In this document: positions 1 to 52,401 of the stretch, piece by piece
Position numbering within the stretch: the stretch's first letter is position 1
Layout: every line of letters begins with the position of its first letter
Origin: Acidimicrobiaceae bacterium
Lineage (GTDB): Bacteria > Actinomycetota > Acidimicrobiia > Acidimicrobiales > Acidimicrobiaceae
DNA length: 52,401 nt
Direction of reading: 5' to 3'
Assembly (NCBI GenBank): GCA_013044385.1
Contig: JABEUN010000040.1
Coordinates: forward strand, 1 to 52,401
The notes under the pieces: model-generated
The model's input: only the letters and a program-made list of their open reading frames with translations
Database searches by the model: none
Told to the model about the DNA's origin: nothing
Program-made: the position numbers and the translations under genes

Positions 1-2642
1 GGTGTCTGCCCGGCCCCTCCTATCCAAAGAGTCGAGTCAGCATGCACGTACTCCACCGCTGGCCCATAATCTGGTACCACGACAGGCAGGCCACAGGCCA
101 CGGCCTCGAGAATCGGCATACCGAATCCTTCGCCCCGATAAGGGTGCACCAGCGTATCGCAGCTTCGATAAAGTGAGGCCATCTCCTGCTCCGAAAGCTC
201 CTCCCCTAGCAGGATGATCTCAGGATAGCCAGGAACTGCCATAGCCTCCTGTAGTTTCGTCACCATCGAGTTGTAAGAGTAGACACCGGCCAGCTCGCCT
301 GCCTTAATGATCAGCACTACGTCGTCCTGAGCCGTGAATGTCTCACAGTAGGTCTCCAGCATCACATCAAACCCCTTGCGGAAGATGAGGCCGCCAACAA
401 ACAGAAATCTGTGACTCTTCTTTGATGCGAGTTCGAACCTGCGTCCCATGGGAGTGTAGACATCTGGGTCGATGCCGTTGGGGACCACCACCACCCTTTC
501 GGGATCTACACCATTTTCAATCAGGATCGACTTCGTCCACTGCGAGGGAGTGATCAAACGATCGACGTTTCTGTTGATGCGTGAAACCCATCGAGTTGGG
601 ACCTGATGGAACTCCCACGGAAATATGACTACCAGCCTTCCATCCGAGGACGAGAAGTCCGGGGGCCAGCTGTGCCTGATCTCAAGCCCTCGACTGACGA
701 GATCAGATCTCAACTCTGCCAGTGAGCCACCAAGTCGTTCTATGGTGCGCCTCGGGTTGCGTCTGATGGGCCCCACATGGTCGATAGTCAGAACGAAGTC
801 GAGGTCGCCCTTGCCAATGAGGTACTGCTGCACCAGCGAGAGGTTCACCTTGGCAAGACTCCCCGAGCCAAAGAACTCGCCTTTCCACCTTACGGCCGAT
901 CTTTCCCCGGCTTCGCTCCTGGCTTTCTCCCGTATGGCAGACTCACGGTCCATAATCTCTTCGATACTTCGTAGTCGATTCTCTGCATCGGCTACGACAC
1001 GTTCCCAGGTCCACCCGTTGGCGATATCCGAGCTCGCTCGTACCCCTAGTCTTATCATCTCCCCGCGATCACGATGCGCAGAGATCATCAGGTCTGCAAG
1101 GTGTCGTACATCCGGCCTCGCCCACCTTTGCCCAGCGAAAATTCCCCCTGCCGCATCGGGATCTGCGTCGACGAGGTCAGCCACATCCACAAGGAGCGAG
1201 TTACTGTAGTTCATGAACTCAGTCTGGCCGCTCCAATTGGTCGCAATTGTTGGCATCCCAGCAGACATTGCCTGCATATACGGCCTACCCCAACCCTCAC
1301 CGCATGAAGGCAACACGAAGACGTCAGATTCCTGATAGATGTTAAAGAACTCGGAATCGGAAAGTGGCCTCGTATCCAGCAGAACTGTCGCCATATCCTT
1401 TCTGTCGAGTCCTAGCGACTGAAGATGACTGTCTATTTCCTGATCGAGTTCAAGTGACAGTCTTTGCCTTTCCGATGATGACTCTCCCACGCCGAATCGG
1501 GAGACCTTCAAGGTCAGCTCAACTAGATCCTTGCTGGTGAACGCAGCCGCCCAAGCTTCGATAAGGTACTTCCAGCCCTTCCTTGGCTGCCAGTCAAATA
1601 TGGAAAGAAACCTGGTGACTTCGCCCGAATAGATTGGAGCGGAACGCTTGACCCGCGAGCGATCGATACCCCCCCTGACAACGTGTATCGGCGACGTGAC
1701 TCCAGCTTCTTTGAAGGTGGTCGCATTGAACTTGGTCGCCACCCAGATCTCGTCGACCAGATTCATGGTTGAAACTGCGTCTTTTGGCAATCCGTCGGTC
1801 TCGAACATGGTCCTGACAACCATGACATCTTCGAGTCGACCCGGGCGCCAGAACTGCTCGATCGGCGTAGTGACACTAAAGTTGGTCACCACTATCTCCC
1901 TGTCCAACTCCGGCAACTCCAGGTCCCGTGCGATAACACTGTCGGGGTCGGAGACGATTGCCTCGGAGATGTATTCGTCGGTGACTCCGTAGTGACCCGC
2001 CCTCACCTCGCCGGGACGGAGGTTTCGCAGAAACCCGCGCGCCTCATCGGCGAATCCAGACGAATTGAGTATGCTCCCGTGCCAAGCCACCTGCATTGAA
2101 CCGTCGCGTGGAATGCTTGCTTGCCTCAGACCTGAACTTCTTGCGAGCCAGAACGCCGCCCGGGGCTCCACAATTGCAAGCTCGGCGATCAAGATCTCGA
2201 GTTGGTCTGCATTCCGGTCGCGATCGACCGTGAGAAGCATGCGCCCAAGCAACTCCTGATCGGAGTAGACCGTTGCCAACAGAAAACTCGCCCTGAATCT
2301 ATCGACATAGCTCCTAGCGGGGTGCTTAGCAATCTTTACTAGAGGGCAGAAATCACCCTTGCCTAGCCATCTTGCTCTTCCTGACCAGATGGTAGCGGCA
2401 TCGATAGGCAAGCTTGCTATGAACCGGTTGACCGAAGCGACCGTCAGCTCGCGTTCTTGTGGCCAGGCCATCCAAGCTTTCTCAAGCGTATCGAGACTGT
2501 CGGTGACCCTACCAAGATCTAGTGAGGTCAGTAGTCGCAGGCGATCGAGCTTCTGCACTAGTGCCGCTTGATCCAAGGAGTCACCGTCAGTCTGAGGAAC
2601 CACCGGGAGGACTGAGTACTGAATATCAACCAAGCTGCTCAC
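1..2642 (-). CDS. Double GT4 glycosyltransferase, 3' end outside window
   Basis: This reading frame stays open for about 880 codons from a GTG at 2642 to the left edge, so the C-terminus is missing. A GGAG sequence lies a few bases before the GTG. The first 250 residues look helical and are not assigned. Two GT-B (GT4) modules follow. The first has a FLSIFDWQPRKGW strand-loop near residue 345 and a GEGWGRPYMQAMSAGMP donor-site motif near 450. The second has FVGGLIFRKGFDV near 745 and GEGFGMPILEAVACGLP near 830. Both carry the E-x7-E type donor signature of GT4 enzymes. It sits downstream of fliD-fliS and so may glycosylate flagellin or the cap. That role is inferred from position; the family assignment is firm. 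Confidence 0.85.
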   Translation of the reverse strand, partial: MSSLVDIQYSVLPVVPQTDGDSLDQAALVQKLDRLRLLTSLDLGRVTDSLDTLEKAWMAWPQERELTVASVNRFIASLPIDAATIWSGRARWLGKGDFCPLVKIAKHPARSYVDRFRASFLLATVYSDQELLGRMLLTVDRDRNADQLEILIAELAIVEPRAAFWLARSSGLRQASIPRDGSMQVAWHGSILNSSGFADEARGFLRNLRPGEVRAGHYGVTDEYISEAIVSDPDSVIARDLELPELDREIVVTNFSVTTPIEQFWRPGRLEDVMVVRTMFETDGLPKDAVSTMNLVDEIWVATKFNATTFKEAGVTSPIHVVRGGIDRSRVKRSAPIYSGEVTRFLSIFDWQPRKGWKYLIEAWAAAFTSKDLVELTLKVSRFGVGESSSERQRLSLELDQEIDSHLQSLGLDRKDMATVLLDTRPLSDSEFFNIYQESDVFVLPSCGEGWGRPYMQAMSAGMPTIATNWSGQTEFMNYSNSLLVDVADLVDADPDAAGGIFAGQRWARPDVRHLADLMISAHRDRGEMIRLGVRASSDIANGWTWERVVADAENRLRSIEEIMDRESAIREKARSEAGERSAVRWKGEFFGSGSLAKVNLSLVQQYLIGKGDLDFVLTIDHVGPIRRNPRRTIERLGGSLAELRSDLVSRGLEIRHSWPPDFSSSDGRLVVIFPWEFHQVPTRWVSRINRNVDRLITPSQWTKSILIENGVDPERVVVVPNGIDPDVYTPMGRRFELASKKSHRFLFVGGLIFRKGFDVMLETYCETFTAQDDVVLIIKAGELAGVYSYNSMVTKLQEAMAVPGYPEIILLGEELSEQEMASLYRSCDTLVHPYRGEGFGMPILEAVACGLPVVVPDYGPAVEYVHADSTLWIGGAGQT

Positions 2643-2867
2643 CATGCTCCATCGCGAATCTACATCTCATCTCTGTCTAAAACGGTTCGACAAAGCGTGT
2701 CAACTGGTTGACTTCTGCCTCAACCAAGTTCGGTCGACAACGATCAGGGTCGATAGTTATTCATCGACAGTTGAATCAGTGGAGTTGAGTTCGACCAAGT
2801 TTTGACTTGTGGGAGTCCTAGCAAAGTTCAGTTCTTTAACTATTGGGTCGCAAAGGTACCCCTTTAG

Positions 2868-2883
2868 CGGTGGCTAGCCGCCG
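2868..2883. repeat. Imperfect inverted repeat downstream of fliT-position gene
   Basis: A 16-bp imperfect palindrome centred on GGCTAGCC lies just after the stop codon of the gene ending at 2897. It could end the flagellin-fliD-fliS transcript. There is no clear U-tract, so a terminator role is only a guess. Nothing else is seen between 2643 and 2896. Confidence 0.25.
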
Positions 2884-2896
2884 ACAACTAGGCGCC

Positions 2897-3175
2897 TCAA
2901 CCCAGTACATCCAGAAGAACCACTCGCCCACCGGGGTCACGCATCTCTGACTGTCGAAGCACCTTCTCAACGGTCGCCATCTGGCCCTTTAGTTGGGTAG
3001 CAAGCTCGTTCGTGCGATTAAGGAGTTCAGCAGCATCCTGTCTGTATTTAGCTGGCATCTTGCCAAGAGACTCCCCAGGTGTGTAGTTACCTGGCCAAGG
3101 GACCTTGTGTTCGAGTGCGAGCCCGACCTTGTCTAGGTGCTGCGAGTACCTTCGCAGCTCCTCAGGCCACCCCAC
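2897..3175 (-). CDS. Small helical protein in the fliT position
   Basis: This is a 92-residue protein starting at a GTG that overlaps the end of fliS by 14 nt, which indicates translational coupling. I recognise no motif in it. It appears mostly alpha-helical and charged, with a central stretch rich in A, E, L and K/R (AELLNRTNELATQLKG). In many bacteria fliT, a short helical chaperone of the cap protein, follows fliD and fliS in this order. The position and size fit a FliT-like chaperone, but the sequence alone does not prove it. Confidence 0.6.
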   Translation of the reverse strand: MGWPEELRRYSQHLDKVGLALEHKVPWPGNYTPGESLGKMPAKYRQDAAELLNRTNELATQLKGQMATVEKVLRQSEMRDPGGRVVLLDVLG

Positions 3176-3563
3176 TCGAGATCCCCCTACTACCAGTCAT
3201 GACCTTCTCCGCTGCCCCATGCCACGCCTCGCCGAGTGGCCTAAGGACCTTCTCGGCATTTTGAAGGTGTTCTTTGGATTTGGTCGCATTAGCCTTGATA
3301 AGCTCGACCATCGAATAACGGTAGAGCTCTTTTACATCCTTGCCGCTCGGCCAGATATCTTCCCGCATTGTACCAATGCACACCTTCAAGATCTCTTGGG
3401 CGTGCATGAATGCCAAGTGGGCGGCTTCCAAGCTCATCATGTCCAGTGCTTCGCCCGCTCTGTCGAGGTCGACGAGCAGCCTGTCAAAGAGCATGATGAA
3501 GCGCTGCTCAGGAGAAGCGGTGAGTACTTGAGCCTCAAGGAATTTGTTTGGACGAATGGACAT
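3162..3563 (-). CDS. fliS: Flagellar export chaperone FliS
   Basis: FliS binds the C-terminus of unfolded flagellin in the cytoplasm and holds it ready for export. The 133-residue product has the family pattern: an N-terminal region ending in TASPEQRFIMLFDRLLVDLDRA, then a helical bundle with an AHLAFMHAQEIL helix. I chose the ATG at 3563, which has a GGAGAG sequence about 5 nt upstream and begins just after the fliD stop. The frame is open further, to 3614, but that would overlap fliD and add 17 residues unlike the family. It lies between fliD and a fliT-position gene, as is usual. Confidence 0.92.
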   Translation of the reverse strand: MSIRPNKFLEAQVLTASPEQRFIMLFDRLLVDLDRAGEALDMMSLEAAHLAFMHAQEILKVCIGTMREDIWPSGKDVKELYRYSMVELIKANATKSKEHLQNAEKVLRPLGEAWHGAAEKVMTGSRGISSGVA

Positions 3564-3580
3564 GAGCTCTCCAGTTTGAC

Positions 3581-6187
3581 CTAGGGAAGATTCTTGATCT
3601 GTTGCGCCAGCCAACTACCCTGCGAATTCAGACCGCTCATAGTTGTCTCCATATTGGTGAACTCCGTCTGCAGCATCTGCTGTTCGGCCTGGATCATCGG
3701 CGTATATCCGTTGTACTGCTGGGTTAGCGTCTGAATCTGCTGGTTGAGGCTGGTGATTGTCCCAGTCAACGACCCGCCCAACGGGGAAGATGCCAGGTTG
3801 CCCTGAAAGGCCATTCCACCGGCTATCCCCGGACTGTAACTGAAATTGCCGAGATTAGTAGCAGTGCTAATACCAGACGCAGTCACATTTAGAGCCAGTC
3901 CGGCGAGTGTGGGGTCGCTCAGTGGCGCCGACAGAGTCTGTCCGCTACCGGTAGCAGTAACACCGTTTATCGTGCCGGCGACGTCCAGTCCAGCAAATTG
4001 GGATGCGGTGTTTGCGGTGGTCGCCAAGCCAGTCTGCCCCGCTCCAACCGCCGAAGATGTTACCGAGAAGCTGCTTTGTGATCCGAAGGTTGCTGACTTC
4101 AGTACGATCTGACTCCCACCGGAAACAGTGTTCACACTGGCCCCGATCCCGATGCCTGCGGATGACAAAAGGCTGTTAAGTCCTGTCGCAATCGAGGAGA
4201 GGCTCTCACCTGCCGTGGCTGCATAGGTAATATTTGACGTGCCCAGGGCAACTGTGATGTTCTCTGCCGCAGTAATGGTGCCACTCGAAATCACATTCCC
4301 GGTGTCGGTCGCCTGTGTGGCAGACTGCGACACGTTCACGTTGTAACTTCCTGGCATGGTTCCATCGCTGGCGAAGACGAGACCAACCGAACCAGCATAA
4401 GTCGGCGAACTAGGAGTGAGTGAGCCACCTTGGCTGAAGAGCTGGGCGACACCCGTGGGGTTCGCTTGGTATGCAGCTTCAAAGGTCGATTGGTTGAAGG
4501 TGATCGTACCGTTAGCGGTCAGATCCAAGCCCACGCTGGTTGGGGTGATGCCATTGTTTCCAACGGCGGAATCCGCCACCACGCCAAGGATCTGCGTAGT
4601 CAGGTTTGTCAGGTTCGAATCACCCATAAGCGGTCCACCTGTCTTCGTGGTCGCGTTATATCCGGCGTATGTGTTGATATCAGCTAGCGCCTGATTTGCC
4701 GCGTTGACCATGGTTTGAACCGCACCGGCCATCGCCGTGCCGTTAGGGCTGATGGTAAGTGTAACGGGGGAGGATCCTGGGGGTTGAGCAGAGACCAGGT
4801 TAATACTGACGCCTTGGAGCACGTTAGTAACGGTATTGCTAGACGAGTCGACCGTATAGCCCGTCGAACCACCTATTTGTATCTGGGCATCCTGTGCCGC
4901 AGTTACCGTTGCCATGGTTCCGAGCGAGGACGAGAAGCTTGAGTTGCTCATCGTTATCGCCCCGTTTGTTCCAGTCTGGTTCGAGGAGATCTGCAGGACA
5001 TAAGCTCCACTACCAACCTGGACCGCGGATGCACTGACTCCGGCAGTAGCGGAGTTGATCGCAGAGACTACCGAGGAGAGGCTACCTCCGCCGATCCCGA
5101 TTTCATTAGCTGTGAGCGTACCGGTTGACAGACCGGTCGCACCTATTCCGAGGGTGACGGACGAGCCATTTGGGCCAGCAACAGCGACGGTCGAACCGGA
5201 TTGGACATTGTTGACTGCAACCGACGTTCCGCCGTCAAGATTTACAGCACCGGCCGTCCCTGTGGATGCGCCAGTCTGGGCCGCCAGACCAAGGGCCGAC
5301 AGCGCCGTCCCGCCGGTTATCTGGAGCGAAGATGAGCTCCCAAGTAGCGAAGTATTCAGCTGGAGATCTCCGGTTGAGGATACGCCGGCGTTTAGTAGTG
5401 GAGTTCCGCTAGAGGTGGTAGCGGCCTGGACTGCCGCAGCAAGCTGCGATTGAGTATAAGTACCCGCAGCGATTGTAAAGGTCTGCGCCGTCCCGTTCAC
5501 GTTAGCCGTGATCGTGTCGTTGGTACCAGCGGTGATAGTGGTCGAACCCGCCAACTGCGAGGTTCCAGTTGTACTCGCACCCGTCAGCGCCGAAGTCACA
5601 TTTATAGAGTGGCTACCGGTTGTTAGGCCGGACCCTGCAAGCGATGTCACGCCGTACTGTCCAGCCCCCACTGCGAGAAGGATCGGAGAGTTCGCCACCA
5701 CCGAAGAGGTCGAGCTCACTGAGTTTGTCGACGCTATGACCTGGGCTTGTGCAAGCTGGTTTACGTTGAAGCTGAGACTTCCGGGCTGTGCTCCAGACGT
5801 GGTGGTTGCTGTGGCAACCGAGGAGTTAGATGACGCAGCCGTAGTCGCATTCCACAGGAAGTTCTGGGAGATTGCATCTGACGCGGTCTGCAGCGAAGAG
5901 AGGTCGGAGGACAGCTGCTGATAGTCGTTGAGATTGGAGTTGAGCTGGTTGATCTGATTCTGGATGTCGGCCTGGGGAAGCTCGTAGGCGACCATGAGCG
6001 CCTGGATCATCGCAGTGGTATTTGTTCCAGAGATGACGCCGTTGAAGGTTATCGGCGGAGCGGTCCCACCGGAGTTCGAGATATTCATTCCCGCAAAGGC
6101 CTGGGTACCGATCGGCGAAGTAGAACTCGTGGATGAAGTTGAGCCGACTGTCAAAATGTGCCCCTTTCCGCCTCGCCTGAAAGCCAT
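3581..6187 (-). CDS. fliD: Flagellar cap protein FliD (HAP2), unusually long
   Basis: FliD caps the filament and promotes flagellin folding at the tip. The N-terminal part has the FliD signature, with a conserved start (FNGVISGTNTTAMIQALM) followed by a heptad-rich coiled coil (IQNQINQLNSNLNDYQQL). The C-terminus is again coiled coil (TITSLNQQIQTLTQQYNGY) and ends in a typical cap tail. The middle is Ser/Thr/Gly/Ala-rich with several flagellin-IN-like segments. At 868 residues it is well above the common 450-700. The ATG at 6187 has no Shine-Dalgarno. A TTG at 6154, behind a GGAAAGGGG sequence, is the more likely true start and would remove 11 basic residues. Confidence 0.93.
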   Translation of the reverse strand: MAFRRGGKGHILTVGSTSSTSSTSPIGTQAFAGMNISNSGGTAPPITFNGVISGTNTTAMIQALMVAYELPQADIQNQINQLNSNLNDYQQLSSDLSSLQTASDAISQNFLWNATTAASSNSSVATATTTSGAQPGSLSFNVNQLAQAQVIASTNSVSSTSSVVANSPILLAVGAGQYGVTSLAGSGLTTGSHSINVTSALTGASTTGTSQLAGSTTITAGTNDTITANVNGTAQTFTIAAGTYTQSQLAAAVQAATTSSGTPLLNAGVSSTGDLQLNTSLLGSSSSLQITGGTALSALGLAAQTGASTGTAGAVNLDGGTSVAVNNVQSGSTVAVAGPNGSSVTLGIGATGLSTGTLTANEIGIGGGSLSSVVSAINSATAGVSASAVQVGSGAYVLQISSNQTGTNGAITMSNSSFSSSLGTMATVTAAQDAQIQIGGSTGYTVDSSSNTVTNVLQGVSINLVSAQPPGSSPVTLTISPNGTAMAGAVQTMVNAANQALADINTYAGYNATTKTGGPLMGDSNLTNLTTQILGVVADSAVGNNGITPTSVGLDLTANGTITFNQSTFEAAYQANPTGVAQLFSQGGSLTPSSPTYAGSVGLVFASDGTMPGSYNVNVSQSATQATDTGNVISSGTITAAENITVALGTSNITYAATAGESLSSIATGLNSLLSSAGIGIGASVNTVSGGSQIVLKSATFGSQSSFSVTSSAVGAGQTGLATTANTASQFAGLDVAGTINGVTATGSGQTLSAPLSDPTLAGLALNVTASGISTATNLGNFSYSPGIAGGMAFQGNLASSPLGGSLTGTITSLNQQIQTLTQQYNGYTPMIQAEQQMLQTEFTNMETTMSGLNSQGSWLAQQIKNLP

Positions 6188-6209
6188 ACATTGACAACAA
6201 CTAGATAAG

Positions 6210-6240
6210 CCTGGGGCAGTACCTTTGGTACCGCCCCAGG
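6210..6240 (-). terminator. Strong hairpin between flagellin gene and fliD
   Basis: A near-perfect stem of 14 pairs (CCTGGGGC, one G-U pair, GTACC) closes an AAA loop. It lies between the flagellin stop and the fliD start. On the minus strand it is followed by a moderately T-rich stretch (CTTATCTAGTTGTTGTC). It probably terminates most flagellin transcripts while letting some polymerase through into fliD, which would give far more flagellin than cap. The U-tract is weak, so it may instead stabilise the flagellin mRNA 3' end. Confidence 0.6.
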
Positions 6241-6276
6241 GACCCTAAGGATGGTTACTTGTTATGGCGCTGTCCC

Positions 6277-7110
6277 TTATGGGATCAGCTTCAGTATCAT
6301 CTGCGGCAGCTGCTGCGCCTGGCCGAGCATCGCAACGCCCGCCTGCATCAGAACCTGCTGGCTCGAGTAGCTGGTCATGACCTGAGCCATGTTCGCGTCG
6401 ACGAGGGTGGAGTAAGCAGACTGTACGTTCTGCTGGCTCACCGTGTCATTCGAGATAACCGCCTGGATCTGATTCTGAGATGCACCGACCGAAGCCTGAG
6501 TAGAGGCAACTGTCTGGATTGCGTTCTGGACCGACTGCATCGCCGAAAGGGCCGAAGCCGAGTTGGTGATGGAGAAGCTGGTCGTAAGGTTGAGGGTGGT
6601 TACCTCTGTGCTTTGGATTGTCAACGTGAAGTTGTCAACACCAGCGTTTGTGTACGCACCGATCTGGAAGGTCTGGTTTGAATAGCTTCCGTCCAGAAGG
6701 TTCGTTCCACCAAAGGACGTGCTCGTAGCGATCTGCTGCAACTGGTTGGCGAGAGCGTTCATCTCGTCGGTCAGTGCGGTGTAGGCGTTCGAGTTCGTTG
6801 CACCACCGTTGGCAGCCTGAGTTGCGATCTGGTTCATCCTCTGAAGGATGGACACCTGCTGGTTCATCGCACCTTCAGCGATCTGCAGAACCGAGATTGC
6901 GTTCTGGCCATTCTGAACCGCTTGACCGAGGCCGTTTGACTGAACGTCCAAGCCCTGTGCGATGACATAACCTGATGCATCATTGGCAGCCGTCTGGATC
7001 CTGAGGCCCGAAGAGAGCTCAGAAACCGTGTTGTTCATGGCGTTGCTGGTGTTATTCAGGTTGTTATAGGCATCTATTGCCGGGATGTTTGTATTTACGG
7101 AAAGGGTCAC
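6277..7110 (-). CDS. fliC: Flagellin
   Basis: This is the filament subunit, exported and assembled outside the cell. At 277 residues it contains only the conserved D0/D1 parts: an N-terminal helix region with SSGLRIQTAANDASGYVIAQGL, and a C-terminal helix region ending in VLMQAGVAMLGQAQQLPQMIL. A short surface-exposed loop (about residues 140-175) takes the place of large D2/D3 domains. Translation starts at a GTG behind a very strong AAGGAGGA at 8 nt spacing. FliS, FliD and FliW, its usual partners, are all nearby. The short protein is rich in Ser/Thr/Asn, which would suit O-glycosylation by the two glycosyltransferases that flank the locus, though that is inference. Confidence 0.97.
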   Translation of the reverse strand: MTLSVNTNIPAIDAYNNLNNTSNAMNNTVSELSSGLRIQTAANDASGYVIAQGLDVQSNGLGQAVQNGQNAISVLQIAEGAMNQQVSILQRMNQIATQAANGGATNSNAYTALTDEMNALANQLQQIATSTSFGGTNLLDGSYSNQTFQIGAYTNAGVDNFTLTIQSTEVTTLNLTTSFSITNSASALSAMQSVQNAIQTVASTQASVGASQNQIQAVISNDTVSQQNVQSAYSTLVDANMAQVMTSYSSQQVLMQAGVAMLGQAQQLPQMILKLIP

Positions 7111-7191
7111 TTAATTTCCTCCTTGACATGGACGTCACCACTCCATTGGGACGACACCTTCGGTCTTCCAGAACCCTGGATCGCCTCTGGT
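7111..7191 (-). promoter_or_regulatory. Flagellin mRNA leader with GGA motifs, candidate CsrA target
   Basis: The roughly 80-nt leader between the proposed transcription start and the GTG of flagellin carries four GGA motifs: one in TGGAAG, one in ATGGAG at about 7143, and two in the AAGGAGGA Shine-Dalgarno at 7117-7124. A 5-bp stem (7128-7132 with 7142-7146) can form just before the Shine-Dalgarno. In Bacillus, CsrA represses flagellin translation through two such sites in the hag leader, and FliW relieves this. Both csrA and fliW are in this window. The GGA motifs are seen; CsrA binding is inferred. Confidence 0.45.
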
Positions 7192-7198
7192 ATCTGAA

Positions 7199-7226
7199 GT
7201 TTCGGCCCGATCTTCTTGTAACTTGA
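7199..7226 (-). promoter_or_regulatory. Candidate sigma28-type promoter for flagellin
   Basis: On the minus strand TCAAG (7222-7226) and GCCGAAAC (7199-7206) are separated by 15 nt. This resembles the flagellar sigma factor (FliA/SigD/WhiG) consensus TAAA-N15-GCCGATAA. The same layout occurs before cheA and cheY, and a close variant before flgN. The predicted start lies about 80 nt upstream of the flagellin GTG. Confidence 0.5.
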
Positions 7227-7969
7227 GACCTTTTGGCGGACTCTCCTTACAATTTCTTCGGTCCTCATACTTCCCATCGTTTCCAGTTGAGGTGGATTGA
7301 ATCTCGCTCCTTCCCTCACTCTGCTTTTCGGCCAATTTTTAGCACATCTTGAGCGGTCGTTGAGGAATTCCTCTAGCCGTCTATGTCCCTGCAATCCCCT
7401 CGACCAAAACCGGAACACAGCAGGACATTGGTCGGACTGCAACGGCCCTGAGCTGCCGTGTTTCGCTCGCTTGCCGGATTTCTCCGCAGCTTTGCGCCCC
7501 GGCAATCCGCCAGCCTGAACCCGGTACTTTGAGCTTGCAATCGGAGTTCAGGGGAGAAGCTCGGTCGCTTAAAAATGGATAGGTGTTCGCGCAACATCGA
7601 GGAGTGGGCGCCAAATCTCAGTACCGGAAAACAAGCAGCATCGACCTACCCCAGTTCCACCATTACCACTCGAATCCGATCACCGAGTTGACAAAACATC
7701 GTCCGCAGTCGGTCTACTTCTGGAAAGACAGCGAAGTCTTTCACCGGCAAATACCATCTGTGTCGCACACGTCGAACGGGAAGGTGCTCCACAGACGCTG
7801 AACAGGTAGTCGACGAGGGGCCGCGGGCATTACTCCAAAGTAAGATGGGTGAAAATGAAACTGAGGCCATAAGTGACAACTCGGAGCCTCTTATCGCAAC
7901 ACTCCGCATCTCACACGTTGCATTGGGTGAGAAATAGCTCGCAATGACGGGTCAGAAACCGCATTTCGC

Positions 7970-10192
7970 TCAGGCCAACGAAAGAAGATGTGGTGCGTAT
8001 GTCTGCACCTTCGACCTGACCTCCTCGTCAGCTGCCAGGTCGACAAGAAGTTCCGCCACCAACGATTCAGCTGCAGGGTCCGAGAATGCCGCTGCACATA
8101 TTGCCGCTGCCTCCACCCTGACCGACGGGGGTTGATCTGTTCCTCTGGCGATGCTCAATAGCGGACAGAATGAAACTAGGCCGACATTGCGGAGCCTTAT
8201 CGACCACTCGAGTGCTCGGCCGGTGCCGGCCTTGGCGGCGACCATGGATGCGACCAACAGTCCACTCTGGGCTAGAGTCCCCGATAGATAGAGGCCGTCT
8301 AAGGCAACTTCGGCCCTTTCGGTGGGGATCTGCAGAAACTGCGCATAGAAGTACTGTTCATTCTCAGCCGGGATGGCCGAACCCAACTCCTCCATCGGAA
8401 CTCCACCGGTCTGCATCAGCTCAACCAGAACTCCGACGTGTAGGTCCAAGGTTCCACGTTCACGCATATTCTCGAGCAACGTGATCGCTGCCCTGCGATT
8501 GTCGCCGATGCTGCTAAAGCAGAGCGCCATGTCTGTTGCGTGGTACCCACGGGAGATCTCCACGCCGTCGTCAGCAATCTGGAACTCGGGCAGAAGGTTG
8601 TAAAGTTCGATGGCCTGAGCCCAGTTACCTCTGGCCTGGGCCAGCTGGGCACGGTAGGAGATCAACTTCAGCTGGCTCGTATCAAATTCCTCAAGCGTCC
8701 CAAGCCAGCCCTCCGCCTCTTCGTACCTCCCTCTAACCAAGAGAGCTTGGAAGATAACAGTTATCGCTGTCAATTGGTGGAATTGAGTAGCAAACTTATC
8801 GAAATTGGCGTCTATCAGCTCGATAGCCTGGTCGAGTTCGCCAGCCATCATGTGTGTTCGCGCCTGCTGGATGATCGCGTCGCACTCGGTATCAACGTGG
8901 TGATTCTTCTGGGCAAGATTGGTGTTGCGAGTGACCTTCTCCTTGGCCTCCACAGTCTCCTTTAGATAGCCGTAGTGGTCGAGAACCAGCTCAGAGCAGT
9001 CGCCAGTTGCGGGTACAGGATGCAGACCCGGGACCGTCGCCCTTCTAACAACCCTCTCGTGAAGTGCGCCGGTGAACGCACCCTCGGTCCGCCTGAAGAC
9101 CCTCATCGCTGTATGGGTGACAGACTTGCTGATGACTGTTCCGACAAAGTTGCGGATCTTAACCCGCAACATCTCGCTCAACAGGCTGGGATCGGCGAGG
9201 AACCATCTGAGCCTCTCAGGATCGGCAGATACCACCTCATCCGCATCCACCCAGATGACCCACCTGCCTCGGCAGTGCTTCAGTGCCCTATTACGAGCAG
9301 CTCCGAAGTCGTCGTCCCAGTAACCCCTAATCACTAATGCGCCACAACTCTCGGCGATCTCAATGGTGCGATCGGTCGAGCCGGTATCGTAGACGACAAT
9401 CTCGTCGGCAATACCTTTAAGGGACAAAAGACACCTCTCGATGTCGAGTTCCTCATCTTTGACTATCAGGCTCGCTGACAGAAGCGGAAACTCAACATCT
9501 GAGTCTGCGATAGCTCCGAATACCTTGGCCGTATAGATGGGTCCGTAGGAGTAGACCAGCGAAGCGTGCGAGACGTACAGGCCCCCTGAATTCCACGAGT
9601 TCTCCAGAATTCGCTCGACGAGCGCTGACCACCCCGAGTCCACTGCACCCAGCGACGGCTCAGAAGAGTTGGCTGCACAGAGCTCTTCGAAGTCGGAAGC
9701 TCTAATAGCAAGGCAAGCCCCGGTAAGAGCTCCCTCTCTCGTGAGCATCCTTTGATACCCCTTCTCCCAGCCACGCGACAGCTGGGCTCGGAAATCCCGC
9801 CGGCTGAGGAGCTCTGGACTCGTAAGGTAGACCCACTGACCAGCGTCAGCTGAAGGGCTCCGAGGAGCAACAACTCCGAGTCGTGGAAGGCATCGCAGAT
9901 CGGCTGCGAGCAGGCTAAGCCAGTGCCCTCGTCCCGACACTCCAGGTGAGAGAAGGATGATCGTTTCGGCAGAGGCCGCGGCGGCGCTCTGGAGGATGGC
10001 GTCGACCAGGTCGGATGGATCGACAGAGACTGTGAGCCATGACGGCATCTGCTTGGGCGCTACGCCATCCCCAGCTATCAGCAAAACCCTGTCTTTGGGA
10101 CCAAGCGATGCCGAGAGGTCTCCACATATCTGGTCCCAGCCCTCTTTTGAGCTGGCTCTAGCGACGATCAGAGATCGGCTAATGCTGGCCAT
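7970..10192 (-). CDS. Tandem GT2 glycosyltransferase with C-terminal TPR-like region
   Basis: The 740-residue protein has two GT-A-like halves. Residues 1-230 resemble a GT2 fold but lack a clear DxD. Residues 236-460 are a clear GT2 domain with SLIVKDEE at 241-248, YDTGSTDRT at 268-276 and the metal-binding WVDADE at 314-319. The rest is helical and repetitive, with TPR-like spacing (AQLAQARGNWAQAIELYNLL). Bacterial GT2-TPR proteins often modify surface proteins. It follows a CheC/CheX-like gene by 53 nt and precedes the flagellin gene, so flagellin glycosylation is a reasonable inference. The substrate is not shown by sequence. Confidence 0.85.
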   Translation of the reverse strand: MASISRSLIVARASSKEGWDQICGDLSASLGPKDRVLLIAGDGVAPKQMPSWLTVSVDPSDLVDAILQSAAAASAETIILLSPGVSGRGHWLSLLAADLRCLPRLGVVAPRSPSADAGQWVYLTSPELLSRRDFRAQLSRGWEKGYQRMLTREGALTGACLAIRASDFEELCAANSSEPSLGAVDSGWSALVERILENSWNSGGLYVSHASLVYSYGPIYTAKVFGAIADSDVEFPLLSASLIVKDEELDIERCLLSLKGIADEIVVYDTGSTDRTIEIAESCGALVIRGYWDDDFGAARNRALKHCRGRWVIWVDADEVVSADPERLRWFLADPSLLSEMLRVKIRNFVGTVISKSVTHTAMRVFRRTEGAFTGALHERVVRRATVPGLHPVPATGDCSELVLDHYGYLKETVEAKEKVTRNTNLAQKNHHVDTECDAIIQQARTHMMAGELDQAIELIDANFDKFATQFHQLTAITVIFQALLVRGRYEEAEGWLGTLEEFDTSQLKLISYRAQLAQARGNWAQAIELYNLLPEFQIADDGVEISRGYHATDMALCFSSIGDNRRAAITLLENMRERGTLDLHVGVLVELMQTGGVPMEELGSAIPAENEQYFYAQFLQIPTERAEVALDGLYLSGTLAQSGLLVASMVAAKAGTGRALEWSIRLRNVGLVSFCPLLSIARGTDQPPSVRVEAAAICAAAFSDPAAESLVAELLVDLAADEEVRSKVQTYAPHLLSLA

Positions 10193-10245
10193 GTTGCACT
10201 GCTCTCCGCTCTGATTAGGTGTATCAACGTTGCTACTCGAACCCT

Positions 10246-10746
10246 TTAGAGCAGGACCGCAAGAAAGCGACCACCACCATAGCCTCCGGCAATTGTGAGC
10301 TGAACGTCCAGCGTCGTCTGCTCAGCCCCGGGAACCAAATTCGCCTTCACCTGGTCTGGGGTATCCTCTGGGAAGAGGTGTGCCGAACCCAACTTGACTC
10401 GCTTGGCATTATGACGCTTGTCGTTGAAAAGTGACGAGCTCACATTGAGGATCTCGGAGAAGTTGTCGAAGAGGTTCTTTGGAATCTCCTTCTCGTCAAT
10501 CGCATCTTCAACCGCACCAACTGGCACCATAGACAGAGCCCCACCTGCGCCTATGACCAACTTGAAATCCGCATATACAAGAACAGCAGGCTCGAGTTCG
10601 TCGTCGACGTACACGCCGACGACCCCCAGGCCAGTAGGTGCTGGCTGATCAACCTGTCTTTTTGCCGTGACTTTGCGGCCAATCAGCATCTCAAAGAGAT
10701 CCTCTTCGTCATCGGGTCTCGGCACGATGAATCGATGTTCTGCCAT
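10246..10746 (-). CDS. Divergent CheC/CheX-like phosphatase
   Basis: The protein is 166 residues long if translation starts at the ATG at 10746, which has GGAGG 9 nt upstream. The ATG at 10755 abuts that same GGAGG with no spacing and cannot use it. It contains DNFSEILN at residues 94-101, matching the (D/S)-x3-E-x2-N active-site pattern of CheC/CheX/FliY phosphatases, followed by a proline about 25 residues later. The rest does not look like a textbook CheX. It lies 22 nt after a clearer CheX and is likely co-transcribed with cheY. It probably dephosphorylates CheY-P, but it could be a structural flagellar-switch homologue instead. Confidence 0.6.
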   Translation of the reverse strand: MAEHRFIVPRPDDEEDLFEMLIGRKVTAKRQVDQPAPTGLGVVGVYVDDELEPAVLVYADFKLVIGAGGALSMVPVGAVEDAIDEKEIPKNLFDNFSEILNVSSSLFNDKRHNAKRVKLGSAHLFPEDTPDQVKANLVPGAEQTTLDVQLTIAGGYGGGRFLAVLL

Positions 10747-10768
10747 ATTGACCATCCTCCAGGCTCCC

Positions 10769-11248
10769 TTACAAAGGAGCCTTATGCTTGAGTGCTATCA
10801 GATAGATCTCCGCTTCCCCAGCAGTGGCGATTACGCAGACATGCTCCTGCTCGGCAGTCGGATGTACGGTACCGTTGAAGAACGCAGGAAGGCCGAGCTT
10901 GAGTGTGGTGTCTATCTCTGCCATGCGTTTTTTGACTCCGCCACCAACCATGTTGGCGAGTTCGTTCATGGCGTCTGCGATGTCATCGTCGGAAATCTCG
11001 TCCCCGGGATCCATGAAGAGGAGGGTCTTGGCGAGATATTCGCAATGCTCCCACTTCGCAGCGAGACCGAACTCGTAGTTGTAGTCCTCTCCAACAAGTG
11101 GGATGTACGAACCTGGCAGGTCCCTGGGCAGGGGGCTCGGCGCCTCTCTGACCGTGACAGCGTCGAGCATGAGGCTCGACTGTGCGACTTCGTCAGTCGC
11201 CTCGAGCATAGAATCACGCCACTGGGAGATTCCAAGTACGGCCGTCAT
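10769..11248 (-). CDS. cheX: Chemotaxis phosphatase CheX-like
   Basis: CheX-type proteins remove phosphate from CheY-P to end the motor signal. Residues 92-99 (DAMNELAN) match the (D/S)-x3-E-x2-N catalytic pattern, and a proline lies exactly 22 residues after the Asn (P121), as described for the CheC family. The following GGGVKKRM is also typical. The start overlaps the stop of the upstream cheY gene in an ATGA, so the enzyme and its likely substrate are translationally coupled. The first 45 residues are unlike other CheX proteins and may be a regulatory addition. Confidence 0.82.
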   Translation of the reverse strand: MTAVLGISQWRDSMLEATDEVAQSSLMLDAVTVREAPSPLPRDLPGSYIPLVGEDYNYEFGLAAKWEHCEYLAKTLLFMDPGDEISDDDIADAMNELANMVGGGVKKRMAEIDTTLKLGLPAFFNGTVHPTAEQEHVCVIATAGEAEIYLIALKHKAPL

Positions 11249-11610
11249 GAAACACCCGCAGAGTTCAGTGTCTCACGGAATGTCTCAACGGTGAAGGGCT
11301 TGGCGATCAGGAACAAAGCTCCCGCCGAGCGGGCCGTTGCCTGCATATCCGGGGTGCTCTCGGAGGTAACAAACCCAAACGGAACCTGCGACCCAGACGA
11401 CCTGAGCTGGACCAAAAAGGTGTGTCCGTCCATCTCTGGCATGTTCCAGTCACACAAGATCAGATCTGGATCGTGCTCCGCCACTGCGGCAAGAGCCTCA
11501 ATACCGTTGGCTGCCTCAGCAAACTCGGCATCTTCATAGCCCGCCTGCCTGAGATGACGCATGACGATCATCCTCATCGCTTTACTGTCGTCTACAATCA
11601 GAATCTTCAC
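11245..11610 (-). CDS. cheY: Chemotaxis response regulator CheY
   Basis: This is a stand-alone receiver domain of 121 residues. The acidic pair D7/D8, the phosphorylation site D54 (in LCDWNMPEMDG), T82 and K104 are all present. It is expected to be phosphorylated by CheA and to bind the flagellar motor switch. It is the first gene of a set with two CheC/CheX-like phosphatases and the GT2 glycosyltransferase. A sigma28-like promoter lies about 50 nt upstream. It is the first of two CheY-like proteins in the window, and which one reaches the motor cannot be told from sequence. Confidence 0.93.
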   Translation of the reverse strand: MKILIVDDSKAMRMIVMRHLRQAGYEDAEFAEAANGIEALAAVAEHDPDLILCDWNMPEMDGHTFLVQLRSSGSQVPFGFVTSESTPDMQATARSAGALFLIAKPFTVETFRETLNSAGVS

Positions 11611-11657
11611 CTGAGTTGCCCCTCTTGTTCAATCCTTGTTGGGTGGCTTCCTAGCAA

Positions 11658-11685
11658 AGATCGGCACCTATAGGGGGTGCCTTTA
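11658..11685 (-). promoter_or_regulatory. Candidate sigma28-type promoter for cheY
   Basis: TAAAG (11681-11685) and GCCGATCT (11658-11665) on the minus strand are separated by 15 nt, a close match to the flagellar sigma consensus. The spacer holds an inverted repeat, GGCACC/GGTGCC, whose right arm runs into the -10 element. It could bind a regulator or act as a weak terminator for cheR. Confidence 0.5.
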
Positions 11686-11818
11686 AGTCTTTGTGTCAGA
11701 GATACAGTCAATAATTTGGCTTTCGCCGCACCTTAGCACTGCTGATCGACCCCCAGTTCAAACTGACCCGAGCGACGGGCGCGTAGTGACGATGGAGCTG
11801 GGAGCAGTCCCTTAAGTG

Positions 11819-12661
11819 CTACGCAGCGTTGGAGGCAGCGCTCTTCATAAGGTAAAAAGACGTACCGGCCCCACCTTTGCGTTCGAATGAATTGGAAAGA
11901 TTCAGTGTGGTCTCGCTCCCGCCGAGGAATAACACTCCCGATGGGACCATGACCCTGGTCAGTTGGTTGAAGATGGAGCGCTTTGTTTCGATATCGAAAT
12001 ATATAAGCACGTTTCGCATGAAGACAATGTCCATCTTCGGCATCATCGGCCACGGCCTTGCGAGATTCATCACCCGCGCTTCGATTCCGGTCTTCAGGTA
12101 CGACTTGACTTGCCAGTCAATACCATTTTTCTCGAAGTGCTTGATTAGAAGCGATGCAGGTAGACCACGGTTCACCTCGAGCTGAGTGTACTTTCCCGCA
12201 GTTGTGCGGTTCACCATCTCCTGGGAGAGATCGGTGCAGTGAATCTTCACGTTCCAAGTAGAGAGCTGCGGGAAGTTCTCTTTGAGCAGCATCTGTATCG
12301 AGTATGGTTCCTGTCCAGATGCTGTGGCGGCACACCAGATATTGAGCGTGCGCTTTGTCGCATTCCGTTCGATCACCTCTGGCAGCACATCGGCCTTTAA
12401 CGCTTCGAAAGGCTTGACATCTCTGAAGAAGTAGGTCTCGTTCGTGGTCATCGCCTCGATGACCTCACGATGCAAATTACCAAATGGCTCTGTGCGCAGC
12501 TTCTGGACAAGAGCAGCAAGATCATGCAGTCCCAGCCGTCGTTGGATCGGAGTAAGTCTCGAATCCAACAGGTAGTTCTTGTCGGACCCTACGACAATCG
12601 CTGAATTCTCATGAAGGAACTTAGCGAAGTAGGTGAAATCAGCCTGATTCAGCGACATCAC
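11819..12661 (-). CDS. cheR: Chemotaxis protein methyltransferase CheR
   Basis: CheR methylates glutamates of chemoreceptors with S-adenosylmethionine. The 280-residue protein has the N-terminal helical domain, the conserved MTTNETYFFRD motif at about 90-101 and the SAM-binding core IWCAATASGQEPYS. The motif FMRNVLIYFD near residue 215 is also diagnostic. The start (GTG at 12661 or ATG at 12658) overlaps the cheB stop. It is the last gene of the cheA operon, next to its opposing enzyme CheB. No chemoreceptor gene is in the window. Confidence 0.95.
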   Translation of the reverse strand: MMSLNQADFTYFAKFLHENSAIVVGSDKNYLLDSRLTPIQRRLGLHDLAALVQKLRTEPFGNLHREVIEAMTTNETYFFRDVKPFEALKADVLPEVIERNATKRTLNIWCAATASGQEPYSIQMLLKENFPQLSTWNVKIHCTDLSQEMVNRTTAGKYTQLEVNRGLPASLLIKHFEKNGIDWQVKSYLKTGIEARVMNLARPWPMMPKMDIVFMRNVLIYFDIETKRSIFNQLTRVMVPSGVLFLGGSETTLNLSNSFERKGGAGTSFYLMKSAASNAA

Positions 12662-14046
12662 AGACCACCTCCTGCGCCGACTAGTGGGCCCCGCCGGGAC
12701 TTGTCGCCAACCACACGACTCATGACCTCAGAGCTCAGGCTTCCAAGCGGATAGATACCCGACTGGATGCCAGCGGCCACCACTGCTCCCGGCATTCCCC
12801 AGACCACTGAAGTCGCCTCATCTTGCACAATCACTTCGCCGCCTGCGGAGCAGATCGCCGCCGCACCCTTTGCGCCGTCGGAGCCCATCCCCGTCATCAC
12901 CACAGCGAGTATGGCACCTGCCACCGCTGCCACAGCGGAGTTGAACAAGACATCCACCGAGGGTCGACACGAATTGACGGGCGGGGAGTCTATCAGAGCA
13001 GCACACAGCTGAGAACCGTCACGCTTCACCACGAGATGCCGCTCCCCAGGTGCGATGTAAGCCGTACCGGGCAGAAGTCGATCTCCCTCTTTCGCCTCGG
13101 TCACTGCCATTTGACTCCTCTGGTTGAGTCTGTCGGCCAAAAGTCGCGTGAAGACGGCAGGCATGTGCTGGACTACGAGTATCGGGATGGGGAAATCCTT
13201 TGGGAGACTTGGCAGGAACTCCATAAGGGCAACCGGACCACCGGTGGATACCCCGAGGACTAGCAGCTGAGCCTTACTTGTGCTCGGTCTGCGAACCGAC
13301 TCTGCGCGGTTCATTGCCACCGGCCCGACATTTACTGGGGCGGCTCTGAATCTGTCTAACTTACCCGAGGTCGGAACCCTGAAAGGCTTGGGTGGCGAGA
13401 TTGCCCTTCTCGTCGCCCTGTCCACAACCGGTGGAGAGGCTGGCATGCTCCCCTTGAACTCATTCGGCACGACAGTAGGGGGATCAGTGTCAGCTGGAAT
13501 CCCATCTACTTTCCGGTCAGGATGGACCAAGCCACCACGCAAGACAGCGGCGGCCCTGGAACTCTCGAAGGCCTGCCGAGATGAGAAGTTCTGTGGAACC
13601 ATCGTTGCAGCAATCCTGGAGTGTCTTCGCCTGCCTAGGGCCGTGACCTTTTCGATCAACTCGTGCCTAGTATCTGCCATAGTGCCGGATTCGGCCGAAG
13701 AGATACTCGTTGGCTTGGTTAGGTAGTCAGACGCACCAAGTGCGAGAGCGTCAAATGTGACGAGAGCGCCAGCCTCGGTAAGGGTGGAGAACATCACGAC
13801 CTGTATCGTCGGATCGATCGCCTTGATGCCCTTCAGAGTCTCGATACCAGACATGTTGGGCATTTCCACGTCTAGCACTATGACCTGTGGGCTGATCTCC
13901 TTGAGTTTCTTCAGTGCTATCTGTCCGTCTTCAGCCTCGCCGACAAACTCAAGGTCGGGCGATGAAGATACCCAGCGCTTGACGAAACCTCGCACTGTCG
14001 ATGAGTCGTCGACCACCATTACCCTCACCTTGGGTTCCTGGCTCAA
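12658..14046 (-). CDS. cheB: Chemotaxis methylesterase/deamidase CheB
   Basis: CheB removes methyl groups from receptors and is activated by phosphorylation. The N-terminal receiver domain has D14/D15 and phospho-acceptor D59. The C-terminal esterase domain has the catalytic triad S267 (GVSTGG), H294 (VVQHMP) and D390 (GMGSDG). The 462-residue length exceeds the usual 350 because of a long Pro/Ser-rich linker (about 145-255). The start is a TTG overlapping the stop of the preceding cheY-like gene, and cheB itself overlaps cheR. Confidence 0.96.
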   Translation of the reverse strand: MSQEPKVRVMVVDDSSTVRGFVKRWVSSSPDLEFVGEAEDGQIALKKLKEISPQVIVLDVEMPNMSGIETLKGIKAIDPTIQVVMFSTLTEAGALVTFDALALGASDYLTKPTSISSAESGTMADTRHELIEKVTALGRRRHSRIAATMVPQNFSSRQAFESSRAAAVLRGGLVHPDRKVDGIPADTDPPTVVPNEFKGSMPASPPVVDRATRRAISPPKPFRVPTSGKLDRFRAAPVNVGPVAMNRAESVRRPSTSKAQLLVLGVSTGGPVALMEFLPSLPKDFPIPILVVQHMPAVFTRLLADRLNQRSQMAVTEAKEGDRLLPGTAYIAPGERHLVVKRDGSQLCAALIDSPPVNSCRPSVDVLFNSAVAAVAGAILAVVMTGMGSDGAKGAAAICSAGGEVIVQDEATSVVWGMPGAVVAAGIQSGIYPLGSLSSEVMSRVVGDKSRRGPLVGAGGGL

Positions 14047-14417
14047 TGCGACTCCAGTCCCAATAGAGCCAGCTTCTCCTCTATGACGTCTCTGGTGAAC
14101 GGCTTCATGACGTACTCGTTTGCACCCGCCTCAAGGGCCGCTACTATGCGATCAAGTTCAGTTTCGGTGGTGACCAGCATCAACGGTGTGTTGTCATACT
14201 CTGGCTTGGCCCGAACCGCTTTGACGAACTCATAGCCATCCATGACCGGCATATTCCAGTCGACCAAGACTACTTCGGGAGTGGGCCCGGCTATCAGACT
14301 ATCTAGACCCTCCTGACCATTAGTGGCATCAGATATGTCATCGAAGCCGATCTCCCCCAACATTCTCCGGAGTATCATCCTTGTCGTACTCGAATCGTCA
14401 ATGACCAACGCTCTCAC
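14043..14417 (-). CDS. cheY: Second CheY-like response regulator in cheA operon
   Basis: This is a single receiver domain of 124 residues with D7/D8, phosphorylation site D53 (LVDWNMPVMDG), T84 and K105. It lies between cheW and cheB and overlaps cheB, so it belongs to the cheA operon. It may be the motor-binding CheY or a phosphate sink, with the other CheY at 11245-11610 taking the other role. A 133-nt gap with a short G/C-rich hairpin separates it from cheW. Confidence 0.92.
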   Translation of the reverse strand: MRALVIDDSSTTRMILRRMLGEIGFDDISDATNGQEGLDSLIAGPTPEVVLVDWNMPVMDGYEFVKAVRAKPEYDNTPLMLVTTETELDRIVAALEAGANEYVMKPFTRDVIEEKLALLGLESH

Positions 14418-14519
14418 GAGCCGCCTCCCACAAAAATTCCACTTCAGATAGCGATGACTCCGGAGGTCTAACGACCTGAAACGGAGTCAGGTAACACCTA
14501 ATTCACACTTGCCAACGTT

Positions 14520-14539
14520 CGGCGGCTCATCACCCGCCG
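14520..14539 (-). terminator. Short hairpin between cheW and cheY
   Basis: A 6-bp G/C stem (CGGCGG/CCGCCG) with an 8-nt loop lies just after the cheW stop. It has no U-tract. It might protect the cheA-cheW part of the transcript or reduce read-through. Confidence 0.3.
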
Positions 14540-14550
14540 AGGGAGAGGGA

Positions 14551-15030
14551 TCAGGCGGCCTCGCTGAACTGGATAGCCTTGTCGAGTCCAAGAACAAGCA
14601 GCAACTTGCCTTGCAACTTGAACACTCCGGTCACCAACTCTGCGCTCAGCTTGTCGACGGTCTCAGGGGTCGCCTCATAACTCGACTGATCGAGCTCGAC
14701 GACATCTCCGATCTCATCCACTAGCAGAGATACCGGTCCATCATCGGCCCTGATGACGATGTTCATCGGTGGCTTTTCGTATGCAGACATACCGAATCGA
14801 TGCCTCAGGTCGAGAGCCGTTACAATCTGACCGCGCAGATTCACGATCCCTTTGACCAGCGGAGAGGAGAGCGGAACAGGGGTCATTTCCTGTTGCCGGA
14901 TCACCTCCTGCACGTCTTCAACGGCAACGCCCAGATAGAGGTCTCCTAGAAAGAAGGTGCAGTACTGCTGTACCTTCAGCGACACCTCGTGCTCGTTTTC
15001 GCCCACAGCTAACGCATTGCCAATGTTCAT
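14551..15030 (-). CDS. cheW: Chemotaxis coupling protein CheW
   Basis: CheW links chemoreceptors to CheA. The 159-residue protein is a single CheW domain with the characteristic VEDVQEVIRQQEMTPVPLSSPLVKGIVNLRGQ region (about 38-70) and VSLLVDEIGDVVELD near residue 100. Its ATG overlaps the cheA stop by 4 nt, so the two are translated together. About 18 residues precede the domain. Confidence 0.95.
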   Translation of the reverse strand: MNIGNALAVGENEHEVSLKVQQYCTFFLGDLYLGVAVEDVQEVIRQQEMTPVPLSSPLVKGIVNLRGQIVTALDLRHRFGMSAYEKPPMNIVIRADDGPVSLLVDEIGDVVELDQSSYEATPETVDKLSAELVTGVFKLQGKLLLVLGLDKAIQFSEAA

Positions 15031-17300
15031 TCGATTACTCCCACGCCTACCAATTCACCAACTACTGCTTCAACTAGGGGCGTCAGGTCTACCACGTCAG
15101 TGACTTTGCCCTGTATGACCGCGGATCCCCTGATAGCATCCCTTGAACCGTACGGATCGAGCGTGACCTGCTCCTCGGTGATGTCCAAAATCGAACCGAC
15201 CACGATTCCAACGCTCCTTCCGAGTGAAGAGTGGACCACAACCTGCAACTTCGAATCGCTAGCGTCGCCGGCATCGACGCCGAGGGCAGAGGCGAGCCAC
15301 AGAAGAGGCATGATTCCATTCCTGTACTGGACGACGGGTTGCGAACCGGCCCACTCGAGCGAGTCGGTCTCGAACTCCTCTAGGCGATCGACGCTCGCCA
15401 GCGGAACAGCCACACGGGCGGAATGGCCCAAGCCCAGTAGAAGCAGCGCCTCTTTGTCGGCGACGTAGTCTCCACGAGACTCCGAGACCGAACCAGACCT
15501 CGAGTCGAGACTCTCCGACACGACGTGGCCGGCCTTGGCGACACCCATGACATCGAGGATGAGTGCGACTCGTCCATCTCCCATAATGGTTGCACCTGCA
15601 AAGGTGTTTACACTCTTGATCTGCTTTCCGAGCGGCTTGACAACGATCTCCTCGGTGTCGACAACGTGGTCGACAACGAGACCGAACTGTCGATGGTCTG
15701 CTTGGAGCACAACTATGTTCGTCGCCCCTTCATCTTCAACCAACTCGGACTCCAACTTGAGCACCTCGGACAGTTTGACCAGTGGAAGTAGGTGTCCCCT
15801 TAGACGACAGACCGGGGCACCGTCTACGGCGTCGATATCCACCTTGGCCTGCTCGGCCTCGAGCCGAACCAGTTCAACCAAGCTGACCTGAGGTATTGCG
15901 AATCTCTCACCCGCTGACTTGATGATCAGGGCCGGGATAATAGCGAGTGTGAGGGGAATGCGGATCTTGAAGGTCGAACCTTTGCCAAGCTCCGAATTGA
16001 CCTCGATACTTCCGCCGATCCTCTCAATATTCGTCTTGACGACATCCATGCCGACCCCGCGTCCAGAGACGTTGGTTACCTTCTCCGCAGTTGAGAACCC
16101 GGGCATGAAGATGAGGTGCTGCACCTCCCGGTCAGACATCTTTGACGCCTGCTCGACGGTGATGAGTCCCTTCTCGATGGCTTTGGCCTTGAGTTTAAGC
16201 GGGTCTATGCCCGCACCATCGTCGATGACCTCGATGTTGACGTAACCACCCTCGTGGTATGCCGACAGGGTCAGTATGCCTTCGTCGGGTTTGGAGTTGG
16301 CAGACCGGATCTCTGGCATCTCGATCCCGTGGTCGACCGAATTTCTAACCAGGTGGGTCAGTGGGTCCTTGATGGCCTCGATAATCGTCCGATCAAGTTC
16401 CGTCTCCTTACCTTCGAGCTCAAGGCGAACATGCTTTGACAAGGATTGGGATAGGTCTCGTACGACCCTGGGGAACTTGGACCAGATCGTGCCAATGGGT
16501 TGCATCCGAGTCTTCATCACCCCCTCTTGAAGTTCGGAGGTGATCAGGTTCAACCGTTGCGTAGTGGCAACCAGAGCGGAATTCGCCTCCCCCGCAGTGT
16601 GCTGGAGGATCTGGTTTCTAGCCAGCACGAGCTCTCCTACAAGGTTCATCAGTCGGTCCAACAACCCGACATCGACTCTGACACTGGAGTCTGAGATAAC
16701 CGACTTCGCCTCGATCGGTTCCTTCGCTGCATCTGCAGCTGCTACTTTCGATGCCAAATCTGAAGTGGCCACCACAGGCGGGGCCAAAGCTTCTGACTGA
16801 CTGGGGTTGTCGACAACCGGCTCGACCTTGGTGGGCTCATCAGCTGGGGCCGCCGCTAAAACGGGTGCAACAGCGACGGTTCCAGAGAGGGATCCGGCTG
16901 CCGCTTCGGTGAGCCGTGCGATCAGTTCTGGGTAAGTGACTTCACCGTCAGATGCAGTCGACTCTATCCTCGCCAACATCTCACGCACTGCGTCGACCAT
17001 CGCAAGGAGGGCATCAGTAATGGCGGGATTGAGAATCAGCTCACCATCTCTCAACTTGGATAGCAGGTTCTCACCCACATGGGTGACGGACTCCAACTTC
17101 TGGAATCCGAGAAAGCCGCAGGTGCCCTTTATGGTATGGATGGTTCGAAAGATCGAGGAGAGTCTCTCCTTGTCCATGGGATCGGCCTCCAGAGCCACAA
17201 GGTCGCGATCAAGTCGGTCGAGATTCTCGTGGCTCTCTACCAGGAACTCGTTGACCTCCTCTGGCAACTGCCCCTGTGATTCTCCTAAATCCTGTGCCAT
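15027..17300 (-). CDS. cheA: Chemotaxis histidine kinase CheA with two CheW-like domains
   Basis: CheA autophosphorylates in response to receptors and passes phosphate to CheY and CheB. The 757-residue protein has an HPt domain with phospho-accepting H55 (TIHTIKGTCGF), an Ala/Pro-rich linker (about 130-205), a dimerisation domain, the ATPase with HLVRNSVDHGIE and VIDDGAGID, and a CheW-like domain. A second CheW-like domain follows (about 620-750). I see no P2 (CheY-binding) domain between HPt and dimerisation domain, only linker. A GGAGG lies 6 nt before the ATG, and a sigma28-like promoter about 50 nt upstream. Confidence 0.95.
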   Translation of the reverse strand: MAQDLGESQGQLPEEVNEFLVESHENLDRLDRDLVALEADPMDKERLSSIFRTIHTIKGTCGFLGFQKLESVTHVGENLLSKLRDGELILNPAITDALLAMVDAVREMLARIESTASDGEVTYPELIARLTEAAAGSLSGTVAVAPVLAAAPADEPTKVEPVVDNPSQSEALAPPVVATSDLASKVAAADAAKEPIEAKSVISDSSVRVDVGLLDRLMNLVGELVLARNQILQHTAGEANSALVATTQRLNLITSELQEGVMKTRMQPIGTIWSKFPRVVRDLSQSLSKHVRLELEGKETELDRTIIEAIKDPLTHLVRNSVDHGIEMPEIRSANSKPDEGILTLSAYHEGGYVNIEVIDDGAGIDPLKLKAKAIEKGLITVEQASKMSDREVQHLIFMPGFSTAEKVTNVSGRGVGMDVVKTNIERIGGSIEVNSELGKGSTFKIRIPLTLAIIPALIIKSAGERFAIPQVSLVELVRLEAEQAKVDIDAVDGAPVCRLRGHLLPLVKLSEVLKLESELVEDEGATNIVVLQADHRQFGLVVDHVVDTEEIVVKPLGKQIKSVNTFAGATIMGDGRVALILDVMGVAKAGHVVSESLDSRSGSVSESRGDYVADKEALLLLGLGHSARVAVPLASVDRLEEFETDSLEWAGSQPVVQYRNGIMPLLWLASALGVDAGDASDSKLQVVVHSSLGRSVGIVVGSILDITEEQVTLDPYGSRDAIRGSAVIQGKVTDVVDLTPLVEAVVGELVGVGVIE

Positions 17301-17617
17301 CTATGCCTCCGAAGCACCGTCGAATGGTTCGACTCTGTTACTTCAAGACTTTCGGCACTTCATGTCTGGCCCTTGACTGTCAAATACATCACCTTGTCAA
17401 GTTTCTGGTCACATTTTCCCCAAATGGTCCTCAGTCCGGCTCGGCTTACATAAGAGCAGGAAGGGGCGCCACGATCCGGACCATTGACTAATGAAGTCCG
17501 GGTCGAACCACAGCATTGTGATTTTCAACGTGCGTTAACTGCCATTTGGATCTAGAGTGTGGGTGACCAAGTAAATGAGCCGGGCCTTACCCCGTCACCG
17601 TAGCGCAGGGAGGCGCA
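17301..17617. other. 317-bp divergent region between cheA and csrA
   Basis: It holds the cheA promoter on the left and must hold a csrA promoter on the right, which I could not place. An inverted repeat (CCGGAC...GTCCGG, 17476-17501) lies in the middle. Near csrA, GGTGAC and GTCACC could pair across 26 nt. No gene is seen. Confidence 0.5.
17349..17376 (-). promoter_or_regulatory. Candidate sigma28-type promoter for the cheA operon
   Basis: TCAAG (17372-17376) and GCCGAAAG (17349-17356) on the minus strand are separated by 15 nt, the same layout as before flagellin. The predicted start leaves a leader of about 40 nt before the cheA ATG, which has its own good Shine-Dalgarno. Confidence 0.5.
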
Positions 17618-17878
17618 ATGCTTGTACTTACAAGGCGAGCCAATCAGAGTATCGTCATCGGCAAGGACATTGTGATAACAATTCTGGATGTCCACAGAGA
17701 TCAGGTTCGCATCGGTATCAAGGCTCCACGGGACGTTGATGTACATCGTCTTGAGGTCTTCGAGGCTCTAGAGAAGGCGAACCAGGAGGCTGCCATCTCG
17801 GACGGCGACCTCCTGATAACGGCCGAGGGGCAGGAAGAGCCGGCCCCCACCGTTGAGGAAAAGAAGTCGGCTAGCTGA
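17618..17878 (+). CDS. csrA: Carbon storage/translational regulator CsrA
   Basis: CsrA is a homodimeric RNA-binding protein that blocks or stabilises mRNAs at GGA motifs. The first 55 residues match the family closely (MLVLTRRANQSIVIG, QVRIGIKAPRDVDVHR), including the RNA-contacting R at the VHR motif. A Glu-rich C-terminal extension to residue 86 is longer than in E. coli and may be where FliW binds, as in Bacillus. The start follows GGGAGG. It is the only plus-strand gene in the flagellar region and converges on fliW, with which it overlaps by 8 bp. Confidence 0.96.
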   Translation: MLVLTRRANQSIVIGKDIVITILDVHRDQVRIGIKAPRDVDVHRLEVFEALEKANQEAAISDGDLLITAEGQEEPAPTVEEKKSAS

Positions 17879-18338
17879 GCTTTTCGGCCCGCGTCGGGTC
17901 GTAAAAGAGTGGCTTGAGCTGGTGGCGCAGCTCAAATGAAGAGCCTGGCTGGGGAACTTGGAGTGCGATACCGTTGCTCACGTTGAATACCAGCGGAGCA
18001 TAGGTGTTCGCACTTGGAGCCGTTGAGCGCTTTCCAAGTGTGCACACCACCATAACCAAGGCGTCCTCGGCCCTCTCCAGACCGAGCCGGTCCTGGTATT
18101 CGCTGTCGATCTCGATGATATAGTCACCAACCACATCGCGGGGATGGGCAACTACGAATACCGGGCCACCTCCCTCATCGATGCACCGAAGCGCGAAATA
18201 GGGTCCAAACTCTATTCCAAGCTTGAAGAGATGGAAGTAGCGGGCCCGCTCGTAACCGGGAATCCCAGCCGGAAACTGGAAGATCAGATCGTTCGTGGAG
18301 CCTTCGGGCGTCAGCTCGAGTTCCTGGGTATTTGGCAT
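17871..18338 (-). CDS. fliW: Flagellar assembly factor FliW
   Basis: FliW binds both flagellin and CsrA. When flagellin is exported, freed FliW sequesters CsrA and flagellin translation resumes. The 155-residue product has the family features FPAGIPGYERARYFHL near residue 22 and an ADA/EDALVMVVCTL region near 91. It is the last gene of flgN-flgK-flgL-fliW; only 13 nt separate it from flgL. Its 3' end overlaps the 3' end of the oppositely oriented csrA. Confidence 0.94.
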   Translation of the reverse strand: MPNTQELELTPEGSTNDLIFQFPAGIPGYERARYFHLFKLGIEFGPYFALRCIDEGGGPVFVVAHPRDVVGDYIIEIDSEYQDRLGLERAEDALVMVVCTLGKRSTAPSANTYAPLVFNVSNGIALQVPQPGSSFELRHQLKPLFYDPTRAEKLS

Positions 18339-18351
18339 GTCGTGTTTCTCC

Positions 18352-19251
18352 CTATGGCAGGTATTGGGCCAAGCTCGGCTGCACCGACTTGGACGTGACG
18401 AATAGTGCGATCTGATAGTTGCTCTGGAGTTGTTGGAACTGTGTCGTTGCCTGAGCCATGTTCAGGTTCTGGAAGTTCCCGAACTCTGTGGTCAAGTTCT
18501 GAACTGAAAGCGTCGCTTGCTGCTGGGACACTGTGAGTTGCTGAAAGTAGGCTCCCACGGTTCCGGCTGCGTTGGTGGCAGTTGCAAATGCCGAATCAAA
18601 GTTCCCGAGATCAGTTCCGACCGCTGCTGAAACGTTGGGTGGATTCTGACCTAGGTCCGATATCACCTGCTTGAGTGCACCAAACATCTGGCTGAAGGGA
18701 TCCGTCACGCTGGCTTGCACTGCATAACCCGGTGCAACAGTCCTGGTTGGATCCGTCGAGTTGCCGTTGTATGTGACGGTATTGCCAGCACCGACACTGT
18801 AGGTCTGTCCCACACCCGATGTGCCACCAAAGATACCAACGCCCTGGTAGGTCGTATTTGCAATCCCGACGAGCGCATTGAAGTCACTCTGCAGACTCGA
18901 GACAAGTCCCGAAACCGACTGGCTGGTGATACCGGGGCTGCCCGCCTGCAGTATCGTGACCCTCGCCTGTTGGAGCAGACTCACTGCGTCCGACATCGAC
19001 GAGTTGGCCAGGGAGGCGAGTCCAAGTCCGTCGCTTGCGTTGCTCTGGTACTGGTTATACCTCGTGATCTGGGACTGTATACCCAAGATCTGCACTAGAA
19101 GCTGTGGGTTGTCAGAGGGCTTTGTGACGTTGACCCCAGCTGACAACTGGGCCGTGAGGTTCGACAGCTGGGTCTGTGTCGTGTCGAGTTGGTAGGCCAT
19201 TGAAGACGCGAGGCTCTGTGGCGTCAAACCTGGAATGTAAGCATTACTCAT
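18352..19251 (-). CDS. flgL: Hook-filament junction protein FlgL (HAP3)
   Basis: FlgL joins the hook-filament junction to flagellin. The 299-residue protein is flagellin-like at both ends, with TTQTQLSNLTAQLSAGVNVTKPSDNPQ near residue 25 and a C-terminal helix region. The typical NAS/SNASDGLGLASLANSSMSDAVSLLQQAR follows. Its ATG overlaps the flgK stop by 4 nt. It begins with an unusual N-terminus (SNAYIPGLTPQSLASSM), which is still compatible with the family. Confidence 0.92.
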   Translation of the reverse strand: MSNAYIPGLTPQSLASSMAYQLDTTQTQLSNLTAQLSAGVNVTKPSDNPQLLVQILGIQSQITRYNQYQSNASDGLGLASLANSSMSDAVSLLQQARVTILQAGSPGITSQSVSGLVSSLQSDFNALVGIANTTYQGVGIFGGTSGVGQTYSVGAGNTVTYNGNSTDPTRTVAPGYAVQASVTDPFSQMFGALKQVISDLGQNPPNVSAAVGTDLGNFDSAFATATNAAGTVGAYFQQLTVSQQQATLSVQNLTTEFGNFQNLNMAQATTQFQQLQSNYQIALFVTSKSVQPSLAQYLP

Positions 19252-20654
19252 ACGGCGGCCAACAGGCTCTGTAGGTTCGAAGTGACAGTCGAGATCACCT
19301 TCGCAGCGGCTTGATAGCCCTGTTGATAGTTGACCATCGAGACCATCTCATTGTTGACGTTCACGCCCGAGACGGCCTGGACGGCCTGGAAGGCACTCTG
19401 GTAGTTCGTCTGAGCCGCCTGAAGGGAGGAGTTGGCATTCGCCACGTCCGTCCCAATCCCTCCCGAGGCCTGCGACCAGAGCGCGTCTGGGCCAGTTGTC
19501 AGGTTGGATAGTTCCGCCCACGCCTGGGCATTGCTTCCATCTCCCGGCGCTGCTACTGCGGGAGGTGCCGGCGTTGCCGCTGCGGCGATGCCCCAAAGTC
19601 CCGGGTCAGTAGCCGTGGGTGTCGTAGGTGTGTTGGCAATGTTTGGATTTACGGCGATCGAAAAGGCGCCAGATGTGCCCACGGTCGTCAGATTGAAAAA
19701 GGGCATCGAGGTTGCCGAGATCGGCGTGGTCGACCCCGGAAGAAAGTACGACCCCTGGGCCTGCTGGGCATTGACAACGCTATTGAGAGACTGAGCGACG
19801 CTGAGAAGTTTTTGCTGATAGTTAGGAATCTGGCTATTGACTGCGTTGAACATGGCTCCCAAGGACCCCGTTGTTGGAGTAGCTGGGGCCGCAACTCCCG
19901 ATACGGTGAGGGAGTAGGGCACTCCAGTTCCCGAGAGCGAGACCTGATTTACCAAATTGCCCTGTACGAGCATCACGCCACCGAGAAGTACGTTCACCGT
20001 TCCGTCGCTATTCTGCTGCACGGTAGCACCTGTCATGGAGCTCAACTGGCTGAGGATTTGGCTCTGCTGATCGATGAGTGTTTGATCAGTCTGAGTACCC
20101 GCAGCGTGGATCTGCCCGTTTAGAGAGCCGAGCGTCGCGAGCATCGAATTTAACGATGTCACCTGGCCCGAAATCGCGTTCTGAGTGCTCTGGCTTAGAC
20201 CTTGAAGGAAGGTGGAACCCTGGTTGAGGGTGTTTGAGATGTTCTGTGCATTTGCCACTACCTGCTGCCTCGCAGCGAGCTGTGACGGATTGTTCGCCAC
20301 CTGATCAAGAGACGACCAGAAGCCCGCAAGCTGTTCGGATATGCCGGTCGGAGATGGCTCCTGGAATACCGTCATGATCTGGGATAAAACCGACTGGGAC
20401 TGTTGTGCGCTGGCCTGTACAGATCCCGCGTTCAATTCGATGTTGGTCTGGAACTGATTGGAAACCTGACCAATCGACGACACCTGAACTCCGGTTCCAA
20501 CCCCTGAGGCCGGGTCGACCGTTGCATTCAGGTTCACCTGTTCTCTTATGTAACCGGGAGTGTTGGCGTTCGCAATGTTCTGTGAGACAGTGTCCAAGCC
20601 GGTCTGAAAGGCGTTCAGACCGCTAGAAGCGATGTTCAGCGCCGCGCCTGTCAT
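19248..20654 (-). CDS. flgK: Hook-associated protein FlgK (HAP1)
   Basis: FlgK forms the junction ring between hook and FlgL. The N-terminus is typical (LNIASSGLNAFQTGLDTVSQNIANANTPGYIREQ), and the C-terminus has the conserved VSGVNVNNEMVSMVNYQQGYQAAAKVI region. The 468 residues include a helical section rich in Gln and Ser. It is coupled to both neighbours by 4-nt overlaps (flgN upstream, flgL downstream). Confidence 0.95.
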   Translation of the reverse strand: MTGAALNIASSGLNAFQTGLDTVSQNIANANTPGYIREQVNLNATVDPASGVGTGVQVSSIGQVSNQFQTNIELNAGSVQASAQQSQSVLSQIMTVFQEPSPTGISEQLAGFWSSLDQVANNPSQLAARQQVVANAQNISNTLNQGSTFLQGLSQSTQNAISGQVTSLNSMLATLGSLNGQIHAAGTQTDQTLIDQQSQILSQLSSMTGATVQQNSDGTVNVLLGGVMLVQGNLVNQVSLSGTGVPYSLTVSGVAAPATPTTGSLGAMFNAVNSQIPNYQQKLLSVAQSLNSVVNAQQAQGSYFLPGSTTPISATSMPFFNLTTVGTSGAFSIAVNPNIANTPTTPTATDPGLWGIAAAATPAPPAVAAPGDGSNAQAWAELSNLTTGPDALWSQASGGIGTDVANANSSLQAAQTNYQSAFQAVQAVSGVNVNNEMVSMVNYQQGYQAAAKVISTVTSNLQSLLAAV

Positions 20655-21127
20655 GCGATCTGACTCACAAGGCTGAAGTTCTTACTATCTACCGTGCCAT
20701 TGGCTTGGTATGTGTTGGGTACTCCGAGCACCCCACCAAGCAGTTCGTCAATCAGGTCCAAGCGTTGGGTCAGAAGACCGCGCAACACACCCACGAGAGC
20801 CTCGATCCGGCGTAGTTGTTCATTCATCTCCACCCTGGTCGTGGTGAAGGTAAGCGCCCACTCAGCAGGAGCCTTCTTTGCGATCTCAGTGAGTGGTGAA
20901 TTCGGATCGATTCCCAGGCTCGCCGCATACGCCGCCGACTCCTTGCGCCGCCGATCATCCACCGTGTCCATCTGGGCGCGGATCACCGCCACCTCTTGGC
21001 ACGCCTTGGCAATCCTGTTGTGTCGTCCTGCTCTGGCAACCAGTTCCAGCGCCTCGAGCCGAAACTCAAGTTCGTCCAGTAACGTCTTCTGCTCCCAGAG
21101 GATCTGTGCGAGGTTATCTGCAACCAT
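20651..21127 (-). CDS. flgN: FlgN-like chaperone
   Basis: The 158-residue helical protein matches the FlgN pattern: an N-terminal LWEQKTLLDELEFRLEALELV helix pair, a central helix, and a C-terminal coiled coil. FlgN keeps FlgK and FlgL unfolded for export, and it is encoded directly before flgK here, with a 4-nt overlap. The sequence itself is weakly conserved, so position carries much of the call. No Shine-Dalgarno precedes the ATG, and the proposed promoter places the transcription start at or next to it. Confidence 0.8.
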   Translation of the reverse strand: MVADNLAQILWEQKTLLDELEFRLEALELVARAGRHNRIAKACQEVAVIRAQMDTVDDRRRKESAAYAASLGIDPNSPLTEIAKKAPAEWALTFTTTRVEMNEQLRRIEALVGVLRGLLTQRLDLIDELLGGVLGVPNTYQANGTVDSKNFSLVSQIA

Positions 21128-21134
21128 GGTTTGT

Positions 21135-21162
21135 TGATCGGCAGATGTTGAATCAAACTGAG
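21135..21162 (-). promoter_or_regulatory. Candidate sigma28-type promoter for flgN-flgK-flgL-fliW
   Basis: CTCAGTTT (21155-21162) and GCCGATCA (21135-21142) on the minus strand are separated by 12 nt, matching the flagellar consensus with AGTT and GCCGA in the same register as before flagellin. The -10 element ends 8 nt before the flgN ATG. The transcript would therefore be leaderless, consistent with the missing Shine-Dalgarno. Confidence 0.5.
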
Positions 21163-21167
21163 CAAAA

Positions 21168-22490
21168 CTACCTAAATTCCCTTGAAAATGGCCATCTACG
21201 TGCGTTGAGTCTCACCGATCGTGGAGGAGTTCTGCCCTGTATCAACACTGCTGTGCCATTCGGTTGCTCTCTAATGCTCAGATTCGGAAGCCGCGAAGGG
21301 CCATTACCTATGAGCGCCTCGGCAAGAGCGAGGGTCTCAGGATCGGAAATTCCGGGAAGAAAGAGCTTGGAACGGTGATTGTTGACGACCGTATTTGAGG
21401 CCAGACCGTAACACGTTCTCAGCTGAGAAATATCCTGGAGCGCAGTGAGCAACAGGACCCCGAGGCCAGATCCCACACTTGCCAACTCCGCGAGTTCCGG
21501 AAGTGGAGCTGTATTCGCCGCCTCATCTAGAACTACCAGCGTCTTATCTGTGCCGAGAACCCCCGATCTTGCCAGCGCCCGGTCGATCAACAAAGAGTTC
21601 AGCGCTGCGAAGTACGGTGCAAGTCTCCTCTGGTCCGACAGCGGCGAGATCAGGTAGATGGTGAAAGGGGATACACCTGCGGACAGTGCCCTGACAGAGG
21701 TCAGGCTCCCCGCCTTGGTGAGGTGTTGGATCGCCGAGACGATGGGCTCAAGAACCGCTGTAAGTGTAAGTAGGACCGAGGAGAGTTGCTTCTCATCCCA
21801 GTATCGAAGCGAGTCGAGGCAAAGCCGAGCGTCTTTGTCCCCAAAAGGATCCAATCTCTCGAATGCAGGCTCGAGCGAACCCGCCGAGATCCAATCCATT
21901 ACGAGGGGGACTCCACCGTCCATCCTGTTTGCCGCCAGCAACAGCGGGGCCAACGTCCTCTCCGCAAGTGTGTACCAAAATCTCGACTCACTTGATGCCG
22001 TCTGAAACCCGACCTGAGAGACCGATAGCAGGTTCGCTACCCGCCTCGCCACTTTGAAGTCATCGCAGTCGAGTACCGGATCCCACATGATGTCACTCGA
22101 TTCGCCCGTGAGTCCGAGTCTGAACACCTGCGAGATTGCACTTCTTCTACTACTAGTAAGATTGACTATGTCATCCTTAACACTGGTAACAATCGCTGAA
22201 CCCTGCCAAGCATTAAGTATTGGCGCTATAACATCTCGGGTCTTCCCCGATCTGGTAGGACCAAATACGACGACCGACGAGCCCCGTTCCAAACTCTTAA
22301 GCAGACCGGGACTCCATGGCCAACTCCGGTCGCCGAACCACCGAGCAGATAAAGTCGGCGTGGCAGATCGCATTGCCGCGGCGCTATGGCCACTGGTCCG
22401 ACTCGCCCTCTGATGTCCGGCCTCTCGATCACGCAGTAAGAAAAGTCCGGCCAAGCCGAGCAGTACTACCCCAAGTACAGAAGCGTGCAA
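21168..22490 (-). CDS. VirD4/TraG-like coupling ATPase
   Basis: The 440-residue protein has an N-terminal membrane segment (LGVVLLGLAGLFLL, about 5-18), a Walker A GPTRSGKT near residue 77 and a Walker B LVVLDEA near residue 315. The order and spacing fit the type IV coupling protein family, which feeds substrates to a type IV secretion channel. It begins at a TTG 2 nt after the VirB4-like gene, so the two are coupled. It is shorter than many VirD4 proteins and has no obvious extra domain. No relaxase lies nearby, so the substrate may be protein, or this is a piece of a larger dispersed system. Confidence 0.82.
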   Translation of the reverse strand: MHASVLGVVLLGLAGLFLLRDREAGHQRASRTSGHSAAAMRSATPTLSARWFGDRSWPWSPGLLKSLERGSSVVVFGPTRSGKTRDVIAPILNAWQGSAIVTSVKDDIVNLTSSRRSAISQVFRLGLTGESSDIMWDPVLDCDDFKVARRVANLLSVSQVGFQTASSESRFWYTLAERTLAPLLLAANRMDGGVPLVMDWISAGSLEPAFERLDPFGDKDARLCLDSLRYWDEKQLSSVLLTLTAVLEPIVSAIQHLTKAGSLTSVRALSAGVSPFTIYLISPLSDQRRLAPYFAALNSLLIDRALARSGVLGTDKTLVVLDEAANTAPLPELAELASVGSGLGVLLLTALQDISQLRTCYGLASNTVVNNHRSKLFLPGISDPETLALAEALIGNGPSRLPNLSIREQPNGTAVLIQGRTPPRSVRLNARRWPFSREFR

Positions 22491-22492
22491 AG

Positions 22493-23707
22493 TCAGCTCA
22501 CTTCGGTCCTTGTGCTGAATTTGGCCGAAGTTCTAATCGCATCGTCCGTGTCGGTAATCGGCTGTTCACTTGGATGGAGTCTGTGGGCAACCATGGACAG
22601 TCTGTCGCCGACCTTCCAGAGGGCCACGCCCTTGCGCAGTCTCGGCAGTGAACTTGCCACCGGATGGGGAATAGCCAAGAACCGCCTCATCGCCTCTGAC
22701 TCCGAGGCTGGTTGGGCATATACAACGAAGGTCTCCGAGTCCAGCGCAAGTCCCGCAGAGGACTCAGCACCGGCTCGACTAAGGTCAGAGAGTCTGTGCT
22801 GAACTGCGACGTTGGCTATCCCGTGCGACCGAGAAAGTTTCCACAGCGATGCGAACCAGTCGACTACCGTCGCACCCTTCAACAGGGCCCATGCCTCATC
22901 CAAAACGAAGTAGGAGCCTTTTGCTCCCCTTCCTGCAAGGAGGCTCTGTCGATGGCTCAAAAGCAGATTGACAGTTATTCCCAACGCCGCGGTCCCGACC
23001 AGTGATGACAGATCTACGACCATGGAGCCGGTGTCAAATAACGAGTCCCCATCAGTTGCGACTAGGCCGGCCAGATCTCCATCGATCAGCCTCCTCACCT
23101 CGGCCGCAAGTCCCAGTCGGACCCCGACCTCAAGGGTGGAATAGGATTCCGGCGATTCGAGGAGACCTCTGTGTAGCTCGACCACATCAACCAGGCCCCT
23201 GCGCTGAATCGACGATCTGATCGACTGGTCAACGAAGTGACGCTCGATCGGATCCAATCTCCTTGCGATCACAGCCTCGACAAGGTCGTAGCTTGCAAGC
23301 ACCAGACGCGCCAGGTTTGCAGCTGGCTCCAAAGCTGCGTCGTAGCCGGGGAATGGATTTAGGCCAAGTCGAGTCCTAGCGGAGGGTTGAATCCTTCTGG
23401 CGCCTGTCAGCTTGCATAGACCTTCGTACTCACCTTTCGGATCGAGTACAAAGAACTCATGTCCGGATAGGTATTGGCGATATAGAAGTGACTTGACTAG
23501 GGCAGACTTCCCCCGTCCGATCTGTCCGACTACAACCATATTTAGGTTCGTAAGATACCCATCTTCATACAATCTGAACGGGTCATACCGAAACACCCCG
23601 CCTTCGAAGTCGTTACCTATCGGGACTCCCCGTCCAGGCTTCGGAGATGAAGTAGGCGGAAAGAAGACCGACATGCTCGTCGAGGTCTCATACATTCGGC
23701 TCCTCAT
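22493..23707 (-). CDS. VirB4-like secretion ATPase
   Basis: The 404-residue protein has Walker A GQIGRGKSAL near residue 60, an FFVLDPKGEYEGL segment typical of VirB4/TraC near 86, and Walker B YFVLDEAWALL near residue 265. Only the ATPase part is present; the usual N-terminal VirB4 domain is missing, and the SCO6880-like gene upstream may supply it. This split layout is known in actinobacterial conjugation elements. Its start overlaps that gene's stop by 4 nt. Confidence 0.82.
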   Translation of the reverse strand: MRSRMYETSTSMSVFFPPTSSPKPGRGVPIGNDFEGGVFRYDPFRLYEDGYLTNLNMVVVGQIGRGKSALVKSLLYRQYLSGHEFFVLDPKGEYEGLCKLTGARRIQPSARTRLGLNPFPGYDAALEPAANLARLVLASYDLVEAVIARRLDPIERHFVDQSIRSSIQRRGLVDVVELHRGLLESPESYSTLEVGVRLGLAAEVRRLIDGDLAGLVATDGDSLFDTGSMVVDLSSLVGTAALGITVNLLLSHRQSLLAGRGAKGSYFVLDEAWALLKGATVVDWFASLWKLSRSHGIANVAVQHRLSDLSRAGAESSAGLALDSETFVVYAQPASESEAMRRFLAIPHPVASSLPRLRKGVALWKVGDRLSMVAHRLHPSEQPITDTDDAIRTSAKFSTRTEVS

Positions 23708-25074
23708 CTGATCGAACCTCCCGTGACGAAGCTGGCCAGAAAGGTCTCGAGCTGCCTACCATACGCCCTCTCGAGGGTGATGCCCGAACTCGCGGCGAGT
23801 GATACGCACCGCCGGACGTCCAGTTCCAGGTCCACTGAACTTCTCGAGTAGACAACTACGGTGCACCCGTAACCGAAAAGCCCAGCTCCTCGGGCGAGTT
23901 CCCCCTCGATCCTAAGATTCTCACCCATCGATGCCTCGTCACCCGCATCTTCTAGATAGCCGGTTGAACGTCTGAGTCGACCTTGAGCAATGGCTTCAGA
24001 GACCTTAGATCTCGTCTTCCTGCGTGCAATTTCTGGACTGATTGGCCTGAACTCCATCATGACACTCCTCCTCGGCGCCACAGGAGTGAGAACCGAGTCC
24101 ATAAACCCTGGCGAGACCTCTCCGTTGGGCCAATCCTTCACGTAAAGACAGGCGATCTTGGTGTCATCCACGACTATCCGATCCCAGAACTCCATGACCC
24201 GCTGACCAGCTCGGGCCGAGCGGTCACAGCTGTACCAATTCGCATCGCCTAGCAGCCAGTTCGAGGCGACCCTCTCCAGATACGCATCACTGAGCAGTTC
24301 GAGCAGCGGATTTTTTGCCTCCCCGGCGAGCTGAGAAACAAGCAGCCTCGCTGAGCTGTCCACCCTCGTTTGGATTCGTTTCAGTCGTCGCTGCGATTCG
24401 CCGAAAGCAACAGAGACCGTGGTCTCAAGCCTGTAACTGCCACTTCGGATCAACTGGTCCAGCTCCACAAACAGGCCAGCTTCCTCTTCCGAAGTCGAGG
24501 CAGAGTCCTCAATGACGTCGGATCGAACCACGATCGAAAGATCTCTAGGTGCGCCATCTGAAAGAGCAACGAGCGCCTGCGACCAAGTTCGCCCTTGGGA
24601 AAGCTGGAGGTCAGGTTCTACTGCCCACAGTGGATTGGTAGCAACTCGAAACACCTTGGCGCTCCGACGGTGATTGGTTATGAATCCTGCACCCGGGGTT
24701 ATCCCAAAGAGCGCGAATCCCACCTGAGGCATTCTTTTTCGACTGTGCTGCCAGATCGCATTCAGGCCAGATGTTGGCAAACGCCGTTTCCGGTTTACAA
24801 ATGGCAGGCGCGCACTGCGGACCAGAGCCTCGATCGGCGACTGACCGAATACCTTGATTCTCGCCAGAAGCAGTCCAAATCCGGGAAAGGCGACAAAACT
24901 TACAATCGAGCCGAGTCCAGAGCCTATAGAGACTCCAACGAGTAGGCCGATCAATCCTCCGACCGATACACCGACCAGGTCGAGTCGGCTTAAGCCCAGT
25001 AGCAGCCTACTGGAGGCGGGCCTTGCTAGATGGACTCCCGAACTCCTCGGTGTTGCGGAATGGATGGAACTCAT
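23704..25074 (-). CDS. SCO6880-like type IV secretion membrane protein
   Basis: The 456-residue product starts at an ATG overlapping the upstream stop (ATGA). Two membrane segments (about 26-65, LDLVGVSVGGLIGLLVGVSIG and following) precede a large soluble part. This PrgI/VirB3-like membrane hairpin plus soluble domain is typical of the SCO6880 family, which in actinobacteria pairs with a truncated VirB4. The frame is open a further 23 codons upstream, but that stretch lies inside the preceding gene and is basic and unlikely. Confidence 0.72.
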   Translation of the reverse strand: MSSIHSATPRSSGVHLARPASSRLLLGLSRLDLVGVSVGGLIGLLVGVSIGSGLGSIVSFVAFPGFGLLLARIKVFGQSPIEALVRSARLPFVNRKRRLPTSGLNAIWQHSRKRMPQVGFALFGITPGAGFITNHRRSAKVFRVATNPLWAVEPDLQLSQGRTWSQALVALSDGAPRDLSIVVRSDVIEDSASTSEEEAGLFVELDQLIRSGSYRLETTVSVAFGESQRRLKRIQTRVDSSARLLVSQLAGEAKNPLLELLSDAYLERVASNWLLGDANWYSCDRSARAGQRVMEFWDRIVVDDTKIACLYVKDWPNGEVSPGFMDSVLTPVAPRRSVMMEFRPISPEIARRKTRSKVSEAIAQGRLRRSTGYLEDAGDEASMGENLRIEGELARGAGLFGYGCTVVVYSRSSVDLELDVRRCVSLAASSGITLERAYGRQLETFLASFVTGGSIR

Positions 25075-26168
25075 TCTCCGCCTCCAGTCGCACCGGGATC
25101 TGGAGAATTGAAGTCTGGAAGATGGTTGTAATCGCCGTCCCAATCTGAGAGAGCTTCAGGCTTGCCATAACCAGTCCAGCTGGCAAGCCGTTGCATGACC
25201 GGCGGTTCCCCCGATACGAAACTGACGGTAGATGCCTGTCCAAACTGCAGATTTGCCGCCGACGCCCAGGTTCTCGGAATCCGAAGTAGCGCCCTCGACC
25301 CAGCCTGCTCCAGGGCCGTTGCGGCCTGAACCTCGGCGAAAGGAACGAGCCTCACCAAAGCATAAGGCGATACGAGGGTAACCAGCAGCATCGCTAGACC
25401 CTCAACTAGCACACCAAATCCGGCACCGCCCGTTGACATCGAACTACTAATTGCCCCCACCGCAAGAGAGAGCGAAATTGCAATGACTACCTTCACCAGG
25501 ATCAGTCCGGAAAGCACCTCCAGGACCCGCCTGAGCCAGTGCCTAGTTGCTGAAGCGAGCATCCCGAGCGCCGCAATCGGAACCAGACAGATCAGGAGGT
25601 AGATTGCTGCCGCCCTTACCACCATCTCAATCCAGACTCCCATCACAGCGAACGCCGATATCAGGATCAGACCAGGTCCGACCACCGTCGGTACTGCGCT
25701 CGAACCGATTAGTAGATCAGAAATCCGAATTAGCCCTCCCCCACCGTCGGCTCCGCCGAGGATTTGAGATGAGGCGAAGTCTGCGAAGTAGTTCAGTCCA
25801 GATGCTGCATACAACGTGACTGCAGTGGCAGCGGCCGACGCTGGGAGCTGCAGAATCGTCAGTTTAAGCAGTCTGGAGGGTGACCCTTCGAAGATGCTCT
25901 GAACCACTCCTATTAGCAGTACAGGCAGTGCCAGCGAGCTGGCGACCACCTCCACCATCGTCAGGTTGGATAGCAGGAAAGGAGAGCTCAATCTCACCTG
26001 TGTAGTAGTGGTGAATGCCTTAGAAAGACCGTTGACAGCCGAGATGAAGTAGCCGTCTATACCGCGCCGTACCAACGAACCGATGACGTTAAGAATCGCC
26101 CTGACCACAGTGTCAAAGGGAAATATGGCTGCCGAGACGACGTGGCTGTCCGACAAGTTAGTGGACAC
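25071..26168 (-). CDS. VirB6/TrbL-like polytopic membrane protein
   Basis: About 365 residues with several long hydrophobic segments (for example FLLSNLTMVEVVASSLALPVLLIG region, LILISAFAVMGVWIEMVV, YLLICLVPIAALGML and VEGLAMLLVTLVSPYALV). The size and topology fit VirB6/TrbL, the inner-membrane channel component. I propose the GTG at 26168, which overlaps the end of the VirB2-like gene by 11 nt. The frame remains open upstream, but that part lies inside that gene. The Shine-Dalgarno is weak, so the exact start is uncertain. The C-terminal 60 residues are soluble. Confidence 0.7.
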   Translation of the reverse strand: MSTNLSDSHVVSAAIFPFDTVVRAILNVIGSLVRRGIDGYFISAVNGLSKAFTTTTQVRLSSPFLLSNLTMVEVVASSLALPVLLIGVVQSIFEGSPSRLLKLTILQLPASAAATAVTLYAASGLNYFADFASSQILGGADGGGGLIRISDLLIGSSAVPTVVGPGLILISAFAVMGVWIEMVVRAAAIYLLICLVPIAALGMLASATRHWLRRVLEVLSGLILVKVVIAISLSLAVGAISSSMSTGGAGFGVLVEGLAMLLVTLVSPYALVRLVPFAEVQAATALEQAGSRALLRIPRTWASAANLQFGQASTVSFVSGEPPVMQRLASWTGYGKPEALSDWDGDYNHLPDFNSPDPGATGGGE

Positions 26169-26448
26169 CTTGACCAGCGTGAAAGAAGAAGTTGACCAGA
26201 GTGGGAGCAGCACCAATGACCACTGCGGCACCTCCCGATGCGATGACGGCCTTCCGGCCGGAGTAGGACTGCTGGTAGTTGTTGGAGTGGGAACCGATCG
26301 CCCACATACCCGCCCCGACAATGAGGCCTATCAGAGCGATCATCAGGGCCCAGCCAGCAATTCCGTTCGTAACCTGTTGCAGTAGGTCCCCGCCAGGTAA
26401 TGAAGTGACGTTCGGCGTTAGCGTCACGTCCAAGAGCATCCTGCCCAC
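26158..26448 (-). CDS. VirB2-like small membrane (pilin) protein
   Basis: The 96-residue protein has two hydrophobic helices (about 31-51 and 69-84) separated by a short polar loop (SHSNNYQQSYSGRK). This is the shape of VirB2/TrbC pilins and of the small first proteins of actinobacterial secretion operons. It starts at a GTG behind AAGGAGGG and is the first gene of the five-gene operon. I see no clear signal peptide. Confidence 0.65.
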   Translation of the reverse strand: MGRMLLDVTLTPNVTSLPGGDLLQQVTNGIAGWALMIALIGLIVGAGMWAIGSHSNNYQQSYSGRKAVIASGGAAVVIGAAPTLVNFFFHAGQGVH

Positions 26449-26514
26449 GACGATCCCTCCTTGGATATTCGCCCCACTCTGGAGCTGGCATCATATTAGC
26501 ATATTCCACATGTT

Positions 26515-26543
26515 TTCATTCTATTTCAACAACCTTCTATATT
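26515..26543 (+). promoter_or_regulatory. Candidate housekeeping promoter for the sensor kinase gene
   Basis: TTCATT (26515-26520) and TATATT (26538-26543) are separated by 17 nt in an A/T-rich gap between the divergent secretion operon and the kinase gene. The -10 matches 5 of 6 consensus bases; the -35 is weaker. The secretion operon must be read from the same gap in the other direction. Confidence 0.35.
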
Positions 26544-26588
26544 TTTCACGGTATTTGGCAGAAGAGATCTGCCCAGCGCCGGTTTCTC

Positions 26589-27809
26589 ATGGCCGATGCA
26601 AGAGCGCAATGGTCCAGGCCGGTAGTTACTTTCGGCGATGCCGCTACTCTTTCAGTGTCTATGGACTCGCTGCTCATCTACGTGGCCACGGCTTTGGCGT
26701 CACTGATCGTGGGCGCGGCGATCGGCATACTGCTCATCCGACGTAGGTCGCAGATCCCAAAGATTTCGTCCGCCCAAACCGTTGGAGTGGTCGCTAGAGA
26801 ACGAAAGTTCGAACTTTCCACCGCATCACTCGACTCGTTGGAGATCGGTCTGGTTATCTGTGATCCAGATGGCGAGGTCGTTTTTCGAAATAGGCAGGCG
26901 TCGTCCATAATGAACGGACGCCATCAGGATGCTCTGGCGGCGAAGGCCTTAGAGGACCTGATAGGCCTAGCAAGACTGGAGAACTACTCGGAGAGAACTT
27001 TCGAGCTGTACGGTCCTCCTAGGCGCTCATACAAGATCCTGACCAAACCCCTGCACCAGGACGACAGGAGGGTAGGATTCCTCGCCCTGTTAGAGGACAT
27101 CTCGGACAAACGGCATCTTGACGAGGTTCGAAGGGACTTTGTCGCCAACGTGTCACATGAGCTAAAAACCCCGATCGGGGCGATACAGCTCCTAGCCGAG
27201 ACACTGGAGGCCGAGGATGAGATGGCGGTGATCAAACGCCTTTCAAACCGAATCCAGCTCGAAGCGATCCGTGTAGGGCGGATCATCGAGGACCTTTTGG
27301 ACCTTTCACGAATCGAATCTGAGGAGACAGCGATCCAAGACGTCCTGTCTGTTGCAGGTCTCATAGACGAAGCCGCATCTAGGATGGAGCCGTCGGCCGA
27401 TGTTCGGGGGGTATCTCTCGACCGCGGCTATGTACCGGAAGATGTATACGTCTTGGGAGAGCGTCGCCAACTGATTTCTGCGATCTACAACCTGTTGGAC
27501 AATGCAGTGAAGTACTCAGACCCAGGGGAGAGGGTCTCGGTATCAGCAACCAACAACACGGAGTGGGTCGATGTGACCGTCAAAGATGAAGGCATCGGCA
27601 TTCCATCCAGGGATGTCGAGCGAATCTTTGAGCGGTTCTACCGAGTCGACCAGACCAGGTCGAGGGCAACTGGGGGTACCGGACTCGGCTTGGCAATCGT
27701 CAGGCACGTAGTCAACAATCACAAGGGGCGAATCATCGTAGAGTCGAGAGAGGGCGTCGGTTCGACGTTCACACTCAGACTCCCGCTAGCCGATCCCGAG
27801 GAGCCATGA
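26589..27809 (+). CDS. senX3: Sensor histidine kinase, SenX3/PhoR-like
   Basis: This is a membrane sensor kinase of 406 residues: one membrane segment (about 28-51), a PAS-like domain (about 80-170), HisKA with phospho-accepting H190 (FVANVSHELKTP), and HATPase with NLLDNAVKYSD and GTGLGLAIV. The order matches SenX3, which with RegX3 responds to phosphate limitation in actinobacteria. An internal ATG at 26661 gives a more usual short N-terminus. Neither candidate has a Shine-Dalgarno. Its stop overlaps the response regulator start. The signal here is inferred, not shown: no pst gene is nearby. Confidence 0.87.
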   Translation: MADARAQWSRPVVTFGDAATLSVSMDSLLIYVATALASLIVGAAIGILLIRRRSQIPKISSAQTVGVVARERKFELSTASLDSLEIGLVICDPDGEVVFRNRQASSIMNGRHQDALAAKALEDLIGLARLENYSERTFELYGPPRRSYKILTKPLHQDDRRVGFLALLEDISDKRHLDEVRRDFVANVSHELKTPIGAIQLLAETLEAEDEMAVIKRLSNRIQLEAIRVGRIIEDLLDLSRIESEETAIQDVLSVAGLIDEAASRMEPSADVRGVSLDRGYVPEDVYVLGERRQLISAIYNLLDNAVKYSDPGERVSVSATNNTEWVDVTVKDEGIGIPSRDVERIFERFYRVDQTRSRATGGTGLGLAIVRHVVNNHKGRIIVESREGVGSTFTLRLPLADPEEP

Positions 27810-28510
27810 GCAATAGCCAGACGACCATTCTTCTAGCAGAAGACGAAGAGTCTTTTATAGAGGCCCTACTACTTGGACTCAAACGAGAGGGATTTCTCGT
27901 CGAAGTCGCACGAGATGGCGAGGAAGCGCTGAGGAAGTTCGACAGCGTCCGCCCGGACCTTCTACTCCTCGACGTGATGCTTCCGAGACGATCGGGTTTG
28001 GATGTGTGCCGAGAGATACGCACCAAGTCCAGAGTCCCTATAATTATGGTTACAGCACGTACTACCGAACTCGATACTGTCGTTGGGCTCGAGGTAGGCG
28101 CTGACGATTACGTATCCAAGCCATACAGGATGAAGGAGCTGGTCGCGAGGATCAGGGCAGTACTCAGGCGAACTCCGCTGGACGAGAAGCCTGTGGACAA
28201 CTCCGAACAGCTGGACCTAGGCGACATCAACCTAGATTCCGCAAGACACGAGGTACACGTAAGAGGGGAGCTGGTCAAGCTACCGCTCAAGGAGTTCGAA
28301 CTTCTGGAGTTTCTGATGTCGAACGCTGGGCGGGTGCTCACGAGGGACACAATCATCGATCGGATCTGGGGACCTTACTACGGCGGTGACACAAAGACGC
28401 TTGATGTACACGTCAAGAGGCTTCGGTCAAGGATCGAGGTCGATCCGTCCAACCCGAAAACCATCACCACGGTGAGAGGACTCGGGTACCGATTCGAGAT
28501 TCCGAGATAG
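27806..28510 (+). CDS. regX3: OmpR/PhoB-family response regulator, RegX3-like
   Basis: The 234-residue protein has a receiver domain (acidic E12/D13, phospho-acceptor D56, T83, K105) and a C-terminal winged-helix DNA-binding domain (LVKLPLKEFELLEFLMSNAGRVLTRDTIIDRIW). It overlaps the kinase gene by 4 nt and is its evident partner. It would bind DNA when phosphorylated. The Fur-family gene starts 7 nt later and may be in the same transcript. Confidence 0.92.
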   Translation: MSNSQTTILLAEDEESFIEALLLGLKREGFLVEVARDGEEALRKFDSVRPDLLLLDVMLPRRSGLDVCREIRTKSRVPIIMVTARTTELDTVVGLEVGADDYVSKPYRMKELVARIRAVLRRTPLDEKPVDNSEQLDLGDINLDSARHEVHVRGELVKLPLKEFELLEFLMSNAGRVLTRDTIIDRIWGPYYGGDTKTLDVHVKRLRSRIEVDPSNPKTITTVRGLGYRFEIPR

Positions 28511-28517
28511 GTGAGTT

Positions 28518-28970
28518 TTGGAGTCGGAAGCACGCCTTGAAGAGACGCTTGGCCTAGTAAGAGGCCGTGGCTTCCGAATAACCACCGCCCGCAGGGCGGT
28601 GTTGCAAGCGTTAGTCCTCGGTGGTTCACACATGACCGCCGAGGACCTAGCAGCTATGGTCCAAAAGAGCCACCCCGACATCCATCTGTCCACGATCTAT
28701 AGGACGCTCGAGTCAATGGAAGAGATCGACATCGTGGACCACGTCCACCTCGGTCACGGTCGTGCGGTGTACCACTTGACAACAGACACCCATCAACACC
28801 TGGTCTGTGAGGTGTGCGGAAGCGTGCTCGAAACTCCTAGCAGGACCTTCGAGCAGCTGGCAATCGACCTCAGGAGTGCATACGGTTTTGAACTGCGGAC
28901 ACACCACTTTGCCGTACTTGGCAGGTGCAAAATCTGCTCAACTGGAGCAACACCACCAGCTAATCCCTAG
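28518..28970 (+). CDS. Fur-family metal-dependent regulator
   Basis: The 150-residue protein has the Fur winged helix (DIHLSTIYRTLESM) near residue 58 and a dimerisation domain with the CEVCG and CKIC zinc-site cysteine pairs. Histidines in HVHLGHGRAVYHL and HQHL fit the regulatory metal site. It starts at a TTG. It could be Fur, Zur or PerR; the sequence does not decide. It converges with sdhD with a 7-bp gap, without a terminator. Confidence 0.88.
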   Translation: MESEARLEETLGLVRGRGFRITTARRAVLQALVLGGSHMTAEDLAAMVQKSHPDIHLSTIYRTLESMEEIDIVDHVHLGHGRAVYHLTTDTHQHLVCEVCGSVLETPSRTFEQLAIDLRSAYGFELRTHHFAVLGRCKICSTGATPPANP

Positions 28971-28977
28971 CCTGCCA

Positions 28978-29379
28978 TTAACCCTTGAAGGTCACGATGG
29001 TCAAGGTGCCGTAGATGAACATCACACCAGCAAGTCCATAGACCAACGACTTCACTGCAACTCGTGTAGATGGACGCCTGATGTAGTCGTCCATAATGAA
29101 CCGGAGTCCGTTCGACCCGTGCAACAGGCCAAGCGCCAACAAAAGCCAGTCAGATAGCCTCCACAACGGGTTCTTCCACCTGGCGGCCACGAAGGTGACG
29201 TTCGTCGCCGTAACGTCATTCAGAATGTGCATGATGAAAAAGTGGAATAGGGCAAGAAAGAACAGCACTAGCCCGGAGATCCTCATGAACAGCCACGACC
29301 AGGTCTCGAAGTTCTGTCTCGATCGTCTCTGGGAGGTCTTTGCCCGACCAGTGGTCTCGCTAAGAGTTCTGATAGCCAC
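28978..29379 (-). CDS. sdhD: Succinate dehydrogenase membrane anchor SdhD
   Basis: The 133-residue protein has three membrane helices, the first with the heme-region pattern WSWLFMRISGLVLFFLALFHFFIMH and then LLLALGLLHGSNGLRFIMDDY. It anchors the catalytic SdhA/SdhB to the membrane and helps bind heme b and quinone. The conserved His residues (HFFIMH, LLHG) are present. It starts where sdhC stops. No sdhA or sdhB follows, because the next gene is the convergent Fur-family gene. Confidence 0.88.
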   Translation of the reverse strand: MAIRTLSETTGRAKTSQRRSRQNFETWSWLFMRISGLVLFFLALFHFFIMHILNDVTATNVTFVAARWKNPLWRLSDWLLLALGLLHGSNGLRFIMDDYIRRPSTRVAVKSLVYGLAGVMFIYGTLTIVTFKG

Positions 29380-29759
29380 TAGTGAACACCTCCGACGAAG
29401 AACGGCTTGAGAATGATTACTCCACCAACCACGGTGAGCAGGATGCTCAGCGAGAATATACCGATGAAAACCCTCTTCTCATTCTTGATGGAATCGGGGA
29501 AGAAGTCGATCATAATGATCCGAAGTCCGTTGAGGGCGTGGTAGCACAATCCAAACAGAAGACCGACCTCGAAAATCCTCAATAGGACGTTCCCGTACAA
29601 CCTGTGGATGGCGTTATAGATGCTCGGTGAGTTGACAGTGGATATGTCCACCACATGGAGCAGGATGAACATGAAGACCAAGAAACCTGTGATGCGGTGT
29701 AGGACAAAGGCCCACTGCCCTGTCTTGCCTTTGTAAATCGTGGAGTTGGCAGGCGTCAC
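29379..29759 (-). CDS. sdhC: Succinate dehydrogenase cytochrome b subunit SdhC
   Basis: The 126-residue protein starts at a GTG at 29759, behind GAGGAG. The frame runs a little further to a TTG at 29777, which has no such support. It has three membrane helices with the SdhC pattern (LHRITGFLVFMFILLHVVDI, and CYHALNGLRIIMIDF), including heme-ligand histidines. Its GTG overlaps the stop of a small upstream ORF (GTGA), so they are translated together. It is the quinone-site partner of SdhD. Confidence 0.88.
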   Translation of the reverse strand: MTPANSTIYKGKTGQWAFVLHRITGFLVFMFILLHVVDISTVNSPSIYNAIHRLYGNVLLRIFEVGLLFGLCYHALNGLRIIMIDFFPDSIKNEKRVFIGIFSLSILLTVVGGVIILKPFFVGGVH

Positions 29760-29881
29760 TTCGATCTCCTCACCCAACGATTACCCCACATGGTTGTGGA
29801 GACCACGAACAAAGCAAAACCGAGCACAATGAGAGACACGAGACCCAATGCCACGGCAAAGATCACTTGGGAGGTATTCAC
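29756..29881 (-). CDS. 41-residue single-pass membrane protein before sdhC
   Basis: A GTG at 29881 opens 41 codons: a short N-terminus, one hydrophobic helix (about 6-29, with VIFAVALGLVSLIVLGFALF) and a basic tail (WGNRWVRRSK). The stop overlaps the sdhC start (GTGA), a sign of coupling. The positive tail suggests it stays inside the cytoplasm. Small membrane proteins accompany respiratory complexes in other bacteria, and this could be an extra subunit or assembly factor of the Sdh complex. The translation start is poorly supported, since no strong Shine-Dalgarno is seen. Confidence 0.55.
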   Translation of the reverse strand: MNTSQVIFAVALGLVSLIVLGFALFVVSTTMWGNRWVRRSK

Positions 29882-29957
29882 GCACTCGAAGTTAGCTGAA
29901 AGATGGACCCTTTGGCCAATCGAGGGGCATACTTGGTCAATTTCCTAGCTAGCAATC

Positions 29958-31304
29958 TCAAACCAGCCGGTTCGAACCCATACGAATAGCTCTTCGACCG
30001 CCCAGATATGGTGCCAGAACCTCGGGAAAGACGACAGCTCCGTCTGACTGCCTCGAAACCTCTACGAGTATCGCCCAGATCCTCGCCCACGCAAGTGCCG
30101 AACCGTTGAGCGTGTGGCAGAAATTGATGCCTGAGCCATCCAAAGTCCGATATCTAAGGTTCGCTCTGCGCGCCTGATAGTCGCCGAACCAAGAGACCGA
30201 GGAAACCTCGAGCCACTTGTCCGTACCTGGACTGTAGACCTCCAGATCGAACGTCCTCTTTGAGGAGGCCCCCAGATCCCCGGTGCACAGGTCTACGACC
30301 CTATAGACGAGCCCCAGCTCGCGAAGGAGGCTCTCCGCCCTGAACAGCATCTCGTAGTGAAGACTCTGAGCTTGCTCTGCAGTTGCGTAGGCGAGAATCT
30401 CAACCTTGTCGAACTCGTGAACCCTCAGAAGTCCCCGGGTGTCTCGTCCTGCCGAACCAGCCTCGCGTCTAAAACAGGCGGTCGCCGCCGTCAATCTGAC
30501 TGGAAGATCTCCCTCACTCAGCACTTCATCTCTGAACATCGAGGTCAGGGGGACTTCTGCGGTTGGAATCGCCCAAAGTGAATCTCGTTCGATCTGATAA
30601 GCCTCATCGGCAAATTTGGGGAGGTGGCCGGTCGCAGTCAGGGTCTCGGTTCGAACGAATGTCGGGGGCCTGACCTCCTCAAATGGCTCACCGTTTGAGT
30701 CATCTGTATGTCTGTCAAGCGCAAAGGAGGTGAGCGCTCGGAGCAACCTCGACCCGCCTCCTTTGAAAAGGGGAAACATCGAACCCGACATCTTTGCCGC
30801 CCGCTCGAGGTCCAAGATGTCGAGTTGTGTGCCGATCTCCCAGTGTGGGACCCTGCACCAGTCTGGATATTCCGGCAGTACAAAATCTCCAGGAGTCGCC
30901 TCTCCCCCAAGCGGAGTCCAATAACGAATAGGAACGTTATCCTCGTCACTCTCACCGACAGGCACGTTGTCATCTGGAATATTGGGTATGCCCAACAGAA
31001 GCTGCTTCCTGTGCTCCTCCACCGATGTAGCGTCTGCCTCAAGAGTCGAAAGCCGATCGCCCAGGCTCTTGGCTTCAGATCGCAACAGCGCCGCCCTATC
31101 GGCCTGCTTTGACTTGAAAGCCTCCTGAACCTCTCTGGAAAGGCGATTCAACTCCGCCCGAGCGTCATCACGGATCAGGACCGCCTGCCTGAACTCCTCG
31201 TCTACACGACGCAACTCCTCGATCTGTGACGACTCGACTCCTCGCCGCATGAGCCGAACGCGTACAATGTCGGGGTTCTCACGAAGGAGGCGTATATCAA
31301 TCAT
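29958..31304 (-). CDS. serS: Seryl-tRNA synthetase
   Basis: SerS charges tRNA-Ser. The 448-residue product starts at an ATG (MIDIRLLRENPD) at 31304. Upstream extension of the frame is not family-like and would run through the divergent neighbour. It has the long N-terminal coiled coil (about 30-105) that binds the tRNA, motif 2 (CFRREAGSAGRDTRGLLRVHEFDKVE region) and motif 3 (HTLNGSALAWAR). It is a class II synthetase of normal length. It is divergent from the ABC exporter and may be the first gene of the serS-sdhC-sdhD transcript. Confidence 0.97.
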   Translation of the reverse strand: MIDIRLLRENPDIVRVRLMRRGVESSQIEELRRVDEEFRQAVLIRDDARAELNRLSREVQEAFKSKQADRAALLRSEAKSLGDRLSTLEADATSVEEHRKQLLLGIPNIPDDNVPVGESDEDNVPIRYWTPLGGEATPGDFVLPEYPDWCRVPHWEIGTQLDILDLERAAKMSGSMFPLFKGGGSRLLRALTSFALDRHTDDSNGEPFEEVRPPTFVRTETLTATGHLPKFADEAYQIERDSLWAIPTAEVPLTSMFRDEVLSEGDLPVRLTAATACFRREAGSAGRDTRGLLRVHEFDKVEILAYATAEQAQSLHYEMLFRAESLLRELGLVYRVVDLCTGDLGASSKRTFDLEVYSPGTDKWLEVSSVSWFGDYQARRANLRYRTLDGSGINFCHTLNGSALAWARIWAILVEVSRQSDGAVVFPEVLAPYLGGRRAIRMGSNRLV

Positions 31305-31330
31305 GAGAACACAGGCTAGTTTTTCTAACC

Positions 31331-32332
31331 GTGCCCGCATTCGACAATGACAAGTCAGCCGAACAGACTCCGGCGATCTTCGCCCGAGGTCTCGTTGTTG
31401 CCTATGGAACCCGAGTTGCGGTATCCGGACTGGATCTGGACTGCGCCTGTGGAGAGGTGCTGTGCCTGCTCGGACCCAACGGGGCAGGTAAGACCTCGAC
31501 CATAGAGACCATCGAGGGGTACCGCCGCCCCACATCTGGGAGGGTTCGACTCCTTGGAATGGATCCCATCAACGAAAAGAGGCAGGTATCAAAGAAGGTC
31601 GGAGTGATGTTGCAAAGGGGTGGCATCTACCCGAGAATGACGGTCAAGGCCGCCCTAAACCTCTACGCGGGCTTCTATGAAAATCCGATTCCACCAGCGG
31701 AACTCTCTAAGAAGTTGGACCTAGACCACGTACTGGAACAGAAGTACAGACGACTATCAGGCGGAGAGGCGCAGCGACTTTCACTGGCGCTGGCGATCAT
31801 CGGGCGGCCCGAAGTCGTCTTCTTAGATGAGCCGACCGCGGGCGTTGATCCGGCTGGCCGACTCGTAATCAGGGAGATAATTCGCACCTTGGCCGATTCT
31901 GGCGTCGCAGTACTACTCACTACCCACGAACTCGCCGAAGCGGAACGGGTTGCGGACAGAATCTCGATTATCTATTCAGGAAAGAAGATTGCGGAGGGAA
32001 CGTTGGATGAACTCAGGGGGGCCTACGGAACCAACGGCGTGCGCTTCAACGCCGACCCCTTCGACGACCAGGAGCTTGCAAGAAGGCTCGGCCGATCTAT
32101 CATCCGAGACAATGTGGGTGGTTTCAGAGTCGAAGCCGAACCTACGCCATCACTGCTTGCTGAACTTACGTCGCATCTAGCGTCAATGGAGATCAGGTAT
32201 TCGTCCCTCACGACACTCGATCGTGGCCTAGAGGAGATCTATCTGGAATTGGTCGGCAACTCTGAGGAGAGTGAGCCTTCGGAGGTCGAGCCAACCAAGT
32301 CCTCGAGGCGCAAGAAAAGGGGAAGATCTTGA
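31331..32332 (+). CDS. ABC exporter ATP-binding protein
   Basis: The 333-residue ATPase has Walker A GPNGAGKTS (48-56), signature LSGGE (142-146) and Walker B VFLDEPTAGVD (about 164-174). A C-terminal helper region of about 100 residues ends in a Lys/Arg-rich tail. It starts at a GTG and overlaps the permease by 4 nt. In mycobacteria a similar ATPase-permease pair stands directly before ctaA, as here, so a link to heme or cytochrome oxidase biogenesis is possible, though such genes are usually annotated as drug exporters. Confidence 0.92.
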   Translation: MPAFDNDKSAEQTPAIFARGLVVAYGTRVAVSGLDLDCACGEVLCLLGPNGAGKTSTIETIEGYRRPTSGRVRLLGMDPINEKRQVSKKVGVMLQRGGIYPRMTVKAALNLYAGFYENPIPPAELSKKLDLDHVLEQKYRRLSGGEAQRLSLALAIIGRPEVVFLDEPTAGVDPAGRLVIREIIRTLADSGVAVLLTTHELAEAERVADRISIIYSGKKIAEGTLDELRGAYGTNGVRFNADPFDDQELARRLGRSIIRDNVGGFRVEAEPTPSLLAELTSHLASMEIRYSSLTTLDRGLEEIYLELVGNSEESEPSEVEPTKSSRRKKRGRS

Positions 32333-33057
32333 GACCTTACCTCTCTCAGACCAGAGCCGAGATTAGGTTGGCTTTTGCACAGCCAGATCTCCTCGCTCTG
32401 ACTATCGGGATTCCGGCGCTCATCCTCGTCGGTTTCTCTCTCATCAAGGTCCTACCACTTCCGGCCGGAGTTACCAGTCCGCCTACATTCCTGGTACCTG
32501 GGACACTGGCACTTGCCATCATGGGGACAGGCATGATCGGCCAGTCGATCGGAACAGCAGTCGATCGGAACTACGGAGTTCTAAAGAGGTTGGGCTCGAC
32601 GCCACTCGGTCGCTCTGGCCTGATGGCTGCAAAGATCACCACCATTTTGGTGGTGGAGGTTCTCCAGATCGCACTCCTCCTGATCGTCGGGCTACTGCTT
32701 GGTTGGCACCAAGTGGGAAACTTCGGTTCCTTCTTACTGCTGGCCCTGCTATCGACCGTCGCATTCTCGGGATTGGGATTGCTCATGGCCGGTCTCATCA
32801 GGTACGAGCTGATGACAGGGCTGACTACAATCCTCTGGTTCATTCTCATGCTCATATCCGGCATGATCTTCCCGCTGTCCAAATTGCCGTCTTGGCTTCA
32901 GAGCTTCTCCAGGTTGCTGCCTCCGGCGGCAACTTCTCAAGGTTTTTACCACACATTGGGCGTCGGCGGCCACGTTGCGGCGTCCACCTGGATCGCATTG
33001 GCGGTTTGGGCCGTGATAGCTCCGATAGCGGCGGCTATCACCTTCAAGTGGGAATGA
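32329..33057 (+). CDS. ABC-2 type exporter permease
   Basis: The 242-residue protein has about six membrane helices (for example LTIGIPALILVGFSLI, VVEVLQIALLLIVGLLLG, VAFSGLGLLMAGLI and LTTILWFILMLISGMIF) with the ABC-2 membrane signature (GTPLGRSGLMAAKI region). It starts at a TTG that overlaps the ATPase gene. It would form the channel with the ATPase; the substrate is not known. Confidence 0.88.
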   Translation: MRPYLSQTRAEIRLAFAQPDLLALTIGIPALILVGFSLIKVLPLPAGVTSPPTFLVPGTLALAIMGTGMIGQSIGTAVDRNYGVLKRLGSTPLGRSGLMAAKITTILVVEVLQIALLLIVGLLLGWHQVGNFGSFLLLALLSTVAFSGLGLLMAGLIRYELMTGLTTILWFILMLISGMIFPLSKLPSWLQSFSRLLPPAATSQGFYHTLGVGGHVAASTWIALAVWAVIAPIAAAITFKWE

Positions 33058-33140
33058 AGGCTGGCTGATCCAGATAGATCTTGAAGCTTGACTGAGATCC
33101 GGCTTCTCGATTACTGGAAATTTCTCCTAGCATCGATGGT

Positions 33141-34136
33141 GTGAAAGCAAAAACCAAGGATTCAGGCGCCGGCTGGAGTTGGGGATGGGATATCTCACCC
33201 GTGGCCTATGAGCGCATTGCGTTCACTACCCTCATTCTCTTAGCAGTTATTATCGTCACCGGCGGCGCAGTCAGGCTCTCACAGTCTGGACTCGGATGTC
33301 CGGACTGGCCAACCTGCCAAGGAACGCACTTAGTCGCCGCGGCCAAGCTCCATCCGATGATCGAATTTATAAACCGGATGATCACGATCATCTGCTCGAT
33401 TCTCGTCGTTCTTTCAGCGCTTGCTTCGTTCTTTAGAAAGCCGCTTCGGAAGGATCTGGTCTGGCTATCTCTTGGACTCGTTGGCGGAATCTTGGCCGAG
33501 ATCGTCCTAGGCGGAATCACGGTCCTTGAGAAGCTCGCACCTCCATATGTCATGGCACACATGATCCTCGCCCTCCTCATCGTGTGGGACGCACTCGTCC
33601 TTTACCGAAGGTCCTCCCAGGACGACACGACCCCAGTGAGGGTGGTGACGCCACAGACATATTGGCTCGGCAAACTCATGGCCATCAACCTCGCGGCAGT
33701 TATCGTCGCGGGCACCGTCGTGACCGGATCCGGGCCCCACTCAGGTTCGACTATCTCACCAAGACTCCCCTTCCCATTACGTGACGTGGCAGTGCTGCAC
33801 TCGGACTTCGTCTTGATGCTGATCGGTCTCACACTCGGCGCCCTGTTCTTACTTTCCCAGGCCGGAGCCCCTGACCTGGTACAGAAGTCCGGCCGGTTTC
33901 TACTGTATGCAGAGTCCGTCCAGGCGATAATCGGCTACACACAGTACTTCACCAAGCTGCCGGCATTACTGGTTGGATTCCATATAGCCGGCGCCACCGT
34001 GGTCTGGATCTCGATGCTCTGGTTCAACCTATCCATGTACGTAAGGCCAAAAGTGGCCTCCTTTGACGATGCTCAGGCGCAGCAATTAACCACGTCGGAT
34101 TCGACCTCAAGGGTCGGGAGCGAGATCGGGAACTAG
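33141..34136 (+). CDS. ctaA: Heme A synthase CtaA
   Basis: CtaA oxidises heme O to heme A for aa3-type cytochrome oxidase. The 331-residue membrane protein has eight likely helices and the type features: [21 protein letters not shown] with its cysteine pair, and four conserved heme-ligand histidines ([33 protein letters not shown]). It starts at a GTG 83 nt after the ABC permease. An organism with this gene is expected to have a heme A oxidase, although the oxidase genes are not in view. Confidence 0.94.
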
Positions 34137-34150
34137 GCTCCGAGGCAGTT

Positions 34151-34453
34151 ATGTCTTCGACGCCCACACTTGCACCGATAATCGACGACGAAGCTCTCGT
34201 AGATGAAGCGTCCAAGCTCGACCGCCCCTGGCTCGTGATCGTCTGGAACGATCCGATCAACCTGATGACGTACGTGGCTTACGTGTTCCAAAAGTTGTTC
34301 GGATACTCCGAACAAAGGGCAAATCAACTCATGATGCAGGTCCATAACGACGGCAAGGCAGTGGTCTCCTCGGGTAACCGGGAAAAGGCAGAACTCGACG
34401 TATCCAAGCTGCACGGATTCGGCCTCTGGGCGACCATGCAGCAGAGCGACTGA
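34151..34453 (+). CDS. clpS: ATP-dependent Clp protease adaptor ClpS
   Basis: ClpS delivers N-degron proteins to ClpAP/ClpCP. The 100-residue protein has the ClpS fold sequence: [27 protein letters not shown] and the [12 protein letters not shown] stretch, with the acidic and hydrophobic pocket residues N33, D34 and M40 (approximate). It begins 15 nt after ctaA and is followed by the DUF2017 gene, a pair also seen in mycobacteria. Confidence 0.93.
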
Positions 34454-34467
34454 GGGCGAAGAGCCAC

Positions 34468-34941
34468 GTGTCACCGCTTCGCTTACCCTTTAAACGGCGA
34501 AGGGACGGGCTGATCCTAGTCCAGCTTGACGACCACCAGCGTGGCGCACTCTCACAACTACTTGACCAGGTCGGAACGTTGGTGGCAGGCGGCCACGAGA
34601 GCTCTTGGAGACTAAGCCCGCCTACCTTCTCAGACCCTGCCGATCAGGCGGAATACCAACTGGGCATGAGCGGTGGATACACCGATTCAACCGAAGCAAC
34701 CGTCACACTTTTTGCCGATACCGAAAAATTAGTGGTCAATTCCAAGACACTTGATGCACCTGAGGTTGATCTACTTTTAGCTGGCTTGAACAAACTGAGA
34801 CTGGTACTCGGGACGATATGTGAAGTGGACGAGGAGGGAGGAATCTCTGATCCAGACGATGAGTCAAAACTGACCATATTCAGCTACTACCAGTTCGCAA
34901 CGGCAATCATGGCATCGCTGCTCGACGCCATCGCAAGCTGA
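34468..34941 (+). CDS. DUF2017-family protein
   Basis: The 157-residue protein starts at a GTG 14 nt after clpS. It matches the actinobacterial DUF2017 family in size, position and pattern (an LDDHQRGALSQLLDQV start region and a DESKLTIFSYYQFATAIMASLL end). Its function is unknown. The constant link with clpS suggests a role with the Clp protease. The most acidic part (EVDEEGGISDPDDE) is near the middle. Confidence 0.75.
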   Translation: MSPLRLPFKRRRDGLILVQLDDHQRGALSQLLDQVGTLVAGGHESSWRLSPPTFSDPADQAEYQLGMSGGYTDSTEATVTLFADTEKLVVNSKTLDAPEVDLLLAGLNKLRLVLGTICEVDEEGGISDPDDESKLTIFSYYQFATAIMASLLDAIAS

Positions 34942-35026
34942 ACTGTCTACGTACCAGAAATGGAACGAAAAGCTAGCCGGGCTGTTCAGTTACAGATAGG
35001 GTAACTGACAGACCTATCCTTTCACT

Positions 35027-36742
35027 TTGGAAAAGACAGAGGATGGCATGCTAACTATCAAGCGGCAGCCTGTTGGCTCGGTAAATGTATCTGGCTCGGT
35101 CCGAACTGCCATACCTAGACTGCTGGGCGGACTTGAGCGGTTCGACCTCATCCTGGGGTCCTTCCCAGATGGGGGGAGCGACGCAGTTTCATCCGACATT
35201 ATCGCCATCGTGGTTGACTTCGGATCCCGGTCGGATGCTTGCGACCTGACCGACTCAGAGATGGACTCCATCTGCAGCTCACTCAAAGCTGGAGTGAACG
35301 TCCTGGTTCTCGAGCCACCTGGCAGAACGTCTGTGCGACTTGACCAACTTTCGAACGCGTCGGTAACAAACACATTCCCGACCTCGGAGTGGTTTCTCAA
35401 GCCGAACCGATCCATCGGGCAGGTAATCGATCGAATCCCTTCGGAGATCGCGGTCGAGTCTGCGCTGTCGACCTACGGTCCAGGCAAAGACTTTGTCGCA
35501 GTCGTGGAAGTGAATATCGGTCTGCGAAACCTACCCGTTGTGGTGGCTACGAAGGTGGGTAAGGGCAACCTAATAAGGGCGGGACTCGACAGTAGGACGC
35601 GTCCAACCGATCATCTCTCCCGCCTAATTTCACGGATGGTCACCCTGCCGGTGCTCAATTATCAAACGGCCAAGAAAACCTTGGGCGTTGGTGTAGTCGG
35701 CTACGGTCCATTCGGCGGTATGGGCCACTTCCACGGTGCTGCGGCCCAGGCGACAGACGGGTTGAGGTTCGTCGCAGCGGTCGATCCTGACCCCAACCGG
35801 AGGAAGGCCGCCGAATCGGAGTTCCCCTGGATCCGCACGTATGCCGACGCAACAGACCTAGCAGTGGACGACGAAGTAGACATCGCAATCGTGGCTACTC
35901 CGCCAACATCGCACTTCAGCATCGCTATGTCGCTACTTGGCGCATCCAAACATGTTGCAGTAGAAAAGCCGATGGCTATAACCGCATCGGAAGCAAACCA
36001 GATGATCGAGGCGGCTCGAGCTTCCGGCGTTGCACTGACGGTCAATCAGAACAGGCGATGGGATCAGGATTTCAGGGCGGTCAAAAGGGCCGTCGACGGC
36101 GGAAGGTTGGGCGACGTATTCAACATCGAGACGTTCGTAGGAGGTTTCGAACATCCGTGCCGAGCATGGCACTCAGATGAGACGGTCTCAGGTGGTGCCG
36201 CTTACGACTGGGGTGCACACCACATCGACTGGATACTCCAGCTGATGCCAGAACTCCCTACCGCGGTGTCTGCTCACGGGCACAAAAGAGTCTGGAACGA
36301 CGTCACCAACTTGGACCAGATTCGCCTCAGGTTGCACTACGCCAGTGGAAAAGAGGCAGAGTTCTTCCAGTCCGACATCGCAGGATTCAGGAAGCCAAAG
36401 TTCTTCATTCAGGGAACACGCGGGACACTCACGGGAAACTACCGTACGATCAGGACCGAGATCGTCACAGCTCCACTCGGATACTTGGCAGAGAGCTACC
36501 ACCACGCAGAGGCCCCCGCCCAACTCAAGTTGGCCAGATATGTTGGACCGGACGGACTTGAAGTCTCTGAGATTCCACTTCCGCCACCAGACAAGTTCGG
36601 ATTCCACAGAAACCTCGCCGACCACCTACTGCTCGGCGAACCCCTTGAAGTCCGGCCAGATGCCGTATTTCATGTGATCCGAATACTCGAGGCCGCCCAC
36701 TTATCCTCCAAGTCTGGCGGAACAGTCGTCGAGCTAGCCTGA
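35027..36742 (+). CDS. Gfo/Idh/MocA oxidoreductase with extra N-terminal domain
   Basis: Residues about 215-571 form a Gfo/Idh/MocA NAD(P)-dependent dehydrogenase with the nucleotide motif VGVVGYGPFGGMGH and the EKP motif (VEKPMAIT). Residues 1-205 are a separate domain resembling the ThuA/class I glutaminase-like fold (KAGVNVLVLEPPGR and VVVATKVGKGNLIRAGL). This resembles fusions in which a sugar-processing regulator domain precedes an oxidoreductase. The start is a TTG at 35027; the ATG at 35048 is possible. The next gene, a second oxidoreductase, begins 1 nt later. The substrate is unknown. Confidence 0.78.
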   Translation: MEKTEDGMLTIKRQPVGSVNVSGSVRTAIPRLLGGLERFDLILGSFPDGGSDAVSSDIIAIVVDFGSRSDACDLTDSEMDSICSSLKAGVNVLVLEPPGRTSVRLDQLSNASVTNTFPTSEWFLKPNRSIGQVIDRIPSEIAVESALSTYGPGKDFVAVVEVNIGLRNLPVVVATKVGKGNLIRAGLDSRTRPTDHLSRLISRMVTLPVLNYQTAKKTLGVGVVGYGPFGGMGHFHGAAAQATDGLRFVAAVDPDPNRRKAAESEFPWIRTYADATDLAVDDEVDIAIVATPPTSHFSIAMSLLGASKHVAVEKPMAITASEANQMIEAARASGVALTVNQNRRWDQDFRAVKRAVDGGRLGDVFNIETFVGGFEHPCRAWHSDETVSGGAAYDWGAHHIDWILQLMPELPTAVSAHGHKRVWNDVTNLDQIRLRLHYASGKEAEFFQSDIAGFRKPKFFIQGTRGTLTGNYRTIRTEIVTAPLGYLAESYHHAEAPAQLKLARYVGPDGLEVSEIPLPPPDKFGFHRNLADHLLLGEPLEVRPDAVFHVIRILEAAHLSSKSGGTVVELA

Positions 36743-36743
36743 G

Positions 36744-37775
36744 GTGAACGGTACGGAAAAACCCCGTCGCCTGGGCTGGGGGATCATCGGTGCCGGATCA
36801 TACGTGTCCCGAGTTGCCACAATGCCCGCAATTCTTGCGTCGCCGTTCGCGCATCTCGTTTCAGTATCCACATCAGACCCGGCAAAATTCGCAGAGATCG
36901 ACGGTCACCACTTCAAGGTTCACTCGGATCCGAGCGCAATCTTGCAAGACCCGTTGATTGACGCCGTCTACCTCCCACTGCCGAACCATCTACACCAGGA
37001 GTGGATCCTCAAATGTATCGACGCCGGCAAGGATGTTCTCTGCGAGAAGCCTCTCGAAGCGGATCTATCTAACGCCGAGAGGCTCTTCGATCGAGCCGAG
37101 GAGAGCGGCAGAATTCTCGCCGAGGCGTATATGACCCACTACCACCCGCGCCACAGGGCCGCTCTGGCCAGGGTCAGATCTGGGGTGGGTGGAAGAGTCC
37201 AGATGATGACGTCGAGCTTCACCGGGACCCTTCGGCAGAGCTCTGAGAACTACAGGTGGCGAGGGTCGCTGGGTGGTGGCTCCTTGGAAGATGTAGGTAT
37301 CTACGCACTCGCGCCAATATGGGAACTCTTTGGTGAGCGACCGGACTCTATCGAGATGAGCTCTTTAATGGAGGACCGGAGCGGCAAGGGCGACCCGACT
37401 GACACCTACATGGCGGCAACCCTGACCTACCTGGACCCCTCGCGCAACGGTGAACCCCGGACAGCGCACCTCCAGATATCCTTCGTCAGCGGGGAGAGAC
37501 AGAATCTCTGCATAATCTCCGAGAACGAAGTGATCGAGATCAGTAGGGCGTGCACACCCACCAACATCGACGACAGGTTTATCATTACTAACTCCGAGGG
37601 GGAAGAGCTCTCCGAGGTCACGGAGGCCAAGGACCCTTACCTCGCAATGATCGATGAGGTCTCAAAAGCGATGCTCGAACGGGTAGAGCCGAGCTGGGAC
37701 CGACACAGCTCCATGGCGGTTTCGAAGCTGAAGTCGACCGTGCGGGGACACTTAAGCGGCGCCAAGGCGGAATGA
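36744..37775 (+). CDS. Gfo/Idh/MocA oxidoreductase
   Basis: The 343-residue enzyme has the dinucleotide motif GWGIIGAGSYVSR, the catalytic EKP motif (LCEKPLEA) and YMTHYHPRH in the second domain. The family oxidises or epimerises sugars or inositols with NAD(P). It starts at a GTG 1 nt after the fused oxidoreductase, and the two probably act in one pathway. The substrate cannot be told from sequence. Confidence 0.88.
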   Translation: MNGTEKPRRLGWGIIGAGSYVSRVATMPAILASPFAHLVSVSTSDPAKFAEIDGHHFKVHSDPSAILQDPLIDAVYLPLPNHLHQEWILKCIDAGKDVLCEKPLEADLSNAERLFDRAEESGRILAEAYMTHYHPRHRAALARVRSGVGGRVQMMTSSFTGTLRQSSENYRWRGSLGGGSLEDVGIYALAPIWELFGERPDSIEMSSLMEDRSGKGDPTDTYMAATLTYLDPSRNGEPRTAHLQISFVSGERQNLCIISENEVIEISRACTPTNIDDRFIITNSEGEELSEVTEAKDPYLAMIDEVSKAMLERVEPSWDRHSSMAVSKLKSTVRGHLSGAKAE

Positions 37776-37804
37776 TGACGACCTCAGGAGCGTTTTAAAG
37801 ACCT

Positions 37805-38671
37805 ATGAGCGCGCCCTCGACCTTCGAAATGACGAATACGAGCGGAGTGCGCATCAGCTATGACCTGTGGGATGGGGCTGGCCGCGCCATCCTCTTGGTT
37901 CACGGCCTCGCCTCCAACAAAAGCCTTTACAGACCGATGGCCCGGGCCCTAAACGAGCTCGGGTACCGAGTTGTGGCATACGACCAGAGGGGACACGGAC
38001 GGTCCTCGAAACCAGATTCGGAGTATGGCTTCGACGAGGTCGTTTCGGACCTGAACGAACTTGTCGACTATCTGCAGTTCCTCGATCTCGGCTGGAACTC
38101 GCCCCTCCTAGTGGGACAGTCTTGGGGCGCTTCAGTTGTAGAGGAGGCTGCTAGAAGGAATCCTTCGAAGTGGTCGGGATTGGTAACGATCGATGGCGGG
38201 ATTATTCCAATGTTCGAAGTCATGCCGGTCTGGGAGGAGTGCGAGGAGCGGCTTGCACCACCTGAATTAGCGGGAATGAGTTACTCTGCTTTCGACTCAT
38301 TGATAAGAAGAGCACACCCGGACTGGGCAGAGGAGTCCATACAGGGGACCCTCGAAAACATGGAGCTACGAGAGGATGGAACAATCAAACCCTGGCTGAG
38401 CAGGACAAACCACATGAAGATACTCCGCGGGCTCTGGGAGTATGACCCCGTGGCAGCTCTGGCCGAAATGCCCCTCGGAACACTGATGCTTGTAGCTGAC
38501 GACAACAGCGACCACGGGGCACAAAAGCGAAGATACGCAGCGAAGATCTCCAGTCACTCGTCGGCCAAGTTCATCTACTTCCCCGATGGCGACCACGACC
38601 TGCAGGCTCAGCGGCCGCAGGAACTGGCAGAACTCATTGACTTCGAGACACGAAATGGGGTGCTCCGATGA
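37805..38671 (+). CDS. Alpha/beta hydrolase
   Basis: The 288-residue protein has the alpha/beta hydrolase core: LVHGLASNKS near residue 32, the nucleophile elbow GQSWGAS with S106, and a late HDL histidine (DGDHDLQAQ). The hydrolase is likely cytoplasmic. Its stop overlaps the next start by 4 nt (ATGA). The substrate is unknown. It is probably part of the oxidoreductase cluster. Confidence 0.88.
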   Translation: MSAPSTFEMTNTSGVRISYDLWDGAGRAILLVHGLASNKSLYRPMARALNELGYRVVAYDQRGHGRSSKPDSEYGFDEVVSDLNELVDYLQFLDLGWNSPLLVGQSWGASVVEEAARRNPSKWSGLVTIDGGIIPMFEVMPVWEECEERLAPPELAGMSYSAFDSLIRRAHPDWAEESIQGTLENMELREDGTIKPWLSRTNHMKILRGLWEYDPVAALAEMPLGTLMLVADDNSDHGAQKRRYAAKISSHSSAKFIYFPDGDHDLQAQRPQELAELIDFETRNGVLR

Positions 38672-39957
38672 AGGGTCGCCTCGTGATCATGGGTTCGGGC
38701 GAGACCGCCCCAACAATGGTTAAGGTACATCGTGATCTGCTAGGGGACGCGGCGCGGACCTCCGCAAGGTCCAAGGGATCGGCCGTACTCCTCGACACTC
38801 CGTTCGGATTCCAGGAAAATGCCGATGAGATAGTCTCAAAGGCACTTGAGTACTTCAAAGTCTCGCTGAACACCGATTTCTCGGTAGCGAGCCTGAGGAA
38901 TAGCGAAACAGCAACGGCTCGCGAGCGGGAGAGCTTCATACGGGACATCAGTCAAGCCGACTACATCTTTGCCGGACCTGGCAGTCCTACTTATGCACTT
39001 CGCCACTGGTCGGGCGCCAAAGTTTCTAGCCACTTGGTCGATGCAGTGAACTCCGGCGGGACCGTCACTTTCTCCTCGGCAGCTGCTCTGACCCTCGGTG
39101 AATTTACTCTTCCTGTCTACGAGATCTACAAGGTGGGAGAGGAGCCGGCGTGGCGCGAGGGACTCGGTGTCGTTAACTCCCTGTTAGGTATCACCACTGC
39201 TGTGATACCCCACTTCAACAACCGAGAAGGGACCAATCACGACACAAGATTCTGCTATATGGGACAGCGCAGGCTCGACCTGCTGGAGTCCTATCTTCCA
39301 GTCGACGCGTACGTGATCGGGGTGGACGAGCACACCGGAATAATTCTCGACCTCGAGGCAAAGACGGTGAAAGTGGTCGGCATAGGGACGGTGACGGTCC
39401 GTCAGGCGGGACATCAGAAGGTAATCGACACTGGAACATTCCTAAGCATCGATGAACTCCTGAGGCTGGATAATTCGTCCACAACAAAGACCGGTAGTGT
39501 CTACGATCTCCAGGGGAAAGTACATGTCCGAAATGGTGATGCTGGACCTGCCGAGCCTGCTTCTGTTGACCCCCTGGCACAACGAATAGATGACCTTAGG
39601 AAGAGATTCGACACTGCCTTACTCAATGGCGATGCAGCGGAGATGACCGAGGCGACCCTCGATTTGGATGCCGAGCTACATGATTGGGGAGCAGACACGC
39701 TCCAGGGTGATCAGCTCGACCGTGGCAGGGCTGTACTCCGCCAGATGATCCACGCCCTCGGTGAGGCATCTTCATCCGGACTGATACCGATGAGCGAGAC
39801 AATCGGTCCATTCGTCGACCTGCTGATCCGGCTCCGAGAGTGCGCCAGAGTCGAAAAGGACTTCACCATGTCGGATTCGATCAGAGATGGTCTGGCCAAG
39901 ATGAAGATCGAGATCAGGGACACGCCTACGGGCCCAGAGTGGATCTTGATCGAGTAG
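38668..39957 (+). CDS. Peptidase S51-like domain fused to CysS-like C-terminal domain
   Basis: Residues 1-235 resemble the S51/cyanophycinase class I glutaminase-like fold, with MGSGETAPT at the start, FAGPGSPTYAL near 100, and a nucleophile-like FSSAAAL near 131. Residues about 300-429 resemble the C-terminal anticodon-side domain of cysteinyl-tRNA synthetase (IRLRECARVEKDFTMSDSIRD and DTPTGPEW). The catalytic HIGH and KMSKS parts of CysS are absent. What the fusion does is unknown: the tRNA-binding part could target a peptidase or glutamine-amidotransferase-like activity to RNA. It ends 81 nt before the tRNA-Glu gene. Confidence 0.7.
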   Translation: MKGRLVIMGSGETAPTMVKVHRDLLGDAARTSARSKGSAVLLDTPFGFQENADEIVSKALEYFKVSLNTDFSVASLRNSETATARERESFIRDISQADYIFAGPGSPTYALRHWSGAKVSSHLVDAVNSGGTVTFSSAAALTLGEFTLPVYEIYKVGEEPAWREGLGVVNSLLGITTAVIPHFNNREGTNHDTRFCYMGQRRLDLLESYLPVDAYVIGVDEHTGIILDLEAKTVKVVGIGTVTVRQAGHQKVIDTGTFLSIDELLRLDNSSTTKTGSVYDLQGKVHVRNGDAGPAEPASVDPLAQRIDDLRKRFDTALLNGDAAEMTEATLDLDAELHDWGADTLQGDQLDRGRAVLRQMIHALGEASSSGLIPMSETIGPFVDLLIRLRECARVEKDFTMSDSIRDGLAKMKIEIRDTPTGPEWILIE

Positions 39958-40038
39958 TCGAAGGCTGCTTTGGCAGCAGGACAAGAGGTGCTGGTCGGCA
40001 AGTGTCATCGACCGAACTATTCTGTTTCTTCTGCACAG

Positions 40039-40114
40039 GCCCCCATCGTCTAGCGGCCTAGGACACCGCCCTTTCACGGCGGCGGCACGGGTTCGAATCC
40101 CGTTGGGGGTGCCA
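40039..40114 (+). tRNA. tRNA-Glu (anticodon TTC)
   Basis: A full cloverleaf can be drawn, with acceptor GCCCCCA pairing with TGGGGGT (a G-U pair at position 1), anticodon loop CTTTCAC with TTC, T-loop TTCGAAT, and a genome-encoded CCA at 40112-40114. In mycobacteria tRNA-Glu is followed directly by tRNA-Asp and tRNA-Phe. Here those lie about 5.4 kb further on. Confidence 0.96.
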
Positions 40115-40367
40115 TGCTGGGTCGGCCCAGATGCGACCGGCATGCTCTTGAATTACTCAGGATCAGGGACCGAATCAGGCTGATCGGATTCTGGTAGGGT
40201 GCCAGCGCTCTGAGATCTCTCAACGACTGACGCAACTTCGTCGCTTCAGTCGTAATGCGAGAAAACAAACAGACGACACCTTCGTCAAAACCACCTTGCC
40301 AACGAGAACAACTCCGTCCAGCGCTGACGACCGCTAACCCGGCTGGTGGCCCGTGCACGGTGCAGTC

Positions 40368-41090
40368 TCATTTGTTATTGGTGATTAGCCGTTCAGGGTC
40401 GAATACGGCCGTCGCCATCCGCCAGCCGATGCGGTTGAGTATGAGCAGGCCGAGGCCGAAGGCCAGGACTACACGAAGGTCAACGTGGATCGCGTTGAAA
40501 GCTATCAAGGTGGTGACCGCCACAGTGGGCAGACTGACGAGCACGGAGAGCTGAGCCGCCGCCCGAAGATCCCTAGATCGAGCAGATATGACCATCCCCA
40601 GCCAGATCGACCAGCCTGCTAGTAGTGGGGTGAAGATGACCTGGGCGACCACGTCTGGGGCCCGAACTAGGCCCGCAGCCACGCCAGGTGCAGCAAATAG
40701 CTCGACAAGGAGAATAAAGACCGCGAAAACTACATAGGCGGCTCCTGCGGACGGCAGGAACACGGCCGCCGCCTTCCCGAGTACCAGCTCCCGTCTCAGG
40801 ATTGGTGTCGACAGTAACGGCTCGAGTGTCCCCTGCACTCGCTCTCCAACAATCGAATAGGCGGAAAGTGTCGCAGGAACGAGCGCAGGAATGGCGAGCA
40901 TGTACACAAGTGAATGCTCGTGGCGCAGTGCCGCTGATTGGCTCGCGTGCAGGGAAAAGATCTGGATTATCGGTTGGATCAAGAACACGAACGGGAGGAT
41001 CAGCATGGTGTAGACCACGTTGCCATTACGTCTGAAGTCACCCAGCTCCTTGCGTACGATTCCCATCACTCTTCGCCTGTTCAGTTTCAT
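40368..41090 (-). CDS. ABC exporter permease
   Basis: The 240-residue protein has about six membrane helices (for example VVYTMLILPFVFLIQPIIQIF and GAAYVVFAVFILLVELFA) and an ABC-2-like layout, with ERVQGTLEPLLSTPILRRELVLGKAAA after the second helix. This segment is typical of NatB/DrrB-like permeases. It overlaps the ATPase gene upstream by 4 nt. The substrate is unknown. Confidence 0.86.
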   Translation of the reverse strand: MKLNRRRVMGIVRKELGDFRRNGNVVYTMLILPFVFLIQPIIQIFSLHASQSAALRHEHSLVYMLAIPALVPATLSAYSIVGERVQGTLEPLLSTPILRRELVLGKAAAVFLPSAGAAYVVFAVFILLVELFAAPGVAAGLVRAPDVVAQVIFTPLLAGWSIWLGMVISARSRDLRAAAQLSVLVSLPTVAVTTLIAFNAIHVDLRVVLAFGLGLLILNRIGWRMATAVFDPERLITNNK

Positions 41091-42046
41091 CTTGCTCCGT
41101 CTCGCTTTGCGTCGACCAGCTCGAGGTACACGTCTTCCAAGCTGTGTCGGAGTTCTCCAACGGAGAGGACGTCCGCATTTGCGGCTACCAGCGCCCGCAC
41201 TACTTCCGGCGCCACATGTGTGGTGTCTGAGACTTCGATTATGTATTTACTCTGCCCTTCGACTCGCCAGCTGATCTGGCCCTCCACGGATCCGAACACT
41301 GACGCCGGATCAACCAACGGGAGGACGGTTTTGACGACCAATGCTCGCTTGAATAGCTGGTCGCGTAGCTCGTCAGGTCTGCCAATGGTACGCAACTTCG
41401 TGTTGAGAATAGCTACGCGATCGCAAAGGCGTTCGGCCTCCTCCAACCTGTGAGTGGTGAGAAAGACCGTCACGCCACGCTTTCGCAATTCATCGATGAG
41501 TTCGTGCACGTCCTTGGCAGCGGCGGGGTCAAGACCAGATGTAGGTTCGTCAAGGAACAGCACTTCGGGATCGCCGAGAAGTGCCCGAGCGAGTGCCACT
41601 CTTTGACGCAGACCTTTGGACAACGACCCACACGGGTCACCTGCCCGATCGGCTATATCTACCGCACGAAGCACAAAGTTGATTCGATCACCTGAATCAC
41701 TGACGTTGTAAAGTTCTGCAAAACAGGCGAGATTGTCCCAAACACTTAGCCGGAGGTAGAGCCCGGGAGCCTCCGGCATGATTGCAATGCGCTGTCGAAT
41801 CAACACTCCGTTTTCTGGCGTGAGGGGAGGTCCCGCAACAGTCGCAGATCCGGAGGTAGGTGCTATCAGAGTGCCAAGGGTTCGGACCGTAGTAGTCTTC
41901 CCAGCTCCATTGGGACCCAGGAACCCGAATACCTCCCCCCGGCTGACCTCGAAGGAGACGTCCTCATATGCAATTCGATCTCCGAAATGCTTGGAGAGGT
42001 TTTGGACCGAAAGTGCCAATTCTGAGACTGTGGACTCCGGTGTCAT
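41087..42046 (-). CDS. ABC exporter ATP-binding protein
   Basis: The 319-residue ATPase has Walker A GPNGAGKTT (44-52), a signature GSLSKGLRQR (the SKG variant seen in drug and sodium exporters) and Walker B VLFLDEPTSGLDP. A C-terminal extension of about 90 residues follows. Together with the permease downstream (4-nt overlap) it forms a two-gene exporter, and it is not paired with the other exporter at 31331-33057. It could contribute to resistance to toxic compounds. Confidence 0.9.
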   Translation of the reverse strand: MTPESTVSELALSVQNLSKHFGDRIAYEDVSFEVSRGEVFGFLGPNGAGKTTTVRTLGTLIAPTSGSATVAGPPLTPENGVLIRQRIAIMPEAPGLYLRLSVWDNLACFAELYNVSDSGDRINFVLRAVDIADRAGDPCGSLSKGLRQRVALARALLGDPEVLFLDEPTSGLDPAAAKDVHELIDELRKRGVTVFLTTHRLEEAERLCDRVAILNTKLRTIGRPDELRDQLFKRALVVKTVLPLVDPASVFGSVEGQISWRVEGQSKYIIEVSDTTHVAPEVVRALVAANADVLSVGELRHSLEDVYLELVDAKRDGAR

Positions 42047-42145
42047 GCCATCGCCCTCGACAAGCCACGGCCCTCAGGTCGGCCAGCTGAGATTGGGTCA
42101 CTAGGCGTCAAGGTGACTTCCTCCTCTGCCTTTTTCAGCATTTAA

Positions 42146-42157
42146 TATGATATCATA
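42146..42157. promoter_or_regulatory. Palindromic operator candidate before SPFH gene
   Basis: TATGATATCATA is a perfect 12-bp palindrome in an A/T-rich stretch about 42 nt before the SPFH start. It overlaps a possible -10 element (CATAAT, 42154-42159). The flanking GCAT/ATGC arms are also related. A ribbon-helix-helix protein is encoded two genes' lengths downstream and could be the repressor. Confidence 0.4.
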
Positions 42158-42198
42158 ATGCTAGATCACTTGAATAACTGATGTCAAAGGGGAGCACG

Positions 42199-43107
42199 AT
42201 GGCAAAAGTGTCAGCTGCACCGGAAGTCGAAAATGGGGCCTGGTCGGTCCCCGGTGTCCCAGTCCTGTTCGTCGGGATAGCAATGGTCGCAGTAGCCGTA
42301 GCGCTGATCCGATCCGGTGCAGTTCACGGAGGAGGAGGCTCCTCCCGATCAACGGCAATGCTCGTCACAGGGATCGCACTTCTAGTGGCCGCCGCCTTCA
42401 CATTCAAGGGGCTCACCTCCGTCGTGCCGGGAGAAGCGCGCGTCGTTCAGCTATTCGGCCGCTACCGGGGAACCATCAGGTTGCCCGGCCTGCACTGGGT
42501 AAACCCGCTCTCCGAGCGGCGCCGCATCTCGACGAGGGTACGAAATCACGAGACCTCCACCGCCAAAGTGAACGATGCCGACGGAAACCCTGTCGAGATA
42601 GCCGCAGTCGTCGTATGGCAGGTACAAGACACAGCTCAAGCGATGTACGCCGTCGAGGACTACCCACACTTCATAGCCACCCAAGCAGAGACTGCGGTCC
42701 GCCACATAGCCTCGAGCTACCCATATGACAGCCGCACCAGCGGCGTACCATGTCTGAGAGTCAACGCTGAAGAGATCACCCGGAGGCTCTCAGAGGAGAT
42801 CACCTCCCGCGTCCAGGTCGCTGGCGCCAGAATCGCCGAATCCAGGTTCACCCGACTCTCCTACGCCCCCGAGGTTGCCCAAGCGATGCTTCGAGTACAG
42901 CAAGCAAGCGCTGTCATAGCAGCCAGATCCCAGATCGTCGAAGGAGCAGTTGGCATGGTCGAGCTAGCCCTTCAGCGACTCCAAGAACACGAAGTCGTCG
43001 ACCTCGACGAAGAGCGGAAGGCGGCCATGGTCTCCAACCTCCTAGTCGTGCTCTGCAGCGAACAGGCCACCCAACAGGTGGTCAACGCCGGTTCACTCTA
43101 CCAGTAG
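42199..43107 (+). CDS. SPFH/band 7 membrane protein
   Basis: The 302-residue protein starts at an ATG preceded by GGGGAG; an ATG at 42181 would add six residues. Two membrane helices (about 18-34 and 51-66) precede an SPFH domain ([35 protein letters not shown] region). SPFH proteins scaffold membrane patches and regulate proteases. A coiled-coil-like C-terminal part follows (about 220-300). It is followed by a ribbon-helix-helix gene, with which it probably forms an operon. Confidence 0.86.
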
Positions 43108-43123
43108 AAGGTGTAATCGTTCC

Positions 43124-43333
43124 GTGACTGAGCGCAAGAGCGTGCTTTTACGCCTAGATCCGGCTGTACACGACGCACTAGCCCGCTGGGCGGCCGACGA
43201 ACTTCGAAGCACCAACGCACAGATCGAGTACCTGCTCCGTCATGCTCTTGCAGATGCCGGTCGAACACCGAGCCACGCAGGGAAGATTAGAAGGCCTGGG
43301 CGGCCGAAGGTCGACGATGCGCCGGTCCAGTGA
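43124..43333 (+). CDS. Arc-like ribbon-helix-helix protein
   Basis: The 69-residue protein has the ribbon-helix-helix pattern ([38 protein letters not shown]): a beta strand, then two helices, as in Arc and CopG repressors. It starts at a GTG 16 nt after the SPFH gene. No toxin gene is next to it, so an antitoxin role is not supported. It could instead bind the palindrome before the SPFH gene and control the pair. A basic tail follows. Confidence 0.8.
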
Positions 43334-44417
43334 ATATCGGACTCGCCCTTCCTACCGGCCCAACGACCCACAAGCAGATATCCATCCATCGCATAAGTGC
43401 CTCGCCTACTGTCTGTCTGCGGATACGTCAGCAGACCACAGAGAAGAAGTCGCCGCAGCGGCGTGGCCATAGCTCCATACTTCACAGCTCCGATAGGCCC
43501 AGTCTGATTGACGACTGTCGGACTACCGAAGCAGAGTTGACCACCCCCACGAACGCGGGAAACAGCTGAAGATCGGAACTTGGGTGTTCTGAAGAGCCCA
43601 TCGGTCCGGACAGACCACAACCGGACTTGTGAGGCACTGGCGAGGTCGACCTGTCCGAGTGATGGTCAATGATCTAGTTGCACCTGCCGCCATCATCGGA
43701 CAGAACCGGTCAAACCGGCCCAGCGTCGAAAGCAATCTTCATGCATTCAATCACCGTCTCACACGGTCATAACTTTCAACAATGGCGTCAAACCGCTTTG
43801 ACATAATCTATCGATGATTTGATTCACTAAGCTCATAGCCAACTCGTACGATCCAGTTGCGACAGTGATTGCGTGTCGAGGTGAGCGGGGTTACGCCGGA
43901 CGTCTCTGAGTGTTGACCGTCAGCTAACAGTTCGACCCGCTCGAGATCCAGCACCGATCTCAGTATCGGATAGTGCAGAGACCGGGCGTTCTGAAGTTAA
44001 CGCGACCTGGAGCTCCGTCATTGACACGCCTACGGCACAGACTAAGCATCGGTAATTACCAAGTGCATGGTTCGAAGCTCAACTGTGCAGGACGGCTTTT
44101 TCATCTAAGAGGTGAACTCAATAGCAGATGCATAACCCATTTCCCGAAGCCCAGTCTTCTAATGTTTCGACATCGAAAAGTGGACTGCGTTTGCAGCGCT
44201 GGAAATATCAAGCAGCGCCCGATGTATTCCTAAAACGGAGCTCTTCATACTCGACAGGTGACCTCAGAAAGTTGGGAGGACCGATACCCAAAGCAAACCA
44301 CCCACTACACGAAAGTTGTCGGAATCATGATTCAAAGTCTGGGAGAAAGCCTTTGAGAGCGGCAAGCGGCTTATACGAGCGTGCATAGCCGCCCCAAGTC
44401 GTTCTAACATCGCCAGT
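43334..44417. other. 1.08-kb stretch without a recognised gene
   Basis: Only short, unconvincing open frames are found on either strand. I recognise no tRNA, insertion sequence end, integrase remnant or repeat array. A region rich in A/T (about 43775-43850) could hold a promoter. The stretch could be decayed coding DNA. Confidence 0.5.
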
Positions 44418-45347
44418 ATGGACATGACCGGACCGATCCTGCCGGATGCGTTCCGGAACAGGGTTCTTCAGATGCACGGAGACACTGGTGCCTGCTGGCT
44501 GGATGGACTCCCGGAGCTGATATCCAATCTGTCCGACACCTGGGCTCTTTCGGTAGGCATCCCTTTCGATCTCTCATACAACTATGTCGCCCCTGCCCGA
44601 GGTCCCGACGGTGAATCACTAGTGCTGAAGATCGCAGTCTCCGGTGATCGGCAAATAGCGAGGGAGGCGGCGGCACTCATGCGGATATCGGACAGTTGCT
44701 CTGTGAGACTGGTCACCTTTGATAGCTCCCACGGTGCGATGCTCACCGAGCGAGCTATTCCTGGAGACAGCCTCTCGGTTCTCGCTGACCGAAGCGATCA
44801 TGCCGCATCTGAGGTCATCGGAAAGATATTCGAATGCATATGGAATACCTCCCCCGACGCTACCGATACATCGCTATCGGGCGTCATGGAAGAGACGTTC
44901 CTGCCGAACCTCCAACTTCCCGAGAGCATAAATCTCGCCCAGCTGGAACTGATCGAAGGCGCAAAGGTCATCTTGCGCAGGCTCTCACTCGAGGCGGACG
45001 AGTCGACCTTTCTCCACGGAGACCTCCACCACGGGAACCTCCTCTCAGCGCAACGAACCCCGTGGCTCATGATTGATCCGAAAGCAATGGTCGGCGAACG
45101 ATGCTTCGATGTGGCTGGCTATGTCATAAGCCCACTTCGCTCCTCAACCGAAACTCCCAACCGTAGGGAGCTGATGGTGAATCGCTCGACCGTCTTAGCA
45201 GGCCAGCTTGGTCTGGATCCGTCCAGGATCTTGAGCTGGGCATTCATAAGAGCAGTGGCTGCCGAACTGTGGAATATCGAAGACCACGGAACTCAAATGG
45301 GAACCGGATTCCAGTTGGCAGAGACGCTCGAGGAGATCATCGGCTGA
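44418..45347 (+). CDS. APH(6)-like aminoglycoside/hydroxyurea phosphotransferase family
   Basis: The 309-residue protein has kinase-like K71 (LVLKIAV), the catalytic loop HGDLHHGN (200-207) and the following MIDPKAMVGERCFDVA (218-232). This matches the aminoglycoside/hydroxyurea phosphotransferase family that includes StrB-type APH(6). The true substrate may be an antibiotic or an endogenous sugar; sequence cannot decide. It starts at an ATG at 44418, or the one at 44424. It lies alone between the non-coding stretch and the tRNA pair. Confidence 0.85.
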   Translation: MDMTGPILPDAFRNRVLQMHGDTGACWLDGLPELISNLSDTWALSVGIPFDLSYNYVAPARGPDGESLVLKIAVSGDRQIAREAAALMRISDSCSVRLVTFDSSHGAMLTERAIPGDSLSVLADRSDHAASEVIGKIFECIWNTSPDATDTSLSGVMEETFLPNLQLPESINLAQLELIEGAKVILRRLSLEADESTFLHGDLHHGNLLSAQRTPWLMIDPKAMVGERCFDVAGYVISPLRSSTETPNRRELMVNRSTVLAGQLGLDPSRILSWAFIRAVAAELWNIEDHGTQMGTGFQLAETLEEIIG

Positions 45348-45512
45348 CGGATTTGGTTCCCAGAAAGAGACGAATTCAATGGGTAAGCGTTCAGCCACTA
45401 CCTCAAGCAGGACCGAGCAGATCTCAGACCACAAAGGCTGCGCCTCATTCACACCCCAGACAAACTCATGCGGGTGGCCGAACTGATCTGGAACCGCAAC
45501 TACACTGAGGAC

Positions 45513-45527
45513 TCCTAACCGTTAGGA
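45513..45527. repeat. Perfect inverted repeat before tRNA-Asp
   Basis: TCCTAAC and GTTAGGA form 7-bp arms around a single base, 3 bp before tRNA-Asp. It could be an operator, a processing signal, or chance. Confidence 0.3.
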
Positions 45528-45530
45528 CTA

Positions 45531-45608
45531 GGACCTGTGGTGCAGCTTGGAGTGCACGCCGGCCTGTCAAGCCGGAGGCCGCGGGTTCAAATCCCGTCAG
45601 GTCCGCCA
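45531..45608 (+). tRNA. tRNA-Asp (anticodon GTC)
   Basis: The acceptor GGACCTG pairs with CAGGTCC, the anticodon loop is CTGTCAA with GTC, the T-loop TTCAAAT is normal, and CCA is encoded at 45606-45608. The tRNA-Phe gene begins 20 bp later, a common actinobacterial order. Confidence 0.97.
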
Positions 45609-45628
45609 ACTCGGGGAAACCCGTGCTA

Positions 45629-45701
45629 GGTCGAGTAGCTCAGTTGGTAGAGCGCACGCCTGAAAAGCGTGAGGTCACCGGATCGACACCGGTCTCGACC
45701 A
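45629..45701 (+). tRNA. tRNA-Phe (anticodon GAA)
   Basis: The acceptor GGTCGAG pairs with CTCGACC, the anticodon loop CTGAAAA has GAA, and the D-arm is normal. The T-loop reads ATCGACA, so position 54 is A rather than the near-universal T. CCA is not encoded after the discriminator A at 45701. A strong terminator follows directly. Confidence 0.95.
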
Positions 45702-45703
45702 CT

Positions 45704-45732
45704 CAAAAGGCTCACCGAGGTGAGCCTTTTTT
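45704..45732. terminator. Bidirectional terminator after tRNA-Phe
   Basis: AAAAGGCTCACC and GGTGAGCCTTTT form a 12-bp stem around a short loop, followed by TTTTTT on the plus strand and TTTT on the minus strand. It can end both the tRNA transcript and the dehydrogenase transcript reading the other way. Confidence 0.9.
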
Positions 45733-45750
45733 GGTTTCTTCCACCATCGA

Positions 45751-47844
45751 CTAGATCGACAGCAACTCAGAGGCCGCCTTGACGATCTTGTCAGCCGAGA
45801 TCGAGAGCTCGTTCTCGATGTTCTTGGCATAACCCATCGCCGGAACGTCCGCCATGGCGAGTCTCGCAATCGGAGCATCCAGTGCCCAAAATGCCTCCTC
45901 GGCGATGATGGCGCAGACCTCCGCACCGACTCCGAAGGAGATGTTGTCCTCATGGACTACCAGCACCTTGGAACAGCGGACTGCCGAGTCCAAGATCGCC
46001 TCTCGATCTAGCGGCGATATCGTCCGAAGATCGACTACCTCCACCTCAGCACCGAGATCGTCTTTGATGGTCTCAGCGGCCCTCTCTGCGTAATGCACCA
46101 TGAGCCCAAAAGTGATAATGGTCATGTCTCGCCCTCGGCGCGCGATCCTCGCCTTTCCAATCGGGACCCGGTGATCCAGAGCTCTAGGCAGAAGTCCCTT
46201 CACCAGCCGATAGGCCTTCTTGTGTTCTAGGAAGAGTACCGGATTCGGATCTTCGACCGCCGAACGAAGCAGTCCGGCCAGATCAGATGGGGTTGATGGT
46301 GCAACTACCTTCAACCCTGGAACGTGGGCATAAAAGGCCTCTATGCACTGGCTATGGTACAGCGCACCGTGCACTCCGCCGCCGTAGGGTGTCCGGATCA
46401 CCATGGGGACATCAAAAGTACCCTTGGAGCGGTAGTGGACCCTTGCGGCCTCGGAGACGATCTGATCAAACGCGCTATGGATGAAGTCCGCGAACTGTAT
46501 TTCTACTATCGGGCGTCTGCCGACCATTGCAAGGCCTATCCCGATCCCCACTAGAGACGACTCAGCCAACGGGGAGTCCATCACCCTATCCTCACCGAAC
46601 TCGGCCAAAAGTCCTTCGGTTGCTCTGAAGACGCCCCCCCTCAAGCCGACATCTTCTCCGATGACCATCACTTGATGGTCATCGATTAGAAGCTGTCGCT
46701 GCGTCTTCCTGAGCGCGTCGATGTAGGAGACCACATCGGACTCCTCGGGAATGACTTCACCCTCCTTGGGTTGCTCGTGATAGGCGTACACGTAGTCGTA
46801 AGACGAATCCGGCTTCGGGTCCAGCGCCTCCTCGGCCTTTGCAACGTCCAGATCGACCTGCTCCTTGATCTGTCCCAACCATAGATCGGTCTGTTCCGCG
46901 GTGATCAGACCGATCGCCTCGAGGTAGTTTCTCGTCACGACCAGCGGGTCGTTCCGCTTCGCGGCCTCTACCTCAGCCTGGTCACGGTAAGACTTGTCGT
47001 CATCATCTGAGGTATGGGGGAGGAACCTGTAGCAGTGCGCCTCGATGAGCGTTGGACCCTCACCCGCTCTCGCCCTGGCCCACGCTCGCGACACAGCATC
47101 GAAGACCGCAAGTGGATCATTCCCGTTTACTGCCTCGCCCGGGAAGCCATATGAGGCAGCCCTGATGTAGAGGTCCTGAACCGCCGACTCCTTGGAAAGC
47201 GGCACCGAGATCGCATACCCGTTGTTCTCACAGAGGAAGATGATGGGAAGTTTGTGCACCCCAGCGAAGTTGAGAGCCTCGTGGAAGTCACCTTTGGATG
47301 TCGCGCCATCGCCGAAGCTCGCCAAGACGACGCCGCCCTTCTCTCCGAGCTTGATGTCCAGAGCGGCTCCGACGGCATGGGGTAGGTGGGTGGCGATCGG
47401 CGACGAGCCCGTGAGAATCTTGAACCTCTCATCACCCCAGTGCGAGGGCATCTGTCGACCCCCAGACGAGGGGTCTTCATCCTTGCCGAACAGGCCGAGG
47501 AATATCTCATAAGGAGTAATTCCCATTGAGAGCACCAGACCTAGATCGCGATAGTACGGGGCTACTACGTCCTTGCCGACGACGATCGCGTTGGCTGCAG
47601 CCACCTGTGTCGCTTCGTGGCCGGAGGCAGGAACCATGAATGGTGCCTTACCCATCCGGTTGAGGGCCAGACACTTCTGGTCAACGACCCGAGAGAGCAT
47701 CATCTGCTTGTATATCTCGATCATCTGGGCATCGGTCAGACCAACCTCGGCGTGCTTTGGTCTCACCCGGACCGTACTGCTCTCCCCTGCCGCAGGAGCA
47801 GTGGTCTGCTCTTCCTTGGTGGCACTCTTCTTGAAGATTCCCAT
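45751..47844 (-). CDS. Fused 2-oxoacid dehydrogenase E1 (alpha-beta)
   Basis: The 697-residue protein joins an E1 alpha subunit (thiamine diphosphate motif GDGATSKGDFHEALNF...ENNGYAIS, about 190-225) and an E1 beta subunit (VMVIGEDVGLRGGVFRATEGL and VEIQFADFIHSAFDQI, from about 375). Such enzymes decarboxylate pyruvate or branched-chain oxoacids in the E1-E2-E3 complex. The fusion is found in several actinobacteria and other phyla. The substrate is not clear from sequence; the RFLPHTSDDDD stretch fits branched-chain or pyruvate E1. No E2 or E3 is nearby. Confidence 0.88.
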   Translation of the reverse strand: MGIFKKSATKEEQTTAPAAGESSTVRVRPKHAEVGLTDAQMIEIYKQMMLSRVVDQKCLALNRMGKAPFMVPASGHEATQVAAANAIVVGKDVVAPYYRDLGLVLSMGITPYEIFLGLFGKDEDPSSGGRQMPSHWGDERFKILTGSSPIATHLPHAVGAALDIKLGEKGGVVLASFGDGATSKGDFHEALNFAGVHKLPIIFLCENNGYAISVPLSKESAVQDLYIRAASYGFPGEAVNGNDPLAVFDAVSRAWARARAGEGPTLIEAHCYRFLPHTSDDDDKSYRDQAEVEAAKRNDPLVVTRNYLEAIGLITAEQTDLWLGQIKEQVDLDVAKAEEALDPKPDSSYDYVYAYHEQPKEGEVIPEESDVVSYIDALRKTQRQLLIDDHQVMVIGEDVGLRGGVFRATEGLLAEFGEDRVMDSPLAESSLVGIGIGLAMVGRRPIVEIQFADFIHSAFDQIVSEAARVHYRSKGTFDVPMVIRTPYGGGVHGALYHSQCIEAFYAHVPGLKVVAPSTPSDLAGLLRSAVEDPNPVLFLEHKKAYRLVKGLLPRALDHRVPIGKARIARRGRDMTIITFGLMVHYAERAAETIKDDLGAEVEVVDLRTISPLDREAILDSAVRCSKVLVVHEDNISFGVGAEVCAIIAEEAFWALDAPIARLAMADVPAMGYAKNIENELSISADKIVKAASELLSI

Positions 47845-48354
47845 TACCCCTACTCCCGTGATCCATGTCTGGAGGATTGGTCATACGACCATAGTCCACC
47901 AAAGGCTCACAATGTTTGACTACCGATCATCTCCAATGGTTACAAAGTTCCCGTCTTGGCAATGGTGGCTCGCCATCATGATAGAAATTACCTAGCCGAC
48001 CGTGTTGTGTTCACTGACCCATCGGGCCTTCCCCGCCAGCGCTCCACAATGGTCTCGAACTGGATCCGAACTCCGACGCCCTCCTACACTCAAACAATAC
48101 GCCGAAAACTGGGCTCTGGCCAATGAAGCCCCTACGGTTCTGTAGGGTCGCTCCGAGAAACCGAAACTACTGGCCACTTAGGGCAAGTTGAGGCAGTCTC
48201 TTTGAACTAACCACCCCCGTGGCTACGGCAGACTGTTTGAAACCATGAAGATCCTGCAGCTCACGTCCGGCTGAGGCTCGCTGGGGTCTGTTGAACTGGG
48301 CGAGGAAGCCGCTCGGCGCTGCCCGTTCGCCAACTTCAACTAGTCTTTGAGGCC
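47845..48354. other. 510-bp divergent gap between E1 and malic enzyme genes
   Basis: Promoters for both genes must lie here, but none is clear. No gene, tRNA or strong hairpin is recognised. Confidence 0.5.
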
Positions 48355-49764
48355 ATGGCAACGCCCAATGTTTCACACTCGGTCATACTCAGAGTCGAAC
48401 TCAGTCACCGACCCGGTTCGCTAGGACGCCTCACGACGGCAATTGGAGAGGCTGGAGGCAACATTCTGGGTTTGGACATCGTAGAGGTACTTGGAGACGT
48501 AATCGTCCGTGACGTAACGGTCCTGGCTGCGGACCCCGATCACGCCCTCCTAATCCGCCAGGCGGTAGAACAGGCCGAGGGCGTCCACGTCAGGAGCACA
48601 CTGGACAGGACCTTCAGGCTCCACCTTGGTGGCAAGATCGCAGTCGTTGGCAAGCATCCAATCCAGAATCGCGACGACCTTTCAATGGCCTACACCCCCG
48701 GAGTAGCACGGGTCTGCCTCGAGATCGCCGAAAAACCCGTCGAAGTAAACAGGTACACAATCAAGTCGAACTCAGTTGCAGTTGTCACCGACGGTACAGC
48801 TGTGCTGGGGCTCGGAAACATCGGTCCCTACGCAGCGATACCGGTCATGGAGGGCAAGGCACAACTGTTCAAGGAGTTCGCCGACATCGACGCATTCCCA
48901 ATCTGTTTGAAGTCCAGCTCTCCGGAGGAGTTGATCGAAGCGGTGGAGCGGCTTGAACCCGTTTTCGGCGGAATCAATCTCGAGGACATAGCTGCCCCCG
49001 CCTGCTTCGAGATCGAAGAGGCCCTCAAGTCCCGCTTGGACATACCGGTTTTCCACGACGACCAACATGGCACTGCCGTCGTTGTTCTGGCGGCGCTTCG
49101 TAATGCGCTTCGGGTTATCGACAAGAAGATGGTTGATCTCTCAGTAGTCATCGCTGGGGCTGGAGCCGCCGGAGTTGCAATAGCGAAGATCCTCACAAAT
49201 GCTGGCGTGGCAAACGTTATGGTGTCGGATCGCAAAGGCCTCATCTTTGAAGATCGCGAGGACTTTACCGGCATGAAGCAGTGGTTGGCCCAAAACACCA
49301 ACCCTGGTCGGAAGATGGGTTCGGTTTCTGAGGCGCTCGCTGGTTCGGATCTCTTCATCGGAGTTTCTGGGCCCGGACTCGTCACTAGAGCCGATGTAAT
49401 GACGATGGCAAAGAATCCCATCGTCTTCGGCCTTGCCAATCCCACACCAGAGATCATGCCAGAAGAGATAGAAGGCATTGCCGCAGTTGTGGCGACCGGG
49501 AGATCGGACTACCCGAACCAGATAAACAATGTTCTCTGCTTCCCAGGCATCTTCAGGGGCGCCTTGGATGCGGGAGCGATGAGCATCACTGAGTCGATGA
49601 AGCTCGCAGCTGCGAACGCAATAGCCAATGCTGTAGGCGAGGACGAACTCTCCCCCAGCTACGTGATTCCATCTGTCTTCAACAAGAGCGTCGCCCAAAT
49701 GGTAGCTCAGGCAGTTGCAGAGGCGGCACGCCACGACGGGGTGATTCGACAGTCGTACCGATAA
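48355..49764 (+). CDS. ACT-domain malic enzyme (oxaloacetate-decarboxylating)
   Basis: The enzyme converts malate to pyruvate and CO2 with NAD(P). Residues about 10-85 form an ACT domain (VELSHRPGSLGRLTTAIGEAGGN), and the rest is a malic enzyme: SMAYTPGVARVC with its tyrosine, VFHDDQHGTA (metal-binding D residues) and the nucleotide motif VIAGAGAAGVAIAK. The ACT domain likely binds an amino-acid effector. The length of 469 residues is normal for this architecture. Confidence 0.93.
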   Translation: MATPNVSHSVILRVELSHRPGSLGRLTTAIGEAGGNILGLDIVEVLGDVIVRDVTVLAADPDHALLIRQAVEQAEGVHVRSTLDRTFRLHLGGKIAVVGKHPIQNRDDLSMAYTPGVARVCLEIAEKPVEVNRYTIKSNSVAVVTDGTAVLGLGNIGPYAAIPVMEGKAQLFKEFADIDAFPICLKSSSPEELIEAVERLEPVFGGINLEDIAAPACFEIEEALKSRLDIPVFHDDQHGTAVVVLAALRNALRVIDKKMVDLSVVIAGAGAAGVAIAKILTNAGVANVMVSDRKGLIFEDREDFTGMKQWLAQNTNPGRKMGSVSEALAGSDLFIGVSGPGLVTRADVMTMAKNPIVFGLANPTPEIMPEEIEGIAAVVATGRSDYPNQINNVLCFPGIFRGALDAGAMSITESMKLAAANAIANAVGEDELSPSYVIPSVFNKSVAQMVAQAVAEAARHDGVIRQSYR

Positions 49765-49883
49765 ACCCTGAGGTCAAAGGAGTAAGGCGACCACGTCTCG
49801 ACGGGTCCACAACCGCCTGATTCAATGGATTAGTTGAATTGGAATCTCCAGTTGTCACCGTAACGGCAGGCAGTAGCCAAATC

Positions 49884-50834
49884 TCAGCGGGCCTCGCCCT
49901 CAAAGGCCATGATACGGCTCTCGGCAAGTTCAACATAGTTCTTATCTATATCTACACCGACGTAGTTTCTACCTGTGACAACCGATGCTATTGCCGTCTG
50001 GCCACCGCCAACAAAGGGATCGAGAACGGTGTCGCCGAGGTAGGTATTGAGTTCAATCAGGCGCCTGGGTAGTTCGACCGGGAAAGGTGCAGGGTGGCCA
50101 ACCCTCTTTGCCGATTCTGGCTGGAAGTACCACGTGTCCAATGTCCAAGCCATGAAGTCCTCTTTGGAGATGGTATCGATGTGCGGAAGACCGAGCTTCT
50201 CACGCTTCTTCCTACTTATGGCCCGGGAAAAACTACCTTTGGATGCCAAGACGATCCGCTCAGAAACATCCCTGAGGACAGGGTTCGATGCGGATGCGAA
50301 CGACCCCCAAGCACAGTTCCCACTCGCCCCCTTCGCCTTGATCCAGAGGATTTCACCCCGGATCAGAAATCCGAGGTCGTCCTGCAGGATCGAGATAATG
50401 TCGGCCGATAGCGACCGGTAAGGCTTGCGGCCAAGGTTCGCCACGTTTATCGCGATTCGACCACCGGGCTCCAATACCCGATAGCACTCAGCGAAGACGT
50501 CTCTGAGCATCTCGAGGAAGCTGATGTAGTCCGTTGGGGCGCTTCCGGAGCGAACAGACTCCTCATACTCCTTGCCTACGAAATATGGGGGCGAAGTCAC
50601 CACCAAGGCAACAGACTTCTCCGGAAGGAAGCTCAGATCGCGACTGTCCCGATTGAATAGCCGGTTTGTAACGTCACACCGATTGACCTCCTCATCAGCT
50701 GAGATCACCGGCGGCGTAAATCGACCATAGAAGGCTGAGGAGTCGTGGCTCTCGCGCCTTGAAACTCCGAATGTCGAGGTTTTGGTCCGCCTACGAACAG
50801 AACTCGACTCGTTGCTACCTTTGGGCGCATCCAT
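49884..50834 (-). CDS. DNA methyltransferase, beta class (likely N4-cytosine)
   Basis: The 316-residue protein has catalytic TSPPY at residues 80-84 ahead of the cofactor motif DPFVGGGQT near 272. TSPPY before the SAM-binding motif defines the beta class, and S at the first position is typical of N4-cytosine methyltransferases. A variable region between (about 150-250) should determine the target. It lies directly downstream of the probable endonuclease gene, and both are on the minus strand, forming a type II restriction-modification pair. Confidence 0.87.
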   Translation of the reverse strand: MDAPKGSNESSSVRRRTKTSTFGVSRRESHDSSAFYGRFTPPVISADEEVNRCDVTNRLFNRDSRDLSFLPEKSVALVVTSPPYFVGKEYEESVRSGSAPTDYISFLEMLRDVFAECYRVLEPGGRIAINVANLGRKPYRSLSADIISILQDDLGFLIRGEILWIKAKGASGNCAWGSFASASNPVLRDVSERIVLASKGSFSRAISRKKREKLGLPHIDTISKEDFMAWTLDTWYFQPESAKRVGHPAPFPVELPRRLIELNTYLGDTVLDPFVGGGQTAIASVVTGRNYVGVDIDKNYVELAESRIMAFEGEAR

Positions 50835-50915
50835 ATTGGTTCAGCGTTCCTCCGTCAACAAGGCTACCCGAACCATCTGTCCAAATTCCCACGGTTCGAC
50901 GTGTTGGAACGCGAC

Positions 50916-51917
50916 TCAGATCGGATAGTAGCCCGGTACATCACTATGGGGGGTGTCCAGATACACCTTGGCCTCAGGCGAACCGCCAAACCTGCCATGG
51001 GACCATCGAATTTCAACATGACCAGTCACCGAGACATGCTCGAAACTCCTCTTATCAAGTAGGGTTGCCACCCACCGCACGCAGGGCTGCCCCCTGTTCT
51101 CAGCCGAAATGTCGAACGACTTTAATTCAAAGTCCTGGCGGAAGTCCCACGCGGTCCCTACGCGCAACCTGAGGTGGCTCCTGCCAGAAGTGCCCAAAAG
51201 AAAATAAGGGGCCGAACCTATCCGTAGCATCCGCCAGAGGAGCATCTCCTCAGCCCTGGGGTTGGCAATGGCGCTCCTCCATCGGTCTGCTGTGACACGG
51301 GAGACCACAGAGGAGAATTCTTGATAGAGCGGCTCTATGTTCGTTGGCCAAGACCTTTCCATGGACACCTTGACGACTCTTCGCTGCTCACTTGTGAGCC
51401 TCGAGGGGTCGTTGGGCAAAGATGAATCACCTAATGCCGTCCGCACTGCGCTATACAGTTGGTAATACTCATCCTTGGCTACCTCTTCATACCAATTGCT
51501 GGACTTGGACCGCACGCCATCTTGAAGCAACTCCACGAACAGGTGATTTGGGGATGGATTGAGAAGTACATTGGACTGATATTTGCATGAGATGAGGTAA
51601 ACATGATCGACACGGAGGTCGACTGGAACTAGATCAGCTCCCGGGTTCCGGTGCGGACCCTTCCACTCGATCCTTATCGGTCTGCGACCTCTGAGACCGG
51701 TCTCGGAGGCTAAAAACGCCGCACCGTTAGCAAACGATGCATTAGCTACTTCGACAGTAATTGGGTCGGTTGCCGCTGCAACGACACTATCCCAAGTCGA
51801 CAGGTCGAGGTTTGAGAACTCCACCGGTCGAGATGAAAGTGAACCCATGACGCTGAACCCGCCTAGCATCCCGATCCCGGTCATGATCTCTGTCAGTTCG
51901 GTGCGCTGGTCTGGCAC
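50916..51917 (-). CDS. Probable type II restriction endonuclease
   Basis: The 333-residue protein has no full-length match I can name. It contains an EWKG segment at 84-87 and, further on, D95, D100 and D104 followed by VYLISCKYQ (106-114), a pattern that could be a degenerate PD-(D/E)xK nuclease core. It is 81 nt upstream of the DNA methyltransferase, and that neighbourhood is the main support. The start is placed at the GTG at 51917, with GGGAG 5 nt before it. The frame also offers an ATG at 51920 and a TTG at 51929. Confidence 0.5.
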   Translation of the reverse strand: MPDQRTELTEIMTGIGMLGGFSVMGSLSSRPVEFSNLDLSTWDSVVAAATDPITVEVANASFANGAAFLASETGLRGRRPIRIEWKGPHRNPGADLVPVDLRVDHVYLISCKYQSNVLLNPSPNHLFVELLQDGVRSKSSNWYEEVAKDEYYQLYSAVRTALGDSSLPNDPSRLTSEQRRVVKVSMERSWPTNIEPLYQEFSSVVSRVTADRWRSAIANPRAEEMLLWRMLRIGSAPYFLLGTSGRSHLRLRVGTAWDFRQDFELKSFDISAENRGQPCVRWVATLLDKRSFEHVSVTGHVEIRWSHGRFGGSPEAKVYLDTPHSDVPGYYPI

Positions 51918-52323
51918 CATTTCTCCCAATCATGCATCAGAGATTCACCCTAAGGTGCCGTAGGTTCGCTACCGCACCTAACCCAGCCTCCATTGTGATC
52001 CGACGGATGGACGCAGTTCTTCTGGTTCCCTCCGCGTCTTGGTGTGATTGGGGACTGATCAGGTTGGGCGGCACTGCCTTGGCCATCTATCCAGCGACAT
52101 TTCCGTCGGCAATTCGCAATGCGAAACGTGGTTCTTCTCGCTCGGGCATCTCACTTGGACAAAAGGTCCGATCGAGCCGCACATAGCTAAAGCGCGCAAG
52201 TGAAGGGGCTTTTTACCAGCGAAGTCGCCTGATCGAAAGTCAACCTTCGACAGACTGCCACTACCGGACAGCTATCTGCCAGAGGAGTCGACGTTGTACC
52301 ATTCGGTCAGGGTTCCTGATTAG

Positions 52324-52335
52324 ACGGTTAACCGT
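52324..52335. promoter_or_regulatory. Perfect palindrome upstream of a putative start
   Basis: ACGGTTAACCGT is a perfect 12-bp palindrome 41 bp before the ATG at 52377. It could be the operator of the gene entering at the right edge. Confidence 0.35.
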
Positions 52336-52376
52336 GTTCGAACAACAACTTCGGTGAGCAATCGAGGGGCGAACTA

Positions 52377-52401
52377 ATGCCTCGAGCTGCCCAGCTTCAA
52401 C
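52377..52401 (+). CDS. Possible start of a gene cut by the right edge
   Basis: An ATG at 52377 follows GAGGGG with 7 nt spacing and stays open to the end (eight codons, MPRAAQLQ). The Shine-Dalgarno and spacing are good, but too little is present for a name. Confidence 0.35.

Follow-up and report, generated by a model that had tools for sequence, protein, structure and literature searches.

Conjugation is usually associated with plasmids and integrating elements. One such plasmid, NZ_CP050950.1 of Iamia sp. SCSIO 61187, carries genes for VirB2 (DUF6112), VirB6, SCO6880, VirB4 and VirD4 in the same order as the locus described here. On that plasmid a MobF relaxase is linked to the cluster, whereas in our case the parts are scattered over the chromosome. 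The plasmid also has genes that our locus lacks: one of 287 aa inserted between virB2 and virB6, a small HTH gene preceding VirD4 and a cell-wall gene of VanY/SLT type. Genes of 215 to 287 aa between virB2 and virB6 in three mobile relatives had no Pfam match. Among chromosomal systems, the excerpted account of Streptomyces coelicolor cmdABCDEF (SCO4126-4131) describes a T4SS-like operon, conserved in other Streptomyces, with a VirB4-like protein (CmdB) and proteins resembling SCO6880 and SCO6881; in contrast to our system, that excerpt mentions neither a relaxase nor VirD4, and the phenotype it gives is in sporulation (PMC2782261). The gonococcal genetic island likewise encodes a chromosomal T4SS with a relaxase, reported in the excerpt at hand to export chromosomal DNA (PMC12857230), whereas transfer here is something we infer from the genes; that system is F-like and confined to a single island, in contrast to separate conserved loci in 20 families of our order sample. 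Two further processes, as summarized in the extracts available, are chromosome-encoded and need no mobile element, but distributive conjugal transfer in Mycobacterium smegmatis is ESX-based and Thermus transjugation has no T4SS or relaxase homologues. A search of titles and abstract openings, with preprints and most subscription papers outside its coverage, returned no paper describing the dispersed system considered below.

A five-gene secretion cluster with a divided VirB4

We analyzed a stretch of 52,401 nucleotides from an Acidimicrobiaceae bacterium (the window), in which coupled minus-strand genes for VirB2, VirB6, SCO6880-like, VirB4 and VirD4 proteins span 26448 down to 21168 by open reading frames:

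26158..26448, minus strand: VirB2/TrbC-like pilin (DUF6112), gene 1
25071..26156, minus strand: VirB6/TrbL-like membrane protein (SCO6881-like, weak match), likely start TTG 26156
23704..25074, minus strand: SCO6880-like protein, N-terminal helices plus a predicted VirB4 N-terminal domain fold, likely start ATG 25074
22493..23707, minus strand: VirB4-like ATPase, C-terminal ATPase domain alone, Walker residues intact
21168..22490, minus strand: VirD4-like coupling ATPase (T4CP1)
20651..21127, minus strand: flgN, head of the flagellar run flgN-flgK-flgL-fliW, a neighbour seen in the own family only
26504..26528, minus strand: likely operator ahead of virB2, a phased 10-bp repeat of the form TGAAA-N5-TGAAA
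26589..27809, plus strand: histidine kinase, divergent from virB2, conserved neighbour
27806..28510, plus strand: OmpR/PhoB-type response regulator, conserved neighbour, candidate regulator

The stop/start junctions of the five secretion genes overlap or leave gaps of 1-2 nt, and the start of virB6 is placed at TTG 26156 because this position lies 1 nt past the virB2 stop. After VirD4 come flgN, flgK, flgL, fliW and csrA, the last on the plus strand, with 40 nt between the VirD4 stop and the flgN start at 21127. We take the histidine kinase to be SenX3/PhoR-like and the response regulator, presumably, RegX3-like. A scan for sigma-70 promoters and terminators was uninformative (1 promoter-like site vs 2.2 expected; 7 terminator-like sites vs 4.4).

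Family matches supported these assignments to differing degrees. The pilin matched DUF6112 above cut-off (1.2e-9), with TrbC (3e-5) and T4SS_pilin (2.1e-5) just below it, and was 55-67% identical to 13 relatives from its own family; for the VirB6-like protein both the SCO6881 family (6.3e-8) and TrbL (0.09) stayed below cut-off. The SCO6880-like protein matched its family at 4.1e-22, and the VirD4-like protein matched T4SS-DNA_transf (1.3e-17) and TraG-D_C (2.9e-14). The VirB4-like ATPase matched the TraG P-loop at 4.9e-8 and, using an alignment, VirB4-like 4ag5 at 8.5e-28, and its Walker residues were invariant in 15 rows. The open reading frames and family matches thus bear out the initial annotation, which had read five coupled genes of these types ending 40 nt before flgN, with no VirB8-like gene in view. 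No relaxase, transglycosylase or VirB8-like gene was found among the genes of the secretion locus, and the VirB8-like family TcpC (PF12642) matched 0 of 42 family genomes and 1 of 14 controls.

The structure model of the SCO6880-like protein has N-terminal helices, followed by residues 114-456 that superpose on residues 15-383 of TrwK/VirB4 (Z 23.9, rmsd 3.1, 311 aligned). As the predicted fold is that of the VirB4 N-domain with helices added in front, VirB4 is, on this model, split into two proteins, the SCO6880-like one holding the N-domain and the VirB4-like one the ATPase. A PDB sequence search with the SCO6880 alignment returned one weak match (0.024), and the PrgI profile, used to look for a VirB3/PrgI-like membrane hairpin, matched 6 of 38 relatives (best 0.00035), the window protein not among them. 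The SCO6880-like protein also resembles EccE of type VII secretion.

Relaxase and second coupling ATPase at other conserved sites

The initial annotation had also stressed the lack of a relaxase. This is true of the locus itself, but a TrwC relaxase lies elsewhere in the genome at another conserved chromosomal site (G000:C13), and a reading in which the genome is relaxase-less was discarded on account of this match. PF08751 scored above cut-off in 40 of 42 family genomes, including all 20 good ones, with one match in the own genome and a match in one of 14 controls (E. coli); the relaxase profile matched TrwC 1omh at 5.6e-41. Across the 20 relaxase loci read in the family, an N-terminal Tyr and the DPHLHSH-region His residues did not vary, in motif rows cut around a Tyr that we picked ourselves. 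A relaxase with predicted catalytic Tyr and His is thus encoded in trans, though this motif alone is no proof of nicking. At least one of CofC, LmbE, acyl-CoA synthetase, WYL/PafC, CtaG and TypA stood beside the relaxase in 18 of 20 loci of the family and in 18 of 20 loci of other families. One gene of this neighbourhood is an adenylate cyclase according to Pfam.

The own genome encodes a second coupling ATPase (T4CP2) at a third conserved chromosomal site (G000:C38), and 21 T4CP2 loci of the family have in common at least one flank of the arrangement MurF, Ddl, CaiB, T4CP2, ThiL, PckG. While relaxase and T4CP2 are apart on the chromosome in the own family, T4CP2 lay at most 6 kb from a relaxase in 36 of 63 outside-family genomes with coordinates and was not seen within 6 kb in the other 27. 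Of 20 loci read outside the family, 13 contained both genes, in each case oriented towards one another; on the other hand, 9 of 40 relaxase/T4CP2 pairs (f16, f21, f38 and f47) are on the same strand, and some of these may be mobile.

Across 397 genomes of the order, relaxase matches, which include mobile relaxases, were found in 110 of 113 genomes with the strong, chromosomal-type pilin vs 87 of 284 others, and T4CP2 in 99 of 113 vs 9 of 284. The strong-pilin cut-off (89.7 bits) was chosen after the gap was visible, as was that for T4CP2 (299 bits), and p-values for these counts are overstated because the genomes are related. Three of the 113 had no relaxase match, and in 14 no T4CP2 match reached 299 bits, although three of those 14 showed partial matches (263-272 bits). 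By family, T4CP2 occurred in 19 of 20 strong-pilin families and in 0 of the others, taking the 61 families in the sample. Distances for relaxase and VirB4 correlated at 0.866 (N=23).

The cluster and the relaxase also have a promoter element in common in several families. Of 52 loci, 27 had TGAAA-N5-TGAAA upstream of virB2, against 1.2 expected. Outside the own family and f23, 8 of 11 loci had a site of this type upstream of the relaxase (expected 0.08), where both the threshold and the 11 loci, out of 40 read, were picked after the outcome of an earlier scan. Upstream of the relaxase the element appeared in 1 of 20 loci of the own family, no more than chance, and in 0 of 9 loci of f23; the T4CP2 upstream control gave 1 of 28 at p<=0.033 and 0 of 30 with the simple pattern. 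Two matches in the window equal chance by number (shuffle mean 2.24), and it is their place that counts. The element resembles a CpxR box, and one guess is that the neighbouring response regulator binds it.

Conservation of the locus and its flagellar neighbours

The five genes recur, alike in order and context, across the family and in other Acidimicrobiales families, so the comparison across related genomes that the initial annotation called for does not leave a locus of one strain only, and its view of a fixed chromosomal device has held up. Elsewhere in the order, 20 loci were read from other families, and in 18 of them a histidine kinase gene is transcribed divergently from the cluster. 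A VirB4 tree was built from 66 out of 68 rows of at least 300 aa, leaving out L032, which shares a contig with L069, and L068, which comes from a stretch of 4.6 kb. In this tree the Acidimicrobiales chromosomal rows were parted from other-class, plasmid, element-type and Streptomyces rows by a branch supported at SH-aLRT 96. L164, presumably a cmd-like locus, grouped with the plasmid and element-type rows; identity with the Streptomyces Cmd system is thus unsupported by the tree, in so far as L164 represents Cmd. Outside the family, VirB4 distances showed no correlation with those of the neighbouring kinase (r 0.012, N=16) and only 0.465 with those of the regulator (N=14), so that strictly vertical inheritance of the locus is unproven there; kinase and regulator distances in that set themselves correlated at only 0.381.

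A proposed chromosomal conjugation system and its alternatives

We consider it probable that the cluster supplies the channel (mating-pair) half of a dispersed, vertically inherited chromosomal conjugation system of the Acidimicrobiales. In such a system, a TrwC-type relaxase from a separate fixed locus would nick chromosomal DNA, presumably at an origin of transfer on the chromosome, and remain bound. A coupling ATPase, T4CP2 from elsewhere and/or the VirD4 of the cluster, would carry the relaxase-DNA complex to a membrane channel of VirB2, VirB6 and the two parts of VirB4, namely the SCO6880-like protein with its N-domain and the separate ATPase, and the channel would export the DNA into another cell. 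DNA transfer by this route is what the gene content suggests. Speaking for it are the intact catalytic motifs, the constant chromosomal sites, the joint occurrence of the parts over the order, the closeness of relaxase and T4CP2 in other families, the promoter element common to several families and the Iamia plasmid, on which the five genes come with a relaxase. Speaking against it are the lack of a transglycosylase in the locus and of TcpC matches in the family, the distance between relaxase and T4CP2 in the own family, and the chance-level frequency of the element upstream of the relaxase there.

The alternative that survives best, although we think it unlikely, is that the channel was retained for something other than moving DNA, be it a pilus, protein secretion or a part in the cell cycle like that proposed for Streptomyces cmdABCDEF, and the relaxase for some other reason. 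According to the excerpt of the S. coelicolor work, this chromosomal operon, which includes SCO6880- and VirB4-like genes, influences both sporulation and the segregation of chromosomes, and its loss left transfer of an SLP2-derived plasmid unchanged (PMC2782261). It also fits such a task that the locus is without a transglycosylase and that VirB2 is better conserved (mean column identity 78%) than the SCO6880-like protein (35%) or VirB4 (42%). Against this, the relaxase keeps its catalytic motif, co-occurs with the channel and has the promoter element in common with it in several families, and retention of VirD4 plus a second coupling ATPase would be superfluous for a pilus alone.

Less likely again, in our judgement, is that chromosomal DNA is secreted into the medium in the style of the gonococcal island and taken up by other cells through competence. 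Relaxase, channel and coupling parts fit this equally well, and the gonococcal relaxase and chromosomal T4SS are described, in the excerpt, as working without cell contact; yet the same excerpt has that system independent of its pilin (PMC12857230), whereas the pilin here is well conserved.

We rejected, as very improbable, the idea that the cluster is left over from an integrated mobile element and lies beside flagellar genes by chance. Relatives with the same gene order do occur on a plasmid and on probable mobile elements, but site and order are constant over many genomes and families, the ATPase motifs are intact and the VirB4 tree separates the chromosomal rows from those of plasmid and element type; in place of the variable insertion site and linked relaxase of an integrative conjugative element, we found synteny conserved across families and not one relaxase among the locus genes. 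A role as a flagellar accessory, for instance in assembly or anchoring, merits next to no credence and was likewise rejected: a flagellar gene directly follows the cluster in 18 family loci, the window included, but no flgN, flgK, flgL, fliW or csrA match stood beside it in 20 loci outside the family (some cut by contig ends), csrA comes straight after VirD4 in L076, L078, L119 and L120, and the pilin gene is retained in 5 of the 8 own-family genomes that gave no match to the FlgK profile, including G134 and G136 (91-92% completeness). A special tie to flagella is thus not supported, and the flagellar link is secondary.

On the proposed conjugation system, the lack of a nearby relaxase says little against DNA movement by a T4SS. 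The split of VirB4 and the SCO6880 family's kinship with EccE are relevant, in turn, to the relationship between type IV and type VII secretion. More tentatively, and at somewhat less than even confidence, we suggest that much of the order has an innate, vertically inherited chromosome conjugation, with channel and relaxase/coupling loci set apart at conserved sites and, in several families, sharing an operator, serving regular chromosomal exchange and not the spread of mobile elements. If this is true, with parts at separate conserved sites in some 20 families, the lineage took over conjugation for its own gene exchange, and these bacteria may exchange chromosomal DNA by a built-in machine and not through a plasmid.

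A recurrent chromosomal locus

The secretion genes are coupled stop to start, with the flgN start 40 nt past the last stop:

26448 to 21168, minus strand: VirB2-like pilin, VirB6-like, SCO6880-like, VirB4-like and VirD4-like genes
23704-25074, minus strand: the SCO6880-like gene

This arrangement, described in the initial annotation, agreed with gene coordinates and Pfam/NCBIfam matches for the VirB2-like (DUF6112, 1.2e-9), SCO6880 family (4.1e-22), VirB4 P-loop (4.9e-8) and VirD4 (1.3e-17) proteins; the VirB6 assignment was weak (SCO6881 family, 6.3e-8, below cut-off). Within the five-gene locus, no gene for a relaxase, a transglycosylase or a VirB8-like protein was found, nor did the TcpC profile detect VirB8 in the 42 family genomes.

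The source genome comprises 2.8 Mb in 95 contigs. The pilin was present in 36 of the 42 genomes of the family (19/20 good ones), usually in a stretch that runs from Fur through the response regulator to the histidine kinase and continues, with the five genes divergent from the kinase, into flgN-K-L, fliW, csrA and cheA (neighbours named by Pfam); we take the kinase/regulator pair to be SenX3/RegX3. Two loci of genus g100 (L081, L118) carried the pilin without an adjoining kinase and regulator of the usual type. A flagellar gene came next in 18 family loci, counting the window, csrA directly followed VirD4 in L076, L078, L119 and L120, flgK was absent downstream in L073 and L074, and the remaining loci were interrupted by contig ends. 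A FlgK-profile match was absent from 8/42 genomes, five of which kept the pilin. A 147-aa ORF occupies the flgN position in L074:9047-9490 and L073:10811-11254, though flgK does not follow; one of the genomes behind these loci (G136) is without a FlgK-profile match. Three genomes of genus g99 have a second, distant pilin (L125 and L126, at G127:C10 and G133:C31, and also G147:C26), which in L125 and L126 sits within a second type IV secretion cluster, probably a mobile element, where a gap separates VirB4 from VirD4.

Across the order, the pilin profile matched 139/397 genomes, 113 of them strongly (≥89.7 bits, next score 83; cut-off chosen after the list was seen). All five genes stood in the same order in 17/20 loci from other families, the exceptions being two cut loci (L129, L145) and one with no detected VirD4 (L140). 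The kinase was divergent from the pilin in 18/20 (not L132, L147) and serS lay within the stretch read in 12/20; FlgN, FlgK, FlgL, FliW and CsrA matches were found in none of these 20 stretches. Recurrence of the five-gene order in and beyond the family bears out the earlier proposal of a fixed chromosomal device. In L131:13303-16976, a stretch resembling the VirB4 gene start occurs three times in tandem, two of them in shorter ORFs ahead of the intact gene.

In the phylum sample, 39/396 genomes matched the pilin. Gene order was identical in other-class loci, and kinase and regulator were absent; both loci tested (L148, L150) look mobile because a transglycosylase (SLT) gene lies nearby. Besides the five genes in the order of the window, an Iamia plasmid encodes a MobF relaxase and has a VanY/SLT gene and one additional gene of 287 aa. 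This plasmid (L168, NZ_CP050950.1) is typed non-mobilizable by MOB-suite despite its MobF relaxase and secretion genes. Between virB2 and virB6, mobile relatives carry a gene encoding 215-287 aa (L148:9333-9980, L151:9813-10526, L168:29255-30118), which had no Pfam match in these three loci and may represent a VirB8-like component that has escaped recognition. In a quick, unrooted VirB4 tree of 66 rows with several long branches, one branch (SH-aLRT 96) parted mobile-type, other-class and Streptomyces-type rows from Acidimicrobiales chromosomal rows, and the family formed one side of another (94).

A relaxase and a second coupling ATPase in trans

A relaxase, whose absence near the locus the initial annotation had taken as absence from the system, is encoded elsewhere in the genome. 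A TrwC-type search matched 40/42 family genomes (20/20 good ones), some matches being second copies, probably mobile-type, and 1/14 control genomes (E. coli). The source genome has one relaxase, of 792 aa, at G000:C13. The relaxase profile matches structures of TrwC and TraI, and the 20 family loci read all kept an N-terminal Tyr together with the H..SR..DPHLHSH His residues (rows cut around a Tyr picked by hand; single Tyr in L175, L177). At least one usual neighbour (CofC, LmbE-type deacetylase, acyl-CoA synthetase, WYL/PafC regulator, CtaG, TypA) was found in 18/20 family loci (not L176, L186), and an aminotransferase-like gene precedes the relaxase in L171, L173, L176 and L186. Outside the family, at least one usual neighbour was likewise found in 18/20 loci (not L215 and L230, both short), and the His motif with at least one N-terminal Tyr was kept in 20, as EPHLHDH in some of family f23. 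The f23 relaxase (genomes of ~1.5-2.7 Mb) measures 335-500 aa; in its small genomes (L220-L227, L230) the chromosomal relaxase is little beyond the catalytic domain and adjoins the second coupling ATPase.

That ATPase, a second-type VirD4-like protein (T4CP2), was readable in 21/24 family genomes. A CaiB-type gene and thiL border this third conserved site, and at least one flank was common to 21/21 loci. Mean column identity was 57% for T4CP2 vs 36% for the cluster VirD4, whose alignment is more diverse. Strong T4CP2 matches (≥299 bits) occurred in 108/397 order genomes. Among the matches listed, 63 genomes outside the family had coordinates for both T4CP2 and relaxase, which lay within 6 kb of each other in 36 and not in 27; of 40 pairs, 31 had the two genes in opposite orientations, and in the other 9 (f16, f21, f38, f47), some of them possibly mobile, both genes shared a strand. 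Both genes were present in 13/20 loci read, facing each other in 13/13.

The relaxase profile matched 197/397 order genomes: 110/113 with a strong pilin vs 87/284 others, or 93/96 vs 86/283 with the family left out. Strong T4CP2 was found in 99/113 vs 9/284, and by family in 19/20 with a strong pilin vs none of the rest (61 families assumed in the sample); p-values for such co-occurrence are inflated by relatedness of the genomes. Distances correlated at 0.866 between relaxase and VirB4 (N = 23) and 0.712 between VirB4 and the neighbouring regulator (N = 37); outside the family, VirB4 correlated with the regulator at 0.465 (N = 14) and with the kinase at 0.012 (N = 16); the value between kinase and regulator was 0.381 (N = 14).

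A 10-bp phased repeat, TGAAA-N5-TGAAA, was located upstream of virB2, within 250 bp in 27/52 loci vs 1.2 expected and in constant orientation. The window's only two matches (≤1 mismatch) both lie there, their number itself being at chance. In 8/11 loci outside the family and f23, such a site preceded the relaxase by no more than 200 bp (0.08 expected; threshold and subset picked afterwards). The element was at chance upstream of the family relaxases (1/20) and of T4CP2 (1/28), and in 0/9 f23 relaxase upstream regions.

A split VirB4 with probable kinship to EccE

Residues 114-456 of the SCO6880-like protein model (38-row alignment, pLDDT 79, pTM 0.81) matched the TrwK/VirB4 N-terminal domain with Z 23.9 over 311 residues, and the next gene encodes the VirB4 ATPase domain alone; as modelled, VirB4 is split over two genes. 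The model also matched an ESX-3 chain (6umm), presumably EccE3, with Z 16.4 over 269 aligned residues, oxidases ranking below at ≤7.5. The Pfam EccE model matches 17/38 SCO6880-like relatives, the window protein not among them, so the kinship is already implied by Pfam; a limited literature search found no paper stating it. Together with these matches, the fold shared in the model suggests a common ancestor for EccE and a VirB3/VirB4-N protein. By the model, the fold would be that of type VII secretion EccE (PDB 6umm, 6sgz and 7b9f). The part seen of a 2019 ESX-3 paper describes EccE3 as weakly homologous to glycosyltransferases, with 5FXF as top DALI hit (PMC6986878).

Proposed route of DNA transfer

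We know of no use for the relaxase catalytic residues other than DNA transfer, and transfer by the five-gene channel with this relaxase is therefore the most economical reading of the sequences. Gonococcal-type DNA release, instead of cell-to-cell transfer, is a less probable alternative. With cell-to-cell transfer, DNA would pass from the relaxase to a coupling ATPase, then to the inner-membrane ATPase and through the membrane channel and pilin, and the window would hold the channel half of a dispersed, inherited chromosomal conjugation system.
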